64,000 bases of DNA from Candidatus Woesearchaeota archaeon (GTDB lineage Archaea > Nanobdellota > Nanobdellia > Woesearchaeales > JABGXB01), in the NCBI GenBank assembly GCA_018675975.1, contig JABGXB010000003.1, positions 128,181 through 192,180 on the forward strand, in the 5' to 3' direction. The notes under the pieces are model-generated. The model worked only from the letters and a program-made list of their open reading frames with translations, did no database searches and was not told the origin of the DNA. Position numbers and translations under genes: made by a program. Positions 1-64,000 of this stretch are shown in pieces (position 1 is the first letter of the stretch; each line of letters starts with the position of its first letter).

Positions 1-997
1 TATCATGAATTTTTTTATCATCAGGTCTATCTATTCTCGCTACAATTTCCATTTCCATAAGCATTTGATCTATAAATGATAAAATTTCAGGGTCTGATAA
101 TCTTTGAGTTTTAGAACCTAATCGTCTTTCAACTTTTAAATATGGTAATAACCAATCAATATTTAATTTTAATACATTATAATGACGTCTTAAATCTTGA
201 ATTAAGAATTTTTTTCTTTGCATTAATTCATGATATGAATTATCTAACCAATTATAATAAGCAGAAACTTTTTCTGCAAGTGCATTTAATAAAAGTACTG
301 AGTATTGTGGATTTTTTTTTTTAAATCCAAAGCTTTCTAAAAATTTTTTAACAGACATATGTGGAGGTTTATGATTATTCATAAAAAGAGTTGGAAGAGT
401 TGTAAATTGTATTTGCTGAGCCATTCCAAAAATACTTTGAGGTGATTGAACTCCACCTAAAACAAATGAATTCCATATATTTTTTAAATTTAAATCAGCT
501 GTTTCCCAATTTTCATCTAATTTAAAATAACTATCATAAAATGCCAATCGTTCTTCAATTACTCTTATATTTCTCAAAATTGGAAACATCTCTCTAGACA
601 TTCTACCAATTCCTGTTAATAAATTTGTAATACGGTCTTGAAATATTCCTTGTTTCTGACCCAATTGATTACCAACTTGACTAATTTCTGATCCAGTATA
701 AGTATCTAAAGTTTTTTTAATATCTTTAATACCAAAATCATCTCTATATATTCCTAACATAATATAATAAATATGTTCAATTGACTGAGAAAATTTAATC
801 CATGTTACTGGATATTTTTTAATTGGTTTTCCTAAAAAATCTTCAATTTCAGATGATTTTAAAGAACCCAAAAATTTTTTGATTCTTGAATTTACTTTCA
901 AATCTTTATGTCTAACATTTTTTCTTTCAAACCTTGGGCTAGATTTAATTCTTTCTATTTCTTTACAAATATCTTTTTTTTTTAAATCGTCACCCAT
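1..997 (-). CDS. Conserved-looking hypothetical protein, C-terminus cut by window edge
   Basis: An open frame runs without a stop from an ATG at 997 (MGDDLKKKDICK) off the left edge, giving at least 332 residues. The protein is soluble-looking, charged and mostly helical, with no signal peptide or clear membrane segment in the visible part. Motif-like stretches include KYPVTWIKFSQSIEHIYYIML near residue 75 and DRITNLLTGIGRMSREMFP further on. I do not recognise the family. It is the last visible gene of a minus-strand run with signal peptidase I and small membrane proteins, so a role at the cell envelope is possible, but that is inference from position only. The start is 14 nt after the end of the next gene upstream (1012). 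Confidence 0.75.
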   Translation of the reverse strand, partial: MGDDLKKKDICKEIERIKSSPRFERKNVRHKDLKVNSRIKKFLGSLKSSEIEDFLGKPIKKYPVTWIKFSQSIEHIYYIMLGIYRDDFGIKDIKKTLDTYTGSEISQVGNQLGQKQGIFQDRITNLLTGIGRMSREMFPILRNIRVIEERLAFYDSYFKLDENWETADLNLKNIWNSFVLGGVQSPQSIFGMAQQIQFTTLPTLFMNNHKPPHMSVKKFLESFGFKKKNPQYSVLLLNALAEKVSAYYNWLDNSYHELMQRKKFLIQDLRRHYNVLKLNIDWLLPYLKVERRLGSKTQRLSDPEILSFIDQMLMEMEIVARIDRPDDKKIHD

Positions 998-1011
998 TTT
1001 TTACTATATAA

Positions 1012-1392
1012 TTATTTTTTTAAAAATAATTTTAAAAAATCATTAAATTGTTGTCTTTGTTGCCAAATATTTATCATTATAGGAAATATACCTAAAGCTA
1101 AAGTCAATAATCCAATTATTGCTAAAAATTTAAATTGATTTTCATCAAAATATTTTAAGATAAATAATATAACTGATAATACTATTATTACAAAATATAA
1201 CATAACTGTTTTTGATAAAAGTGAATTTGTTCTTAATAAGTTTAAATTCATTCTTTCAATTTCATTAAGTATTAAATATTTTGAATTAGTATCATAATTA
1301 TCAATTTTAGGTTTTGAATCTAAAGCTATTTTTTTTATAGTACTCTTCTTATTATTTGTACTCACATTTTTTTTTGTTTTTTTTAATGCCAT
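1012..1392 (-). CDS. Small two-TM membrane protein with basic N-terminus
   Basis: About 126 aa. I chose ATG at 1392 rather than the TTG at 1404 because a GAGG Shine-Dalgarno sequence lies six bases before the ATG; that GAGG overlaps the last codons of the upstream gene, suggesting translational coupling. The first 25 residues are Lys-rich (MALKKTKKN...). Two hydrophobic helices follow near residues 65-85 and 90-115, separated by a short charged loop (KYFDENQFK), and the protein ends in a basic tail. No family recognised. It follows the 143-aa membrane-anchored protein at 1394-1825 with almost no gap, so the two are very likely cotranscribed and may work together. Confidence 0.7.
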   Translation of the reverse strand: MALKKTKKNVSTNNKKSTIKKIALDSKPKIDNYDTNSKYLILNEIERMNLNLLRTNSLLSKTVMLYFVIIVLSVILFILKYFDENQFKFLAIIGLLTLALGIFPIMINIWQQRQQFNDFLKLFLKK

Positions 1393-1393
1393 T

Positions 1394-1825
1394 TTAATCC
1401 TCAAAATAAATTATTTTTTTCTTTTTTGTACACTTCAATTGACTTTTTAATACAGGAAGTATTTGTATTTTGTATATTGGTTTATTTTTCAATACTGATT
1501 TACTAAATGAATATGAAAATGATTTTATCATATCAACTTCAAGAGATTGATTAATATCAGCAAGTCCAACTCCAAACTCATCTTCATTTACGACTTGATA
1601 AGCAAAATTACCAATTGCAATACCTTCATTTTTAATAGTAATATTAAACATTATATTATCACCAACTTGTTCTTGATATTTATTTGTAATTTTAAAATCT
1701 ACAGCACTTTGACATGGATCAAACTTTTCAATGCCAGATTTTATTAAATAATTTATTAAAAACAATATTCCTATTAAAATAATTATACCTATGCTTCTAT
1801 AAATTAGCTTATTTACACCTCCCAT
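1394..1825 (-). CDS. Membrane-anchored extracytoplasmic protein, beta-rich domain
   Basis: 143 aa. One N-terminal transmembrane helix (residues about 8-28) is followed by an outside domain of roughly 110 residues with two Cys (DPCQSA and QLKCTK) that could form a disulfide. The middle (GDNIMFNITIKNEGIAIGNFAYQV) resembles a CARDB/Ig-like adhesive beta fold, meaning the pattern of beta strands seen in archaeal surface domains; that is a resemblance, not a firm match. A TATA-like TTTATAA lies about 27 nt before the ATG, so the transcript is probably leaderless. The downstream small membrane protein starts directly after its stop codon. Confidence 0.65.
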   Translation of the reverse strand: MGGVNKLIYRSIGIIILIGILFLINYLIKSGIEKFDPCQSAVDFKITNKYQEQVGDNIMFNITIKNEGIAIGNFAYQVVNEDEFGVGLADINQSLEVDMIKSFSYSFSKSVLKNKPIYKIQILPVLKSQLKCTKKKKIIYFED

Positions 1826-1889
1826 TTATAAATAAAAATATGATTTTAAATTTATAAGTTTATCTAGACTATTATAAACAAAATATAAA

Positions 1890-2573
1890 TTAAAATAATT
1901 TGTTTTTAAAATAATAATAAATTCCAATTAATATAATAATTGCAATCAAATAAATTGGAGTCACAAATATTTGCCATGCAATAATTTTAATCCAACCTAA
2001 ATATGGAATTCTAAAAACTGCTTTTCCATATATATTTTTTTCATTTATATTAAATTCATCAATTAAGGTATAAAATCTTGTTTGCAAAAATATAGATTTT
2101 TCATTAAAATCTCCTTTAGTTTGATAAATTGTGTTATTATTTACTATTTTTTTTTTAATAACTCTATGAATTATTGGAGTTGGGTCATTAGTTTGAAATA
2201 CAATCACATCCCCAATTTGATAATTATCTTTACCCATAATTACCATCACATCTCCTTTATTAAATCCATTAGAATAGTCATAATTTAAAAAATCATTTTT
2301 TGTGATATTAATATTTGTATAATATTCTGATTGTTTACAAAAAGTATTACTACAATCTGCTTTGCTACCCCACCAATTTTCAAATGATCCTTCATGATGC
2401 ATACTTCCAGATTGAATTGCAACTATTGGAAAATTTGAATTTAAAGACCATCCTAATAATGGATAAAAAATAAATATAATAAACAAAAGTGAAATTACAG
2501 TTGATAAAACTAAACTTGTCAAACTTTCATCATATACAATATATCTATAAAATTGTTTTAACTTTTTTAACAT
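1890..2573 (-). CDS. Signal peptidase I, archaeal/Sec11 type
   Basis: 227 aa; removes signal peptides from exported preproteins at the outer face of the membrane. An N-terminal membrane helix (about 22-42) precedes the catalytic block QSGSMH, with the nucleophile at Ser57. The general base is expected to be His136 in PIIHRVIKK, since archaeal and ER enzymes use His where bacterial ones use Lys, and KGDFN (Asp155) is the conserved third motif. Between the Ser and His blocks lies an insertion with two Cys (about residues 65-105). A C-terminal membrane helix follows. A TATA-like stretch about 27 nt before the ATG suggests a leaderless transcript. Many predicted signal-peptide proteins in this window are plausible substrates. 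Confidence 0.92.
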   Translation of the reverse strand: MLKKLKQFYRYIVYDESLTSLVLSTVISLLFIIFIFYPLLGWSLNSNFPIVAIQSGSMHHEGSFENWWGSKADCSNTFCKQSEYYTNINITKNDFLNYDYSNGFNKGDVMVIMGKDNYQIGDVIVFQTNDPTPIIHRVIKKKIVNNNTIYQTKGDFNEKSIFLQTRFYTLIDEFNINEKNIYGKAVFRIPYLGWIKIIAWQIFVTPIYLIAIIILIGIYYYFKNKLF

Positions 2574-2624
2574 AATAGAAAATTAATTAATATGTTTAAA
2601 AAAGTATCTTTAATTATTTTTTAA

Positions 2625-3311
2625 TTACTTTTTTTTAGAATTATCTAATCTATTTTTATACCATTCACCCAATATAAAACCTAAAAATCCTCTAATTAAA
2701 CAAGTAATGAATATTAATATAATAAAAAAAATACCAGGTCCTTCAAATAATGAATTTTTAGTTAATCCAAATACTAAAAATACTGAAAATATTAATATAA
2801 AATAAATTACACTATTTGACATAGAATAAATCAATCCCATTTTTTTAGGTTTTGCCATTGCCCAAAAACTTGATAATATTACTGGAAATAATGGCAAATC
2901 AAATGCTAAAAGAGCTATCCAAAAAATAGAAACCCACATATTAAATGTTTCAATAGTTGATTTAACTAATACAAATTTAAAAAATATAAATGTCAGTAAT
3001 AAATAAATTATAGTAATAAAAAAAGCATATGCAATTGATTGTAAAAAGCTAATTTTATCAAAATTTTCTACAATTCTTTTAAAAAATTTATTTGAATTAA
3101 AGTCAAAATTAAAATTATGTTTAAAAATCTTTTTTTTTGATTTATTATTTTCATTAAAATAATAATCATCAGTTGCATCTAAATTTTCATTAGATTTATC
3201 TAGAGATATATTTTCATTTGAATTAATTTTAGCATGTTTATGATTTTCAATCACTTTATCTAATTTTTCAAACAATTTTTTTTTATCTTCACCAGAAAGC
3301 TCATTTACCAT
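2625..3311 (-). CDS. Multi-pass membrane protein with charged cytoplasmic N-terminus
   Basis: 228 aa. Residues 1-85 are highly charged, rich in Lys, Asn and Asp, and probably disordered (start MVNELSGEDKKKLFEKLDKV). Four hydrophobic helices follow, at about 90-115, 125-150, 160-185 and 190-215, ending with a basic tail NRLDNSKKK. The layout resembles small YIP1/RDD-like membrane proteins of archaea, but no motif settles the family. A TATA-like TATTTAAAT sits about 26 nt before the ATG, so this is probably the promoter for the minus-strand run that includes signal peptidase. Confidence 0.7.
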   Translation of the reverse strand: MVNELSGEDKKKLFEKLDKVIENHKHAKINSNENISLDKSNENLDATDDYYFNENNKSKKKIFKHNFNFDFNSNKFFKRIVENFDKISFLQSIAYAFFITIIYLLLTFIFFKFVLVKSTIETFNMWVSIFWIALLAFDLPLFPVILSSFWAMAKPKKMGLIYSMSNSVIYFILIFSVFLVFGLTKNSLFEGPGIFFIILIFITCLIRGFLGFILGEWYKNRLDNSKKK

Positions 3312-3493
3312 ACAATAATTTAAGCAATTTCATTTAAATATTTTATTGTGACACAAATTACATTTAAAATAATACAATTAGCCCTAAATACCATATTTTT
3401 ACAATTCTCTATATATTTGAATCCATCTTTTAAATATACATAAAATTTAAAAAGAAAAATATTGTAATTAATTATATTATAAGGTGGAAATAT

Positions 3494-3763
3494 ATGTATG
3501 ACGAATTTACAGGTGAAGAAGCTTCTGAAAATGAAGATGTGCAAGAAGAATCCTCAGAAAGTACTGACGAGGATGATGAAAATAAAATAGAAAAAGCATA
3601 TCAAGATGATTATGAAACTGAAAAATCAGGCAATGACCCATTTGAATTAGAAAATGATGATATTGTAGGAGAAAAATCTGAAAAAGAAGAAGAAACCGAA
3701 GATTCTGATGAAGATAATGAAGAAGACGATTCTGAAGAAAAAAGTGAAGAAAAGTCTAAATAA
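3494..3763 (+). CDS. Small highly acidic low-complexity protein
   Basis: 89 aa, made almost wholly of Glu, Asp, Ser, Lys and Asn, with no hydrophobic core and probably disordered. A strong Shine-Dalgarno sequence AAGGTGG at 3481-3487 with good spacing to the ATG supports translation. The frame stays open while the opposite strand also reads open, which is common in GAA/TCT-rich DNA; the ribosome binding site decides the strand. I do not recognise a family and cannot assign a function. The HAD phosphatase starts 14 nt after its stop. Confidence 0.7.
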   Translation: MYDEFTGEEASENEDVQEESSESTDEDDENKIEKAYQDDYETEKSGNDPFELENDDIVGEKSEKEEETEDSDEDNEEDDSEEKSEEKSK

Positions 3764-3777
3764 TTGTTCTTTTTAAT

Positions 3778-4410
3778 ATGAAAGCAGTAATATTCGATAG
3801 AGATGGAGTTATTATTGATTCTGAGACTCTCCATATAGATTCTGTAATAAAAGCATTTGATACATTTAATATAAAAATAACTGAAGAAGAAAAAAAATTA
3901 ATCATTGGAAGACATCCTGAAGATTATAAAAAGTTTTTTATTAATAAAAATAATTTTCAATATGATAAATTTAGAGAAATTCAAAGAAAAGAATTTAGAG
4001 AATTATTTAAATCTGCATCTTTATTTAAAGAAACAATAACATTAATTAAAAAATTATATGAATTAAAAATTCCTTTAGCATTAACTACTTCTGCAGGCAT
4101 AAAAAGTACATTAGAAGTTGTTGAAAATGCAAATATTAAAAATATGTTTAATTTTATTATTACTTCAGAAGATTATAATCAAAGAAAACCCCATCCAGAA
4201 CCATATTTAATTACAGCAAAAAAACTAAAATTAAATCCAAAAGACTGTATTGTAATTGAAGATTCATATGTAGGTGTTGAATCAGCAAAAAATGCTGGAA
4301 TGAAATGTATTGCAATTTCTAATAAACTTACTAATCAAGATTTATCAAAAGCCGATTTAATTGTAAATTCAGCAAAAGAAATTAATATTGATTTATTAAA
4401 TCAATTATAA
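3778..4410 (+). CDS. HAD-superfamily phosphatase, beta-phosphoglucomutase-like
   Basis: 210 aa. All four HAD motifs are visible: motif I FDRDGVIID at residues 6-14 with both Asp (nucleophile and acid/base), motif II TTSAG near 105, the motif III Lys in RKPHPEPY, and motif IV IEDSYVGVESAKNAGM, which binds Mg. The cap of about 65 residues inserted after motif I places it with the PGMB/GPH-like subfamily that acts on small phosphorylated metabolites. The exact substrate cannot be read from sequence. Neighbours are an acidic peptide upstream and enolase downstream; a second HAD enzyme lies beyond enolase, hinting at a small group of phospho-metabolite enzymes. Confidence 0.85.
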   Translation: MKAVIFDRDGVIIDSETLHIDSVIKAFDTFNIKITEEEKKLIIGRHPEDYKKFFINKNNFQYDKFREIQRKEFRELFKSASLFKETITLIKKLYELKIPLALTTSAGIKSTLEVVENANIKNMFNFIITSEDYNQRKPHPEPYLITAKKLKLNPKDCIVIEDSYVGVESAKNAGMKCIAISNKLTNQDLSKADLIVNSAKEINIDLLNQL

Positions 4411-4420
4411 CAATAAAACA

Positions 4421-4430
4421 ATTTATAAAA
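4421..4430 (+). promoter_or_regulatory. TATA box for leaderless enolase transcript
   Basis: TTTATAAAAT lies 22-31 nt before the enolase ATG with no ribosome binding site between. Archaeal transcription starts about 25 nt after the TATA centre, which places the 5' end at or next to the start codon. Confidence 0.6.
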
Positions 4431-4451
4431 TCATTTTTCTATATTTATTAT

Positions 4452-5708
4452 ATGATTATTAAAAATATAATTTTATCCAAAATACTAAATTCTAGATCAC
4501 AATGGACTATTTGTGCCAAAATTGAATGTGATAAAAATATTTTAGGTATTGCTTCAGCTCCATCGGGTGCATCAACTGGTAAACATGAAGTAAAAATGTA
4601 CAAATTAAATGATATTGATAAATCAATTTATTATTTTGAAAAAAATATTAAAAAATTTAATTGGAAATTTGATTCACTATCTGATTTAAAAAATATTGAA
4701 AAAAAAATACTCAAAAATAATAATATCAACCAAGTTGGTGGAAATTTAATTATAGCTATTGAATATGCAATCCTTGATGCATGGTCTAAATATAAAAAAA
4801 TAGATTTATTTAAATTAATTAGAAAAGATAAATTAACTAAAGAAATTTGTATTGATACTAAATTATTAATCAGGCCAATTGGAAATGTTATTGGTGGCGG
4901 TGCTCACAGTGGTGGTAATAATACTGATTTTCAAGAATTTTTAATAATTTGTCCTGATGTATCATATGAAAAATCTTTAGAAATAATAATTCAGGTTCAT
5001 AAAGAAGTTAAAAAAGAATTATTAAAAAGAGATAAATCTTTTTCAGGTTCAAAAACAGATGAAGGTGCATGGGCATCCACTCTTACTAATTATGAATGCT
5101 TAATTATATTAAATAAAGTAATTAAAAATTTATCTCAAAAATATAAAACATCTATACGTATAGGTTTAGATGTAGCTGCTAGTGAATTTTTTAAAAATGG
5201 ATTTTATAATTATGATAAATTTGAAAGTTCTCCAAAAATAAAACATAATTGCATTAAAAAAAAATTACACAGAGATGCACATATTGATTATATTTTATAT
5301 TTAGTTGAAAAATTTAATATTTATTATTTAGAAGACCCAGTTGAACAGAATGATAGTGAAGGTTTTGAAATAATGAAAAATCATTTAGCACATAAAGATA
5401 CATTAATTGTAGGTGATGATTTAATTTGTACTAATCCACAATTATTAAAAAAATATAAAGATTCAATTAATTCAATTATAGTAAAACCAAATCAAGTTGG
5501 TTCACTCCTTAAAACAATTGAAGTTTTAAAAAAATGTAAAGAGTATAATATTAAACCTGTTTTTAGTCACAGAAGTGGCGAAACTACTGATTCCATTCTT
5601 GCAGACTTAGCAGCTGGTTTTAATGTTTCCATAATTAAATGTGGAGAAACAACAGGAGAAAGAATAGTAAAATTAAATCGACTTTTAGAAATAGACAGAA
5701 TTAACTAA
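4452..5708 (+). CDS. eno: Enolase (2-phosphoglycerate dehydratase)
   Basis: 418 aa, normal length. Converts 2-phosphoglycerate to phosphoenolpyruvate in glycolysis/gluconeogenesis. Substrate-loop motif PSGASTGKHE is near residue 40. The expected catalytic and metal-binding residues are all present: Glu in TDFQEFL, Glu in KTDEGAW, metal Asp in GLDVAASEF, metal Glu in YLEDPVEQND, metal Asp in VGDDL, catalytic Lys in IVKPNQVGS, the SHRSGETTDS block, and a final Lys in IIKCGET. Some surrounding motifs are divergent: SKILNSRSQWT replaces the usual RxILDSRGNPT, and TDEGAWAS replaces GDEGGFAP. TTTATAAAAT about 27-30 nt before the ATG with no Shine-Dalgarno indicates a leaderless message. Confidence 0.95.
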   Translation: MIIKNIILSKILNSRSQWTICAKIECDKNILGIASAPSGASTGKHEVKMYKLNDIDKSIYYFEKNIKKFNWKFDSLSDLKNIEKKILKNNNINQVGGNLIIAIEYAILDAWSKYKKIDLFKLIRKDKLTKEICIDTKLLIRPIGNVIGGGAHSGGNNTDFQEFLIICPDVSYEKSLEIIIQVHKEVKKELLKRDKSFSGSKTDEGAWASTLTNYECLIILNKVIKNLSQKYKTSIRIGLDVAASEFFKNGFYNYDKFESSPKIKHNCIKKKLHRDAHIDYILYLVEKFNIYYLEDPVEQNDSEGFEIMKNHLAHKDTLIVGDDLICTNPQLLKKYKDSINSIIVKPNQVGSLLKTIEVLKKCKEYNIKPVFSHRSGETTDSILADLAAGFNVSIIKCGETTGERIVKLNRLLEIDRIN

Positions 5709-5764
5709 TATATATATTTTAAAAAATATAATTATTTTATAAGTCAGATTATATAACAAATTAT

Positions 5765-6490
5765 ATGACAATATCAGCGAGTACACATAATAAATATATT
5801 TTAATTTTTGATGCAGATAGCACTTTAGTAAAAATAGAAGGTATTAATGAATTAGCTAAATATTGTAAAAAGTATGACGAAGTTTATCAAATGACAGATA
5901 CTGCAATGAATGGAACTTCAACTATTCCATTTCAAGAATTATATAAAAGAAGATTAGATATAATAAAACCAACTTTAAGTCAAATAAAAGACTTAGGTCA
6001 AATATATTTAAATAATAAAGTAGCTGGTGTTGATGAATTATTTGCAAAAATAAATCAAAGAAAAATACAAAATCATATTTGCTCAGGTGGAATTTTACAA
6101 GCATTAAGTCCTCTTGCAAATAGTTTAAATACAAATTCAGTATTTGGAGTTAAATTACATTTTAATGAAGATGGAAGTTTTTCACATTTTGATCCCTCAT
6201 CCGAAACATCTCAAGACTATGGAAAAAATAAAATAGTAAAACAGTTAAAAGAAAGACATCCAAATAAAGAAGTTATTTTTATAGGAGATGGACAAAGTGA
6301 TATGGAAACTAAATTTAATCCAATAACAAAACAAATAGATAGTAATTATTCAAATTATTTTATTGCATTCACTCAAGTTGAACCTAGAGAAAAAATTATG
6401 GAACAAGCCGATTTTGTTGCAACTGATATGTTTCACTTAGAATCAATTTTAAATAGAGAGTTTGGATTAGAATTAGGAAAACGTTTCTAA
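5765..6490 (+). CDS. HAD-family phosphoserine phosphatase-like protein
   Basis: 241 aa. Motif I is IFDADSTLV (residues about 14-22), the DxDST form typical of SerB and its relatives. Motif II is CSGG near residue 107, the conserved Lys falls in GKNKIVKQLKE, and motif IV is FIGDGQSDMETK. A helical cap follows motif I (NELAKYCKKYDEV.. MNGTSTIPFQELYKRRLDII), matching the SerB cap, including the FxxxxxxR pattern. This supports dephosphorylation of phosphoserine or a close analogue; histidinol-phosphatase or phosphomannose-type activities are alternatives. It has its own TATA box about 27 nt before the ATG and sits directly after enolase. Confidence 0.8.
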   Translation: MTISASTHNKYILIFDADSTLVKIEGINELAKYCKKYDEVYQMTDTAMNGTSTIPFQELYKRRLDIIKPTLSQIKDLGQIYLNNKVAGVDELFAKINQRKIQNHICSGGILQALSPLANSLNTNSVFGVKLHFNEDGSFSHFDPSSETSQDYGKNKIVKQLKERHPNKEVIFIGDGQSDMETKFNPITKQIDSNYSNYFIAFTQVEPREKIMEQADFVATDMFHLESILNREFGLELGKRF

Positions 6491-6544
6491 TATATTTAAT
6501 ATCAATTAATTAGATTTATATATTTTATTTTTTATTTATTTCTT

Positions 6545-7342
6545 ATGAAAGAAAAAATTAAAGCATTATGTAAAGATATTGAAAAAAAATATAATATAAA
6601 AATACTTTTTGCAATTGAAAACGGAAGTAGAGCATGGAGAATGCATAGCATGGATAGTGATTATGATATTAGATTTGTTTTTATTAGACCAGTTGATAAT
6701 TATTTGAAAATTAATTCAGAAAAAGATGTAATTAATATATGTTTTGATAAAAATTTCAAAGACTGTAAACCCGAAGGAGCATTAATTGATATTAGTGGAT
6801 TTGATATTTTTAAATTTTTTAGTCTTTTACATAAATCTAATCCAACAACCATTGAATGGTTAATTTCAGATATTGTTTATCATGGAAAACAAATAAAGTC
6901 TTTAGTAGATTATGCGAAAAATAAATTCAATCAAGCCACATTATTTTATCATTATCAATCATTGTGTAAAAAAAACTATTTAGGATATTTAAAATCAAAT
7001 AAAATGCGAACACATAAAAAATATTTATACACATACAGAGGATTAATAAATGCTTTATGGGTAAAAGAAAAAAATTCAATTCCCCCAATTAAATTTGTCA
7101 AAGCAATAGACGGAGTTAAAGATTATTTACCAAAATTAATTATAAACAAATTAAAAGAGATAATTAAATTAAAATCACAAGGTAAAGAAAAAGATTTAGT
7201 CGATAAATCATTTCCACTAGATCAGTTTGCAGAGCAGTTTTTAAAAAAAGAATATAAATTTGAAAAAAAAGATTCAGAAGTATTAAAAAATAATTTAGAT
7301 TTTTTAAATAAAGAAATTCAAAAGTTATTATTTCAAAAATAG
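6545..7342 (+). CDS. RlaP-type nucleotidyltransferase (predicted RNA repair)
   Basis: 265 aa. The N-terminal polymerase-beta fold has ENGSRAWRMHSMDSDYDIRF (residues about 24-43): a GSRAW active-site turn followed by the DYD metal-binding pair. Downstream are IDISGFDIFKFFSLLHKSNPT and TIEWLIS, matching family PF10127 (YcgL/RlaP), which comparative genomics has linked to RNA repair. The reaction is expected to be nucleotidyl transfer to an RNA or small-molecule end; the substrate is unknown. No RNA ligase (RtcB) is seen beside it here. A second, different nucleotidyltransferase is at 14069. Confidence 0.8.
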   Translation: MKEKIKALCKDIEKKYNIKILFAIENGSRAWRMHSMDSDYDIRFVFIRPVDNYLKINSEKDVINICFDKNFKDCKPEGALIDISGFDIFKFFSLLHKSNPTTIEWLISDIVYHGKQIKSLVDYAKNKFNQATLFYHYQSLCKKNYLGYLKSNKMRTHKKYLYTYRGLINALWVKEKNSIPPIKFVKAIDGVKDYLPKLIINKLKEIIKLKSQGKEKDLVDKSFPLDQFAEQFLKKEYKFEKKDSEVLKNNLDFLNKEIQKLLFQK

Positions 7343-7393
7343 AAACAATTGTAGGCCCTAAGTATATATATAATGCATTATTTATTTTTTAAA

Positions 7394-8740
7394 TTATAAA
7401 GGCCATATAGTCAAAGCCTCACTCTTATCTTTTAAATTCTGTAGTACCATATATTGTCTTGATTTTTCAACATCTCCTCTATCAAGTGCAAGTCTTGCTA
7501 AACCAACTGTATTATCTTGATTTTTATAAAAAGATTCTTTAAAAGATAGAACTTCTTCAACATAACTTTGATTATCTCCAGCTAATCTAATTGCACTATC
7601 CATACACCTAAGTATCATTTCAGAATCTGCCCATACATATTCAGTTGCAAGCTCTGAAGCAGAATGATATATTTTTCTTGCTTCTTCATTAAAGTCAATT
7701 ATTTCATACATTTTAGCTAATTTAATTTCAAGATTAATAATAACAAAACGTTCCATAGTTTTTTCTTTATTTTGAATATGTTGAGCATATTTACCCACAA
7801 AATTTGAAGCTGCTCTCTCTAAATTTAATTTAGATAAATGTTTAAGAAAACCTATTTCATAAAAATTTGAAGTTTTATCAAAATCTATTTTTGATGCATG
7901 TTCAGTAAATTTATCTTGTAAAATTACAAATTTTTCTAAAATAACACCACTATGATAAAAATTAGGATTATAATGTCCATGTTCATCTTGAATTTTTCCT
8001 TTCTTTAAACAAACTCGAGCAGCATCAGTTAAAAGTTCATGAGATTTCTCTGTACTTATTTTTGATTCAACTCTTGATGCATTAATTACTTCACCAATAG
8101 AGCCATAAACTTCAAGAGATTTCATCAAATTATCTAAACCACCTAAATTTTCAAAACTTTTTGCAAAACTAGATTTATAAAGAAAAATATTATATGAACT
8201 TCCATTTCTATTAGCCTCTTCAGCATCAGATAAACCTTTTTGATTAACACCATGTAATTTTTCTAATAATATAGTTTTACGTTCATCCGAATCAGAAATA
8301 AAAGTATCAACAATATTCACACCACAAGTTAATAATTTTATATTACTACTCAAATGATCAAAATCTAGATTTAAAGTTTTTGTCAATATGGATTCAATTG
8401 AATAATCTGTAAATTTTTTAGAATTCCATTTGGTTAATTTTCGTTTTAATTTAGGAAAATCCTTACCTTCCATTAGTACGTCAATTAATTGTAATACATA
8501 TTTATCAAAATAACCAAATAAATGATTTTGTTTAGCAAAATCAGCTTCATCTTCTAATACTTTAAGTTTTAAACTTGTAAATGCATACGAAGACAAATTT
8601 ATTTTTAAAATTTCATCAACAATTTCCAATCGATTTAAATTATCTTCACCTTTAACGGCCAAACCATATACTGTTTCTAAATAATTAACAGCCGTATTCT
8701 CATTTTCAACTAAACCTAGCATTGATTTTATATCCATCAT
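7394..8740 (-). CDS. All-helical protein of unknown function, possible alpha-solenoid
   Basis: 448 aa from the chosen ATG at 8740 (MMDIKSMLGL). An ATG further upstream at 8785 would add 15 hydrophobic residues, but a TATA-like TTATAAAT is centred about 25 nt before 8740, making a leaderless start at 8740 or 8737 more likely. The sequence is predicted-helical throughout, with paired helices such as KLAKMYEIIDFNEEARKIY and LARLALDRGDVEKSRQYM towards the C-terminus that resemble TPR-like repeats. No catalytic motif is visible. It is a single gene with its own promoter, convergent with the RlaP gene. Function unknown; a scaffold role is only a guess from the fold. Confidence 0.7.
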   Translation of the reverse strand: MMDIKSMLGLVENENTAVNYLETVYGLAVKGEDNLNRLEIVDEILKINLSSYAFTSLKLKVLEDEADFAKQNHLFGYFDKYVLQLIDVLMEGKDFPKLKRKLTKWNSKKFTDYSIESILTKTLNLDFDHLSSNIKLLTCGVNIVDTFISDSDERKTILLEKLHGVNQKGLSDAEEANRNGSSYNIFLYKSSFAKSFENLGGLDNLMKSLEVYGSIGEVINASRVESKISTEKSHELLTDAARVCLKKGKIQDEHGHYNPNFYHSGVILEKFVILQDKFTEHASKIDFDKTSNFYEIGFLKHLSKLNLERAASNFVGKYAQHIQNKEKTMERFVIINLEIKLAKMYEIIDFNEEARKIYHSASELATEYVWADSEMILRCMDSAIRLAGDNQSYVEEVLSFKESFYKNQDNTVGLARLALDRGDVEKSRQYMVLQNLKDKSEALTIWPL

Positions 8741-8924
8741 AATAATAATGAATAAATTTAATTTATAATAATTATGATAATCCAAAATATAATTTAATGT
8801 GAGATTTTATTTTTAATATAATATTATAATAGAGTTTTAAAAAGTAATTTATTTAATATATGTTATACTATATTTGTTCAGACTTCCAGATAACTTTTTA
8901 TAACAGCATAATTTACTTGATTAT

Positions 8925-9503
8925 ATGGAAGAAAGAATTCATAAAATACTCTCTTTTTTACAAGAGATTGAAAAATACAAAACTGTAGAAAGAAAAATGT
9001 ATTCTTCAAACTTAAAAAGAACTGAAAGTGATGCTGAACATTCATGGCACGTAGCAATGTTTTTATTTCTTTTTGAAAAAGAACTACCAAATTTAGATAT
9101 GAATAAAATGCTAAAACTTGCTTTGATGCATGATTTAGTTGAAATTTATGCAGGAGATACTTTTGCTTTTGATAAAAAAAACCAAGCCACAAAAAAAGAA
9201 CGTGAATTTGAATCATCAAAAAAACTATTTTCACAATTGCCTGAAGATTTAAATAATGAATTTACAGATTTATTTAATGAATACGAAGATGTAAAAACAT
9301 CTGAAGCCAAAATAGTAAAATCTTTTGACAAGATACAACCTATTCTTCAAAACCTTTGCTCAGAGGGTAAATCTTGGAAAGAACATGGCATAACTTTTTC
9401 AGATATAAATGACTATAAAAGAAAACATATGGAACACAATAACTTTATTTTAGAAATATATGAAAAATTATTAAATGATGCAAAAAAAAGAAAATTAATT
9501 TAA
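8925..9503 (+). CDS. HD-domain phosphohydrolase, YfbR/HDDC2-like 5'-nucleotidase
   Basis: 192 aa. Metal ligands of the HD family are clear: His in DAEHSWHVAMF (about residue 38), the HD pair in ALMHDLVEIYAGDT (about 68-69), and a late Asp in KSFDKIQPI. The ESDAEHSW motif and EIYAGD are characteristic of the YfbR/HDDC2 group, which dephosphorylates deoxyribonucleoside monophosphates, so a nucleotide-pool role is likely. TTTTTATAAC lies about 28 nt before the ATG and no Shine-Dalgarno is seen, so the message appears leaderless. The final residues are Lys-rich. Confidence 0.85.
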   Translation: MEERIHKILSFLQEIEKYKTVERKMYSSNLKRTESDAEHSWHVAMFLFLFEKELPNLDMNKMLKLALMHDLVEIYAGDTFAFDKKNQATKKEREFESSKKLFSQLPEDLNNEFTDLFNEYEDVKTSEAKIVKSFDKIQPILQNLCSEGKSWKEHGITFSDINDYKRKHMEHNNFILEIYEKLLNDAKKRKLI

Positions 9504-9584
9504 CAATTATTAATTTCAATTTAATATTTTTCATTCATATTCTAGTTGCATAAATATTTTAAATAAACTAAATAACAGAATAGT

Positions 9585-10178
9585 ATGCAAACAGGACTAA
9601 CCCCTAAACCAAAACCCTTAGACGATTACACAACTAGAAGCATTAAAGCCCTTGATAAATTTTTAGATGATGAAAAAAAATATGGAGCATTTGAAATTTC
9701 TAACCCACATGAAGTAGAAAACTTTTTACAAAGAATTCCAAAAGGTTATATGAATTTACATACTGAAGATCCAGGTAATTTTCAATTCAACGGATTTGAA
9801 AATAATGGAAGATTAATGCATATTGTAAATAGTAGTTGGGCAATTGGACAACCAGTAAAATTATTTGGTTATAGATTTAATGATACATTAGGTAATTTTT
9901 TTATATTAAATTACAAAGCAGTTGATCCAACTAATAAAAAACCATTTACACACATAGAAGAAAAAAGATCTGAAGATGAAGACGGACATGAAATAGTTAC
10001 TTATGAACCCGAATTTGCAACACCAAATCATGAAACTGATATTTTATTTTTATTAAAAAAATCTCCATTCAATCATCAACAATTTGAAAATCCTAACCAT
10101 TATAAAAATTTAATGAAAGATAAACATAATTCATTTTTATATAAATTAATAGAACAACAATCTGGTGGATTAAAGTAA
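9585..10178 (+). CDS. Hypothetical soluble protein
   Basis: 197 aa. No signal peptide or membrane segment. The middle is probably beta-rich (VKLFGYRFNDTLGNFFILNYKAVD), followed by an acidic turn (EEKRSEDEDGHE) and a short C-terminal helix with conserved-looking NHYKNLMKDKHNSF. I do not recognise the family. ATTTTAAATAAAC lies about 28 nt before the ATG, so it has its own leaderless promoter. It ends two bases before the stop of the convergent uvrA. Confidence 0.65.
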   Translation: MQTGLTPKPKPLDDYTTRSIKALDKFLDDEKKYGAFEISNPHEVENFLQRIPKGYMNLHTEDPGNFQFNGFENNGRLMHIVNSSWAIGQPVKLFGYRFNDTLGNFFILNYKAVDPTNKKPFTHIEEKRSEDEDGHEIVTYEPEFATPNHETDILFLLKKSPFNHQQFENPNHYKNLMKDKHNSFLYKLIEQQSGGLK

Positions 10179-10180
10179 AA

Positions 10181-13078
10181 TTAATTTTTTTTCATTTCTT
10201 TTTTTAAATATTTACTAGTATAACCCACTCCACTTTTAGCAATAAATTCAGGAGTACCTTGAATAATAACTTCACCACCACGAGCTCCACCATCTGGACC
10301 CAAGTCAATAATATGATCACAATTTTTAATTACATCTAAATTATGTTCTATAATTACCATAGTATTATTTTTATCAACTAAACTATTTAATACTTCTAAT
10401 AATTTTTTAACATCATCAAAATGTAATCCAGTAGTTGGCTCATCAAGAATATATAATGTATGACCTAATTTCCGTTTTGCAAGTTCACGAGTTAATTTAA
10501 TACGTTGTGCCTCACCACCAGAAAGAGTTGTTGCACTTTGACCTAATTTAATATAATCTAAACCAACATCTGATAAAGTTTTTAATTTTCTATGAATATT
10601 TGGAACATTTTCAAAAAATGAAACTGATTCCTCTACAGACATATTTAATATATCAGCTATATTTTTATCTTTGTATTTTATCTCTAAAGTTTTTTCATTA
10701 TAACGCTTACCTTTACATTGATCACATTGCACATAAACATCTGGTAAAAAATTCATTTCAATTTTTATCATCCCATCACCTTCACAATTACTACAACGAC
10801 CACCTCTAACATTAAAAGAAAACCGACCGGGACCATAACCATTCATTTTAGAATCCTTAGTAGAAGAAAATAATAAACGAATATCATCAAAAACTTTAAT
10901 ATAAGTTGCAGGATTGCTACGAGGAGTTCTACCAATAGGACTTTGATCAATTATAATTAATTTATCCACGTCAGAATTATTAACAAATGATTTAAACCAT
11001 TTAGATTTTGGTTTTCGTCTAAGAAAACATTGTTTTATACCATCAATTAAAATATCACCCATTAAAGTAGATTTACCAGAACCACTAACTCCAGTAATAC
11101 AATTCATAACATGAGTTGGTATTTTAATATCAATATTTTTTAAATTAAATTTACATGCACCATTTATTTCAATAAATCCATCTGACTCTCTAATTGAATC
11201 TTTTTTATCAATATCCATTGAACCAGATAAATATTTACCAGTAAGAGAATTTTTAGATTTAATAATTTCACTAGGGCTACCAGCCACTATAATTTGACCA
11301 CCGTGAACACCAGCTCCAGGACCAATATCAATAACATAATCTGCATTTAATATTGTATCCGCATCATGCTCAACAACAATAATAGTATTTCCAATATCAC
11401 GCAATTGCAACATAGTACTAATTAATTTATTATTATCTTTTTGATGTAATCCAATTGACGGTTCATCTAAAATATACATACATCCCATTAAATGTGTACC
11501 AATTTGTGTAGCCAGACGAATACGTTGTGCTTCACCACCTGATAAAGTACCAGCATTTCTACTTAAATTTAAATAACCTAAACCAACATTAACTAAAAAA
11601 CCAATTCTAGATTTAATTTCTTTTTGTAATGGATTAAAAATTTCTTCATTTTTATTAAAATTTAATTCATCAAACCATTTTTGAAATTCTTCAATTGGCA
11701 TATCACATACATCCATTATATTTTTATTTGAAATTTTTTGAAATAAAACTTGAGATTTTAAACGCTTACCAGAACAAAATCCACAAGAAACATCTCTTAT
11801 ATATTTATTATATCTTTCTATTTTACGCTCGCCACTTTCATCACTTTGAATTTTTTCATTTAATCTTGGAATTAAACCATCCCATTTCTTAGTCCAATGA
11901 AAATCATGACCTTTAGCTTTGGTTGTATATTTAAATTTAATAACTTCTCCAGTTCCATATAATAATATATCTAAATTTTTAGAACTCATTTCCCTAATTG
12001 GAATTGATAAATCAATATCATAATGTTTTGCAACATTACTAATTAATGTAGCTAAATAATTATCTCCACCATTTTGTGTTTTAATAATTTCTATTCCACC
12101 ATGGGCAATAGATTTTTCATCATCATTAATAATTAAATCAGGATCAAATTCAACATTACTACCTAAACCATGACAATGTTCACAAGCACCATAAGGCGAA
12201 TTAAAAGAAAAATCTCTAGGCTCTAATTTTCTATAAGATTTATTTAATTTTGCACAATATAAATGAGTAGAAAAATTTAATTGAATTTTACCATCTTCTA
12301 ATTTAATTTTTTCTGCATTTGTTTTAACAGTAGTATCTTCAAAAATAATATATACAATACCATCACTCAATTTTAATGAAGACTCTACAGCTTCAAATAA
12401 TCTTGTATCTGAATTTAATTTTAATCTATCAATAATAATATCAATATTATGTTTTTTATATCTCTCTAATTCAGGAGTTTCATCAATATCATAAATAATA
12501 CCATTAACACGAACTTTTGTATAACCTTTTTTTTTATAAGTTTCAAATAATTTTTCATAAGTTCCTTTTTTTGCAATAATAATTGGAGATAAAATCATTG
12601 CTTTAAATCCATTTAATTTTTTTAATTCATTAAAAATCTGTTCTTTTGTTTGTGAAATTAATTTAATTCCAGTTTCAGGACAATATGGTGTACCTAATCT
12701 TGCAAATAATAATCTTAAATAATCATAAATTTCAGTAACAGTTCCAACAGTTGACCTAGGATTACGACTTGTTGTTTTTTGTTCAATTGAAATTGCAGGA
12801 GATAATCCATCAATTGAATCAACATCAGGTTTTTTTATCATACCTAAAAATTGTCTTGCATAACTTGATAATGACTCAATATATCTTCGCTGCCCTTCAG
12901 CAAAAATTGTATCAAAAGCTAAACTACTTTTACCAGAACCAGATAATCCAGTTATAACTATCATTTTATTTCTAGGTAATTCTAAATCAAAATTAGCTAA
13001 ATTATGTTCACGCGCACCTTTAATAATAATTTTATCTTTAAATCCTAATTTAGCAACTTCTTTATTTGTAATAGTCAT
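10181..13078 (-). CDS. uvrA: UvrA, excision nuclease damage-recognition ATPase
   Basis: 965 aa from ATG 13078 (MTITNKEVAKLG). An upstream ATG at 13132 would add 18 residues, but a TATA box (TTTATAAATA) sits about 27 nt before 13078. UvrA dimers bind distorted DNA and load UvrB in nucleotide excision repair. Both ABC ATPase units are complete: Walker A GLSGSGKSS near the N-terminus and GVSGSGKST near residue 640, and signature LSGGEAQRI twice. Zinc modules are visible at CEHCHGLG, CGFCSGKR and CSNCEGDG/CDQCKGKR. DEPSIGLH and DEPTTGLH are the Walker B regions. UvrB is at the right end of the window; UvrC is not in this window. Such bacterial-type repair genes are often acquired by transfer in mesophilic archaea. 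Confidence 0.97.
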   Translation of the reverse strand: MTITNKEVAKLGFKDKIIIKGAREHNLANFDLELPRNKMIVITGLSGSGKSSLAFDTIFAEGQRRYIESLSSYARQFLGMIKKPDVDSIDGLSPAISIEQKTTSRNPRSTVGTVTEIYDYLRLLFARLGTPYCPETGIKLISQTKEQIFNELKKLNGFKAMILSPIIIAKKGTYEKLFETYKKKGYTKVRVNGIIYDIDETPELERYKKHNIDIIIDRLKLNSDTRLFEAVESSLKLSDGIVYIIFEDTTVKTNAEKIKLEDGKIQLNFSTHLYCAKLNKSYRKLEPRDFSFNSPYGACEHCHGLGSNVEFDPDLIINDDEKSIAHGGIEIIKTQNGGDNYLATLISNVAKHYDIDLSIPIREMSSKNLDILLYGTGEVIKFKYTTKAKGHDFHWTKKWDGLIPRLNEKIQSDESGERKIERYNKYIRDVSCGFCSGKRLKSQVLFQKISNKNIMDVCDMPIEEFQKWFDELNFNKNEEIFNPLQKEIKSRIGFLVNVGLGYLNLSRNAGTLSGGEAQRIRLATQIGTHLMGCMYILDEPSIGLHQKDNNKLISTMLQLRDIGNTIIVVEHDADTILNADYVIDIGPGAGVHGGQIIVAGSPSEIIKSKNSLTGKYLSGSMDIDKKDSIRESDGFIEINGACKFNLKNIDIKIPTHVMNCITGVSGSGKSTLMGDILIDGIKQCFLRRKPKSKWFKSFVNNSDVDKLIIIDQSPIGRTPRSNPATYIKVFDDIRLLFSSTKDSKMNGYGPGRFSFNVRGGRCSNCEGDGMIKIEMNFLPDVYVQCDQCKGKRYNEKTLEIKYKDKNIADILNMSVEESVSFFENVPNIHRKLKTLSDVGLDYIKLGQSATTLSGGEAQRIKLTRELAKRKLGHTLYILDEPTTGLHFDDVKKLLEVLNSLVDKNNTMVIIEHNLDVIKNCDHIIDLGPDGGARGGEVIIQGTPEFIAKSGVGYTSKYLKKEMKKN

Positions 13079-13172
13079 ATAATCAAAACAAAAAAATCTA
13101 TTTATAAAATATTTGAAACATTTTGGAAACACTTAAAAGTGAAAAATGTGTAAAAACTAATGGTGATGAATT

Positions 13173-13319
13173 ATGTTATCTAAAGAAGTTATGGCCTGGG
13201 GGGCTATTATAGTTGGTATATTAATGGCATTAACAAAATTTATGTCATGGAATGAAAGTTTGCATTATTTATGGGCAGTTCTAGTATTGCTTTGGGGAGT
13301 TTTAAGACTTCAAGAGTAA
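13173..13319 (+). CDS. 48-aa membrane peptide
   Basis: A short gene starting MLSKEVMAWGAIIV and ending LRLQE, 48 aa. A Shine-Dalgarno GGTGATG at 13162-13168 is four bases before the ATG, supporting translation. Two hydrophobic helices (about residues 8-22 and 30-44, the second LWAVLVLLWGVLRL) are separated by SWNESLHY, giving a helical hairpin. No family recognised. It is divergent from uvrA, so the about 95-bp gap holds two promoters. An 18-T run follows 19 bases after its stop and probably ends the transcript. Confidence 0.65.
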   Translation: MLSKEVMAWGAIIVGILMALTKFMSWNESLHYLWAVLVLLWGVLRLQE

Positions 13320-13338
13320 TTGCAAATAAAACATATAA

Positions 13339-13356
13339 TTTTTTTTTTTTTTTTTT
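13339..13356 (+). terminator. Poly-T transcription terminator
   Basis: An unbroken run of 18 T directly follows the 48-aa gene. Archaeal RNA polymerase terminates at T-runs without needing a hairpin, so this likely ends that transcript before the DEDDh exonuclease promoter. Confidence 0.55.
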
Positions 13357-13406
13357 AATACAAAACAACATTAATATTATAAACAAATTAAAACAAAAAT
13401 ATTTTT

Positions 13407-13994
13407 ATGTTTACAGTTCTAGATATTGAGACTACAGGTTTTTCTCCAATTAATTCAAAAATAATTGAAGTTTATGCACATACTTTTGGAAAAAAAGAAA
13501 AAGAGTTTCATGAATTAGTAAATCCAAATAGACCAATTCCAAAGTCAATAACAAGATTAACTGGTATAAATAATAATATGGTTTATAATAAACCCACAAT
13601 TGAAACAATAATGCCAAAATTAAATAAATTTATTTCAAAATCTACATTAATAGTTGGACATAATATTTCATTTGATATGCGTTTTTTAAATTATTATAAT
13701 ATGAAAATTAATAATCAAATTTTTAATAATAATTCACTATGTACATTAAAATTAGTCAGACGTCTTTTATATAATAAACAAGTCACTAATCATAGGTTAA
13801 ATACAATTTGTGATTATTTTAATATAAATTCAAATAATTTTCATAGAGCAAAAGCAGATACACTTGCAACTAAGGAATTATTCTTAAAAATTAAAGGAAA
13901 ATTAGAAAATAATGGGTTTAATATAGATGATTTATCTAATCTTCAAAATACTCCATGTCAAAAAGCTTTCAAAATAATGCATAATTTGATATAA
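13407..13994 (+). CDS. DEDDh 3'-5' exonuclease (DnaQ/RNase T-like)
   Basis: 195 aa. Exo I motif VLDIETTGFSP (residues 4-14) supplies the first Asp and Glu; Exo II is VGHNISFDMRFLN (about residue 85) with its Asp; Exo III is HRAKADTLATKELF (about 150) with His and Asp. These are the four acidic metal ligands and the His of the DEDDh class. The protein is a stand-alone exonuclease domain of normal size, resembling the proofreading epsilon/PolC exonuclease; it could trim DNA or RNA ends. Its own TATA-like ATTATAAAC lies about 28 nt before the ATG. Confidence 0.88.
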   Translation: MFTVLDIETTGFSPINSKIIEVYAHTFGKKEKEFHELVNPNRPIPKSITRLTGINNNMVYNKPTIETIMPKLNKFISKSTLIVGHNISFDMRFLNYYNMKINNQIFNNNSLCTLKLVRRLLYNKQVTNHRLNTICDYFNINSNNFHRAKADTLATKELFLKIKGKLENNGFNIDDLSNLQNTPCQKAFKIMHNLI

Positions 13995-14068
13995 TTGTCT
14001 CAAAATAATATAGTTTTCAGTATATATAATTTATAAACGAATCGAGTATCAGTTTAATTAAGTTTAAA

Positions 14069-15910
14069 ATGGCAAAATCAAAAAAAACAAATCCAGATAA
14101 TGTGGAGCAAGAAATAGTAGACGAAAAGAAAAAAGAAATTCTAGAAAAAGCAGGAATAGATGAAAATCAATTAAAAGAAATAGAAAAAAAAATTAAAGAA
14201 ATTGATTCAAAAATCAAACTATTTTCTGACAAAATCGTTAAAAAGTTTTCAAAATATATTTACTCTGTTGGATTATTACCGCCATTAAAAAAAGATCAAA
14301 CCGAATTAAATACAATTATAATTATTGATGATCGAGATTCAAAAAAATTATCAAAAGAAGATTTAAAAAATAAATTATTAGATTCATTTAATGAAATTTC
14401 TAAAGAAATCGATAAAAATATTGTTTGTAAAATTTATTTATTAACACAAATATATTCTACATGTGATGAAGGAAAATTTGAAATTTTAGATGAAATTAAA
14501 CATGCAAAAGTATTTCATGATACTGGAATAATGGATGCAATTAAAGTTAGTGCGGTTCATCGTGATTTAGCACTTAGTAAATTTGAAAGATATATAGTAA
14601 GTTATGTTTGTGCCGGAACTGTTTTTACTGGACAAGCAAATGAAAAAAGTGATATTGACGCCTTTGTAATTATTGATGATACTGATGTTAAAAATATAAG
14701 TAGATTTGAATTAAGAGATAAATTAACTAATATGATGTACCAAATGGTATATGAAGCACATGCACATACAGGTGTTAAAAGAAAACTTCATGTTCAAACA
14801 TATTTATTAACAGATTTTTGGGAATATTTAAGAGATGGGTCTAGCCCAGTAATTATGACTTTTTTAAGAGATGGTTTACCATTTTATGATAAAGGAATTT
14901 ACATACCTTGGAAACAATTATTAAAAATGGGAAGAATTAAACCTTCACCTGAATCTATAAAAATGCATAAAGAAACTGGTGGACATTTTGCAGCTCGTGC
15001 TAAGAAAAAATTAATTGAAGCATTTTGTGAAGATTGTTTTTATGCAACATTAAATCCATCACAAGGACTTTTAATGACACAAGGTTATCCAGCAACAACT
15101 CCAAAAGAAACAATTCGTTTAATGAGAAAAGTTTATGTTGAAGATTTAAAATTATTAGATAAAAAATGGATTGATATACTTGAAAAAGCAGTAGGTAATT
15201 GGAAAAAATATGAATATGGTGAAATGAAAGATGTTGCACCAAAAGAAGTTCAAGAAATGTTATCTAATGTATTCAAATTTGTAGAAGAAATTGAAAAAGT
15301 ATATGAAAAAGCAGAAATCAAAAGTCACGAAAAAATAATTAATGATTTATACAATCAAGTATTTTTAATTACAAAAGAAGCTTTTAATTTACACAATCTT
15401 AAAATTAATGAAAAAGAATTATTAAAATTATTTAAAAAACATTTAATTGATACTGATATATTAGAAAAAAAGTTTTATGAAATTTTAAAGGATATAGTTA
15501 CATTAAAACAAAATCCTAAAAAACTAAAAACAGAAAGTTTTACTATAGAAAAATTCAACAAAGATGTTAGATCTTATTTAAGTTGTTTAAATTCATATAT
15601 AAATAGAAATAAATTAGAAAATAGTAAAAAATCTAAAATAAATTTATTAGTTGAAGAAAAAGATTCCGAAATCATATTTTTCAAACAAAAAATATTCATA
15701 ATTGAAGATATTAAAGATAAAGAAAAAATAATTAAAGCTGATTTACAAAAAAATCAAAATTTAATTAATATTGAAAAATCAAATATTGATGAATTAAAAA
15801 AATATGAAAAAGAAGGAAATTATTCAGAAGTTTTAAATTTAAATGCAGAATTTTTTTCAAAATTAGAAGAAATTTTTGGAACTTCTAATATTAAAGTTAA
15901 GTTATATTAA
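14069..15910 (+). CDS. Nucleotidyltransferase protein with degenerate duplicated N-terminal domain
   Basis: 613 aa. A coiled-coil-like start (1-60) is followed by two related units. The second, about residues 180-275, has a recognisable polymerase-beta nucleotidyltransferase site: CAGTVFTGQANEKSDIDAFVI, that is a G-turn followed by the DID metal pair. The first, about 62-155, matches it in order (IIIIDDRDSKKLSKEDL versus FVIIDDTDVKNISRFEL; KIYLLTQIY versus QTYLLTDFW; VFHDTGI versus PFYDKGI) but lacks the G-turn and the first Asp, so it is likely inactive. A helical region (about 300-420) with GGHFAARAKKKLIEAFCED follows, then a long charged helical tail. The substrate is unknown. The upstream TATA box lies about 35 nt before the ATG. 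Confidence 0.72.
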   Translation: MAKSKKTNPDNVEQEIVDEKKKEILEKAGIDENQLKEIEKKIKEIDSKIKLFSDKIVKKFSKYIYSVGLLPPLKKDQTELNTIIIIDDRDSKKLSKEDLKNKLLDSFNEISKEIDKNIVCKIYLLTQIYSTCDEGKFEILDEIKHAKVFHDTGIMDAIKVSAVHRDLALSKFERYIVSYVCAGTVFTGQANEKSDIDAFVIIDDTDVKNISRFELRDKLTNMMYQMVYEAHAHTGVKRKLHVQTYLLTDFWEYLRDGSSPVIMTFLRDGLPFYDKGIYIPWKQLLKMGRIKPSPESIKMHKETGGHFAARAKKKLIEAFCEDCFYATLNPSQGLLMTQGYPATTPKETIRLMRKVYVEDLKLLDKKWIDILEKAVGNWKKYEYGEMKDVAPKEVQEMLSNVFKFVEEIEKVYEKAEIKSHEKIINDLYNQVFLITKEAFNLHNLKINEKELLKLFKKHLIDTDILEKKFYEILKDIVTLKQNPKKLKTESFTIEKFNKDVRSYLSCLNSYINRNKLENSKKSKINLLVEEKDSEIIFFKQKIFIIEDIKDKEKIIKADLQKNQNLINIEKSNIDELKKYEKEGNYSEVLNLNAEFFSKLEEIFGTSNIKVKLY

Positions 15911-16056
15911 TTTTTTTTTTATTTTAATAAATTTCTAATGTATTTAATTTAAAATAAATATAATAAAACTTATAAATCTGATAAAGCAATTTAAACTTAT
16001 AAAAAAAGGGGTAGTTAGAAGTTAATCTTTTAATTTGCATTAGAATTGAGGCACTA

Positions 16057-16086
16057 ATGTGTAACCCAGAGGGTAGTTTAAAATGA
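16057..16086 (+). CDS. Nine-residue leader peptide overlapping next start
   Basis: ATG at 16057 encodes MCNPEGSLK and stops at TGA 16084-16086, which overlaps the ATG of the 1395-aa surface protein as ATGA. A GAGG sequence five bases before its ATG can act as its ribosome binding site. This arrangement could couple translation of the leader to the large gene. Alternatively it is chance: the GAGGG inside this mini-frame may simply be the ribosome binding site for the large gene. Confidence 0.35.
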   Translation: MCNPEGSLK

Positions 16087-19000
16087 AAAAAAAGGGTTTG
16101 ATATTATTATTTATACTAATATTTATACTAAGCTTAAGTTCTATTAATGCAATTAATACAAGCGGAGTATATTTAGATGACAATTATGCTATTTCTGATG
16201 AAGATTGGAGATATGGATTTATTAACACACTTGTAAATATTACGAGAGGAAATGATACAGGTGGTGTTAATATCGGTGCGTATCAAGTAAATATTACCAA
16301 TTCAAGTGATACAGTATTATGGTCATATTTATTTGATAATATGTCTATAGTTTCAGATAATTTTACAATAAATGCAACTTTTTTAGCTATTGATAATATA
16401 GAAGAAAATTATACAGTATCATTATACTTATATAATTCAACTGGAAATATTCTTTTTGAAAATTATTCACAATCCGATACTGTTTTTGTTAATATTACTG
16501 GTATAGATCTTGACTCAATAGATGACTTTAATGATGCCGAAGGTAATTTAAGTTTTTTAATTAATTTTACAAGAGCTACTAATCAAACGAATATCGATTA
16601 TTATGAAGTTGAAATATTCAACTCTTCAAATGACGAACTTTCAATATTGACTTTTACAAATACTTCAAAAGCATATCATGAATATAATTTTCTAGGATTA
16701 TTAGGAACAACTGCTGAGAATTTTACTGCTAATGTATTTGCTGTACATAATGCAACTCATACAGACCCAGTTGGAGATTCTGAAAATTTTGTTGATGAAT
16801 CTGGTTCTCAAATAAATACAACAGGTATGGCAATTGATAATTCATTTGCTGATACTGATGCCTCAGAAGGTTCTGTAAGTGGATTTATTAATTTTACAAG
16901 AGCAATGAATGAATCAAACATATTATATTATGAAATTGAAATTGAAAACTCATCATTAGACCTAGTATGGGAAACAAATTTTACTAATTTATCAATAAAT
17001 TCAGATAATTTTTCAGCTACAGCAAATTTTGAAGCAACTACTGGAAACGGTAATTATACTATTTATATATCAGCATATGACGCTGAAACTGGAATTGTTG
17101 GAGATAATTTAACCTTTGAAGATTATATAAATATTACATATAATACAAGTGGAATGTCATTAGATGTATTTAGTGATGATAATCAAAACAATAATCAAAT
17201 ATATGGATTAATTAATTTTTCAAGAGCAACAAATGAAAGTAATATTAATTTTTATACTTTAGAAATCGAAACACAAAATCAAGTAGTTTGGAATTATACA
17301 TTTGATAATGATACAATTGTTTCAGATAATTTTTCAGTTAATGTTAATTTTTCAAATGATAATTCAGGTGCTAATTACACATTAAATCTTAAAGTAAGTA
17401 GTGATATAGCTGAAACTACATTTGCAACACAACAATTTACTGATTATTCAGAGAGTTGTGGAGAATTTAATGGTAATGAAACTGCATGTTTTAATAGAGA
17501 ATTTTGTGAATGGTCATATCATGAAAATACATGTTTAGATAGTGGATCTTCAAGTAATTTAGACTGTGGAATTAAAACTAATGAAACTGCATGTCATGAA
17601 TCAGGATTTTGTGAATGGGATTCAGGAGTTCAACAATGTTTCAACTTTTTTCACCAAAGTGGAGTACAATGTTGGGCTGAATTTTATGATCCAAATCAAG
17701 ATCAATTTGAAGTTGACAAAAATACAAGTGTTTACATTGTAGTTCCAATACCTGATGAAACTAGTAATTGTGTTAATTTTGATTTAGCATCTAGACAACC
17801 ATATTTAGATTTATGGGGTATGTGGGATGATGATTTTGAAGACGATGATTGTGAATCAGTTGGTCCTGATGGCTTCTGTCAAAAAGAACCAAAATTTACA
17901 TGTAGTGCATATGAACAAGGTGAATTAAATGCAGACAATAGTTCATGGATTTTTAATGTAAGTGGATTAGCACCAGATAATTATGAACTTTCAGTTCAAG
18001 TTCCATTTGGTTGTGAAGAAGCATTTGGTTCAATTGGTTTAATACAAGAATTAGATGGAGATGAAGTATTAAATTTAACATTTGGTGGTGTAACTAGTGC
18101 AACGGGATTAGTAGTTGAAGAAGATGGTAATCCTATGGCATATCCAAATATCGATGCATATTCAAAAGAAGGCGGTTCAGGTTATGCTTGGGCAGATGGT
18201 GGTGCTGATGGTAACTTTACTTTATATGGATTAGGAGTAGGAAATTATACTTTATCTATTTCAGATCAAAATTGGTCAAGATGGTATGAAACACAAATTG
18301 AAATATTAAATGATAGTGTAGATTTAGGTAATATTACTTTTGGTGCAGGTGCAGGAGTTAATGGATATGTTAAATTAAGTAATAATCCTCAACAATATGT
18401 ATGGGTATCATTAAGATCAAAAGCAGAAGGTATTAACTTCAATGATCCTAATTATTGGCATAGTGTAAAATTTTATGGTGGTAGTACAGATAGTAATGGT
18501 TATTATAGTATTTCTGGTGTAGAAGCTGGAGAATATTTAATTGAAGTTTGGCCAAGCTATGGTAGTGATGCAACACCTTTTGAAGGTACAGTTACAGTTG
18601 ATAGTGAAAATAAAACAGAATATAATATTTCATTATCCGCAGGAAATTTAATTTATGGAAGAGTTATAAATGACACTGGACATGGTGTCGAAGGAATGAG
18701 TGTTAATACTTTTGTTGAAATGGATTGGGATAAAATGAATTATGAAGATTGTCAATATTGTGGACCTGGTTATTGGGGTTGGGAAATGACAAATTCAACA
18801 GGACATTATAGAATAAGTGGGCTTAAACCTGCCGAATTTGTTGTTGAAGTTATGCCTAATACATGGTTTGATGAATCTTTAAAATCATATAAAACAGATA
18901 GAAGAAAAGTAGAATTAGAAAGTGGAGAAGTTGAAGCTAACTTCACATTAGAAACTGGAATTGCATTATCTGGATTTATATTCAATTCAAGTAATGATCC

Positions 19001-20270
19001 AATAACATGTGGATGGATTAATGCTTGGGTTCAAGAAGACGATGGTAATGAACATTCAAGACCTACAGATTGGGCTTGGTCAAATATAAATAATGATGGT
19101 TCATATTCCTTAAACGGAGTTAAAACATCAACAGAATATGAAATTTATATTGAACCTTGTTATCAATTAAATTTAGGTGGAAAAAATGATAGATTTACTA
19201 TAAGTGAAAATACTGAAATTAATTATACTTTAACACAAGGTGGAAGTATTAAAGGATTAGTAGTTAATAGTGACAATGAACCAGTTTCAGGTGCAACAGT
19301 ACAAACATGGTTACCTCACGGAGGTGGATGGGGACATTCAAGAACTGAACAAGATGGAACTTTTAAAATAAAAGGATTATCTTCATCAACATCATCTGAA
19401 AAATATGAATTAGAAGTATTTAGTAATGATTATTCATTTTTCAGAATTACAGATATTGAAGTTAATGATGGTCAAGAAACGGACATAGGAACAATTAAAC
19501 TAGGTGGTGGAAGCACTTTAAGTGGAGTTGTTAAATATGCAAATGATACTGTAATTGAAAATGCATTCGTAAATGTTTGGTGTGAAAGTAGTTTTGGACA
19601 TGGTTATGATGAAACTAATTCAACAGGTCATTATGAAATTGAAGGATTACCAAATTGTGAATATAAATTATTTATGGATGTACCATCAACATATGAGCAC
19701 TTCTTTAATGACTCAGTAACTATAGCAGATGATTTAGAATATAATATTACATTACAATCATTTGATTTAGTTAATATTAATGGAAAAATAAAAAGTACAG
19801 ATGGAACTAATTTATCTAATGCATTTATTTCAGTATTCAACCCAACATTACATTCAGGAGGATATAATGAAACAGATGAAAATGGAACGTATTATATTAG
19901 TAATATTCCAGAAGGTGAAGGGTATGAATTTTCAATAATGAGATTTGACTATGAAGGAAATTATTCAGATAATGAAACAATAAATTCAACTAATTTAGAA
20001 TTTAATTTTTCATTAGCTCCTATTAATTTATCTGCAGTATTTAATATTACTGGAGAAATATTTAATAGCGCAAATAATGTTACCATAGTTGCAATAAATG
20101 ATATTGATAGTTTAATTACAAAACATTCATCAAGTAATTCAACATACAAAATTAGCGATTTACCACATGGAAATTATAAAGTATATGCGGTAAAAGGTGA
20201 AACTGAAATCGAATATCCAACATTAGTAAATCAAGGTGCATCAAGTGGTGTAGACTTTGATTTCGAGTGA
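16083..20270 (+). CDS. Large secreted multi-domain surface protein without visible anchor
   Basis: 1395 aa. A signal peptide (MKKKGLILLFILIFILSLSS) is cleaved after about residue 24. Four tandem repeats of about 105 aa follow (markers SGVYLDD, TGIDLDS, TGMAIDN, SGMSLDV; each with INFTRATN-like cores). Two Cys-rich 30-aa units come next (CGEFNGNETACFNREFCEW; CGIKTNETACHESGFCEW). From about residue 670 there are seven or eight carboxypeptidase-regulatory-like beta sandwiches, each ending in a pattern like NGYYSISGVEAGEYLIEV. NxS/T sequons are very dense, suggesting N-glycosylation. There is no C-terminal membrane helix, so it must be held by a partner or released. A GAGGG lies 11 bases before the ATG. 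The PKD protein starts 10 nt downstream and is probably cotranscribed. Confidence 0.85.
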   Translation: MKKKGLILLFILIFILSLSSINAINTSGVYLDDNYAISDEDWRYGFINTLVNITRGNDTGGVNIGAYQVNITNSSDTVLWSYLFDNMSIVSDNFTINATFLAIDNIEENYTVSLYLYNSTGNILFENYSQSDTVFVNITGIDLDSIDDFNDAEGNLSFLINFTRATNQTNIDYYEVEIFNSSNDELSILTFTNTSKAYHEYNFLGLLGTTAENFTANVFAVHNATHTDPVGDSENFVDESGSQINTTGMAIDNSFADTDASEGSVSGFINFTRAMNESNILYYEIEIENSSLDLVWETNFTNLSINSDNFSATANFEATTGNGNYTIYISAYDAETGIVGDNLTFEDYINITYNTSGMSLDVFSDDNQNNNQIYGLINFSRATNESNINFYTLEIETQNQVVWNYTFDNDTIVSDNFSVNVNFSNDNSGANYTLNLKVSSDIAETTFATQQFTDYSESCGEFNGNETACFNREFCEWSYHENTCLDSGSSSNLDCGIKTNETACHESGFCEWDSGVQQCFNFFHQSGVQCWAEFYDPNQDQFEVDKNTSVYIVVPIPDETSNCVNFDLASRQPYLDLWGMWDDDFEDDDCESVGPDGFCQKEPKFTCSAYEQGELNADNSSWIFNVSGLAPDNYELSVQVPFGCEEAFGSIGLIQELDGDEVLNLTFGGVTSATGLVVEEDGNPMAYPNIDAYSKEGGSGYAWADGGADGNFTLYGLGVGNYTLSISDQNWSRWYETQIEILNDSVDLGNITFGAGAGVNGYVKLSNNPQQYVWVSLRSKAEGINFNDPNYWHSVKFYGGSTDSNGYYSISGVEAGEYLIEVWPSYGSDATPFEGTVTVDSENKTEYNISLSAGNLIYGRVINDTGHGVEGMSVNTFVEMDWDKMNYEDCQYCGPGYWGWEMTNSTGHYRISGLKPAEFVVEVMPNTWFDESLKSYKTDRRKVELESGEVEANFTLETGIALSGFIFNSSNDPITCGWINAWVQEDDGNEHSRPTDWAWSNINNDGSYSLNGVKTSTEYEIYIEPCYQLNLGGKNDRFTISENTEINYTLTQGGSIKGLVVNSDNEPVSGATVQTWLPHGGGWGHSRTEQDGTFKIKGLSSSTSSEKYELEVFSNDYSFFRITDIEVNDGQETDIGTIKLGGGSTLSGVVKYANDTVIENAFVNVWCESSFGHGYDETNSTGHYEIEGLPNCEYKLFMDVPSTYEHFFNDSVTIADDLEYNITLQSFDLVNINGKIKSTDGTNLSNAFISVFNPTLHSGGYNETDENGTYYISNIPEGEGYEFSIMRFDYEGNYSDNETINSTNLEFNFSLAPINLSAVFNITGEIFNSANNVTIVAINDIDSLITKHSSSNSTYKISDLPHGNYKVYAVKGETEIEYPTLVNQGASSGVDFDFE

Positions 20271-20280
20271 GGTGAAATAA

Positions 20281-22698
20281 ATGAAAAAGATATTATTATT
20301 AATTTTTATTTTAATTTTTAGTTTAAATATGGTACATGCAGTACCAACAGCTAATGCTGGAAATCAACAAACAGTTAATGTTGGAGAATCAGTAAGCTTT
20401 TCAGCGACAACCTCAAGTTGTTCAAGTTGTAGTATTACAACTTATGTATGGAATTTACAAGATGGAAATAGTAAAAATGGTGTAACAACCACACATACAT
20501 ATACTACTGCAGGTGTTTATGATGTAAGTTTAGTTGTAGTTGATAATCAAGGTGAAATTGATTCAGATACTGTTAGAATTACAGTTGAAAATCAAGATTT
20601 AGTTTCCCCTACATTAACTCATACAAATATTACAAGTGGAACTGCAGGAAAAATTATGACTGTTACAGCAACAATTACAGATAATATTGGATTATCTTCA
20701 GTAAAATTATTTTATGCGGGTTTAAGTGAACTAACATATACAGAGCTTTCAATGAGTGCTTCAGGAGATTCTTATCAAGGAAATATTCCAGCAGCTAAAG
20801 TTAATGCAAGCGGTATTAAATATTATATGACAGCAGAAGATAGTTCACAAAATACAGCAAGATATCCAACACAACAAAGTACTTTTGTTAATGTAAGTGA
20901 TATTGATACAAATGATTCATTACCCCCTTCAACAATTATTGTTTCAATTGCAGGTGATACAAAAACACCTTATTATGATGCAGATAATTCAGATAGTAAA
21001 TCTAATGTAATCATTAATGGAGAAAGTGGAATGTCTTGCAGATGGGATACAAATGATACGAGTTATGGAAATATGCTTAATAGTAGAGTATGTACAGTTA
21101 GTTCAGCACAAGCTACATGTAATGTAACTACACAAACAATTTTGCCTAGTGGAGATGGAAGTGGAGAATATTATGTGTCTTGTATTGATAATAGTCAAAA
21201 TGAAAATGAACAAAATGGTACTACTAATTTAGATGTTAATTTTACACTAGATACAACAGTTCCAAATATAGCAGAGTTTAATGCTTCATTATTAGCTTTT
21301 GGAAATATTCAATTACAATGGGATGTAAATGATTCAACTAGTGATGTAAAATCTATAACATTATTTAGATCTACTAATAGTACATTATATGGAGCTGCTA
21401 GTCAAATCGCAGATAGTGGATTAGTGGAAACAGATTTAGTTTATGGATTAAAATATTATTATAGGATAAGTATCTTAGATAATGCGGGTAATATTAAAAA
21501 TAGTAGTATTATTAGTATTACAGATAATTCTACATTGACTTTAAATAAAACAAAAACAGTAGTTGGAAATGTAAGTACATTTACAACAGGTACGATTAGT
21601 AAATATATAAATAAAATTGAAGGTTTAACCGGTGTAGATAATGTTAGTGTATTTTTAAAAACTGCAGATGATCTAAATTTAACTATTACAAATGCAACAA
21701 AAACTTTTGATGCATTAAGGATTACACCAAATAATGATAGCTTTTCTGGTAATGCAACAATTGTATTTTTTATTCCAGAAGATTCATTTGAAGCAAATGG
21801 AGCAAATTCAAGTTATGTATATATAGATCATTATGATAATGGAACATTTGTAGAAAGAATAAAAGCAAACTTTATGGCGGCACCTAGTGGGTCTAATGGA
21901 TATAAATTTAACTTTACAACAACAAACTTTTCAGACTTTGTACCAAGTTATGTTGCACCTACAAGTAGTTCAAGTAGCAGCAGTAGCAGCTCAAGTAGTA
22001 GTAGTGGATCATCTAGTGGAGGAGGAGGTGGCGGAAGCTCATTAACCTCATCCATAGAAATAAAAACATATGAAAAGTCTATTGTTTTAGGTGATAATGT
22101 AGTAAATAAAATTAGTATATATACTACATACTTAAAAAAGATTGAAATAAATGTAAAAGAAGCAGTTAATGGTAAGTTAAAAACAAAAATAAGTACAGAC
22201 GTTCCTGAAGGTGCTAACAAACATAGTAATAAAGTATTTAGATATTTTGATATTGAATTAGGTATTGATAATAATTTAATTGAATCATCAAATCTGAAAT
22301 TTAGAGTAACAAATAAATGGTTAGAAGAAAATAAATTGGAAAAAGAAAATGTGGTTTTAGCAGTTTATGAAAATAGTGGATGGACTGAATTAGAAACTGA
22401 ATTAATTGGAGAAGGTTCTACTTATGTAGAATTTAATTCAAATGTACCTCATTATTCAATTTTTGCAGTAACTGTTAAAAATGCAAAACCAAGTGAAAAA
22501 ACAGAAGAAACATCAGAAGAAGAAAAGAGTGTTGAAGCAGAAAATAATTTAGATGGTGAAGTATTAAATGAAGACAATAATGTAGACTTTGAAGAGGAAA
22601 AATCAAGTTCATCAACTACATGGCTATGGACATTTATAATTTTATTAATAGCGATTGGAATTGGAACTTGGCATTATATAAACCATAAACAAAATTAA
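20281..22698 (+). CDS. Membrane-anchored surface protein with PKD and PGF-pre-PGF domains
   Basis: 805 aa. Signal peptide 1-20 (MKKILLLIFILIFSLNMVHA). A PKD domain (about 22-100, PTANAGNQQTVNVGESVSF) is followed by Ig/fibronectin-like domains, including one near 330-410 (NIQLQWDVNDSTSDVKSITLFRS). A Ser/Gly linker at about 560-590 leads into a domain matching the archaeal PGF-pre-PGF type (IEIKTYEKSIVLGDN... NVPHYSIFAV, about 595-740). An acidic stretch and a C-terminal helix (TWLWTFIILLIAIGIGTW) anchor it. There is no PGF sorting motif; the helix and short KQN tail replace it. GAGGTGA before the ATG and a 10-nt gap from the preceding surface gene indicate an operon; it may be that protein's anchor. 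Confidence 0.85.
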   Translation: MKKILLLIFILIFSLNMVHAVPTANAGNQQTVNVGESVSFSATTSSCSSCSITTYVWNLQDGNSKNGVTTTHTYTTAGVYDVSLVVVDNQGEIDSDTVRITVENQDLVSPTLTHTNITSGTAGKIMTVTATITDNIGLSSVKLFYAGLSELTYTELSMSASGDSYQGNIPAAKVNASGIKYYMTAEDSSQNTARYPTQQSTFVNVSDIDTNDSLPPSTIIVSIAGDTKTPYYDADNSDSKSNVIINGESGMSCRWDTNDTSYGNMLNSRVCTVSSAQATCNVTTQTILPSGDGSGEYYVSCIDNSQNENEQNGTTNLDVNFTLDTTVPNIAEFNASLLAFGNIQLQWDVNDSTSDVKSITLFRSTNSTLYGAASQIADSGLVETDLVYGLKYYYRISILDNAGNIKNSSIISITDNSTLTLNKTKTVVGNVSTFTTGTISKYINKIEGLTGVDNVSVFLKTADDLNLTITNATKTFDALRITPNNDSFSGNATIVFFIPEDSFEANGANSSYVYIDHYDNGTFVERIKANFMAAPSGSNGYKFNFTTTNFSDFVPSYVAPTSSSSSSSSSSSSSSGSSSGGGGGGSSLTSSIEIKTYEKSIVLGDNVVNKISIYTTYLKKIEINVKEAVNGKLKTKISTDVPEGANKHSNKVFRYFDIELGIDNNLIESSNLKFRVTNKWLEENKLEKENVVLAVYENSGWTELETELIGEGSTYVEFNSNVPHYSIFAVTVKNAKPSEKTEETSEEEKSVEAENNLDGEVLNEDNNVDFEEEKSSSSTTWLWTFIILLIAIGIGTWHYINHKQN

Positions 22699-22731
22699 TT
22701 TTTTTTTATTTTTTTACTTATTTTTTTAAAT
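22699..22731 (+). terminator. T-rich terminator after surface-protein operon
   Basis: Two long T-runs separated by single bases follow the stop codon directly, as expected for archaeal termination. Confidence 0.45.
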
Positions 22732-22861
22732 TGTTTTCTTTGAACTAGTTTAAATTTCTTTTTAGAAATAATATATATAAATTCTTTTAATCACAAGAAT
22801 CATTTGTAAAACATATATACTTTACAATAGTTTTACTTTCAAGAACTTTGTAAGCTATAAC

Positions 22862-22888
22862 CATATGCAACTAATGAATTTGCATATG
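22862..22888. repeat. Perfect 9-bp inverted repeat between convergent genes
   Basis: CATATGCAA and TTGCATATG flank a 9-base spacer, 15 bp before the gyrB stop. The 22699-22903 gap otherwise holds only AT-rich sequence. The repeat may be a terminator hairpin for gyrB or a regulator site; sequence alone does not decide. Confidence 0.4.
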
Positions 22889-22903
22889 TAAAATTACAAT
22901 AAA

Positions 22904-24814
<1,911 letters not shown>

Positions 24815-24966
24815 TTAATATAGTATTTGAGAATTAGGTTTATTTATAAATGTACCGTCGGTTTTAGCATACAAAAAACAATTTAATTATTTCAAAAAAT
24901 AATTAATAAAAATATATTTTTATTCTTAGAAAGTTTTATAAAACAAATATTAATTTGAAATATTAA

Positions 24967-25041
24967 GCTCCGGTGGTGTAGTCCGGCCTATCATGTAGCC
25001 CTTTCGAGGCTACGACCCGGGTTCGAATCCCGGCCGGAGCG
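24967..25041 (+). tRNA. tRNA-Glu (anticodon UUC)
   Basis: The acceptor stem GCTCCGG/CCGGAGC pairs perfectly over seven bases, the anticodon loop CTTTCGA gives UUC, and the T-arm has the standard TTCGAAT loop. The discriminator base is G and CCA is not encoded. A TATA box TTTTATAAAA lies about 30 nt upstream. It is divergent from gyrB. Confidence 0.96.
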
Positions 25042-25076
25042 CTTTTATAATTCTTAATAAAATATAAAAAAATTAA

Positions 25077-25601
25077 TTAAAGAAATTCTTTTAATTCAAA
25101 ATCACTAATAGTTTTTTTTAATTCTTCAATATTTCTTACTGGAATATTATACATTATTTTTAAAGGCTCTAATAATGAATTTTCAAAATCTTCAAATTGT
25201 TTATATCCACCTTCATGAACTTTTTTTCTCATATCCAATAATAATTGATTGTATTTTATTGGATCTTCAAAAAAGTCTGAATCAGTACGTTTTTTTAATT
25301 GCTCAATTAATATTTCATCAGCAGTCCCTAAACAAAATAATAAATTACCATTATTATATTCACTAATTTTTTCAAAGCCCAATTCCAAATGACAACCACC
25401 ATTAAAATATAATATTTCACCAGTTATTGTAATAGGTAAATATTTATGATTTATATTCACTATTGTTTCATTATCAAATTGACTTTCTAAACTTTCTGTT
25501 TCTACACTAGGACATACCATAAAATAATCAGAAAATTTACTTACTGATTGTTCTAAAGCATCACATAATGTTTTATTTAATTTTTTATTTATATTTGACA
25601 T
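25077..25601 (-). CDS. Hypothetical soluble protein
   Basis: 174 aa. A helical N-terminus leads to a central beta-type stretch (NHKYLPITITGEILYFNGGCHLELGFEKI) and a helical second half (ILIEQLKKRTDSDFFEDPIKYNQLLLDM). No family recognised. A GGGGGA before the ATG serves as ribosome binding site. It is divergent from the TrmB-family regulator at 25710, so that regulator may control it; this is inferred only from position. Confidence 0.65.
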   Translation of the reverse strand: MSNINKKLNKTLCDALEQSVSKFSDYFMVCPSVETESLESQFDNETIVNINHKYLPITITGEILYFNGGCHLELGFEKISEYNNGNLLFCLGTADEILIEQLKKRTDSDFFEDPIKYNQLLLDMRKKVHEGGYKQFEDFENSLLEPLKIMYNIPVRNIEELKKTISDFELKEFL

Positions 25602-25709
25602 ATTATTCCCCCGTCTATCATTCTAGTAATGATTAAAATCAAATATATAAAATGTTGTCGTACTAAATATATACGAAAATTTTAAAAATAATAAGTACTT
25701 ACAAAAATT

Positions 25710-26459
25710 ATGGAAATACTTAAAAAAATTGGATTAACTGAAAATGAAATAAAAATTTATTTAGATTTATTAAAATCAGGAAGTAGTACTGCATATGAAA
25801 TTAGTAAAAGAATTAATATTTACCGAGTTCATGTTTATGATAAATTAGAACAATTAATCAATAAGGGATTGGTCACATATATTTACAAAAGTTCTAAAAA
25901 ACATTTTCAAGCTACAAATCCATCTAAAATTAAAGATCATTTAGAAGAGAAAAAAAAAGAAATTGAAAATCAAGAAAAAGATGTTGATAAAATTTTACCA
26001 GAATTAAATAATATGTTAAAAATAAAAAAAGAGGATACATATGTCGAAATTTTTAAAGGAATTGAAGGGCTGAAATATTTCTTAAAAGATATAATAAAAA
26101 CAGAAAAAGAAGTTTTAATTACTGGAATTGACGATAAAAAATATCAAGATAATTTACCTTTATTTATGAAACAATATTTTAGAGATTTAAAATTAAAAAA
26201 AATAAAAGAAAGAATAATAACTGAAAATAAAAAAAACATTTTTTTATTTGATAAAAAATTAGCCCCTACAACAAATTATAGATATTTAAAAAACAATGAA
26301 TTCAATCCTACAAACACATTTATTTATGGAAATAAAGTCGTCTTAGTAACATGGGGAAATCCAGTTACTTCAGTTATGATCAAAAATGATTTAATAGCAA
26401 AAACATATAAAAGTCATTTTGAGCATTTATGGAAAATCGCTAGTAAAAAATTAATCTAA
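25710..26459 (+). CDS. TrmB-family transcriptional regulator
   Basis: 249 aa. The N-terminal winged helix-turn-helix (residues 1-75, LKKIGLTENEIKIYLDLLKSG.. AYEISKRINIYRVHVYDKLEQL) matches TrmB. A coiled-coil linker (80-105) is followed by a ligand-binding-like domain (115-249) with KGIEGLKYFLKDIIKTEKEVLITGI and a final FEHLWKIASK. TrmB proteins usually sense sugars and regulate transport or metabolism; no sugar transporter is near. It is a one-sensor relative of the 517-aa protein at 30004. Confidence 0.85.
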   Translation: MEILKKIGLTENEIKIYLDLLKSGSSTAYEISKRINIYRVHVYDKLEQLINKGLVTYIYKSSKKHFQATNPSKIKDHLEEKKKEIENQEKDVDKILPELNNMLKIKKEDTYVEIFKGIEGLKYFLKDIIKTEKEVLITGIDDKKYQDNLPLFMKQYFRDLKLKKIKERIITENKKNIFLFDKKLAPTTNYRYLKNNEFNPTNTFIYGNKVVLVTWGNPVTSVMIKNDLIAKTYKSHFEHLWKIASKKLI

Positions 26460-26593
26460 ATTTTAATTAAATATAAAAAATATATATTTAATATGATTAT
26501 TTAGACATTTAATCAGCCAAAATATTTATAAACTGACCATGTCCACGTTAAAATAAGTAATTTAATATTTTTATATTTAGAGGATAATTAATA

Positions 26594-26695
26594 ATGAAAC
26601 GAAGTTCAAGAAGATGGAAGAAAAAAGGCCAAATGCGTTGGAAATGGCAAAGAAAGAAAATGCGTAAAGAGAAGAGAAGAAGACTTAAAAAATAG
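26594..26695 (+). CDS. rpl41e: Ribosomal protein eL41-like basic peptide
   Basis: 33 aa: starts MKRSSRRWKKKGQMRWKW and ends in KRRRLKK. Nearly all residues are Arg or Lys with three Trp, and the RWKWQRKKMRKEKRRR core lines up with the archaeal/eukaryotic eL41 peptide, which sits as a single helix at the ribosomal subunit interface. GAGG at nine bases before the ATG is a suitable ribosome binding site, and a TATA box ATTTATAAAC is about 70 nt upstream. It lies beside tRNA genes. A different short basic peptide is possible. Confidence 0.65.
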   Translation: MKRSSRRWKKKGQMRWKWQRKKMRKEKRRRLKK

Positions 26696-26785
26696 TTTTC
26701 TTCTAAAAAATTTACTATTTCTATTAAAATTTTAAATACAAAATAAAGATTTATAAAGAGGCAAAAAAATCTCATATTATTATTA

Positions 26786-26857
26786 GGACCTATGGTCTAG
26801 TGGTATGACGTTACCCTTACAAGGTGAAGGTCGCCGGTTCGATCCCGGCTAGGTCCA
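26786..26857 (+). tRNA. tRNA-Val (anticodon UAC)
   Basis: The acceptor GGACCTA/TAGGTCC pairs fully, the anticodon loop CTTACAA gives UAC, and the T-arm GCCGG TTCGATC CCGGC is standard. The discriminator is A; no CCA is encoded. A TATA box ATTTATAAAG lies about 35 nt upstream. Confidence 0.96.
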
Positions 26858-26891
26858 TATTATTTTTATAATTCATTAGAAATAAAAATAA

Positions 26892-26962
26892 GCGCCCGTG
26901 GTTCAATGGTAGAATACGACCTTGCCAAGGTTGAGACCCGGGTCCGATTCCCGGCGGGCGCA
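26892..26962 (+). tRNA. tRNA-Gly (anticodon GCC), unusual T-loop
   Basis: The acceptor GCGCCCG/CGGGCGC pairs fully; the anticodon stem CGACC/GGTTG encloses loop TTGCCAA, giving GCC. The T-stem CCGGG/CCCGG is perfect but the loop reads TCCGATT, with C where U55 (normally pseudouridine) is nearly universal. The D-loop keeps its GG. The discriminator is A; no CCA is encoded. Confidence 0.92.
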
Positions 26963-26977
26963 TAGAAACCAATAAAA

Positions 26978-27295
26978 ATGGAAACAGAAAGAATTAACCT
27001 TACAAAATTATTACACCAAGATTTAAATTTTAGTTTTAGTCAAACAGAAACAACTACATTATCAAAAGCCATTAAAGATGAGAATTTTTATTATATGTGG
27101 GCACATAATAAACCAGAAGTAGATATTGTTACTTTATCAAGTGAGTATGATCCAAATAGTTTAAATTTATATAGAATTCACATGTTAAATTTAAGACCTA
27201 ATATGCAATTAAAAAATTTATCTCCATACAAAAAAGGTGAAGAAGCATTAAAGTTTTTAATGGGATACATTGGACAAAAAAATACTTTAAATTAA
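26978..27295 (+). CDS. Hypothetical small protein
   Basis: 105 aa, starting METERINLTKLLHQDLNF 15 nt after tRNA-Gly. Mixed alpha/beta composition, no signal peptide, no membrane helix, no recognised motif; a central PEVDIVTLSSEYDPNSLNLY may form beta strands. It is probably cotranscribed with the tRNA, as no clear promoter fits in the gap. It ends overlapping the stop of the convergent transglutaminase-like gene by four bases. Confidence 0.55.
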   Translation: METERINLTKLLHQDLNFSFSQTETTTLSKAIKDENFYYMWAHNKPEVDIVTLSSEYDPNSLNLYRIHMLNLRPNMQLKNLSPYKKGEEALKFLMGYIGQKNTLN

Positions 27296-28209
27296 TTTTT
27301 TGTAAATTGATTTTTTTTTACAGGTTCATATTGAACAATATTAGTAATATTAAAATCACTTCTTTCAATATTTCCAATATTTAAACCTTTTTTAGTACTC
27401 TCAAATAATTCATAATCAACACCTTGATGATTAAAATAAACTTGTTTAGTTATATCTTTATCAGCTTGTTTATAATTTTCTAAAGCATTATTAATTTCAC
27501 CCACAGTAATTTTACCTGGTTCAACTCCTTTTTCTTCAGCTAATTTCTTGCTAATTTGATCACGTAATTTTAACATATCATCAGTTAAAGTTATTAATTG
27601 TTTTTTGTGCTCTCCACTTTTTTTTTCTATACCTAAAGTAACATGTTGTGGTTCATAAACAAATAAAAATTTTCTATCTTTTTTATAATCTAAAGCACTA
27701 GCTAAAAATACAGTATGATCTTCACAATCCCCACCATTCTCAATTAAAGTTTCAATAGGATATTTTGTATATCCTCTATAAATTCCTAATTTTTCAAAAA
27801 AAGGTGTAGTATCATTTTGATAAGTAAAATTATTTGACATAAAATTTTTTACTTTTTGTGGAAAAGTATTTCCATTTTCATAAGTATCAATTAAAGCAAA
27901 TATTTTATTAAGCTCCGGAGATGTTACATAATCGGATAATTTAGTTTCAGAATCTCTTTTTCTTAATTGATTTTTTTTACGTAAATAAAGTTCTTTTGGA
28001 ACTCCAAATTTAAATTCTTTAAAATCTATTTTTAATTTTAATTCAATTGTATCTGGAACAGATAATGGATCAATTTTTTTATTTGTAAAGCCATTATTTA
28101 AATTCATTACTATTCCATTGTATACAACTAATCCAGCAAGTGGAATAAATAATATATTAGAAATTTTTTCAACTAAACTGTTTTTTTCTAATTTGCCTTC
28201 TGAATTCAT
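27292..28209 (-). CDS. Transglutaminase-like cysteine protease-fold protein, membrane-anchored
   Basis: 305 aa. An N-terminal membrane helix (residues about 15-35, LFIPLAGLVVYNGIVMNL) precedes an outside domain. The motif NGGDCEDHTVFLASAL near residue 155 contains the Cys of the transglutaminase/bacterial-transglutaminase-like fold, and VYEPQHVTLGIE about 30 residues later supplies the His. Such domains in microbes are mostly proteases or transferases acting on surface proteins; with only Cys and His visible the reaction is not settled. The C-terminal third (EEKGVEPGKITVGEINNALENY) is helical. Surface proteins elsewhere in the window are possible substrates. Confidence 0.78.
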   Translation of the reverse strand: MNSEGKLEKNSLVEKISNILFIPLAGLVVYNGIVMNLNNGFTNKKIDPLSVPDTIELKLKIDFKEFKFGVPKELYLRKKNQLRKRDSETKLSDYVTSPELNKIFALIDTYENGNTFPQKVKNFMSNNFTYQNDTTPFFEKLGIYRGYTKYPIETLIENGGDCEDHTVFLASALDYKKDRKFLFVYEPQHVTLGIEKKSGEHKKQLITLTDDMLKLRDQISKKLAEEKGVEPGKITVGEINNALENYKQADKDITKQVYFNHQGVDYELFESTKKGLNIGNIERSDFNITNIVQYEPVKKNQFTKN

Positions 28210-28314
28210 GAATTTTCGACAAAATTATACATTATAAATGTTTCGTTTTGTAACTACTAGTAAATTAATAAAAAACATAGTATGATTTAAAAACAGATTA
28301 AATCAATAGTAATT

Positions 28315-28971
28315 ATGGAATGGAACATCGTACATAGAACTATTTGTAATTCTCAAATGTTAGCCTCCATAGCTTTAAATGGACTTTTAATACCATCTGA
28401 AAGAAAAATAAAAGTTCCTAAAAAAATAAAAGATTTAAATAGAAAATTAAAAAATTCACCAATTAACTATGAACTTATTACTAGTATAAATAAATTTTAC
28501 GATAATTTAAAACCAAAACATTTACCAGAACGATCAAATTCAATTTATGGCGCAATTAATTTAGAGGAAAAGTTAGATGAAACAGATTTATTATTTGAAG
28601 ATATAGTCACATATATAAAAATCAATTTTAAAAAATTTGCATATGTTTCTGATCAAAATTTAGGTGGACTTATTTTTAACTTACATCAAAGTGAAATTAA
28701 TTTATTAACAGAAAAAAAATTACCTTTAGATTTATTAAAAAGTACAGAAAAATATGCACTAGAATATTGGAGTAGAGTAATTTCACTAGAAGAATTTGAA
28801 AAAAATTATAGATTTCATCCATTAGAAAGACTAAGTAATAATAGTTGGATTAAAAGAGAAGAATCCACTAATAAAAAATTACCAAAATACTTTCTATATC
28901 CAGAAATTATTTTTCCAGAAAGTATACCTAGAAAATATATAGATATAATTCATTCAAATATAATTAATTAA
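28315..28971 (+). CDS. Hypothetical protein, possible ADP-ribosyltransferase-like fold
   Basis: 218 aa. The order of motifs recalls the ART (DarT/RNA 2'-phosphotransferase-like) fold: a start with IVHRTICNSQ followed by a helix and NGLLIPSERK, then ERSNSIYGAIN, then AYVSDQ, and a final YPEIIFPESIPRKYIDIIH, where a conserved Glu would lie in ART enzymes. This is pattern resemblance only; there is no clear family signature and I do not claim catalytic activity. There is no signal peptide. It stands alone with its own promoter and no obvious antitoxin beside it. Confidence 0.4.
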   Translation: MEWNIVHRTICNSQMLASIALNGLLIPSERKIKVPKKIKDLNRKLKNSPINYELITSINKFYDNLKPKHLPERSNSIYGAINLEEKLDETDLLFEDIVTYIKINFKKFAYVSDQNLGGLIFNLHQSEINLLTEKKLPLDLLKSTEKYALEYWSRVISLEEFEKNYRFHPLERLSNNSWIKREESTNKKLPKYFLYPEIIFPESIPRKYIDIIHSNIIN

Positions 28972-29225
28972 AAAAATTAATTACTTAATTTACATAAGTA
29001 TTCAATATGTCATTTAAAAGAATTAAGAATATAAATATGATTATATGATAGATTTAATATAGTTTATTTATTTGTAGTCCATTTACTAAAAAGTCAACAT
29101 TTAGAAAATTCATAAGGCATCACACCAATTATATCTACACTTGGTTTTGTAATTAATTCAAATCAGTTACTAATTGGAATACAAACTGATATAGATGGAA
29201 ATTATTTTTTAATCCCAAAACAGAA

Positions 29226-29882
29226 TTAAAAATTAATACGAAAGCCACCAAAAATAGTTTTGTTTTTTGAATTTCTAATTCCATTAATGAAAACATCAGT
29301 ATTATTACCTACATTATTTGATAGTAATACATCATAATATTCTCCAACACTACCATTTTTTTTATAATCAATTGCATTAAAAAATTCTAATCCAAATTTA
29401 TCATCAATTTTAATTCCAGAGTAATTTGTAAATCTAATTATATCACTATTACCAGTAATTTCACTATAACCATATCCACCATTAAAAAGATTACCCAATT
29501 GACTTGCTGGACCATATACCCTTAAACCGTATCGTTCATCAAATATTCCATGTTCATCAAAATATAAGTCTGCTTCTGCATGTAATTTAATATCCCAAAA
29601 TATTTTATTATCTTTAATTTTTAATAAAGGAGTGTGAAATCTATGTCTTCCAAAATATGAACTTTCTTTAAAATCAAAAAATTCATTATAACCATGATGA
29701 TTTAATTCAAATCCATTAAAATCAATTTTATGGTTTGAAATGAATCTACTTCTTTTTTTATCATTAGAAATTAATGACTGATCATATCCTACATATCCTG
29801 GAGTAATTTCAATTCCATCTATTTTAGGTGAAATTAGACCTAATAATCCAATTCCAATAGTTGTTATTATTTGTTTCTTCAT
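29226..29882 (-). CDS. Secreted beta-rich protein, outer-barrel-like C-terminus
   Basis: 218 aa. A signal peptide (MKKQIITTIGIGLLGLISPK) is followed by a wholly beta-patterned sequence with aromatic/Gly alternation (FNGFELNHHGYNEF, KLHAEADLYFDEHG, LFNGGYGYSEITG). It ends TIFGGFRINF, a terminal Phe strand such as beta-barrel outer-membrane proteins use, and has no Cys. No other anchor is seen. Ribosome binding site GGAGGAG precedes the ATG. In an archaeon an outer membrane is not expected in most groups, so this could instead be a secreted beta-sandwich or a gene transferred from a bacterium. Confidence 0.6.
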   Translation of the reverse strand: MKKQIITTIGIGLLGLISPKIDGIEITPGYVGYDQSLISNDKKRSRFISNHKIDFNGFELNHHGYNEFFDFKESSYFGRHRFHTPLLKIKDNKIFWDIKLHAEADLYFDEHGIFDERYGLRVYGPASQLGNLFNGGYGYSEITGNSDIIRFTNYSGIKIDDKFGLEFFNAIDYKKNGSVGEYYDVLLSNNVGNNTDVFINGIRNSKNKTIFGGFRINF

Positions 29883-30003
29883 TTTTCATACTCCTCCATC
29901 ACCTCAAAGTATATGATTTACAAAAATTATATATTTAAATATAACCTAACCCCAAAGGGGGAGAAATAATAAATTTTATAACTAATAAAAAAACCTAGTT
30001 ATT

Positions 30004-31557
30004 ATGGATATGAATTTTTTAGAAGAATTAGGCCTAACAAAATCAGAAATTAAAGTTTATTTATCCTTATTAGAAATAGGAGAATCAAGTACAGGAAAAA
30101 TAGTTGATAAAGCAAAAGTATCTTCATCAAAAATATATGAAATAATGGATAAATTAATTCAAAAAGGATTAGTATCATATATAATTAAATCAGGTGTAAA
30201 ATATTTTGAATCAGCACAACCAAATAGATTATTAGATTATATTAGTGAAAAAGAAAAAAAATTAGAAATTCAAAAAGAAAAAATAAAAAAAATATTACCT
30301 GAATTAGAACTTAAAAAAAAATTATCCAATTATAAATCACAAGCAACTATATATAAAGGATATAAAGGATTAGAAACTGCATTTTTTGAAAGTTTAGATT
30401 TACTAAAAGCAAATGAAGAATTATTAGTAATAGGAATTCCAAATAGAAGTGAAATATCAAACAGGTTTTTTGTGAAATTTGCAAAAGAAAGGCAAAGAAG
30501 AAAAATTAAATCACGTGCTACAATTAATGAAATTGCTAGAGGCGAATTACAAACATTAAAAAAAAATTTATATTCACTAAAACTAAAATACATACAACAA
30601 ACTATGCCTGCAGCAATTAATATTTTTAAAGATAGAATAATTATATTCCCAGAAGAAAAAGATGAAATTATATTATTTGTTATTGATAATAAAGAAATTG
30701 CAGAAAGTTTTAGAGTTCAATTTGAACTTTTATGGAATCAAGACGTATCCACATATCACGGACACAATGCAGTTGAATCAATTTATGATTCAATAATTGA
30801 GAATACAAATAAAAAAAATGAGATATTAATTTATGCTTCAAAACCAAATGATAAAAGAAGTAGTGAATATAATATTGAATGGCAAAAAAAAATTGCTAAA
30901 AAAGCAAAAAATGTAAAATTACTTTATTATGGACAAAATGAAATTAATAATGAGCGTCTAAAAAAAGTTAATCAAACTGGCTGTATATCTAAAATTTATC
31001 CAACTAGTCAAAACCTACCCATCTCCACTATTATAACAAAAAATGAAGTAATCAATACAATATGGTCAAATAAACCAACAGCAATTAAAATTGAAAATAA
31101 AATTGTTGCAAACTCATTAAAAGAAAATTTCAACATATTATGGAATCAAAATACATTCGTAGTTAAAGGAATAAAAGCCATTGAAAATATTTTTATGGAT
31201 ATGTTAAATTATAAACAAATAGATTTTATTGGTGCACGAGGGTATTTAATCGATAAAAGTCCTAAATTTATTTCCAAATGGGAAAAATTAGCAATTGAAA
31301 AAGGATTTAAAATGAGAAATATTGTGGATAAAGAAATAAAGGGACATAAAATTACACGTTTTCCTTTTGCAAAAACTAAATATACCATACCAAAAGAATA
31401 TGCAAAACTATCAGTAATATGGATTTATGGAAATAAAATTGCAATTAGTAATTGGACAAAAAAAGAACCTTTCGCAATAATAATTAATAATAAAGAAATT
31501 TATGATATGTACAAAAGTCAATTTGAAATAATCTGGAATATGAAAAAATTTAAATAA
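30004..31557 (+). CDS. TrmB-family protein with three tandem sensor-like domains
   Basis: 517 aa. The N-terminal HTH (1-75, EELGLTKSEIKVYLSLLEIG) and coiled-coil linker match the TrmB-like regulator at 25710. Three sensor-like units follow: about 110-240 ending FELLWNQD, about 250-380 ending FNILWNQN, and about 385-517 ending FEIIWNMK. Each starts with a related helix (YKGLETAFFESLDLL; HNAVESIYDSIIENT; IKAIENIFMDMLNYK). The 25710 protein has one. TrmB regulators normally carry a single effector domain, so three suggests multiple ligand sites or internal dimerisation. The ligand is unknown. A CCCC-AAA-GGGG motif is about 50 nt upstream. Confidence 0.8.
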   Translation: MDMNFLEELGLTKSEIKVYLSLLEIGESSTGKIVDKAKVSSSKIYEIMDKLIQKGLVSYIIKSGVKYFESAQPNRLLDYISEKEKKLEIQKEKIKKILPELELKKKLSNYKSQATIYKGYKGLETAFFESLDLLKANEELLVIGIPNRSEISNRFFVKFAKERQRRKIKSRATINEIARGELQTLKKNLYSLKLKYIQQTMPAAINIFKDRIIIFPEEKDEIILFVIDNKEIAESFRVQFELLWNQDVSTYHGHNAVESIYDSIIENTNKKNEILIYASKPNDKRSSEYNIEWQKKIAKKAKNVKLLYYGQNEINNERLKKVNQTGCISKIYPTSQNLPISTIITKNEVINTIWSNKPTAIKIENKIVANSLKENFNILWNQNTFVVKGIKAIENIFMDMLNYKQIDFIGARGYLIDKSPKFISKWEKLAIEKGFKMRNIVDKEIKGHKITRFPFAKTKYTIPKEYAKLSVIWIYGNKIAISNWTKKEPFAIIINNKEIYDMYKSQFEIIWNMKKFK

Positions 31558-31639
31558 AGTATGAGAATTTCAAATTATAAAAATTCTACTAATAATTAAA
31601 TTTATAAACGCATTCAAATTGATTCAAATTGTTTATTTT

Positions 31640-31750
31640 GGGTCTGTAGCTTAGTCCGGTGGAGCGCTAGTCTTATATGTCTACGTTCTGTACACAAAAT
31701 GATGCGACTAAGATCACTAGTGGTCGAGGGTTCAAATCCCTCCAGACCCA
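31640..31750 (+). tRNA. tRNA-Ile (anticodon UAU) with 37-nt bulge-helix-bulge intron
   Basis: The acceptor GGGTCTG/CAGACCC and T-arm GAGGG TTCAAAT CCCTC are perfect; the anticodon stem CTAGT/ACTAG brackets the intron at 31678-31714, just after position 37. The junction forms a canonical hBHBh: CTTA pairs with TAAG, flanked by three-base bulges TAT and ATC cut after their second base, and GTC/GAC extends the inner helix. After removal the loop is CTTATAC, giving anticodon UAU and a 74-nt tRNA. The body resembles archaeal tRNA-Ile. A TATA box ATTTATAAAC lies about 36 nt upstream. CCA is not encoded. Confidence 0.93.
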
Positions 31751-31805
31751 CTTTATATACACAACGTTACTTAATTTTAAAGCAGTTCTTTGACTCATTT
31801 ATAAT

Positions 31806-32168
31806 GTGAAAAACCAAACATTATTTCAAAATGTAAAAAGTTTGCTTAATACAATAAGTAAATTTTTTGTAAATGACATAGGTAATAATATTTCTAAAAA
31901 AATAAATAATATGAATGAAAATTTACAAAATCAATTTAATATTTTTATGAATAGTTTAATGAGACAGTTAATGATATTTTTATTTTCAATAATTACATTT
32001 ATATTTTTATTAACATCAGGAACATTTTATTTAATTGAATATCATAATTTAAATTATACAATATCATTTTTTTACATAGGAATTATATTAATATTAATTA
32101 CATTTTTCCTACATCACAATAACTTAAAAAGACAATTAGAGGTACAAAATGGCAAAAAAAATAAGTAG
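31806..32168 (+). CDS. Two-TM membrane protein, holin superfamily III/YqjE-like
   Basis: 120 aa from a GTG at 31806; no Shine-Dalgarno precedes it, so a later start (for example ATG at 31911) is possible. The N-terminal 55 residues are amphipathic helical (LLNTISKFFVNDIGNNISKKI), followed by two membrane helices (about 59-80 and 86-107) and a short basic tail. The layout and its pairing with the next gene resemble YqjE-type proteins (PF07332). It overlaps the next gene by 20 nt, so the two are translationally coupled. Confidence 0.6.
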   Translation: MKNQTLFQNVKSLLNTISKFFVNDIGNNISKKINNMNENLQNQFNIFMNSLMRQLMIFLFSIITFIFLLTSGTFYLIEYHNLNYTISFFYIGIILILITFFLHHNNLKRQLEVQNGKKNK

Positions 32169-32424
32169 AAAAAAAGTTTCTATTAAAAAACGTGCAAGTA
32201 AAACTGTAAAGAAAGCTAAAAAAAACGTTAGCTCAGCTCAAAAACGATTAGAATCTGTTGCAAAAAGAAAATTACAAACTGCTAAAAAAAAAATAATTCA
32301 AACTGAAAAGAAAATTAAACATTTCATACATTTACATCCAGAAAAAGCTACAGCTGTTGCAGTTGGATTAGGAGCGGCAATAGGTTCAATTACTACTATG
32401 ATTTTTGGTAGAAAAAAAAGATAA
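32149..32424 (+). CDS. Basic C-terminally anchored protein, ElaB/YqjD (DUF883)-like
   Basis: 91 aa. GAGGT lies seven bases before the ATG. Residues 1-60 are a Lys/Arg-rich helix (KRASKTVKKAKKN), followed by HPEKATAVAVGLGAAIGSI and a C-terminal IFGRKKR, which matches the HPW-type turn, Gly-rich membrane helix and Arg-Lys tail of ElaB/YqjD proteins. In E. coli those bind ribosomes and anchor them to the membrane in stationary phase. The stretch also looks histone H1-like. The coupled upstream YqjE-like gene strengthens the call. Confidence 0.62.
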   Translation: MAKKISRKKVSIKKRASKTVKKAKKNVSSAQKRLESVAKRKLQTAKKKIIQTEKKIKHFIHLHPEKATAVAVGLGAAIGSITTMIFGRKKR

Positions 32425-32535
32425 TACAAACTAAATAAATGCTTTTTAAGCCAAAAAAAGTATTTAATATTTTTTTTTAATAGTGCTATTTATAATAAAG
32501 AATAATTTATAAATAATTCAAAATGACGTCAAGTT

Positions 32536-34782
32536 ATGATTATGGACATAGAATACAGCAATGATGTATTTAAACAATATATAACAAGTATTGATGGCAT
32601 TGAATTAAATGAAGAAATTAGTGATCAGCCTCCCGATTTAGAAGATTCAATTATATTTGCAAATCACATTAGTGATGATAGTATTTCTTTAGCAATTATG
32701 TCTGGGGGTTCAACACATAAAGGAATTCCAATAAGAAATATTTTAGTACCCGATTTAGATTATTATACATATACAAAAAACAGAAGTTTTGAAGATTCTG
32801 CTATTCGTAGAGATGAAGAAAAAAAAACAGAAATAGATTTAGAAATATTAAATGATAAAGAACATTTAGAATTTAAAAAATTAAAAGAAGAATTAGATAA
32901 TAATAAATTTTATTTTGAATCAAAAAGGTATCAATTAGGATTTCATTATTTTTATGTATTAGAAGATTCAACTTTTCAACCATATTTTTCATCAAAACCA
33001 GTTTTTATGGATACTATGTTTGAACATTTAGGAAGCGATAATAGACATAAAAGTAAAGACCAATTAGTAACAAACTATACAACAGATAAAAATCTAACTA
33101 AAATATTATTAAGAGAACATGGTATTCCAGTTGCAAGAGATCGTATAATTACTAGAAAAAACATTTCAAAACTTGAAAAAATCATTAAAGATTTTACATT
33201 TAAAACTCAATCAAAAAGTTTAGTATTTAAAGCAAATAATGGTTCTTGTGGAGACGAAGTTATAATTACACACCCAAATGAAACTAAAAAAATTAAACAG
33301 TTTGTAAATAAACATTTAGAATATGGTATAGTATTATTAGAAGAACGATTAATTCCAAGAAAATTTAAAGTCAATAGACAAAAATTAGATGCAAATATGC
33401 GTATTTTAGCAATATTAACTGATCACTGCGAGTATGTAGGTGGAGTTGTAAGAATGCAATCATGGGGCAATAAACCAGTTAATTTATCTGGAGCTGCCAA
33501 CCGATATAATTTAGAAGACTATGCAAAAGAAGTTAATTTTACTATTAATGAATTAGCAGAATTTACTAGAAAAGCTGGACAACCATTAGCAGATATTCGT
33601 CAAGAACATCATCCAATAATGTTAGGTTTAGATATTACCCTCACAGATAATGAATTTCATGTAATTGAAATCAATAGTTCTGGAAGTGCAGGATACCATA
33701 GTTTAGGTTTAACCACAAATCATAATCAACCAAGAGTAAAATATATGGTAAGTAAATTATGTGAAGTAGGATATCAAAATTTTACGAAAAGAAAAAAAGA
33801 AAAAATACATTTCACAAAAAGAAAAGAAAGTTATGATATAAGATTTTTAAGAGCAATTAATTGTTTTAAAAATGAAGATTATGAATTAGCTGAAAAATTC
33901 TTAAAATCATTAGCAAATTTAATACCAGAAGAGGATGAATATAAAAATTTAACTTCAGAAGAAATAAAATGTTGGATAGGAGTAGGTTTCTGTAAACAAG
34001 GAATAAAAAATGAAGCAAGAGAATATTTAAAAGATGCATTACAATATAATGAAATGGATTTTATTGGTGCATTCATAGATAGTGCTAAAGATATTTATGA
34101 AATTAATAAAGGATTTGAATTATTATTGCCAAAAGCAGAAAAAGGAACTAGATTATATAAAGTTGTACAAGAAAATTATTTAGAAACTTTATTTCGTTTA
34201 AATGAAAGGGAAAAAGCAATTTCATTAATCGAAAAATTAAAACCAGAAAAAGAATTTAGAACTACTATATTCAATAAATTAATTAAAAATTTAGAATTAG
34301 ATTATGCAAAAACATTATTAGAAGATTTACCTGATACAAGAAAAGGTGAAATCAATAAATTATTTTATTATTTAGAAACAAATCAATATAAAAAATCAAT
34401 TGATTTATTAGAAAATAATAAACATATAGAATATGGAAAAGAAGGTTTTCTTTTTTCTGCTAAATTAAAAGAGGATTTTAAAATTGAAAAAGTTTTAAAT
34501 CGGGACTATCAAAATCAAGGAAATAATGAATATTCTATATTTTTATTAGGAATGGCAAGATATTTATCTGGACAAAAAGTTCAATCATTAATATTATTTA
34601 GAAATTTAACAAAAAATTTAAGTTATCAACCATTTATATTTAAAAATATTATAGAATTCTATAAATCACAAAATGATCAGAAATTTAAAGATTTATATTT
34701 AAATTATTGTTCAAAAAATGAGTTACCTAGAACTCAAAGATTAATTAAAGAAGCCAAACAATCCAAAAACAATAATTTATAA
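32536..34782 (+). CDS. ATP-grasp ligase fused to helical repeats
   Basis: 748 aa. Residues about 190-420 form a RimK/cyanophycin-synthetase-like ATP-grasp fold: LVFKANNGSCGDEV (ATP-binding Lys and loop), VLLEERLIP, ANMRILA, and metal-binding GLDI...VIEINSSGSAG with Asp, Glu and Asn. Such enzymes join a carboxylate to an amine or thiol using ATP. The N-terminal 180 residues are unrecognised (MSGGSTHKGIPI). Residues about 435-748 are paired helices resembling TPR repeats, possibly a docking region. The start is ATG 32536 or 32542; a TATA box TTTATAAATA lies 26 nt before. The PRTase-like gene follows 22 nt later, with GGTGG; likely an operon. Confidence 0.78.
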   Translation: MIMDIEYSNDVFKQYITSIDGIELNEEISDQPPDLEDSIIFANHISDDSISLAIMSGGSTHKGIPIRNILVPDLDYYTYTKNRSFEDSAIRRDEEKKTEIDLEILNDKEHLEFKKLKEELDNNKFYFESKRYQLGFHYFYVLEDSTFQPYFSSKPVFMDTMFEHLGSDNRHKSKDQLVTNYTTDKNLTKILLREHGIPVARDRIITRKNISKLEKIIKDFTFKTQSKSLVFKANNGSCGDEVIITHPNETKKIKQFVNKHLEYGIVLLEERLIPRKFKVNRQKLDANMRILAILTDHCEYVGGVVRMQSWGNKPVNLSGAANRYNLEDYAKEVNFTINELAEFTRKAGQPLADIRQEHHPIMLGLDITLTDNEFHVIEINSSGSAGYHSLGLTTNHNQPRVKYMVSKLCEVGYQNFTKRKKEKIHFTKRKESYDIRFLRAINCFKNEDYELAEKFLKSLANLIPEEDEYKNLTSEEIKCWIGVGFCKQGIKNEAREYLKDALQYNEMDFIGAFIDSAKDIYEINKGFELLLPKAEKGTRLYKVVQENYLETLFRLNEREKAISLIEKLKPEKEFRTTIFNKLIKNLELDYAKTLLEDLPDTRKGEINKLFYYLETNQYKKSIDLLENNKHIEYGKEGFLFSAKLKEDFKIEKVLNRDYQNQGNNEYSIFLLGMARYLSGQKVQSLILFRNLTKNLSYQPFIFKNIIEFYKSQNDQKFKDLYLNYCSKNELPRTQRLIKEAKQSKNNNL

Positions 34783-34804
34783 ATAATAAATTTGGTGGAA
34801 AATC

Positions 34805-35644
34805 ATGAGTTTAATATTAGATTTGTTTGAACCATTTGAAAAAATGATGAAGTGTGGAAGTGAGTTCCAAGAAGATGAAAATTCAGTTGATGAATTAAAT
34901 CACATTTTAAAATCAGGGGAATATTTATCCCTTGCTTATCTTGAAAAAAAATTATCACCTCATTTAAATCCACAATTAGAACAAATAAATGGTAAAAAAA
35001 TTATTTTATATAGAATTATAGATAAAAAAGAATCAGAAGATTTTTTCCCCACACCTCAAATTAAAAAAGAATTATATGAAATCACCAATAATTTAACTGA
35101 TTATATATATGATAATAATATCAATAATATAATGTTAATTGATTGTTCGGCTAGACCTCTATATATTGCAATTAGAAAATTGTGGAAAAATAAATTTCCA
35201 AAATTAAAACAACCTCAAATTTATTTTACAAATCCAGAAGCATATCAAACGTCAATGTCTTTTGAAACTCAAGATCATAATAATCATTACTTAAAAAAAT
35301 TTGAAAATACATATAAAAAACTTGCAAAAAAGAAAGAAGAAAAATTATTATTATTTGATATGTGTGCACATACAGGGGACACACTAAGGCCAATTATTAA
35401 TTTATTAAAATATAACGAATATAATGTTGTTGTAGGCATTGCACAAAAAAATCCACTTTTTGAAGAAATCGTTTTTGACTTTATTGCTTTAAATAGAGAA
35501 TGTAGATTAAAATGTAGCCCTTTCGGAATTGAACACATGGTAAGCAAAAATGGCTTTAAAATGCTCTCTAGTCCAAATCAAAATAAAGGTAATGCGATTC
35601 AATTAAGAAAACAAATTTCTAAAATTATTGATGAATTTAGTTAA
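34805..35644 (+). CDS. Phosphoribosyltransferase-like protein
   Basis: 279 aa. The motif KLLLFDMCAHTGDTLRPI near residue 180 resembles the PRPP-binding loop of type I phosphoribosyltransferases (hydrophobic strand, acidic residue, then TGxT). Upstream are NIMLIDCSARPLYIAIRKLW and PQIYFTNPEAYQT, consistent with a Rossmann-like first half. It lacks the classical DD pair (it has FDMC), so activity is uncertain. A GGTGG ribosome binding site precedes the ATG. Being 22 nt from the ATP-grasp gene suggests joint action; known families combine ATP-grasp and PRTase-like domains in Ter-linked stress modules, but this is inference. Confidence 0.62.
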   Translation: MSLILDLFEPFEKMMKCGSEFQEDENSVDELNHILKSGEYLSLAYLEKKLSPHLNPQLEQINGKKIILYRIIDKKESEDFFPTPQIKKELYEITNNLTDYIYDNNINNIMLIDCSARPLYIAIRKLWKNKFPKLKQPQIYFTNPEAYQTSMSFETQDHNNHYLKKFENTYKKLAKKKEEKLLLFDMCAHTGDTLRPIINLLKYNEYNVVVGIAQKNPLFEEIVFDFIALNRECRLKCSPFGIEHMVSKNGFKMLSSPNQNKGNAIQLRKQISKIIDEFS

Positions 35645-35684
35645 TAATACAAAAGTATAAAAAAGAATAAAAAATCCACTTTTT

Positions 35685-36986
35685 ATGGAAGAAAACAAAT
35701 TTTTATCAATTCAAGAAGCAATGCAAAATGAAAGCCAAGAAGTTTCTATAAGAGGTTGGATATACCGAGAAAGAAAAAGTAAAAAATTAGCTTTTATTAT
35801 TTTAAGAGATAGTACAAATATTATTCAATGTGTTTTTGAAAAAAGTAATTTTTCTCAAGAACAATGGGATCAAATTGATAAAACTCAAATTGAAACGTGT
35901 ATGACAATAACTGGGAATATTAAAAAAGATGATAGAGCTCCGAGTGGTTATGAAATTCAAGCAAATAATTTTCAAATAATCGGTGAGTGTGATAAATTTC
36001 CAATTACAAAAGATCAAAGTCCAGAATTTTTATTAGACAATAGACATTTATGGATTAGAAGTCGTAAAATGACTGCAATTATGAAAATAAGACATACAGT
36101 AATTGGAGCTATACATGAATTTTTTAGAAATAAAGGATTTTATGAATTTACAAGTCCAATATTACAACCAAATCAATGTGAAGGTGGTTCAACTTTATTT
36201 GAAGTAAATTATTATCAAGATAAAATTCATCTTGCACAAACATGGCAACTTTATGCTGAAGCAGGAATTTTTGGATTAGAAAAAATATATAATGTTTCAC
36301 CAACATTTAGAGCAGAAAAATCAAAAACATCTAGACATTTATCTGAATTTTGGATGGCGGAAATGGAAGCTGCTTGGTTTGATTTAAATGATGTGACTCA
36401 ATGTGCTAAAGAAGAAATTGCTTTTATTGTACAAAAAGTATTAGAAAATAATAAACCAGAATTAGAAATATTACAAAGAGATGTATCAAAATTAGAAAAT
36501 ATAAAATTACCTTTTGAAACAATAACATATACGAAAGCATTAGAATTATTAAAAGAAAAAAAAGATATGAATATTGAATGGGGTAAAGATTTAAGAACAA
36601 TTGAAGAGGAGAAATTGATGGAATTATTTGACAAACCAATTGTAGTTACACATTATCCTAAAGAAATTATGGCATTCTATAAACCAAAAGATCCTAATAA
36701 TGATAAAACAGCATTATGTTTTGATATGTTAGCACCAGATGGATATGGTGAAATAGTTGGAGGGTCTCAAAGAGATACCGACATAGAAGAAATTATTAAT
36801 GCATTAAAAAAAGATGGAGAAAATCCTGAAGATTACAAATTCTATTTAGATTTAAGAAAATATGGTTCAGTACCACATTCTGGTTATGGGGTTGGTGTTG
36901 AAAGAATCATATCATGGATATGCGGATTAGATAATATTAAAGATGCAATACCATTTCCAAGAACAATGCTTAGAAAAGAACCATAA
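35685..36986 (+). CDS. asnS: Asparaginyl-tRNA synthetase
   Basis: 433 aa. An N-terminal OB-fold for anticodon binding (residues 17-100, SIRGWIYRERKSKKLAFII) precedes the class II catalytic core. Motif 1 includes FYEFTSPILQPNQCEGGSTLF; motif 2 is FRAEKSKTSRHLSEFWMAEMEAAW; motif 3 is GYGVGVERIISWICG. The LAQTWQLYAEA segment with FGLEKIYNVSPTFRAE favours Asn over Asp specificity among the AsxRS enzymes. It charges tRNA-Asn directly. AAGTATAAAA about 30 nt before the ATG with no Shine-Dalgarno suggests a leaderless transcript. The stop lies close to the convergent SRP RNA gene. Confidence 0.95.
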   Translation: MEENKFLSIQEAMQNESQEVSIRGWIYRERKSKKLAFIILRDSTNIIQCVFEKSNFSQEQWDQIDKTQIETCMTITGNIKKDDRAPSGYEIQANNFQIIGECDKFPITKDQSPEFLLDNRHLWIRSRKMTAIMKIRHTVIGAIHEFFRNKGFYEFTSPILQPNQCEGGSTLFEVNYYQDKIHLAQTWQLYAEAGIFGLEKIYNVSPTFRAEKSKTSRHLSEFWMAEMEAAWFDLNDVTQCAKEEIAFIVQKVLENNKPELEILQRDVSKLENIKLPFETITYTKALELLKEKKDMNIEWGKDLRTIEEEKLMELFDKPIVVTHYPKEIMAFYKPKDPNNDKTALCFDMLAPDGYGEIVGGSQRDTDIEEIINALKKDGENPEDYKFYLDLRKYGSVPHSGYGVGVERIISWICGLDNIKDAIPFPRTMLRKEP

Positions 36987-36989
36987 ATA

Positions 36990-37260
36990 AAGTGTAAGCA
37001 CCCTATCTTCGAAAAAACAAAACCTGCAAGTGCCCTTACTCCTTTCTCCGTTCCGCGACCCTATAAGCATCAATATAATAGCTTATGGCTGCTTCGTTCC
37101 CGATCTGACCAAATTCACAATCATAACGATCAAATAGGACAGAACATCAACGTCCAAAGCAAAGCTTAACAGACAATGTTTCTCCTCAAATAGGTTTAAA
37201 TCCTTCCATATAGTCAGAAGTTACAAGAAGATGACTATTCTCCCCAATCGAGCCTACAAG
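36990..37260 (-). ncRNA. Signal recognition particle 7S RNA
   Basis: On the minus strand, near 37110-37086, GGTCAGATCGGGAACGAAGC followed by AGCC forms the universally conserved helix-8 core: a GGAA tetraloop, the symmetric and asymmetric internal loops that bind SRP54, and a continuing stem CATAAGC/GCTTATAG. The RNA ends pair: TGTAGGC near the 5' end with GCTTACA near the 3' end (closing helix). Length is about 270 nt, normal for archaea. No protein frame is open. TATA-like TTTAAATA at 37288-37281 places the transcription start near 37260. It fills the gap 36987-37329 and is divergent from the gene at 37330. Confidence 0.9.
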
Positions 37261-37280
37261 TTGTATTGGCAAATTATAAC

Positions 37281-37288
37281 TATTTAAA
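37281..37288 (-). promoter_or_regulatory. TATA box for SRP RNA
   Basis: TTTAAATA on the minus strand, about 25 nt before the inferred 5' end of the 7S RNA at about 37260. Confidence 0.5.
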
Positions 37289-37329
37289 TCTTTGCATAAA
37301 TTTATAAAAAATAAGCTGGTTGTGGAAAA

Positions 37330-37941
37330 ATGGATGAATTAGATAATAAAACAGCAAATCACTATAAAGAAATAATATGGCGTTTTTGTAATGGAAATAT
37401 ACAAATAATGACGGCTTTATATAAGGGAATAAATGAAACTCCACTTCCATTTCAAATAGATTATTTTAGTGCAATTAGATTTTATACAAATTCTTGGGAA
37501 TTAAGATGTCAGAAAGATGAAAATTTTTTAGAATTATTAGAAAAAAGAAAATTATCAAAAATAATTGAATTTCCATTAAGAAAAAATGTATATTTTTCAG
37601 AAGATGAGACAAAAAAAGAAATAGTTCAAACATATGAAGAAGTAAAAAATGAATTTAATAAAAATAAAAGACCATTATTAAATATGATGCCACTTGAATT
37701 TCAAATGGAAAGTAAAGAGGAATTACAATTAAAAATAAATCAATTTTTAATTAATGATAAAGAAAATGATTATAAAAAATCAAAAGAATTTTTAGAACAA
37801 TTAAAAGAACCAACTAAAATATATCTAAGTTCTGATGAAACTGAATCTCATTCTAAAGTTCTTGGAAGTAATAATAAATATGAATTATTTCAAAATATTA
37901 GTAACATAGTGATTGACCACTTAAGACAATCAATTAATTAA
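37330..37941 (+). CDS. Hypothetical soluble protein
   Basis: 203 aa, starting MDELDNKTANHYKEIIWRFCN. Helical and charged, with LLNMMPLEFQMESKEELQLKI in the middle; no membrane helix, signal peptide or recognised motif. A TATA box TTTATAAA at 37301-37308 lies about 29 nt before the ATG, consistent with a leaderless start. It is divergent from the SRP RNA and just upstream of metG, which has its own TATA box. Confidence 0.65.
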   Translation: MDELDNKTANHYKEIIWRFCNGNIQIMTALYKGINETPLPFQIDYFSAIRFYTNSWELRCQKDENFLELLEKRKLSKIIEFPLRKNVYFSEDETKKEIVQTYEEVKNEFNKNKRPLLNMMPLEFQMESKEELQLKINQFLINDKENDYKKSKEFLEQLKEPTKIYLSSDETESHSKVLGSNNKYELFQNISNIVIDHLRQSIN

Positions 37942-37981
37942 TCCTCGATATATTTATAAAAATAATAAATCAACATTAAAT

Positions 37982-40081
37982 ATGAAATATTATATTACAA
38001 CTCCAATTTATTATGTAAATGATAAGCCACATATTGGAACTGCTTATACTACAATAGCAGCAGATGTTCTTGCAAGATGGAACAGATTATTAGGTAAGAA
38101 AGTTATATTTTTAACTGGTACTGATGAACATGGACAAAAAGTTGAACAATCTGCAAAAAAAGTAAATCAAACTCCAAAAGAATATTGTGACAAAGTAGCT
38201 GAAGAATTTAAAAATACATGGAGAAAATTAAAAATAAATTATGATAGGTTCATAAGAACAACTGATAAAGATCATGAAGAAGTTTCAATTGAAATAACTA
38301 AAAAAGTATTTAATAACGATGACATTTATTTAGACAAATATGCAGGATGGTATTCAGTTCATGATGAAACTTTTTTTAAAGAAGAAGAATTAATTGAGGG
38401 TAAAGCACCATCAGGTCATGATGTTAAATGGGTTGAAGAAGAAGCTTATTTTTTTAGATTGTCAAAATATCAAAATAAATTATTAGAATTATATGAATCA
38501 AATAAAGAATTTATTTCACCAAGTTATAGACGAGAAGAATTTATTAATAGAGTTAAAGAAGGTTTACATGATTTATGTATTTCAAGAACAACTTTTGATT
38601 GGGGAATTCCATTTCCATGCGATCCCACAAATAAACATATAATATATGTTTGGTTTGATGCATTAACTAATTATCTTAGTGGAATTGATTATTTAAATAA
38701 TAAAGATAAATTTAATTTATATTGGCCAGCAGATTTACAAATAATTGGAAAAGATATAGGTTGGTTTCATGTTGTTATTTGGCCAGCTATGTTAATGTCA
38801 GCTGAAATTGAAATGCCAAAAAAGATTTATATTCACGGATTTTTAACAAAAGATGGACAAAAAATGTCTAAATCCAAAGGAAATTTTGTTAATCCATTAG
38901 ATATTTTAGATTATGGTGTTGATATCGTAAGATATTATTTATTAAAACAAATTCCATTTGGTCAAGATGGAGATTTTTCAACAAGTGATTTTTATAATAG
39001 ATTAAATGTTGATCTTGCAAATGATTTAGGTAATTTAATTAGTAGAACTACAAGTATGGTAAAAAAATATAGTGAATTTAAATTAAATCGTTATTATCAA
39101 GAACAATTTGAAAAAGATCTAAATAAATGTGATACAAAAATAAAAAAACTAACAGAAGATTTAATTGAAAGTTCAAAAATATTTGAAAAATTTAATATGG
39201 AAATACAAAAATTAAATTTTCATATAGCACTATCAATACTTTGGGAATATATTTCAAAAATAAATAAATATGTTAATGAAACTGAGCCTTGGAATCTGAA
39301 AAAAAATAATCAAGAAAAAGAAATTGAAATTGTATTACAAACTTTAGTAGAATCAATTAGAATTGTTAATAATTATATAAGTCCAATTTTAATAGAAGGA
39401 AGTGAAAAAATAAATAAAATATTTAATTTTCAAATTAATAATAAGTTTAAGTTTAATATTGAACATAATGGAATAGAAATAAATGAATCAGATCTTTTAT
39501 ATAAAAAATTTGACATGGTAGAATTTAATAAAAAGGAAAAATTAAAAAAAGAAGAATTTGAAAGTAAACAAAATCCTTTTGAAAAATTAGATTTAAGAAT
39601 TGCACATATTGAGTCAGTTCATAATCATCCGGATGCAGATAAACTATATTTATTACAATTAGATGTAGGAACACTAGGTAAAAGACAAATTTGTGCGGGA
39701 ATTAAAGAATTTTTAAAACCAGAAGAACTGGAAGGACAAAATATTATAATAGTTAGTAATTTAAAACCAAAAAAATTAAGGGGAGAATTAAGTCATGGTA
39801 TGATGCTTGTATGTGAAAAAAGTAAAAAGAATTATACTCAATTAGGTCTTTTAACTGCAAATGGTGAACCAGGTACTTTAATACAATTAGAAAATGAAAA
39901 AATTGATGCCAAAAATATTTCTAAAAACCACAAACAAGAAATTGAATATAAAGATTTTACAAAAGTAGAATTATTAGGAAAAGATGGACATGTTATAGAA
40001 AAAAATAGTAATAAAAAATTAATAACTATAACAGAAAACAAAATTACTATAATTGGATTATCAGATGGTATTATTTGTTAA
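37982..40081 (+). CDS. metG: Methionyl-tRNA synthetase, bacterial zinc-free type
   Basis: 699 aa. Class I signatures: HIGT in KPHIGTAYTT (residues 15-24; a HIGH variant) and KMSKSKGN near 293. After SVHDETFFKEEEL the protein has GKAPSGHDVKWVEEEAYFFRLSK without the Cys-knuckle zinc ligands, matching the bacterial type that lacks bound zinc. The helical anticodon-binding domain is about 360-470. From about residue 534, KLDLRIAHIESVHNHPDADKLYL starts a Trbp111/EMAP-like tRNA-binding OB-fold, with a further C-terminal extension (about 640-699). This form differs from the usual archaeal MetRS, implying transfer from bacteria. A TATA box lies about 32 nt before the ATG. Confidence 0.94.
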   Translation: MKYYITTPIYYVNDKPHIGTAYTTIAADVLARWNRLLGKKVIFLTGTDEHGQKVEQSAKKVNQTPKEYCDKVAEEFKNTWRKLKINYDRFIRTTDKDHEEVSIEITKKVFNNDDIYLDKYAGWYSVHDETFFKEEELIEGKAPSGHDVKWVEEEAYFFRLSKYQNKLLELYESNKEFISPSYRREEFINRVKEGLHDLCISRTTFDWGIPFPCDPTNKHIIYVWFDALTNYLSGIDYLNNKDKFNLYWPADLQIIGKDIGWFHVVIWPAMLMSAEIEMPKKIYIHGFLTKDGQKMSKSKGNFVNPLDILDYGVDIVRYYLLKQIPFGQDGDFSTSDFYNRLNVDLANDLGNLISRTTSMVKKYSEFKLNRYYQEQFEKDLNKCDTKIKKLTEDLIESSKIFEKFNMEIQKLNFHIALSILWEYISKINKYVNETEPWNLKKNNQEKEIEIVLQTLVESIRIVNNYISPILIEGSEKINKIFNFQINNKFKFNIEHNGIEINESDLLYKKFDMVEFNKKEKLKKEEFESKQNPFEKLDLRIAHIESVHNHPDADKLYLLQLDVGTLGKRQICAGIKEFLKPEELEGQNIIIVSNLKPKKLRGELSHGMMLVCEKSKKNYTQLGLLTANGEPGTLIQLENEKIDAKNISKNHKQEIEYKDFTKVELLGKDGHVIEKNSNKKLITITENKITIIGLSDGIIC

Positions 40082-40357
40082 TTAAAAATCTATTTTAATA
40101 TCACCAAGAACTTTACACTGACATGCTAATCTTTGTTCATTATCAGCACCTAAAGTATCTAAAGTAATTTCTTCTTGTTCAGTTTTTGGATTTAAATTTT
40201 CAGTTCCTTCTTTTACTCTACATAAACAAGTCCCACAAACTCCATTTTTACATGAAAACGGTAAATCAATACCATTATTTTCACAAATATCTTGTAAATC
40301 TTCACCATCTTTACATTCAACTGTATAATTATCTGGAATAAAATGTATTTTTGCCAT
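40082..40357 (-). CDS. Plant-type 2Fe-2S ferredoxin
   Basis: 91 aa from ATG 40357 (MAKIHFIPDNYTVE); an upstream start at 40378 would add an unlikely FWFF segment. Cluster ligands are SCKNGVCGTCLC (three Cys with the CxxxxCxxC spacing) and a fourth in RLACQCK. Domain length and the conserved order match the beta-grasp [2Fe-2S] ferredoxin family, a soluble single-electron carrier. Partner reductases are not in this window. A TTTAAATT sequence lies about 27 nt before the ATG. Its stop abuts the metG stop (convergent). Confidence 0.9.
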   Translation of the reverse strand: MAKIHFIPDNYTVECKDGEDLQDICENNGIDLPFSCKNGVCGTCLCRVKEGTENLNPKTEQEEITLDTLGADNEQRLACQCKVLGDIKIDF

Positions 40358-40600
40358 AAAGAACCAAAATTTAGTCAATTTAAAAACTTTATTAAATAAA
40401 TCAAAAAATAATTAAAACAAACAAGTTAAAACAATTAACCAAAATAAATAAATAAACTACCATTAAATAAAATAAGCTAAATTTACAGACTTAAATAAGT
40501 TGAAAAAATTAATATTTAAAGTAAAATAGCCAATTATAAGATTTGTATGTTGAGGATTATTATAAAGACTAATTGTTTAATGACTATTGAGGTGAATAAC

Positions 40601-40792
40601 ATGGATCAAAATGGAAAAATTGGAACTTGGTTAATAATAATAATTGGTTTACTATACTTATTGAATGGATTAGGCGTACAACAAGTTAGTTTTATGGACC
40701 AGTTAAATGGATTTGGAGTATTGTTTTTAGCATGGGGACTTGGATGTTTAATGAATTGTAGTTCAGGTGGATCAGCTAGAAGAAAGAAATAG
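40601..40792 (+). CDS. Small membrane protein (63 aa)
   Basis: I chose ATG 40601 (MDQNGKIGTWLIIIIGLLYL) because GAGGTGA lies five bases before it; the longer frame from 40547 begins before the predicted transcript start (TATA AATTATAAG near 40530-40538). Two hydrophobic segments (about 9-28 and 36-50) flank a polar turn, followed by CLMNCSSGGSARRKK with two Cys and a basic end. No family recognised. A hairpin with a T-run follows the stop. Confidence 0.65.
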   Translation: MDQNGKIGTWLIIIIGLLYLLNGLGVQQVSFMDQLNGFGVLFLAWGLGCLMNCSSGGSARRKK

Positions 40793-40816
40793 TTTAACTA
40801 TTTCTTCTCTTTTTCT
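40784..40816 (+). terminator. Hairpin plus T-rich terminator
   Basis: AAGAAATAG and CTATTTCTT form a 9-bp stem around TTTAA, immediately followed by CTCTTTTTC. The stem includes the stop codon region of the 63-aa gene. Hairpins with T-runs are less needed in archaea but are consistent with termination. Confidence 0.5.
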
Positions 40817-40948
40817 AATCAAATAGTATAAAATATTAAATTTGTATTATATCCAATAATGCAAACTACTTCTACAATATTTATTTTATATAGTTCAGAT
40901 AAATAGTTTTATAAAGTATTTTTACGAAATTTATAATAGAGGTACTAG

Positions 40949-42331
40949 ATGAATAAGAAATCAATTCTATTATTAGCAATATTATGTTTTTCTACATTTT
41001 TTGCACTAAATGTGTCAAATGATTCGATTAATGGATTATTAAGTTTAAAACAATCCAATTATAAAGAATTATGTATTGATACTGATGGAAAAGATTATTA
41101 TAAAATAGGTTTTGTCGATAGAGATATTACTAGTTTTTCAGATACTTGTAATAATGATAATGTATTAACAGAAAATGTTTGTAATGGACAATTTGCAAAT
41201 CAAATTACACACACATGTATATTTTCATGTGATAAATCAAAATGCTTAAAATCATATCAAGGGGATTATGCAATACCAGAAATATTAATTAACAAATTTG
41301 AATTAATTTATTCAGATGAATATAATCCAAAAGACATTAATGGAGAAATTAAATTAAAAAATAATAATGTATTAAAAACAGAATATGGATACATTAATAG
41401 TGTTGGAGAATTAATATATAAAAATTCAGGAACTAGCATTAAAATATTTATTTTAAATTTTAAAAATGAAATAGATATAAAAAATTATGTTAGAAATGTA
41501 AATTTAAAAGATAATTTTAAATTATTAAATAAAGAAAATAAATTATTAGTTATAGATGCAATTTTTGAAGATAGAAAATTAATTTATGATTTTTTAATTG
41601 AAAATACTATATTTGAAAAATTAAATTTAGAACAGAGTGAAGTTGTATTTAGTAATAAAGTAATTGAAAATAATAATATAATAAATAGAGTTAGACAGGT
41701 TTGGAAACCTTCAAGTAATTCACTTATGCCAAAAGCTTGTGATAAATTAATTAATGAAAATGGAAATAGTGCTTGTGATCATCCTTCAGGACAAAACATT
41801 GAAAATATTGATTGTTCAGAATTTAAATTAAATCAACAAGTAAAAACAATTAGAAATTCAGCTGAAAATAATTATATGTGTAAAAAAATTAATATATTAA
41901 GCTTAAAACAAAATAAATGGCATTTATTAGGTTCAATTGATCCTGAATTAAATAATAAATTAAAAGAATGTAATGGAAAAACAACATATTCATTTAATGA
42001 TGGTGCTTGGATTAAAGATTCCAAAAAAATTGAATTAGGAAAAGGGTTTTGGATTAAACTTAAAGAAAGTTGTTCATTAGAAATTGAAAGTAATAATGTT
42101 ATTAATTATAAAATGGAATCAGGTTGGAATTTAGTTTCATTAAAATCAATTTTAAAAGATAGTTATTTGAGAGATAATATATGCTTAAATGGAGTTGAAA
42201 AAATATTAATAACAAATAAATATAATGAAAATTCCAATAATTTTAAAGAAATTGATTTAGTAAGTAAAAAAATTAATGACGAAATTTTAAAATCAAATGA
42301 AATTTTAGGTGCTTGGGTTAATTGTAATTAA
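40949..42331 (+). CDS. Secreted Cys-containing protein of DPANN surface type
   Basis: 460 aa. Signal peptide MKKSILLLAILCFSTFFA-like (residues about 1-20). A Cys-rich unit at 42-105 (CIDTDGKDYYKIGFV ... DTCNNDN ... NVCNGQ ... CIFSCDKSKC) resembles the disulfide-rich modules in DPANN cell-surface proteins. A central mixed region follows; near the C-terminus KWHLLGSIDPELNN and ELGKGFWIKLKESCSLEI repeat a beta pattern (the second near YKMESGWNLVSLKSI). No anchor helix is seen. GAGGT lies before the ATG. Function is probably adhesive or protective but is not shown. Confidence 0.75.
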   Translation: MNKKSILLLAILCFSTFFALNVSNDSINGLLSLKQSNYKELCIDTDGKDYYKIGFVDRDITSFSDTCNNDNVLTENVCNGQFANQITHTCIFSCDKSKCLKSYQGDYAIPEILINKFELIYSDEYNPKDINGEIKLKNNNVLKTEYGYINSVGELIYKNSGTSIKIFILNFKNEIDIKNYVRNVNLKDNFKLLNKENKLLVIDAIFEDRKLIYDFLIENTIFEKLNLEQSEVVFSNKVIENNNIINRVRQVWKPSSNSLMPKACDKLINENGNSACDHPSGQNIENIDCSEFKLNQQVKTIRNSAENNYMCKKINILSLKQNKWHLLGSIDPELNNKLKECNGKTTYSFNDGAWIKDSKKIELGKGFWIKLKESCSLEIESNNVINYKMESGWNLVSLKSILKDSYLRDNICLNGVEKILITNKYNENSNNFKEIDLVSKKINDEILKSNEILGAWVNCN

Positions 42332-42334
42332 AAA

Positions 42335-43432
42335 TTATTCAAATAAACTTTTAAAAAAACCTTTATTTTCTTGCTTACCAATATATTCTTTATAAAATTC
42401 TTTTTCATGTTTAGTAAGTTTATTTGGAGTTTCAATAATTACCCTTACATATAAATCTCCTTTATTAGTTGAATTTAAATGTTTAATTCCATTATCTTTA
42501 ATTCTAAAATTAGTATGAGTTTGAGTGCCTGATGGAATTTTTAATTTAACTTTTCCTTTTAATGTAGGAACTTTGATTTCATCACCAATAGCAGCTTGTG
42601 CAAAATTAATTTTTGCATCTATGTATAAATCATCATCAATTCGTGTAAATAATTCTCCTTCACTTACTTGAATTCTAATATATAAATCACCAGATGGTCC
42701 ATCTTTAATACCTGCATCACCATGTCCTCCTAATTTTAATGTTGTTCCATCACGAATACCTTCTGGAATTTTTATATCAATTTTAACATCATCATTTACA
42801 ATTCCAATACCATTACAAGTTGAACAAGGATTTTTTATTTTTTTACCCTCACCACGACAAGTTCCACAAACTCCAGATTGTGAAAAATAACCAAAAGGAG
42901 TTCTTGTTTGTCTTGTCACAGTTCCAGAACCATCACAAGTTGAACAATTTTCTACATCATCAGGTTTTTTTGCACCCTTACCTTTACAACTTTTACATTT
43001 AGTTGTTTTTTCTATACTAACTTGATGTTCTGCTCCTAAAGCAGCATCTTCAAATGAAACATTAAGATTATATTGTAAATCACTTCCTCTTTGAGGACCA
43101 TGACTTTTACGTTTTCTTCCACCACCAAAAAAGCTAGAAAATATATCTTCTACATCATTAAAATCAAAACCACCAAAACCATGGCTTTGTCCGCCAAAAC
43201 CTTGACCACCAAAACCACCCTCAGCTGAACCAAATCTATCATAATTGTTTTTTTTTTTCTCATTACCTAAAACTGAAAAGGCTTCATTTATTTCCTTAAA
43301 TTTTTCTTCAGTATTATTAGAACTACTTACATCAGGATGATATTTTTTAGCTAATTTTTTATATGCTTTTTTAATTTCAGCAGTAGTTGAATCCTTACTT
43401 ACCCCTAATACCTCATAATAATCTTTTGCCAT
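42335..43432 (-). CDS. dnaJ: DnaJ (Hsp40) co-chaperone
   Basis: 365 aa, full type I layout. J domain 1-70 with KYHPDVSSS holding the HPD that stimulates DnaK; Gly/Phe-rich region about 75-115 (GGFGGQGFGGQ); four zinc-binding repeats CKSCKGKG, CSTCDGSG, CGTCRGEG and CSTCNGIG at about 145-215; C-terminal substrate-binding domains follow. It presents unfolded proteins to DnaK. It starts nine nt after the DHH-protein stop with no Shine-Dalgarno, so it is probably made by coupled translation in the grpE-dnaK run. Confidence 0.97.
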   Translation of the reverse strand: MAKDYYEVLGVSKDSTTAEIKKAYKKLAKKYHPDVSSSNNTEEKFKEINEAFSVLGNEKKKNNYDRFGSAEGGFGGQGFGGQSHGFGGFDFNDVEDIFSSFFGGGRKRKSHGPQRGSDLQYNLNVSFEDAALGAEHQVSIEKTTKCKSCKGKGAKKPDDVENCSTCDGSGTVTRQTRTPFGYFSQSGVCGTCRGEGKKIKNPCSTCNGIGIVNDDVKIDIKIPEGIRDGTTLKLGGHGDAGIKDGPSGDLYIRIQVSEGELFTRIDDDLYIDAKINFAQAAIGDEIKVPTLKGKVKLKIPSGTQTHTNFRIKDNGIKHLNSTNKGDLYVRVIIETPNKLTKHEKEFYKEYIGKQENKGFFKSLFE

Positions 43433-43441
43433 TTTTAATAA

Positions 43442-44665
43442 TTAAATTTTAATATTATTTTCATTTAATTTATTTCTATCCATTTCACTTAATTTATATT
43501 TATTACTATTTATTTCATGAATAATTAAATCTAAAAAAGTTTCATAATCTTTTTTATCACATTTTGCTCCTGCCGCAGGAATGTGACCACCACCACTTGC
43601 ACTTTTTATTTTAGATGCCGCAAAATTAACTGCAGAGCCAACATTGATTGTATAATCACTCCTCCTAACTGAAAATGTTGTATTATTATTTACATGTTTT
43701 ACAACAATAATAGTTTTATCCATATTATTGATTGACATAATTGTAGAAATTTGGCTTAATATATGATAAGAACTTTTTAATTCATAAAAAAAAATATTAT
43801 CATCATAAGCTACACTATTATTAAAAAAGTTTTTAACACAATTATTAATTTCATCCAAGACTTCTCTACAAAAAGGTAATTTTTTTTCAAATTCGTCTAA
43901 ATTATTAGAATTTTTTAATGCATTAAAAATATCTTTTACTCTATCAGGATAAAATGCATTACCACATGAAACTAATTCAGTTGCAAGTCCAAATTTACTA
44001 TCATATAAACATTTATTATTATTTTCACTTAATTCAATGTTATATTTTTTAAAAATATTAAATATAAAATCCCCCCACATTGGATATGCAACATCTCCTA
44101 TAATACCAATAATAGCATACCAATCTTTTTCACTTACATCCATAATTAAATTTGCTAAATCATATGCTAATTTTGCCGTACAATATCTTGCAGGATTATC
44201 ACATGCAAAAACAGTATTTGATTTTAATAAAATTACATTAGGGTGTTTTAAATTATCAGTTGGATGATGATCAATAATAACAATTTTTTTCAATCTTTGA
44301 TTACTTAATATACCATCTAATTGTTCAATATTACTAAAAGGTAAATCTAAAGAAAATATAACATCAGTATTAATTAATTTTTTAGTGATTTCCCTTTCAT
44401 TTGAATAAGAAATTCCTTTTAAATGTAAATGTTTAATTCTCTCTAAACCCAATTGCTTTAACATATAGTAAAATATATTTCCAGAAGTAATTCCATCTGC
44501 ATCTTTATCATGTAAAAGCATAATATTAGATTGAGGATTATTAATTAAATGTTCAATTATATTTAAAAAATCTTTTAATGAATTTTCATCAATTATTTTA
44601 TATTTTAAACTAGAGTTTTTAATTTCTTTTTCAAATCTATTTTTTATTTTTTCAAATTTTTCCAT
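43442..44665 (-). CDS. DHH/DHHA1 phosphoesterase (RecJ-like)
   Basis: 407 aa from ATG 44665 (MEKFEKIKNR); TTG at 44680 is less likely as a TATA-like TTTTTATAAT ends about 24 nt before the ATG. Motif II LLHDKDADGITSG and motif III VIIDHHPTDN (DHH) bind manganese, with GIIGDVAY later, and SASGGGHIPAAGAK closing the DHHA1 domain. The family includes RecJ exonuclease, nano-RNase and archaeal GAN. Size and motif order suggest a single-strand nuclease or oligonucleotide-hydrolysing enzyme. It is inserted between dnaK and dnaJ. Confidence 0.86.
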   Translation of the reverse strand: MEKFEKIKNRFEKEIKNSSLKYKIIDENSLKDFLNIIEHLINNPQSNIMLLHDKDADGITSGNIFYYMLKQLGLERIKHLHLKGISYSNEREITKKLINTDVIFSLDLPFSNIEQLDGILSNQRLKKIVIIDHHPTDNLKHPNVILLKSNTVFACDNPARYCTAKLAYDLANLIMDVSEKDWYAIIGIIGDVAYPMWGDFIFNIFKKYNIELSENNNKCLYDSKFGLATELVSCGNAFYPDRVKDIFNALKNSNNLDEFEKKLPFCREVLDEINNCVKNFFNNSVAYDDNIFFYELKSSYHILSQISTIMSINNMDKTIIVVKHVNNNTTFSVRRSDYTINVGSAVNFAASKIKSASGGGHIPAAGAKCDKKDYETFLDLIIHEINSNKYKLSEMDRNKLNENNIKI

Positions 44666-44769
44666 ACTAATCAAATACAATACTCATATTATAAAAATAA
44701 TAAAAAAAATTAGGAATATTTAAAACTATGTTAAAAATTAAATAAAAATAATTTATTATTATTTATTAT

Positions 44770-46632
44770 TTAATCTTCAACTTTATATTCAGCATCTACT
44801 ACTTTTTCAGGTTTTTTATCAGATTTAGCATCTGGTTTAACATCCTCTGCTCCAGCATCTGGTTGATTTGCTTGTGCAGCCTGAGCAGCCTGTGCATCTT
44901 TATATACTTCTTGACCTATTTTTTGCATTTCTACATTAAGTTCTTCAATTGATTTCTTTAATGCAGGAATATCTTTTTTCTCAGGTTTTAATAATTCTTT
45001 CAAATCATCAATTTTTTTAGTTACTGTTTCAATTAATTGCTTATCAACTTTATCTTTAAATTCTTTTAATTGATTTTCATATTGAAATACAATTGATTCA
45101 GCTTGATTTATAGTTTCTACTTCTTCCTTTCTTTCTTTATCACTTTCAGCATTAGCTTCTGCTTCTTTTTTCATTTTTTCAATTTCTTCATCATTTAAAT
45201 TTGTTGAAGCAGTAATTTTTACTGATTGTTCTTTTCCAGTACCTAAATCTTTTGCACTTACATCCACAATACCATTTGAATCAATGTCAAATGTAACTTC
45301 AATTTGTGGTACCCCTCTTGGAGCAGGTGCGATTCCTTGTAAATCAAATCTTCCTAAAGTTTTATTATCAGTTGCCATACTTCTTTCTCCTTGAAGTACA
45401 TGAACACTTACTGCAGGTTGACTATCTGCAGCAGTAGAAAATACTTGACTTTTCTTTGTTGGAATAGTTGTATTTTTTTCAATTAATTTTGTCATTACTC
45501 CACCAAGTGTTTCAAGTCCCAAACTTAATGGTGTAACATCTAATAATAATACATCTTTAACATCACCTGAAAGTACACCAGCTTGAATTGCAGCACCCAT
45601 ACCAACAGCTTCATCAGGATTAACTGATTTATTAACATCTTTTCCAGTTAATTTTTTAATCGCTTCTTGAACTGCAGGAATTCTAGTTGATCCACCAACT
45701 AAAATAATTTTATGAATTTTTTCTATATCTAAACCAGATTCTTTAATTGCTTTTTTAGTTGGTTCTATTGTTTTTTCAATTAAATCACTAGTTAATTCTT
45801 CAAATTTCGCTCTTGTTAAATCTTTAACTAAATGTTTTGGTCCATTTTGATCTGCTGTAACAAAAGGTAAATTAATATTAGTTGTTGCACTAGAAGATAA
45901 TTCAATTTTTGCTTTTTCTGCAGCTTCTTTTAATCTTTGATGAGCCACACTGTCATTTCTTAAATCAATTCCATTATCTTTTTTAAATTCATCAGCTAAC
46001 CAATTAATTATAATTTCATCAAAATCATCTCCACCAAGATGATTATTACCTTCAGTAGCTTTAACTTCAAAAGTATTATCGTCCAATTCAAGAATTGATA
46101 CATCAAATGTACCTCCACCCAAATCAAATACTAATATATTATGTTCATTTGTTTCTTTATCTAAACCATATGCTAATGATGCTGCAGTTGGCTCATTAAT
46201 AATTCTTAATACTTCCAGACCTGCAATAACACCAGCATCTTTTGTAGCTTGTCTTTGTGAATCTGTAAAATACGCCGGGACTGTAATAACAGCTTTATCA
46301 ACTTTAGTTCCTAAATAACTTTCAGCATCAGCTTTTAATTTTTGTAAAATCATTGCAGAAATTTCTTGTGGCGTATAATCTTTTCCATTAAGATTTGTTT
46401 TATGATCCTCACCCATATGCCTCTTTATACTTCTCACAGTATGGTCAGGATTTGTAATTGCCTGTCGTCTTGCTAATTCCCCAACAAGTCTTTCTCCATC
46501 TTTTGTAATTGCTACAACTGATGGCGTTGTTCTATGACCTTCACTATTTGTAATAACAATGGGTTTACCCCCTTCCATTACAGATACACAACTAAAAGTT
46601 GTTCCTAAATCTATTCCTATTGTTTTTGACAT
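44770..46632 (-). CDS. dnaK: DnaK (Hsp70) chaperone
   Basis: 620 aa, complete. ATPase motifs: [13 protein letters not shown] at the N-terminus, [14 protein letters not shown], and [10 protein letters not shown]. The substrate-binding domain (about 385-500) and helical lid follow, then an Ala/Gln-rich linker and an end [10 protein letters not shown]. It refolds proteins with DnaJ and the exchange factor GrpE. A GAGGT before the ATG and the 21-nt gap from the GNAT gene support cotranscription with grpE. Genes of this kind are bacterial imports in many archaea. Confidence 0.98.
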
Positions 46633-46653
46633 TTTTTAATACCTCATCATAAT

Positions 46654-47166
46654 TTAATTTCGTAAACTCTTACCCATAAAGTAAGTTTTTACATCATTTA
46701 CATGATAATCACTTATCATGCCTTCATGTATATAACCACATTTTTGTAAAAATGTAATTGAATTTGAAATTTCTTCACTAATTTCATAAATAATTTTACA
46801 ACTCGTTAATTTTTTTTGTGACATATATTCTTTTATTTTATTTTCTGCAAACTCCATTAATTGAGTTCCAATTGTTAATGACCTATAATTATTTGCAACC
46901 GCTAAATGTTTTAAATTTACAATACCATGATGTTTGTAAACTTCAATATCACATTTATCTATTAAAATTGCACCAACTATTTCATTATTTTTTATTGCAA
47001 TAAAATAACCAAATGAATTTTCAGTTTCATAATTTTCTTGTTTTTTTACAAATTCATTTAATAATTGTCCAGATGGAAAATTAAATTCTATTAATCTCGA
47101 TAATTCTTTTCTATACAATGATAATATTGCAATAATTTCAGATTTTTGTGCTTTTTTAATTTCCAT
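46654..47166 (-). CDS. GNAT-family N-acetyltransferase
   Basis: 170 aa. The acetyl-CoA fold is visible: YFIAIKNNEIVGAILID (central strands), VNLKHLAVANNYRSLTIGTQLM with a pattern close to the acetyl-CoA-binding loop (normally Q/RxxGxG/A; here RSLTIG), and EISNSITFLQKCGY with the helix-and-turn before the last strand. The substrate may be an amine or protein N-terminus; RimI-like acetylation is possible. It lies 12 nt after grpE and 21 nt before dnaK, an unusual addition to the chaperone operon. Confidence 0.8.
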   Translation of the reverse strand: MEIKKAQKSEIIAILSLYRKELSRLIEFNFPSGQLLNEFVKKQENYETENSFGYFIAIKNNEIVGAILIDKCDIEVYKHHGIVNLKHLAVANNYRSLTIGTQLMEFAENKIKEYMSQKKLTSCKIIYEISEEISNSITFLQKCGYIHEGMISDYHVNDVKTYFMGKSLRN

Positions 47167-47178
47167 TTTTTTTATATT

Positions 47179-47703
47179 TTATTTTGCAATCTTTACTTTA
47201 CTCGGTCTTAATACTTTATCACCTAACATATACCCAATTTGAAATTCTTCAAGTATAATATCTTTTTCTTTATCACTTTCTTCATTCATTAAAACTTCAT
47301 GATAATTAGGATCAAACATTTTATCTTTTGTATCAATTTTTTTTAAACCAATTTTTTCAAGTGTAGTAAAAAATTGTGCATAAATTAATTCAACACCTTT
47401 AGTAAATTCATCATTTTCTTTAATATTCATTAAAGCTAATGAAAAATTATCTAATATTGGAAGTAAATCTAAAATTGTATTTCTTAAAGCATAATTAGCA
47501 AAATCTTTTTTTTCATTTTCAGATCGTTTTCTATAATTATCAAATTCTGCCTGTAATCGTTGTAAAGTATTAATTAAATCTTTATTTTCTAAAATTAATT
47601 TATCTTCATTTGATAATTCAGAATTAGAAGTATCCATTTCAACTTCCCCATTAATATTATTATTTTCATTCATTGAATTTTGAATATTTTCATCATTTTC
47701 CAT
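47179..47703 (-). CDS. grpE: GrpE nucleotide exchange factor
   Basis: 174 aa. The N-terminal 35 residues are acidic/Asn-rich; a long coiled coil (about 35-75, RLQAEFDNYRKRSENEKKDF) is the GrpE family signature, and the C-terminal beta domain has FDPNYHEVLMNEES and GYMLGDKVLRPSKVKIAK. It releases ADP from DnaK. GGTGA lies before the ATG. Upstream (47704-47897) holds AT-rich sequence with TATA-like boxes for both grpE and the divergent cbf5; no clear heat-shock operator could be read. Confidence 0.95.
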   Translation of the reverse strand: MENDENIQNSMNENNNINGEVEMDTSNSELSNEDKLILENKDLINTLQRLQAEFDNYRKRSENEKKDFANYALRNTILDLLPILDNFSLALMNIKENDEFTKGVELIYAQFFTTLEKIGLKKIDTKDKMFDPNYHEVLMNEESDKEKDIILEEFQIGYMLGDKVLRPSKVKIAK

Positions 47704-47897
47704 TTAAATTCACCATATAATATAAATTATAAATATATAATTACTGTTGACTTTAAATCAACAAATAGTAATAATTAATCTTTATTTATAAACATTTTGT
47801 AAAAAACATACAAAAATCCATTAAAAATAGGCATTTTGATCTTAAAAAATTCAAATAAAAACCCATAAATTATAAATAACACATTAAAAAATAAATT

Positions 47898-49019
47898 ATG
47901 AATAAATCAAATAGAAATTATAAAAAAGTTAAAAAAAAATTTGATAAAGTTAATTTAAATGATATTAATAAAATTAATTTAGAAAAATTACAAAAAGATA
48001 CACTTTTACCATTTGAAAAAAAAGATAAAAATAATATAATAACAATAATTAATACAAATGAAAATTCACAAATAAATAATAATCAAAATAATAATAATAA
48101 TAACAATGATAATGACAATAATAATAATGAACAAATTAAACAATATAGCATTCAAGAATTATTAAATAAAGGAGTTATTTGTTTAGATAAACCCAAAGGT
48201 CCAAGTAGCCACCAAGTTTCTGCATATGTTCAACAAATTTTAAAAATAAAAAAAAGTGGACATAGTGGAACATTAGATCCAAAAGTTAGTGGTATTTTAC
48301 CAATAGCATTAAATTCAGGAACAAAAGTTTTACAAGCATTATTAAAAAGTGGAAAAGAATATATCTGCATTTGTAGATTACATAAGAAAATAGATGAAAA
48401 TCAAATTAAAGAAACATTAAGTAGATTTATAGGAAAAATAAATCAGCTCCCACCCATAAAAAGTGCAGTTAAAAGAAGATTTCGAACTCGAGAAATTTAT
48501 TATATTAACATAATTGAAATTGAAGATCAAAATATTTTATTTAGAGTTGGTTGTCAAGCTGGAACATATATTAGAAAATTATGTACAGATATTGGTGAAA
48601 TTTTAGATTGCGGTGCACACATGGCATCACTTAGAAGAACTAAAGCAGGACCTTTTAATGAAGAAACAAATAAAGTAACATTACAAGATTTAATTGATGC
48701 AATAGAATTTTATAAAAAAGATAATAATGAGAAATTTTTAAGACATTGCATACAACCAATTGAAAAATCAATTGAACATTTGCCAAAAATATGGATACAA
48801 AATGATGCAGTAAAAACAATATCCCATGGAGCAAGTCTTAAAATCCCAGGAATAATAAAATTTGAAAATAATTTTGAAAAAGATCAAATGATTGCAATAA
48901 TGACGCCAAAAAATGAACTAGTATGTATTGCCAAATCAGAAATAAATTCAAATGAAATAAAAAATAAAAAAAAAGGATTAGTTTGTAAATCAGTTAGAGT
49001 TTTAATTGAACCAGAATAA
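47898..49019 (+). CDS. cbf5: Cbf5/TruB pseudouridine synthase with Asn-rich N-terminal extension
   Basis: 373 aa. The catalytic block SGHSGTLDPKVSGILP (Asp of TLD) is near residue 130; other signatures are GVICLDKPKGPSS, CQAGTYIRKLCTDIGE and SLRRTKAGPF. A PUA-like C-terminal domain (about 300-373) supports Cbf5, the H/ACA-guide enzyme, rather than bacterial TruB. The first about 85 residues are unusual: a Lys/Asn stretch with runs such as NNNNNNNDNDNNNNE, which looks disordered. Cbf5 guides pseudouridylation of rRNA and may act on tRNA U55. TATA ATTATAAATA about 28 nt before the ATG. Confidence 0.92.
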   Translation: MNKSNRNYKKVKKKFDKVNLNDINKINLEKLQKDTLLPFEKKDKNNIITIINTNENSQINNNQNNNNNNNDNDNNNNEQIKQYSIQELLNKGVICLDKPKGPSSHQVSAYVQQILKIKKSGHSGTLDPKVSGILPIALNSGTKVLQALLKSGKEYICICRLHKKIDENQIKETLSRFIGKINQLPPIKSAVKRRFRTREIYYINIIEIEDQNILFRVGCQAGTYIRKLCTDIGEILDCGAHMASLRRTKAGPFNEETNKVTLQDLIDAIEFYKKDNNEKFLRHCIQPIEKSIEHLPKIWIQNDAVKTISHGASLKIPGIIKFENNFEKDQMIAIMTPKNELVCIAKSEINSNEIKNKKKGLVCKSVRVLIEPE

Positions 49020-49111
49020 ATTTAATAATAAAATAACAATAATATTCATATTCTTCTCGACAAATACAGGTAAGTTTATAAAATAAAATCCTAATATTTT
49101 CTTATAAAGGG

Positions 49112-52100
49112 GTGTTCGTAATAAAAAGGCATTTTATTAGATTATTTTATATAGTTTTATTAGCAGTCGCTTTAATTACAACCATATATGCTGGAGAAAT
49201 AATATCAAACAATATATTGTTAAACAGCACACAAGCAGATAATGAAACACCACTTGAATTTTCAAATACATTAATTCCAAATCAAAATGTATTTTTTTAT
49301 GCAAATTATACAAACTCATCCAATAATCAAGTAATTACTGATGCCAATTGTACATTTAATTTTGTTGGAAATAGCACATTATTAAATTATACATATAATG
49401 CAACAAAAAAATTATATCAAATTAATTTAACTAATGGACTTGAAGAAAATATATATGAATATAATACAACATGTTATGCAACAGATTTTCCATTATTAAC
49501 TATATTAGATAATGTTACTGTAGAACATCCAAATTCAGTTGTTATCAATTTGAATCGAACTTCTTCAGATACATTCACTTTTGATGCAACCCCACACATA
49601 TTTAGAGCTAACATTACTGATAATGCAGGCATTCAAAAAGTTGAATTTAGAATTTACAATGTTAGTAATTATTTAACTCATTGGTTTGCAAACAGCACAA
49701 CATATGAACCAGACATATTAGCAATGGCAGTTAGTAGTCAACAAAGAAATTCATTTATTGGAAAAACAAATCAAACTTGGTTAGATAAATGTATAGACAC
49801 AGTAATATATTGTGGCATATCACCACAAATTTATTCACATCAAGAATCATTAGGTAATATTACAACATTTCTTAATGTAAATGTTACAGCTAAAGTTACT
49901 GCAGAATCAGTTAGTGGACAATGTACTGATAATTTAAGTCAAATAGTAGGTTATCAATTAAACGTAGGAAATATTGTAGCATCTTCGCAAAATATAACTA
50001 ATGCACTTAATGCATGTCCAAGTGAAGTTAGTGATGCTTATATCAATATGAGTTCAGTAAATAATTCAATAATAAATGCAAGCTCAATTGTTGATTCAAA
50101 TCGAATAAATATTACTAATACAAGTGCAATTTACCAATTAAATTTTACTAATTATTTATCAGACTTAACTACAAGCACAATTGATTATGTCTATGTATGG
50201 AACGCACAAAATATACACAATAGTTCAAATACTACAACAATTGGAATATTAAATGTCACTACAGGAACACCACCAGCATTAACCCCCACAAGATTAGAAT
50301 TATTAAGTCTAAATAAAAATAATAATACAGAATTAAATCTATCAACACAATTTATATTTAATTTTTCTAACCCCTTAGATGTAAATAACAATAGACAAAT
50401 AATATTAAAAGTTAATAATCAAGAAATAGAATATTCCGAAGAATTTGAAAGTAATATATTAACAATTATATCATTAGAAGATTTTGAAGAAAATTCAAAC
50501 ATTTCATTAATAATAAATCACACAGTAAACGATACATACTCTAGTGATTTCAATAGAACTGCAGAGTATAATTTTACAACACCATTTAGAGATTCAGACA
50601 ATAATGGAACAATTGATTCCAATGATAATGATTTAGATGGAGATGATTTAAACAATACAGTAGATTTTATTTTTGGAAATGAAACTAATATACACACAAA
50701 TTATGTAAATATTTCAATTGAAATTAATAATACAACACCTGATAACAAATCATATAATTCTACAGAATTAGTTCAAATATATAATGGAAGTTTAGAATTA
50801 ATAAGATTTAATTATAATTTTAGTGATAATAATACATTAGATTTTAGAAATATTTCAATAATCAAACAAAAAAATAATCAAAGTTATTATACAATAATTA
50901 ATGGAATTAATACAAGTTCAAAAACAATTGTATTCGAACATAATGTAACCATAAATACAGACATATGTATTATTGATAATGAAAGTGTAAATATTACTGA
51001 ATTTTCAACAACATGCTCAAACGATAATGAAGTATTTGTAGAATGTGATGGAACAACACAAAGTGGATATACATGCACTTATGAAAATAATTTATTTAAT
51101 ATAAGTGGATTAAATAATACAGGATTAAAAGTACAATGTTCCGAATCATGGTCAACAGGAAGTTTTGGCGCATGTAGTGGAAGTACTCAGACTAGAACAG
51201 TTACAGATACAAATGATTGTGGAACGATTTTTTCAAAACCAACAACAAGTCAATCATGTTCAACAGGAGGAAGTGGAAGTTCAAGTAGCAGCAGTAGTAC
51301 AACTACCACCACAACCACAACAACAGTAGTTACAGAGGAAGAAGAAGATATTATAGAAGATGAAATTATAAATGAAGAAGATCAAGATGAGGAAAAAGAA
51401 AATAATGATAAAGAAGATGGTAATAACGAAGATAAAGAAAAAAATCCAGACAGTGATATAAATTCCGAGAGTAACGATCAAAGAAGTGTATCAGAAGAGT
51501 ATTGTAGTAAAAATAACATCAATTTCAATAAAATATCTAATTGTAATTTTAAAAAAATAATTGAAGGTAAATTTCAAATTAATGAATATGCCTCAATCAA
51601 AATAAATCAAGGTTCAATTTATTATGACAAGTCATTAGAAATAGATTATATACCAAAAGAAACAATATTTTTATTTAAAAATTCAAATTCTAAATATCAA
51701 CCAACATTTATTTTCGAATCATCAGATAATGAAATTGAATCCAAAGCAAATGAATTATTAGGTGAAATCAGCGGAAATAATTTGATTCTAATTGTTAAAG
51801 AAGGTAGTGTTTCAATTAAAAAAGAAAATAAAGTACAAATAATTGAATCAGGTAATGCATTTATCACAAATACAATATCAGGAAAAACTGTAAAAAGTGC
51901 ATTCGATTCAACGGCAGACGTATATAATGTTCTTGGTGAAATTAAAACTCAACTAAAAGAAAGTGATGGAGATTTAGATTTTATAATATTACAAGATGCA
52001 AAAAAAAATACAGGAGTTGAAATAATTCACAAAATTATATTTTTCATTTTAATCGGATCAAGTGTAATAAGTTTTGCACTTGTAAGATCAGAAGATATCA

Positions 52101-52489
52101 GATTTTATGTGGAAAAAAAATTATACACACCACATGGAATAATAAATAAACAAATAAGTAATACTATAGAATTAAACCACAATCAAGATAATAAAAATAG
52201 TAATAATCCAATAAAAGAAAAAATTACTAATACAGAAAATATAATTAAAGAAGCAAAACAAATTAATAAAGAAAAAATAATTGAAAATAATGAACCAAAA
52301 GTATCAAAATTAATAAAATATTTTAAAAATCCCACCACAATAATTAAACTAAAACCTAATGAAATTAAAAATAAAAAAATTCACGACAAAATTGATAATT
52401 TATTTCTGAATAAAAAAATAACAAAATCCAAATATAAAGAATTATTAAAACAATTAATTGACGTTGAAACAAATGTAAAAATTAATTAA
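49112..52489 (+). CDS. Large membrane-anchored surface protein with Ca-binding, TSP1-like and FecR-like parts
   Basis: 1125 aa from GTG 49112. Signal peptide about 1-27 (FYIVLLAVALITTIYA). Ig-like beta domains with dense NxS/T sequons fill about 30-480. Near 495 an acidic loop series (SDNNGTIDSNDNDLDGDDL) resembles thrombospondin type 3/dockerin-like Ca sites. A beta module and a CDGTTQSGYTC unit lead to a TSP1-like domain (CSESWSTGSFGACSGSTQTR), a Ser/Thr linker, an acidic region, then a FecR-like fold (KINQGSIYYDKSLEIDYIPK, about 830-940), a transmembrane helix (about 970-990, IIFFILIGSSVISFALV) and a basic cytosolic tail. It is followed 58 nt later by the 3083-aa protein, and their C-terminal halves match. 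Confidence 0.82.
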   Translation: MFVIKRHFIRLFYIVLLAVALITTIYAGEIISNNILLNSTQADNETPLEFSNTLIPNQNVFFYANYTNSSNNQVITDANCTFNFVGNSTLLNYTYNATKKLYQINLTNGLEENIYEYNTTCYATDFPLLTILDNVTVEHPNSVVINLNRTSSDTFTFDATPHIFRANITDNAGIQKVEFRIYNVSNYLTHWFANSTTYEPDILAMAVSSQQRNSFIGKTNQTWLDKCIDTVIYCGISPQIYSHQESLGNITTFLNVNVTAKVTAESVSGQCTDNLSQIVGYQLNVGNIVASSQNITNALNACPSEVSDAYINMSSVNNSIINASSIVDSNRINITNTSAIYQLNFTNYLSDLTTSTIDYVYVWNAQNIHNSSNTTTIGILNVTTGTPPALTPTRLELLSLNKNNNTELNLSTQFIFNFSNPLDVNNNRQIILKVNNQEIEYSEEFESNILTIISLEDFEENSNISLIINHTVNDTYSSDFNRTAEYNFTTPFRDSDNNGTIDSNDNDLDGDDLNNTVDFIFGNETNIHTNYVNISIEINNTTPDNKSYNSTELVQIYNGSLELIRFNYNFSDNNTLDFRNISIIKQKNNQSYYTIINGINTSSKTIVFEHNVTINTDICIIDNESVNITEFSTTCSNDNEVFVECDGTTQSGYTCTYENNLFNISGLNNTGLKVQCSESWSTGSFGACSGSTQTRTVTDTNDCGTIFSKPTTSQSCSTGGSGSSSSSSSTTTTTTTTTVVTEEEEDIIEDEIINEEDQDEEKENNDKEDGNNEDKEKNPDSDINSESNDQRSVSEEYCSKNNINFNKISNCNFKKIIEGKFQINEYASIKINQGSIYYDKSLEIDYIPKETIFLFKNSNSKYQPTFIFESSDNEIESKANELLGEISGNNLILIVKEGSVSIKKENKVQIIESGNAFITNTISGKTVKSAFDSTADVYNVLGEIKTQLKESDGDLDFIILQDAKKNTGVEIIHKIIFFILIGSSVISFALVRSEDIRFYVEKKLYTPHGIINKQISNTIELNHNQDNKNSNNPIKEKITNTENIIKEAKQINKEKIIENNEPKVSKLIKYFKNPTTIIKLKPNEIKNKKIHDKIDNLFLNKKITKSKYKELLKQLIDVETNVKIN

Positions 52490-52547
52490 TTTTAGTCGGA
52501 AGATTTATAAACAAATTTTTCTTATTTTTATTTAAAAAGAGGGTAAT

Positions 52548-55500
52548 TTGAAATTTAAACATAAGTTTATTTTAATAGTATTAGTTTTAATAATTTTAAA
52601 TTCTTCATTTATAACATCATTACCCTATGAAACACCAGTAAAATATATGTTTTCTCAAACACATGCGAATTTTAATAATCCCTCAGGAGCATATTACAAT
52701 AATCAAAGAAGCGCAGGAGATACGTGTGTAGAAGACAGTGATTGTAACAGTGGAGCATGTAAAAGAGAATTATATGTACATTCAATAGACTTATGCAAAG
52801 GATGGAATATACCATTTAATGAAGAAGGATGTATGTCAGCCATCTTTTCTTGCGTTAGAGATGATTTTCAATGTTCAAAATGGTCATCAAAGAATTATTA
52901 TGGATTTAATACAGGATATACTGAATCTGGAATATATTGTGCAGGAAATAATTTGGTTGGAGTAAAAAAGAATTATGGAAAAGAATGCACTGAAAATTAT
53001 GAATGTAGATATGCTTGTGCAAATTCAATCGACGATGATAAAAAATATTGTATAAAAGATTCAACATCTAAATGTAGTGGAAAAGATGTTGTCGGGTATG
53101 AATTAAATAAACAATTAAATGAATATACTTGTCTAAAAATAGGTGATACTTCAGACTTAAATTCATATTACGATGGAATTTTACAAGCCAATAATGGAGA
53201 AAGTTGTTCAACAAATATCGATTGTAAAAGTAATAATTGTTTAAAAGAAATAGATAGTGAAAATTCATTCTGTGCAGAAAGTGGAAAACAATGTTCTAAT
53301 CAAGGAGAAACAGGATTTACTATTGGAGAAAAATTAGTTGTTAGTGACTCTGAATATTATGGATGTACTGGATTGAGTGAATCAAAATTAGTAACAGAAA
53401 ATGGTTTTGCATGCAATACAAATGAAGAATGCGGAAGTAATAATTGTGTAAAAGAAATAGATAGTGAAAATTCATTCTGTGCAGATATTGGAAAACAATG
53501 TTCTAATCAAGGAGAAAATGGTTTTGACATAGGTGAAAGATTAACAATTAGTGATACAGAATATTATAAATGTACTGGATTAAGTGAATCAAAATTAGTA
53601 ACAGAAAATGGTTTTGCATGCAATACAAATGAAGAATGCGGAAGTAATAATTGTGTAAAAGAAATAGATAGTGAAAATTTGTTTTGTGCAGATACTGGAA
53701 AAGAATGTTCAAAACAGAATGAAAATGGGTACGAACAAGGTAATATTCTAAATGGTTATCAATGTATTGGGCTAAGCCAATCAGGGCTTGCATCAGGTTA
53801 TGACTGCAATTCAGATTCAGATTGTCTCACCCAATCGTGCATTATAGATATTTTCGACCAAAGTCAAACCGGAAAAGTTTGTGAATTAATCAATCTTGCC
53901 AGCATAGGAGTATCACTTAGTTTAGATGAAGCTGAAGGAAATTCTTATTTATACGAAAATGAAATAGGTGAAAAAATTAAATGGTATGATTGGTCCCTTA
54001 GAAACGTTTATGGAAAAAAAACATATTTTTATTTAAAAAATATAGAAAATATAGAAAATTTTGATTCAGCAAATTTATACATAAAACCAAATAATAGAGA
54101 AATTGAAAAAACTTACATTGCAAACAAAATATCAGATACAGAATATAGGGTCCATATACCATATAATGATTGCTATAGGAGAAATAATTGTCTAACAGAT
54201 TATCCAATAGATAGAGTGGAAAATTATTCATATTATTGGATATTAAGAGACAAAGCTGGTAAATTAAATAAATTAAAAACAGAAATTTTTGAAGTTACTA
54301 AAGAAGAAGCAATAACACCTGCAATATCTATAGAAAACAAACTAATATACACTAATTCAAAAAAATATGATAATGCAGTATTTTCAGATAATACAATAAC
54401 ATCAAATTATGATTTTAAAATCGAAATTAATCATAATGGAAAAAAAGAAATATACGATGGTATAAGAGATTTTTATTATAGACCAAACGAACTTGGAACA
54501 TATACTTTTAATTTGTCAAATAATCCAGAAAGTGAATGGCGTTTTACAGGATATTCAGAAAAAATAACTATGGAATTTACCAAACCTCCTTATCCACAAT
54601 TATTTAATTACGGTTATATGAATAATCAAATAATATTTCCAAATAAAGAAAAACCACAAATTACTCAAATTCATGAAGGTTATCAAATTTTCAATGAAAC
54701 AATTAATTTAAAATTAATATTAGATGGACAAATAATTGATTTAATAAAAAATAAAGAAATAATAAATGATGGACTTAACATGTACTTTATATACGATGGA
54801 AACAAATGGAAACAAGGTGAATATGGAAGTTCAATTTCTCAACAGATAATTATTAATTATACTGATGAATTCGAACCAGGGAAACATGAAATATATTTTA
54901 GTGTTACAGACCCATTTGGACAAACGACAAATACTCCAAGAAGAACGGTTACAGTAGAAAAGAAAACATATGATTTTGATATTATATTAGATGGTGATCA
55001 ATTGTTTGGAGCACACCCATTAGACTATTCAGAAATCATAATCAAAAAAAATCAAGATAACAGTGTATCATATAAAATTGATATAATTAATCAAAATAAA
55101 AATTTAATATTCACAAAAGAAATCTCAAATGGAATTGATGCAAAAATATATTATGAGTTTCCAGAAGATGGAACATATACAATAAATGTAACTAGTCCTG
55201 AAACTAATAATTATCAATACATAAATAAACAACAAATCATTACAGTTTATTCAATAATACCTTCTGCATTTATACACAATCAAATAATTAACTATAATAA
55301 TCCATTTGGACAATTAGATGATCATTTATTTTATTTTGAATATAATACAGCAAATTTAATTGAAAATGATAAATTAAAATCAGATTGTTCTGATTTAAGA
55401 ATATTTGAAAAAGATACAGAAATTTTAATTAATCATGCAATTGAAAATAATTGTAATACAGTAAATACCAAAATTTGGATGAGAGATGACTTAGTTGGAG

Positions 55501-58500
55501 GACTTAATCAATACATTCTGGCAAGTGGAAATCCTTTTGTAAAAAATTCAGGAGAAAAAAGTTCATTATCAACAGAGGATAACTTTTTCATTCAATTATC
55601 AAAACACGATAGTTTTGAAAAATATGAAAATGATAGAACTAACTTTACAATGGTAGCTATTGATAAAGTTAATAATATTGATACGACAACAGCAAAATTC
55701 TTTTTTAAAACCCCTGCCTCAATATACGACTTTAATGAACATACACCAGATTATGATAGTTTAACTAATTCTTTTAAATATAAAAGAGTTTTAGGTCCAG
55801 GTGAATATAGTTATTATTGGAAAATAAAAAATGATTTAGGACATACAATAGAGAGTAGCATAAATACATTTACAGTAGAAAAAAATGTGCCAAATTTAAA
55901 TTTAAAAATAAATGAAAATAATATAGAAAATATAAATAATATAATTACATATGATAATACAAAAATAGATTACAATTTAATTGATACAGAAGGTAATATA
56001 AAAATTCAAATATATGATTCAAATAATAATTTATTTAAAACATTAAATGAATTTAATACCATAACTGAAGTATTTAATTTTACAAAACAAGGAACATATA
56101 ATATAGTATATTCATTTGATGGAAATAATGATTATAGTCAATTTTCAAATAGTTTTTTAATTAATGTTAAACCAGAAAGAATTTCTCCTGAAATTACAAT
56201 ACAAAAATTAGAAACAGATTTGATTGAAATTGAACCAAATAAATTTAAATATGATCCAAATAAAAAAATAAAATTTATTATTAATGTAACAGATTTTTCA
56301 GGCATTAAAAAAACCATAATGACAATAAATAATGAAGAAACTGAAATCCTAGTTAATTCAAATAATTTTGAAACGGAAGTAATATATGAAACTAATCTTG
56401 ATGCAGGAAATTATGATTATTATTGGAGAGCATACGACAATTCAGGAAATATAGTGAATGGTGCAGGTAAATTATTTGAGATTGAAAAAGCAGATTATGA
56501 ACTTGTAACTGCTATTTCAACGTCACCTGAAGAAATAATAAATAAAAAAGTTACAGATAAAGTATTAATTGAATCTCAAATATTTCCACAAACTAATTAT
56601 AATATGAAAATTAGTTTAAATGGTGCAGAAATAGAAAATAAACAATCAATATCATTTAGTCAAGAATTAGATTTAGAAAACGAAGGAACATATACAATCG
56701 AATTTTCATCAATAGAAAATAATAATTATAATCCAACATCAAAAATTATTACTATAAATGTTGAAAAAGAAACAGTTCCACCAGAAATTAGTAGTAAAAA
56801 TATTAATGCTCCTGAAAAATATGATAAAGAAACAAATACAGTTATTAGCATTAATGCAAATGATGATTATGGTTTGAAAGATAATGCATTATTAATATTG
56901 AATAATAAAGAATATTTAGTGCCAAATAATAATGGAATATATAAATTTGAAAAAGTTTTAAATGCAAGTTTATATACATATAAATGGAAAGTACTTGATG
57001 TTTTTGATAATTTTGTAGAAACTGAACAAAAAACATTTACAATTGAAAAAAGAAATACGCATATAATTTCAAATATTGATGGAGATAATGCAAATAATCT
57101 TAATATTGGATTAAGTGATCAAGTTATTATTAATGCAAATATAATGCCTCCATATTTAGAATATAATATGAAATTAAAATATGGGGAAGAAGAAAAAATT
57201 AATGAAAATGAAAATAATTTTGCAGAAGAGTATATATTTAATAATGAAGGATTATATGAACTAAATTTCAATTATATTGGAGATAAAAATCATTTAAGTA
57301 ATTCGTCAATACATAATATTGAAGTGGCAAAAGAAACTGAACCGCCAACAATTACATCAAATACATTCACATCACCTAATAGTTATGATAGTAATACTAA
57401 TACAATAATAACACTTTCTGCATCAGATAATTATGGTATTAAAAATAAAATTGAATTAATATTAAATGATATAATACATGAAGTAAATTTAAAAAATGAA
57501 AATGAGGGAGTTTATACTTTTGAATTTAATAAATTATTAAATGCAGGAAATTATAATTATAAATGGAAAGTATTAGATAAGTTTGATAATTTAATTGAGA
57601 CTGAATTGAAAACATTCACAATTACTAAAAAAGACCCATTATTAAATTTATTAATTAATGATGAATTTTTAAATAAAGAAATAATTGAATTAGAAAATAT
57701 AAAAGTAATTTCTAAAATGGTGGAACCAGTTGATAATTATAAGTTTATTATAATAAATAAACAGGACGATAGTACTTATTTTGAATATGATGGTGAATAT
57801 GAACAATTTATTGCATTTCCACAATCCAATGAATATGATATAAAAATAGTATATTCAGGTAATGAAAATTATAATGAAAAAGAAAAAAAATTAACAGTAA
57901 CTGTAACAAAAGAAAAAAATGCTCCAATAATAACAAGAAATGAATTTGTATACAATGCAGAATATTCACAAGATAAATCAATTTTTATTGTTAATGCAAG
58001 TGATGATAAAGGAATTAAATCTATTGCAGAATTAATTTTAGATCAAAAAACCATTAATGTTAATAGAGATGCTAATGAATTATTTAATTATTCGACAATA
58101 CTTAGCGCAGGACCACATTCGTATTATTGGAAAGTTTATGATTTAAATAATAATTTGGTTGTAACAAAATTAGAAACGTTTGAAATATTAAAAAAAACAC
58201 CAAATATTCAAATTTCAATAGATGATTCAAATGTTGATAAAACAATAAAAACATTTGAATTTTTTAATATAAAAGCAAATACTATTGAACCAAACAATAA
58301 TGATTTTAATTATAATATATACAAAGACAATCAATTAATTAGTTCTGGAGTTAAAAATAATTTAAATGACTTAATATCAAATAATCAAGTTGGAAATTAT
58401 AAATATGAAATTGAATATTTAGGAAATATTAATTATAGTGGTTTGAAAAAATCAATGAATTTAAATACAATTAACGAACAAGATAAACCAAAAATAAATT

Positions 58501-61500
58501 TAATTGAACAAAGTTCACCAGATACTTATAATAGTGATAAAAGTATAATTTCTTTGACAAGTTCAGATATATCTGGAATAAAATCAGCAATATTAAATTT
58601 AAATAATGAATTAATTGAAATGGAATTATTAAATATAGAAGAAAATATATTTAAACATAAATTTGAAAAAATATTATCAGCAGGAAAATATAATTATAAT
58701 ATAATCATAAAAGATAATTCAGGTAATGAATTTTTGTCTGAAACAAAAGAATTTATTATTAAAAAAGCTAAAGCAGAATTCAATTTAAAATTAAATGGAC
58801 AAAATACTGATGTAAATATAGAAGTTGGAAATAAATTAAATATAAAAACAGATATAATTAATCCAAGTGGTGAAGAATATGATATGTTTATTTTCGATCA
58901 AAATAGAGGCATCATACAAGAGTATACATATAGTGAATATAATGAAATTGAAATTGACATATTAAATGAAAATGATCAATATATTAATTTAACATTTGAT
59001 GGGAATGAAAATTATACAAAAAGTTCAATTGAATATGTAGTATTTTTTAATGAAGATATTACGCCACCAAGAATAAATTATGACAATTTAGAAATTGCAA
59101 TGCCAAATTCTCCAAGTAAATATGAAATTGGAGGTAAAATTAAATTTGAAATTAATGCAAGTGATTTTTCTGGATTGAAAAATATTGCTAAATTAAATAT
59201 TTCAAATACACTATTTGATGTTGAATATAATAATGGTAAATATTCATATGAAATACAATTACAATCAGGAGAATACAAATATAATTGGATTATTGAAGAT
59301 AATAAAAATAATAAAGTGATTTCAGATACCAATACACATAAAATACAAAAAAATAGTATTAATGTAACTTTAAGTTTTAAAGATAATATAATAAAACAAA
59401 ATACTAGTGAAAAAATAGAAGCATTTGTAAATATTAGTGGAAATGAAGGATTACCTTATGAAATATTTTTTGATAATGAAATAAAAAAATATACTCAAAA
59501 AGAAAAATTTAATATAACTAAATTAAAATCAGGAGTTTATAATTTAGATTTTAAATTTAATGAAACTGAAAATTTTTATGAAAAAATAATTAATAAAACA
59601 GTAATTTTTGTGGATGATATATTACCATTAGGAGTTAAAAATCTAAATGAATATAATTATTCAAATACAAGTACAGTAATTACATTTGAAACAATTGAAA
59701 CTGAAGATTTTGAATCATATGAAATTTATGTAAATAATGAATTAATTAATACGAGTAAAGACATAAATGAAAGATTTTACAAATTATATGATTTTGTAAT
59801 AGGAACAAAATATACTGCAAAAGTCGTGACAAAAGATGTTAATGGAAATAAAGTTGAACAAAAAATAGATTTTGTATTTGCTAAAGACTATAAACCAATA
59901 AAAGTAAAAGAAATAAAAAAAGAAATAAAAAATAATTTAGAATATTATATAGTTGAATTTAATAATGAGATAAGTGAAATTAAAAAAGAAAATTTACACA
60001 TAAAACAAGGTGAAAAAGAATTTGATAAAGCTGTACTATTCGATGGAAGAATATTAAAAATTTATCCAATAGGTGAAATCAAACAAAATGAAGATATTAC
60101 TATAAGAATAGATAGTGGAATAAAGGATAAATATAATCAAACATTTTTAGGAATTGAACATAATATAAAAACAAGTATAAGTGATATAGATGGAGATTTA
60201 ATTAGTGATATTACAGATGATGATAAAGATGGTGATGGATTAAATGATGAAATTGACAATGTATATGGAACAATACCTAAACACAATTTTGAAGTGATAA
60301 ATACATATATTGAAAATTTTGCTGATATTAATAATAAAAATTATGTTGATGTAAAAAATATTAAATTTAAAATGAATGAAAATACATTGGTATCATTTAA
60401 TCATAATTTTAGTGAAAATAAATTAGATTTAACTGATATATTAATTTTACAAGATAATTTAAATGGAAATAAAATTATTGTAAAAAATATTAATCAAACA
60501 GGAACCAAAGATATTTCATTTAAAAAAATAAATGATAAAAATAATGACATTTGTATTTTAGATAAACATAATGCAACAATTACTCAAACAACTAATAAAT
60601 GTACAAATAAAAATGAAATATTTGTTCAATGTGATGGTAAAATTCAAAATAATTATATTTGTAATATAGTAAATGGATGGTTTGTTGTAATGGGATTAAA
60701 AAATTCTGCAGTTCAAGAATTTTGTAGTGAAAATTGGAAATATACAGAATGGTCAACTTGTGCTAATAGTATACAAACAAGAGAAGCTGAAGATTTAAAT
60801 GAATGTGAAACTATATTTAAAAGAGAAGAATTAATGAGATCATGTACAGAAAAAATTGAAAAAACAAAAACAACAAAATCAACTAGTTCATCAGGAGGAG
60901 GATCTGGCTCAAATAAAAAAAGTATATTTAAATCCAAACTTCCACCATTAATAACAAGTACAAAAAATGAAACAGTAGCATCTAAACAAAATACAAATCA
61001 AACTAATGTTAAAAAAATCATAAAACAAAATAATGTAAATAATAATAATAAAACATCAATTAGTAAAAATATAAGTCAAGTATTAAAAAAACCAGATTCA
61101 GAAATAGAAAATAAGGTGAAAGAAATTATAACTCAACAACCTATTAATGAAATTCAAAATACTAAAAGTAATTGGAAATTATTTATACAAATTTTTATTA
61201 TTATATTAATATCAGGTATATTTATTGAATTTTCAATTATTGCATTTGTTAAACCAAAAGTAAAAACAAAATATTCAACGAATTATTATCAACCAGTAAA
61301 GTATTCACAACCAATAGTACAAAGACAAAGTATGAATTATATTGAAAAACCAAGATTTAGACAAATAAATCCATATATAAAAAAAACAAATCTAATGCAA
61401 AAAGTAAAACAAGCTATTTATTCTGAGAGTGAGAGCAATGAAAATTTAAAACAATATAATCAAATTAAAAAAGAAAATAGTAAAAAGAACGCGGTGGAAA

Positions 61501-61799
61501 TTGTAAGTGAGATAATTAATGGAAGTAATAATAAAAAGAACAAATCAAATCAAAATAATGATGGCAATAAAAATACTTATGAAATTCTAAATAAGGCATT
61601 TGATAAAATTAAATTAATTAATAATAAAAGTAAAAATGATATTAAGAAAAAAAATACTAATTTAATTAATAATAAATTAACTAATAATAAAATTAACAAG
61701 AAAAAGAATTCTAAAACTATATTGTCAAATATTATTGATTCAATGAATGAAATTAAAAATTCAAAAAAGAAAAAGAAATCTAATAAAAAAATTAAATAA
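52548..61799 (+). CDS. Giant membrane-anchored surface protein (3083 aa)
   Basis: 3083 aa from TTG 52548; GAGGG precedes it. Signal peptide 1-30 (FILIVLVLIILNSSFITS). Residues about 60-460 hold about six Cys-rich repeats (CNTNEECGSNNCVKE type). The long middle is beta-rich, with at least six clear Ig-like units of about 150-190 aa (markers PPEIS, PPTIT, APIIT, KPKIN, PPRIN; each with ASDxxGIK and YYWKVYD cores). Near 2545 are Ca-binding loops (DIDGDLISDITDDDKDGDG), then CDGKIQNNYIC, a TSP1-like CSENWKYTEWSTC, a Ser/Gly linker, one transmembrane helix (about 2880-2905) and a 180-aa Lys/Asn-rich cytosolic tail. It probably extends far from the membrane as an adhesin or contact protein. Confidence 0.85.
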   Translation: MKFKHKFILIVLVLIILNSSFITSLPYETPVKYMFSQTHANFNNPSGAYYNNQRSAGDTCVEDSDCNSGACKRELYVHSIDLCKGWNIPFNEEGCMSAIFSCVRDDFQCSKWSSKNYYGFNTGYTESGIYCAGNNLVGVKKNYGKECTENYECRYACANSIDDDKKYCIKDSTSKCSGKDVVGYELNKQLNEYTCLKIGDTSDLNSYYDGILQANNGESCSTNIDCKSNNCLKEIDSENSFCAESGKQCSNQGETGFTIGEKLVVSDSEYYGCTGLSESKLVTENGFACNTNEECGSNNCVKEIDSENSFCADIGKQCSNQGENGFDIGERLTISDTEYYKCTGLSESKLVTENGFACNTNEECGSNNCVKEIDSENLFCADTGKECSKQNENGYEQGNILNGYQCIGLSQSGLASGYDCNSDSDCLTQSCIIDIFDQSQTGKVCELINLASIGVSLSLDEAEGNSYLYENEIGEKIKWYDWSLRNVYGKKTYFYLKNIENIENFDSANLYIKPNNREIEKTYIANKISDTEYRVHIPYNDCYRRNNCLTDYPIDRVENYSYYWILRDKAGKLNKLKTEIFEVTKEEAITPAISIENKLIYTNSKKYDNAVFSDNTITSNYDFKIEINHNGKKEIYDGIRDFYYRPNELGTYTFNLSNNPESEWRFTGYSEKITMEFTKPPYPQLFNYGYMNNQIIFPNKEKPQITQIHEGYQIFNETINLKLILDGQIIDLIKNKEIINDGLNMYFIYDGNKWKQGEYGSSISQQIIINYTDEFEPGKHEIYFSVTDPFGQTTNTPRRTVTVEKKTYDFDIILDGDQLFGAHPLDYSEIIIKKNQDNSVSYKIDIINQNKNLIFTKEISNGIDAKIYYEFPEDGTYTINVTSPETNNYQYINKQQIITVYSIIPSAFIHNQIINYNNPFGQLDDHLFYFEYNTANLIENDKLKSDCSDLRIFEKDTEILINHAIENNCNTVNTKIWMRDDLVGGLNQYILASGNPFVKNSGEKSSLSTEDNFFIQLSKHDSFEKYENDRTNFTMVAIDKVNNIDTTTAKFFFKTPASIYDFNEHTPDYDSLTNSFKYKRVLGPGEYSYYWKIKNDLGHTIESSINTFTVEKNVPNLNLKINENNIENINNIITYDNTKIDYNLIDTEGNIKIQIYDSNNNLFKTLNEFNTITEVFNFTKQGTYNIVYSFDGNNDYSQFSNSFLINVKPERISPEITIQKLETDLIEIEPNKFKYDPNKKIKFIINVTDFSGIKKTIMTINNEETEILVNSNNFETEVIYETNLDAGNYDYYWRAYDNSGNIVNGAGKLFEIEKADYELVTAISTSPEEIINKKVTDKVLIESQIFPQTNYNMKISLNGAEIENKQSISFSQELDLENEGTYTIEFSSIENNNYNPTSKIITINVEKETVPPEISSKNINAPEKYDKETNTVISINANDDYGLKDNALLILNNKEYLVPNNNGIYKFEKVLNASLYTYKWKVLDVFDNFVETEQKTFTIEKRNTHIISNIDGDNANNLNIGLSDQVIINANIMPPYLEYNMKLKYGEEEKINENENNFAEEYIFNNEGLYELNFNYIGDKNHLSNSSIHNIEVAKETEPPTITSNTFTSPNSYDSNTNTIITLSASDNYGIKNKIELILNDIIHEVNLKNENEGVYTFEFNKLLNAGNYNYKWKVLDKFDNLIETELKTFTITKKDPLLNLLINDEFLNKEIIELENIKVISKMVEPVDNYKFIIINKQDDSTYFEYDGEYEQFIAFPQSNEYDIKIVYSGNENYNEKEKKLTVTVTKEKNAPIITRNEFVYNAEYSQDKSIFIVNASDDKGIKSIAELILDQKTINVNRDANELFNYSTILSAGPHSYYWKVYDLNNNLVVTKLETFEILKKTPNIQISIDDSNVDKTIKTFEFFNIKANTIEPNNNDFNYNIYKDNQLISSGVKNNLNDLISNNQVGNYKYEIEYLGNINYSGLKKSMNLNTINEQDKPKINLIEQSSPDTYNSDKSIISLTSSDISGIKSAILNLNNELIEMELLNIEENIFKHKFEKILSAGKYNYNIIIKDNSGNEFLSETKEFIIKKAKAEFNLKLNGQNTDVNIEVGNKLNIKTDIINPSGEEYDMFIFDQNRGIIQEYTYSEYNEIEIDILNENDQYINLTFDGNENYTKSSIEYVVFFNEDITPPRINYDNLEIAMPNSPSKYEIGGKIKFEINASDFSGLKNIAKLNISNTLFDVEYNNGKYSYEIQLQSGEYKYNWIIEDNKNNKVISDTNTHKIQKNSINVTLSFKDNIIKQNTSEKIEAFVNISGNEGLPYEIFFDNEIKKYTQKEKFNITKLKSGVYNLDFKFNETENFYEKIINKTVIFVDDILPLGVKNLNEYNYSNTSTVITFETIETEDFESYEIYVNNELINTSKDINERFYKLYDFVIGTKYTAKVVTKDVNGNKVEQKIDFVFAKDYKPIKVKEIKKEIKNNLEYYIVEFNNEISEIKKENLHIKQGEKEFDKAVLFDGRILKIYPIGEIKQNEDITIRIDSGIKDKYNQTFLGIEHNIKTSISDIDGDLISDITDDDKDGDGLNDEIDNVYGTIPKHNFEVINTYIENFADINNKNYVDVKNIKFKMNENTLVSFNHNFSENKLDLTDILILQDNLNGNKIIVKNINQTGTKDISFKKINDKNNDICILDKHNATITQTTNKCTNKNEIFVQCDGKIQNNYICNIVNGWFVVMGLKNSAVQEFCSENWKYTEWSTCANSIQTREAEDLNECETIFKREELMRSCTEKIEKTKTTKSTSSSGGGSGSNKKSIFKSKLPPLITSTKNETVASKQNTNQTNVKKIIKQNNVNNNNKTSISKNISQVLKKPDSEIENKVKEIITQQPINEIQNTKSNWKLFIQIFIIILISGIFIEFSIIAFVKPKVKTKYSTNYYQPVKYSQPIVQRQSMNYIEKPRFRQINPYIKKTNLMQKVKQAIYSESESNENLKQYNQIKKENSKKNAVEIVSEIINGSNNKKNKSNQNNDGNKNTYEILNKAFDKIKLINNKSKNDIKKKNTNLINNKLTNNKINKKKNSKTILSNIIDSMNEIKNSKKKKKSNKKIK
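53376..53472 (+). repeat. 97-nt direct repeat, copy 1
   Basis: Identical base for base to 53583-53679, with a 207-nt period, inside the Cys-rich part of the giant surface gene. Identity at the DNA level, including third codon positions, points to a recent duplication or conversion. A partial third copy lies upstream near 53228-53280. Confidence 0.85.
53583..53679 (+). repeat. 97-nt direct repeat, copy 2
   Basis: Second copy of the repeat at 53376-53472; it encodes the same SESKLVTENGFACNTNEE segment of the Cys-rich unit. After this point the copies diverge (FCADIGK versus FCADTGK). Confidence 0.85.
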
Positions 61800-61895
61800 T
61801 AATTATAATAGTAATCAGAATATAATAATTAGACTGGACATATTAGACAAGTAAGCAAAAATGATTTAATAATGTAACAATAATATTATAATACA

Positions 61896-62069
61896 ATGGC
61901 AAAACGATATAAACCAGTCAATCTACCAGAAAATTTGATTAAAGAAATAGATTTCTATGTAAATAGGTCTAATTTACATACCAGCCGTGCGGGTCTGATT
62001 AAGTATATATTAGTTAATTGGGTACAAGATAAAGAAAAACAAATTTTTAAAAAAATCTTTACTAGTTAA
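61896..62069 (+). CDS. Ribbon-helix-helix (CopG/MetJ-type) DNA-binding protein
   Basis: 57 aa, starting MAKRYKPVNLPENLIKEID. The pattern is a short beta strand (KPVNLPENLI), a helix (KEIDFYVNRSN) and a second helix starting with a Ser/Thr-Arg cap (HTSRAGLIKYILVNWVQD), as in RHH dimers that read DNA with the strand. A TATA-like ATTTAATA lies about 26 nt before the ATG. It sits between the giant surface protein and uvrB, and could regulate itself or either neighbour; there is no toxin beside it to suggest a toxin-antitoxin pair. Confidence 0.75.
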   Translation: MAKRYKPVNLPENLIKEIDFYVNRSNLHTSRAGLIKYILVNWVQDKEKQIFKKIFTS

Positions 62070-62112
62070 TTATAATAAGAATTTTTATTAATATATCAAA
62101 ATTATTAAAAAT

Positions 62113-64000
62113 ATGTTATTCAAATTAAAAAGTAATTTTAAACCATGCGGTGATCAACCAAAAGTAATAGAAGAAATTACAAATAATATAAAAAATAGTC
62201 AAAAAGAAATACAAAAAAATGCTAATAGTATAAAAAAAGTATATAAAGATAAAATAATTAAAGAAAAATTAAAATTAGATTCAATAAATAAAAGTTTTAA
62301 TACAATAGTGGGAGTTACAGGATCTGGTAAAACTTTTGTTATGGCTAATATTATAAAAAATCTAAATAGACCTTGCATAATTCTTGCACAAAATAAAACA
62401 CTTGCGGCACAATTATATAATGAATTTAAATCGTTTTTTCCAAATAATGCAGTAGAGTATTTTATTTCATATTATGATTATTATCAACCTGAAAGCTATA
62501 TACCAAATAAAGATTTATTTATTGAAAAAGAATTAAAGATAAATAAAGAAATTGAAAAATTAAGATTAAAGGCTACTGCAAGTTTAATGAGTAGAAGAGA
62601 TGTTATTATAATTAGTTCAATTAGTTGTATATATGGACTTGGAAATCCAGAGAATTATGAAAATTTTGCAATTTCATTAAAAGTTAAGGATAAAATAAAT
62701 AGAAATGAATTTTTGTTAAATTTAATTAATTTACAATATAATAGAACAGAAATTGATTTAATACAAGGTAAATTTAGAATTAAAGGAGATGTTATTGATA
62801 TATTTCCATCATATATGGATAATTTAATTAGAGTGGAATTTTTTGATGATGAAATTGAATCTATTAAAATATTAGATAAAGTTAGTCTTAATTTAATTGA
62901 AAAAATTGATCAGTTCAAATTATTTCCTGCAAAACATTTTGTAATTAGTGGAGAAGAATTAGAAAAAGCAATTAGTAAAATTGAAATTGAATTAGATGAA
63001 AGAAAAAAAGAAATTGATTCAATTGAGGCACATAGATTAAGTCAAAGAACTAAATATGATATTGAAATGATTAAAGAATTAGGGTATTGTAATGGTATTG
63101 AAAATTATTCAGTATATTTTGATGAAAGAAAAAGAGGTGAGCCACCTTATTGTCTTTTAGATTTTTTTGATAAAGATTTTATATTTTTTATTGATGAGTC
63201 TCACGTTACAATCCCACAAATAAAAGGTATGTATAAAGGTGATTTTTCTCGTAAAAAAAACTTAATTGATCATGGTTTTAGATTACCCAGTGCATATGAT
63301 AATAGACCATTAAAATTTGAAGAAGTTGAAAAATATTTTAAAACAACAATTTGTGTTTCAGCAACACCATCAGAATATGAATTAAAAAATAGTGATAAAA
63401 TAAGTGAATTAATTATTAGGCCAACTGGACTTATTGATCCACCATTAGAAATTTACCCTAGTAAAAATCAAATCGATAAATTAATTGAAGAAATAAATAT
63501 TACTATAAAAAAAGAATTTCGAACTTTAGTAACTACATTAACTAAAAGAATGGCAGAAGATTTAACTGAATATTTATCAAAAGCAGGTATAAAAGTTCGT
63601 TATTTACATAGTGATATTGATGTTATTGAAAGAAGTGAAATTTTAAGACAATTAAGATTAGGTAGTTTTGATGTTCTAGTTGGTATTAATTTATTAAGAG
63701 AAGGTTTAGATTTACCTGAAGTTGCTTTAGTTGCAATATTAGATGCAGATAAGGAAGGGTTTTTGCGGGATACTAAATCTTTAATACAAATATCAGGTAG
63801 AGCTGCACGTAATACGCAAAGTAAAGTTATATTATTTGCAGATAAAAAAACAAATAGCATATCAAATACAATAATAGAAATGAATAGAAGAAGAAAAATA
63901 CAATTAGAATATAATAAAAAAAATAAAATCATTCCAAAAACTATTATTAAAGAAATTCCAGATGAAATAACTACATTAAAATCATTTAAATCTTATGCTA
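62113..64000 (+). CDS. uvrB: UvrB, excision nuclease helicase subunit (cut by right edge)
   Basis: At least 629 residues are visible. GDQP near residue 13 and Walker A GVTGSGKTF near 70 start the helicase; YDYYQPESYIP is the beta-hairpin region that verifies damage; FIDESHVT, SATPSEYE and SGRAARNTQSK are later helicase motifs. The gap between GDQP and Walker A is about 50 residues, some 30 more than in E. coli UvrB, filled with Lys-rich helix. UvrB with UvrA (10181-13078) finds lesions and recruits UvrC, absent here. The C-terminal UVR domain lies beyond the window. Confidence 0.97.
   Translation, partial: MLFKLKSNFKPCGDQPKVIEEITNNIKNSQKEIQKNANSIKKVYKDKIIKEKLKLDSINKSFNTIVGVTGSGKTFVMANIIKNLNRPCIILAQNKTLAAQLYNEFKSFFPNNAVEYFISYYDYYQPESYIPNKDLFIEKELKINKEIEKLRLKATASLMSRRDVIIISSISCIYGLGNPENYENFAISLKVKDKINRNEFLLNLINLQYNRTEIDLIQGKFRIKGDVIDIFPSYMDNLIRVEFFDDEIESIKILDKVSLNLIEKIDQFKLFPAKHFVISGEELEKAISKIEIELDERKKEIDSIEAHRLSQRTKYDIEMIKELGYCNGIENYSVYFDERKRGEPPYCLLDFFDKDFIFFIDESHVTIPQIKGMYKGDFSRKKNLIDHGFRLPSAYDNRPLKFEEVEKYFKTTICVSATPSEYELKNSDKISELIIRPTGLIDPPLEIYPSKNQIDKLIEEINITIKKEFRTLVTTLTKRMAEDLTEYLSKAGIKVRYLHSDIDVIERSEILRQLRLGSFDVLVGINLLREGLDLPEVALVAILDADKEGFLRDTKSLIQISGRAARNTQSKVILFADKKTNSISNTIIEMNRRRKIQLEYNKKNKIIPKTIIKEIPDEITTLKSFKSYA

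Follow-up and report, generated by a model that had tools for sequence, protein, structure and literature searches.

A BHB-interrupted tRNA-Ile(UAU) as the probable AUA decoder of a woesearchaeal genome and its DPANN relatives

The tRNA-Ile(UAU) gene and its intron

The window, a 64,000-nucleotide stretch of woesearchaeal DNA, carries at 31640–31750 a gene that ARAGORN recognizes in its intron mode alone, as tRNA-Ile(tat) interrupted by a 37-nt intron; the Rfam tRNA model scores the same segment at 60.6 bits (Table 1). The gene is solitary, with a TrmB-type regulator upstream (30004–31557) and small ORFs without assignment, as well as a RimK-like ATP-grasp protein, downstream. Once spliced, it yields an intact cloverleaf with UAU at positions 34–36; a previous sequence-only reading had derived this anticodon from the spliced loop CTTATAC, and both direct reading and the intron mode of ARAGORN agree with it. 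With nine tRNAs of the same genome compared, the exons are nearest to tRNA-Ile(GAU) (57/74), followed by elongator tRNA-Met (53), the rest being lower.

Table 1 Positions of the tRNA-Ile(UAU) gene elements within the window
Feature	Position	Strand	Evidence or detail
5' exon of tRNA-Ile(UAU), positions 1–37	31640..31677	+	ARAGORN intron mode; Rfam RF00005, 60.6 bits; direct reading
Anticodon TAT (UAU), positions 34–36	31674..31676	+	Spliced loop CTTATAC, closed by CTAGT/ACTAG
37-nt intron at position 37/38, TGTCTACGTTCTGTACACAAAATGATGCGACTAAGAT	31678..31714	+	BHB geometry; conservation among relatives
BHB central helix, 5' strand (C32 U33 U34 A35)	31672..31675	+	Pairs with 31709–31712
BHB central helix, 3' strand TAAG, partner of part of the anticodon	31709..31712	+	Pair conservation in relatives
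Intron +2 to +6: 5' strand of the BHB inner helix and intron strand of H1	31679..31683	+	Covariation in 91 phylum precursors
3' exon, positions 38–73, CCA not encoded	31715..31750	+	Direct reading; Rfam; ARAGORN

The intron had been placed at 31678–31714, within a bulge-helix-bulge (BHB), and direct reading, ARAGORN and folding show this assignment to be right to the base, the BHB being predicted as the energy minimum when anticodon arm and intron are folded together. Its outer helix (31667–31671/31716–31720, CTAGT/ACTAG), central 4-bp helix (CTTA/TAAG) and inner helix (31679–31681/31706–31708, GTC/GAC) are accompanied by two 3-nt bulges (31676–31678 and 31713–31715), within which the cuts would fall. 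In 114 distinct relatives the central-helix pairs are kept in 113 cases at C32, 109 at U33, 111 at U34 and 97 at A35, so that the BHB is not a product of chance; the last two of these pairs join the intron to the anticodon itself. Judged by eye, the intron is too short to hold a box C/D or H/ACA guide and has no such boxes, and this idea was rejected.

AUA decoding in the genome and among its relatives

The usual archaeal reader of AUA is a CAU tRNA modified by TiaS. In the genome that harbors the window (1.03 Mb in three contigs, 23% GC, completeness 100), PF08489 gives no match to tiaS, with four out of four archaeal control genomes positive, and only two of the 30 tRNAs called by ARAGORN carry CAU, namely the initiator (C3:277694) and elongator tRNA-Met (C1:521069); a third CAU tRNA, and hence tRNA-Ile2(CAU), is absent from the genome. 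Both genes whose presence would have spoken against the earlier proposal of an encoded UAU in place of a TiaS-modified CAU are thus missing, and the accompanying suggestion that AUA is common and loads this tRNA heavily is borne out by 37.3 AUA per 1000 codons, corresponding to 35% of Ile codons and 2.4 per AUG. As for the remaining tRNA complement, Ala-GGC, Pro-GGG, Leu-GAG and Arg-GCG tRNAs were not found in the genome, in which GCT, CCT and CTT are common; the Ala, Pro, Leu and Arg four-codon boxes seem to be served by one U34 tRNA each. In addition, a degenerate tRNA-like stretch (L029, G000:C1:182192–182259, + strand) reaches 51 bits and receives no ARAGORN call.

The UAU-for-CAU arrangement is not peculiar to one strain but belongs to the whole lineage and is DPANN-wide. 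No tiaS was detected in any of 60 genomes of the order, 279 genomes of the phylum or 50 genomes bearing the UAU tRNA, archaeal controls being positive in each case. Intron-bearing tRNA-Ile(UAU) genes occur in at least 45 of the 60 order genomes, each of which represents a different family: a strict pattern accounts for 28 after one false match was dropped, a covariance model run on the remaining 32 adds 15, and weaker matches, once fetched, add two. Many of the added genes escaped the pattern because their D loop or T loop is interrupted by further introns. Neither method found a UAU tRNA in the other 15 order relatives, eight of which are at least 90% complete, so that the gene there would be further interrupted, beyond the reach of the search, or replaced. 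Across the phylum, 105 of 279 genomes carry the intron-bearing gene by the strict pattern, a few of these being false matches; an exact-pattern scan of named genomes has, among the matches listed, Woesearchaeota, Pacearchaeota, Nanoarchaeota, Micrarchaeota, Diapherotrites, Aenigmatarchaeota, Parvarchaeota and others. In the phylum of Thermoprotei archaeon AUK163 (G343), only 2 of 300 genomes have such a gene. Some of the top covariance-model matches in pattern-negative genomes are other tRNAs (Ile-GAU, Met, Arg, Thr), and these were left uncounted.

Taken on gene content, tRNA-Ile(UAU) would very probably be the organism's only dedicated AUA-decoding tRNA, in an arrangement shared by its lineage. 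As established biology leads one to expect, the splicing endonuclease would cut the BHB and RtcB would join the exons, after which IleRS would charge the spliced tRNA and AUA would be read by Watson-Crick pairing, a reading for which agmatidine is not needed. The task, AUA as Ile, would be that of the archaeal TiaS/agmatidine system, of which enzyme and tRNA are both missing here.

An encoded, intron-bearing tRNA-Ile(UAU) is already known in archaea. The tRNA has been reported in Nanoarchaeum equitans and Korarchaeum cryptofilum (PMC6000648, PMC8450103), where UAU likewise replaces tRNA-Ile2(CAU), in Korarchaeum again with an interrupted gene; those cases were reported as species-specific gains, whereas here the trait extends over whole DPANN lineages without tiaS. 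The homologous pre-tRNA-Ile(UAU) of ARMAN-2, likewise a DPANN precursor with a BHB intron, is cleaved at its intron in vitro (PMC12397907); for the gene of the window, splicing is predicted.

Many tRNA-Ile(UAU) genes of the order have additional D-loop and/or T-loop introns (L260–L262, L264, L265, L268, L269, L272, L284, L289 and L295; L085, L086, L090, L094–L098, L101, L111 and L112). L272, L284 and L289 have three introns each, matching the layout of tRNA-Ile(UAU) in Cyanidioschyzon merolae, which has introns in the D, anticodon and T arms (PMC9602550); C. merolae is a eukaryote, however, and the gene in the window has the anticodon intron only.

A probable alternative exon-intron hairpin

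When aligned, the introns mostly start with N-G-R-C, followed by a loose CGYUY...CA motif, and in the 91 precursors of the phylum intron positions +2 to +5 are complementary to exon positions 29–32, which predicts a hairpin referred to as H1. Its pairs are found in 90 of 91 precursors at 32:+2, in 84 at 31:+3, in all 91 at 30:+4 (72 expected from shuffles) and in 63 at 29:+5 (57 expected, p 0.0005); these shuffle statistics ignore kinship, except for a check with one sequence per family, in which 30:+4 is kept in 54 of 54 (48 expected) and 29:+5 in 40 of 54 (p 0.005). Overall, 90% of the cells pair in the H1 register, compared to 37–50% in slid controls. Pairs are moreover exchanged between families, with the C30–G+4 reversal in five of them (f38, f63, f73, f79, f81) and A29–U+5 in four (f1, that of the genome itself, f37, f86, f87). 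By comparison, 31 introns at position 37/38 of other tRNAs have no excess of H1 pairing (30:+4 in 12 of 31, 12.4 expected).

H1 and the outer BHB helix exclude each other, as both use the same exon strand, and H1 leaves a six-base loop made up of U33–A37 and intron +1. In 59 of the 91 precursors, versus none of 31 controls, H1 is part of the minimum-energy fold predicted for the nascent fragment; when the 3' strand is added, the count falls from 59 to 29. Within the BHB inner helix, covariation is detected at +3:−8 and is weak at +4:−9 (38/87), so that H1 accounts better than the BHB for the conservation of intron +4. In the gene of the window, H1 would involve exon 31668–31672, with pairs 32:+2, 30:+4, 29:+5 and 28:+6 and a U-U mismatch at 31:+3; it is weak and not the predicted energy minimum, and because of this imperfection the case for H1 rests on the family.

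Outside the phylum, the first three H1 pairs or more are present in 28 of 52 introns and missing in 24, mainly of Micrarchaeota, many of whose introns are without H1 pairing, unlike those of the window's phylum. The hairpin is common to Diapherotrites, Aenigmatarchaeota and two Thermoproteota-side genomes, the latter with all four pairs. In these two (G633 and G343, loci L309 and L310), which belong to another phylum, full H1 pairing is combined with a DPANN-like loop motif, CTCCGG[TC]ACAA, and this likeness to DPANN introns suggests common origin or transfer.

Judged by comparative sequence evidence, H1 is probably a selected structure. As a tRNA-specific hairpin it also seems new: no description of H1 or of lineage-wide tiaS absence, and no treatment of DPANN together with agmatidine, was found in open papers, most subscription journals lying outside this coverage. 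A covarying hairpin specific to one tRNA offers a concrete handle on intron retention, intronless tRNA-Ile(UAU) being limited to one case in the 279 phylum genomes (G218, L288), whose anticodon arm reads CTGCT-CTTATAA-GGCAG.

Separation of AUA from AUG and possible roles of the hairpin

AUA is discriminated from AUG by means of lysidine in bacteria, agmatidine in archaea and inosine or pseudouridines in eukaryotes. DPANN make up a large share of archaeal diversity, and how they separate the two codons is a testable question, the archaeal enzyme being missing and, in the order, the Pus1 family as well. The latter, TruA/Pus1, makes the Ψ-A-Ψ anticodon of yeast; profile PF01416 finds it in none of 40 genomes, that of the window included, and AUA is among the commoner codons of this genome despite the missing TiaS and Pus1 family. 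Elp3, on the other hand, is present at full length in the genome and above the profile cut-off in 36 of the 40, and could plausibly supply a U34 of the cm5U type. Regular-expression searches of ORFs for modification enzymes missed even Elp3, so that their negatives carry no weight.

According to ARAGORN, the Lys, Glu, Gln and Arg U34 tRNAs of the genome lack CNN partners; U34 must therefore generally read G-ending codons, and tRNA-Ile(UAU) calls for a restraint of its own. Less certainly than the splicing and charging steps, three things could limit misreading of AUG: U34 of the spliced tRNA could receive an Elp3-type modification, elongator tRNA-Met(CAU) could compete, and the frequency of AUG, less than half that of AUA, could contribute.

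What H1 contributes may be no more than an order of folding: forming before the 3' exon is made, it would shield the 5' anticodon strand until displaced by the BHB, with no part in modification. The competition of H1 and the outer BHB helix for one exon strand and the drop of H1 upon addition of the 3' strand fit such an intermediate, which is a real possibility although short of probable; it leaves the restriction of H1 to tRNA-Ile(UAU) unexplained.

A tentative addition to the main reading, and rather an unlikely one, is that H1 presents the anticodon in its six-base loop to an anticodon-modifying enzyme, before the precursor refolds into the BHB and is spliced. It would then be an archaeal counterpart, by analogy and with similar reserve, of the intron of yeast tRNA-Ile(UAU), which directs pseudouridine formation at U34 and U36, promoting Ψ34, and keeps Elongator and its product off (PMC11408192, PMC4090602). 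The two systems are alike in tRNA identity, in the position of the intron at 37/38 and in its pairing with the anticodon (PMC4090602, PMC11408192); unlike the yeast intron, the one described here can additionally pair with the exon stem, and the order is without the TruA/Pus1 family, whose yeast member Pus1 makes the pseudouridines at 34 and 36. Apart from the yeast precedent, a modification role is favored by the register and covariation of H1, its absence from other 37/38 introns, its predominance in nascent folds, its spread beyond the phylum and the near-complete retention of the intron. Against it stand the lack of a known enzyme, the yeast enzyme's family being absent in 40 of 40 genomes, the 24 of 52 introns outside the phylum that have no H1, the imperfect hairpin of the window's gene, the existence of an intronless gene and the kinship that all shuffles but one check disregard. 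Carried further, and speculatively, tRNA-Ile(UAU) could be an ancient AUA module of DPANN and a few Thermoproteota-side lineages, whose precursor switches between H1, for a putative anticodon modification against AUG misreading, and the BHB, for splicing; if true, this switch would explain the rare loss of the intron and be a TruA-independent parallel to the intron-dependent system of yeast.

U34 might instead stay unmodified, fidelity coming from the ribosome, competition by tRNA-Met and the shape of the tRNA, a scheme put forward for certain bacteria that have tRNA-Ile(UAU). The several four-codon boxes apparently read by a single U34 tRNA would fit a largely unmodified U34, but a U34 reading four codons would read AUG too, and with full-length Elp3 present this alternative is doubtful. 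A rival reading, in which this copy is accessory or dead and AUA is read by a TiaS-modified CAU tRNA, as usual in archaea, is almost certainly wrong, since tiaS and a third CAU tRNA are both missing, the cloverleaf is intact and the gene is conserved in relatives, and is refuted as far as an assembly of this completeness and contig number allows.

Pattern matches at L099, L103, L110, L252 and L311, as well as those in Actinomyces, were set aside as not belonging to the tRNA-Ile(UAU) class considered here. The Actinomyces tRNA, called Ile(tat) in 14 genomes (L114, L122, L124, L130, L185, L186, L187, L197, L202, L205, L212, L217, L223, L226), is intronless with the anticodon arm GCGAG-CTTATAC-CTCGT, and a long variable arm is present, GTGC-CTGATAA-GCAC; in all 14 the loop of this arm resembles the anticodon loop of tRNA-Ile(GAU), and in two its stem is compensated to GTGT/ACAC.
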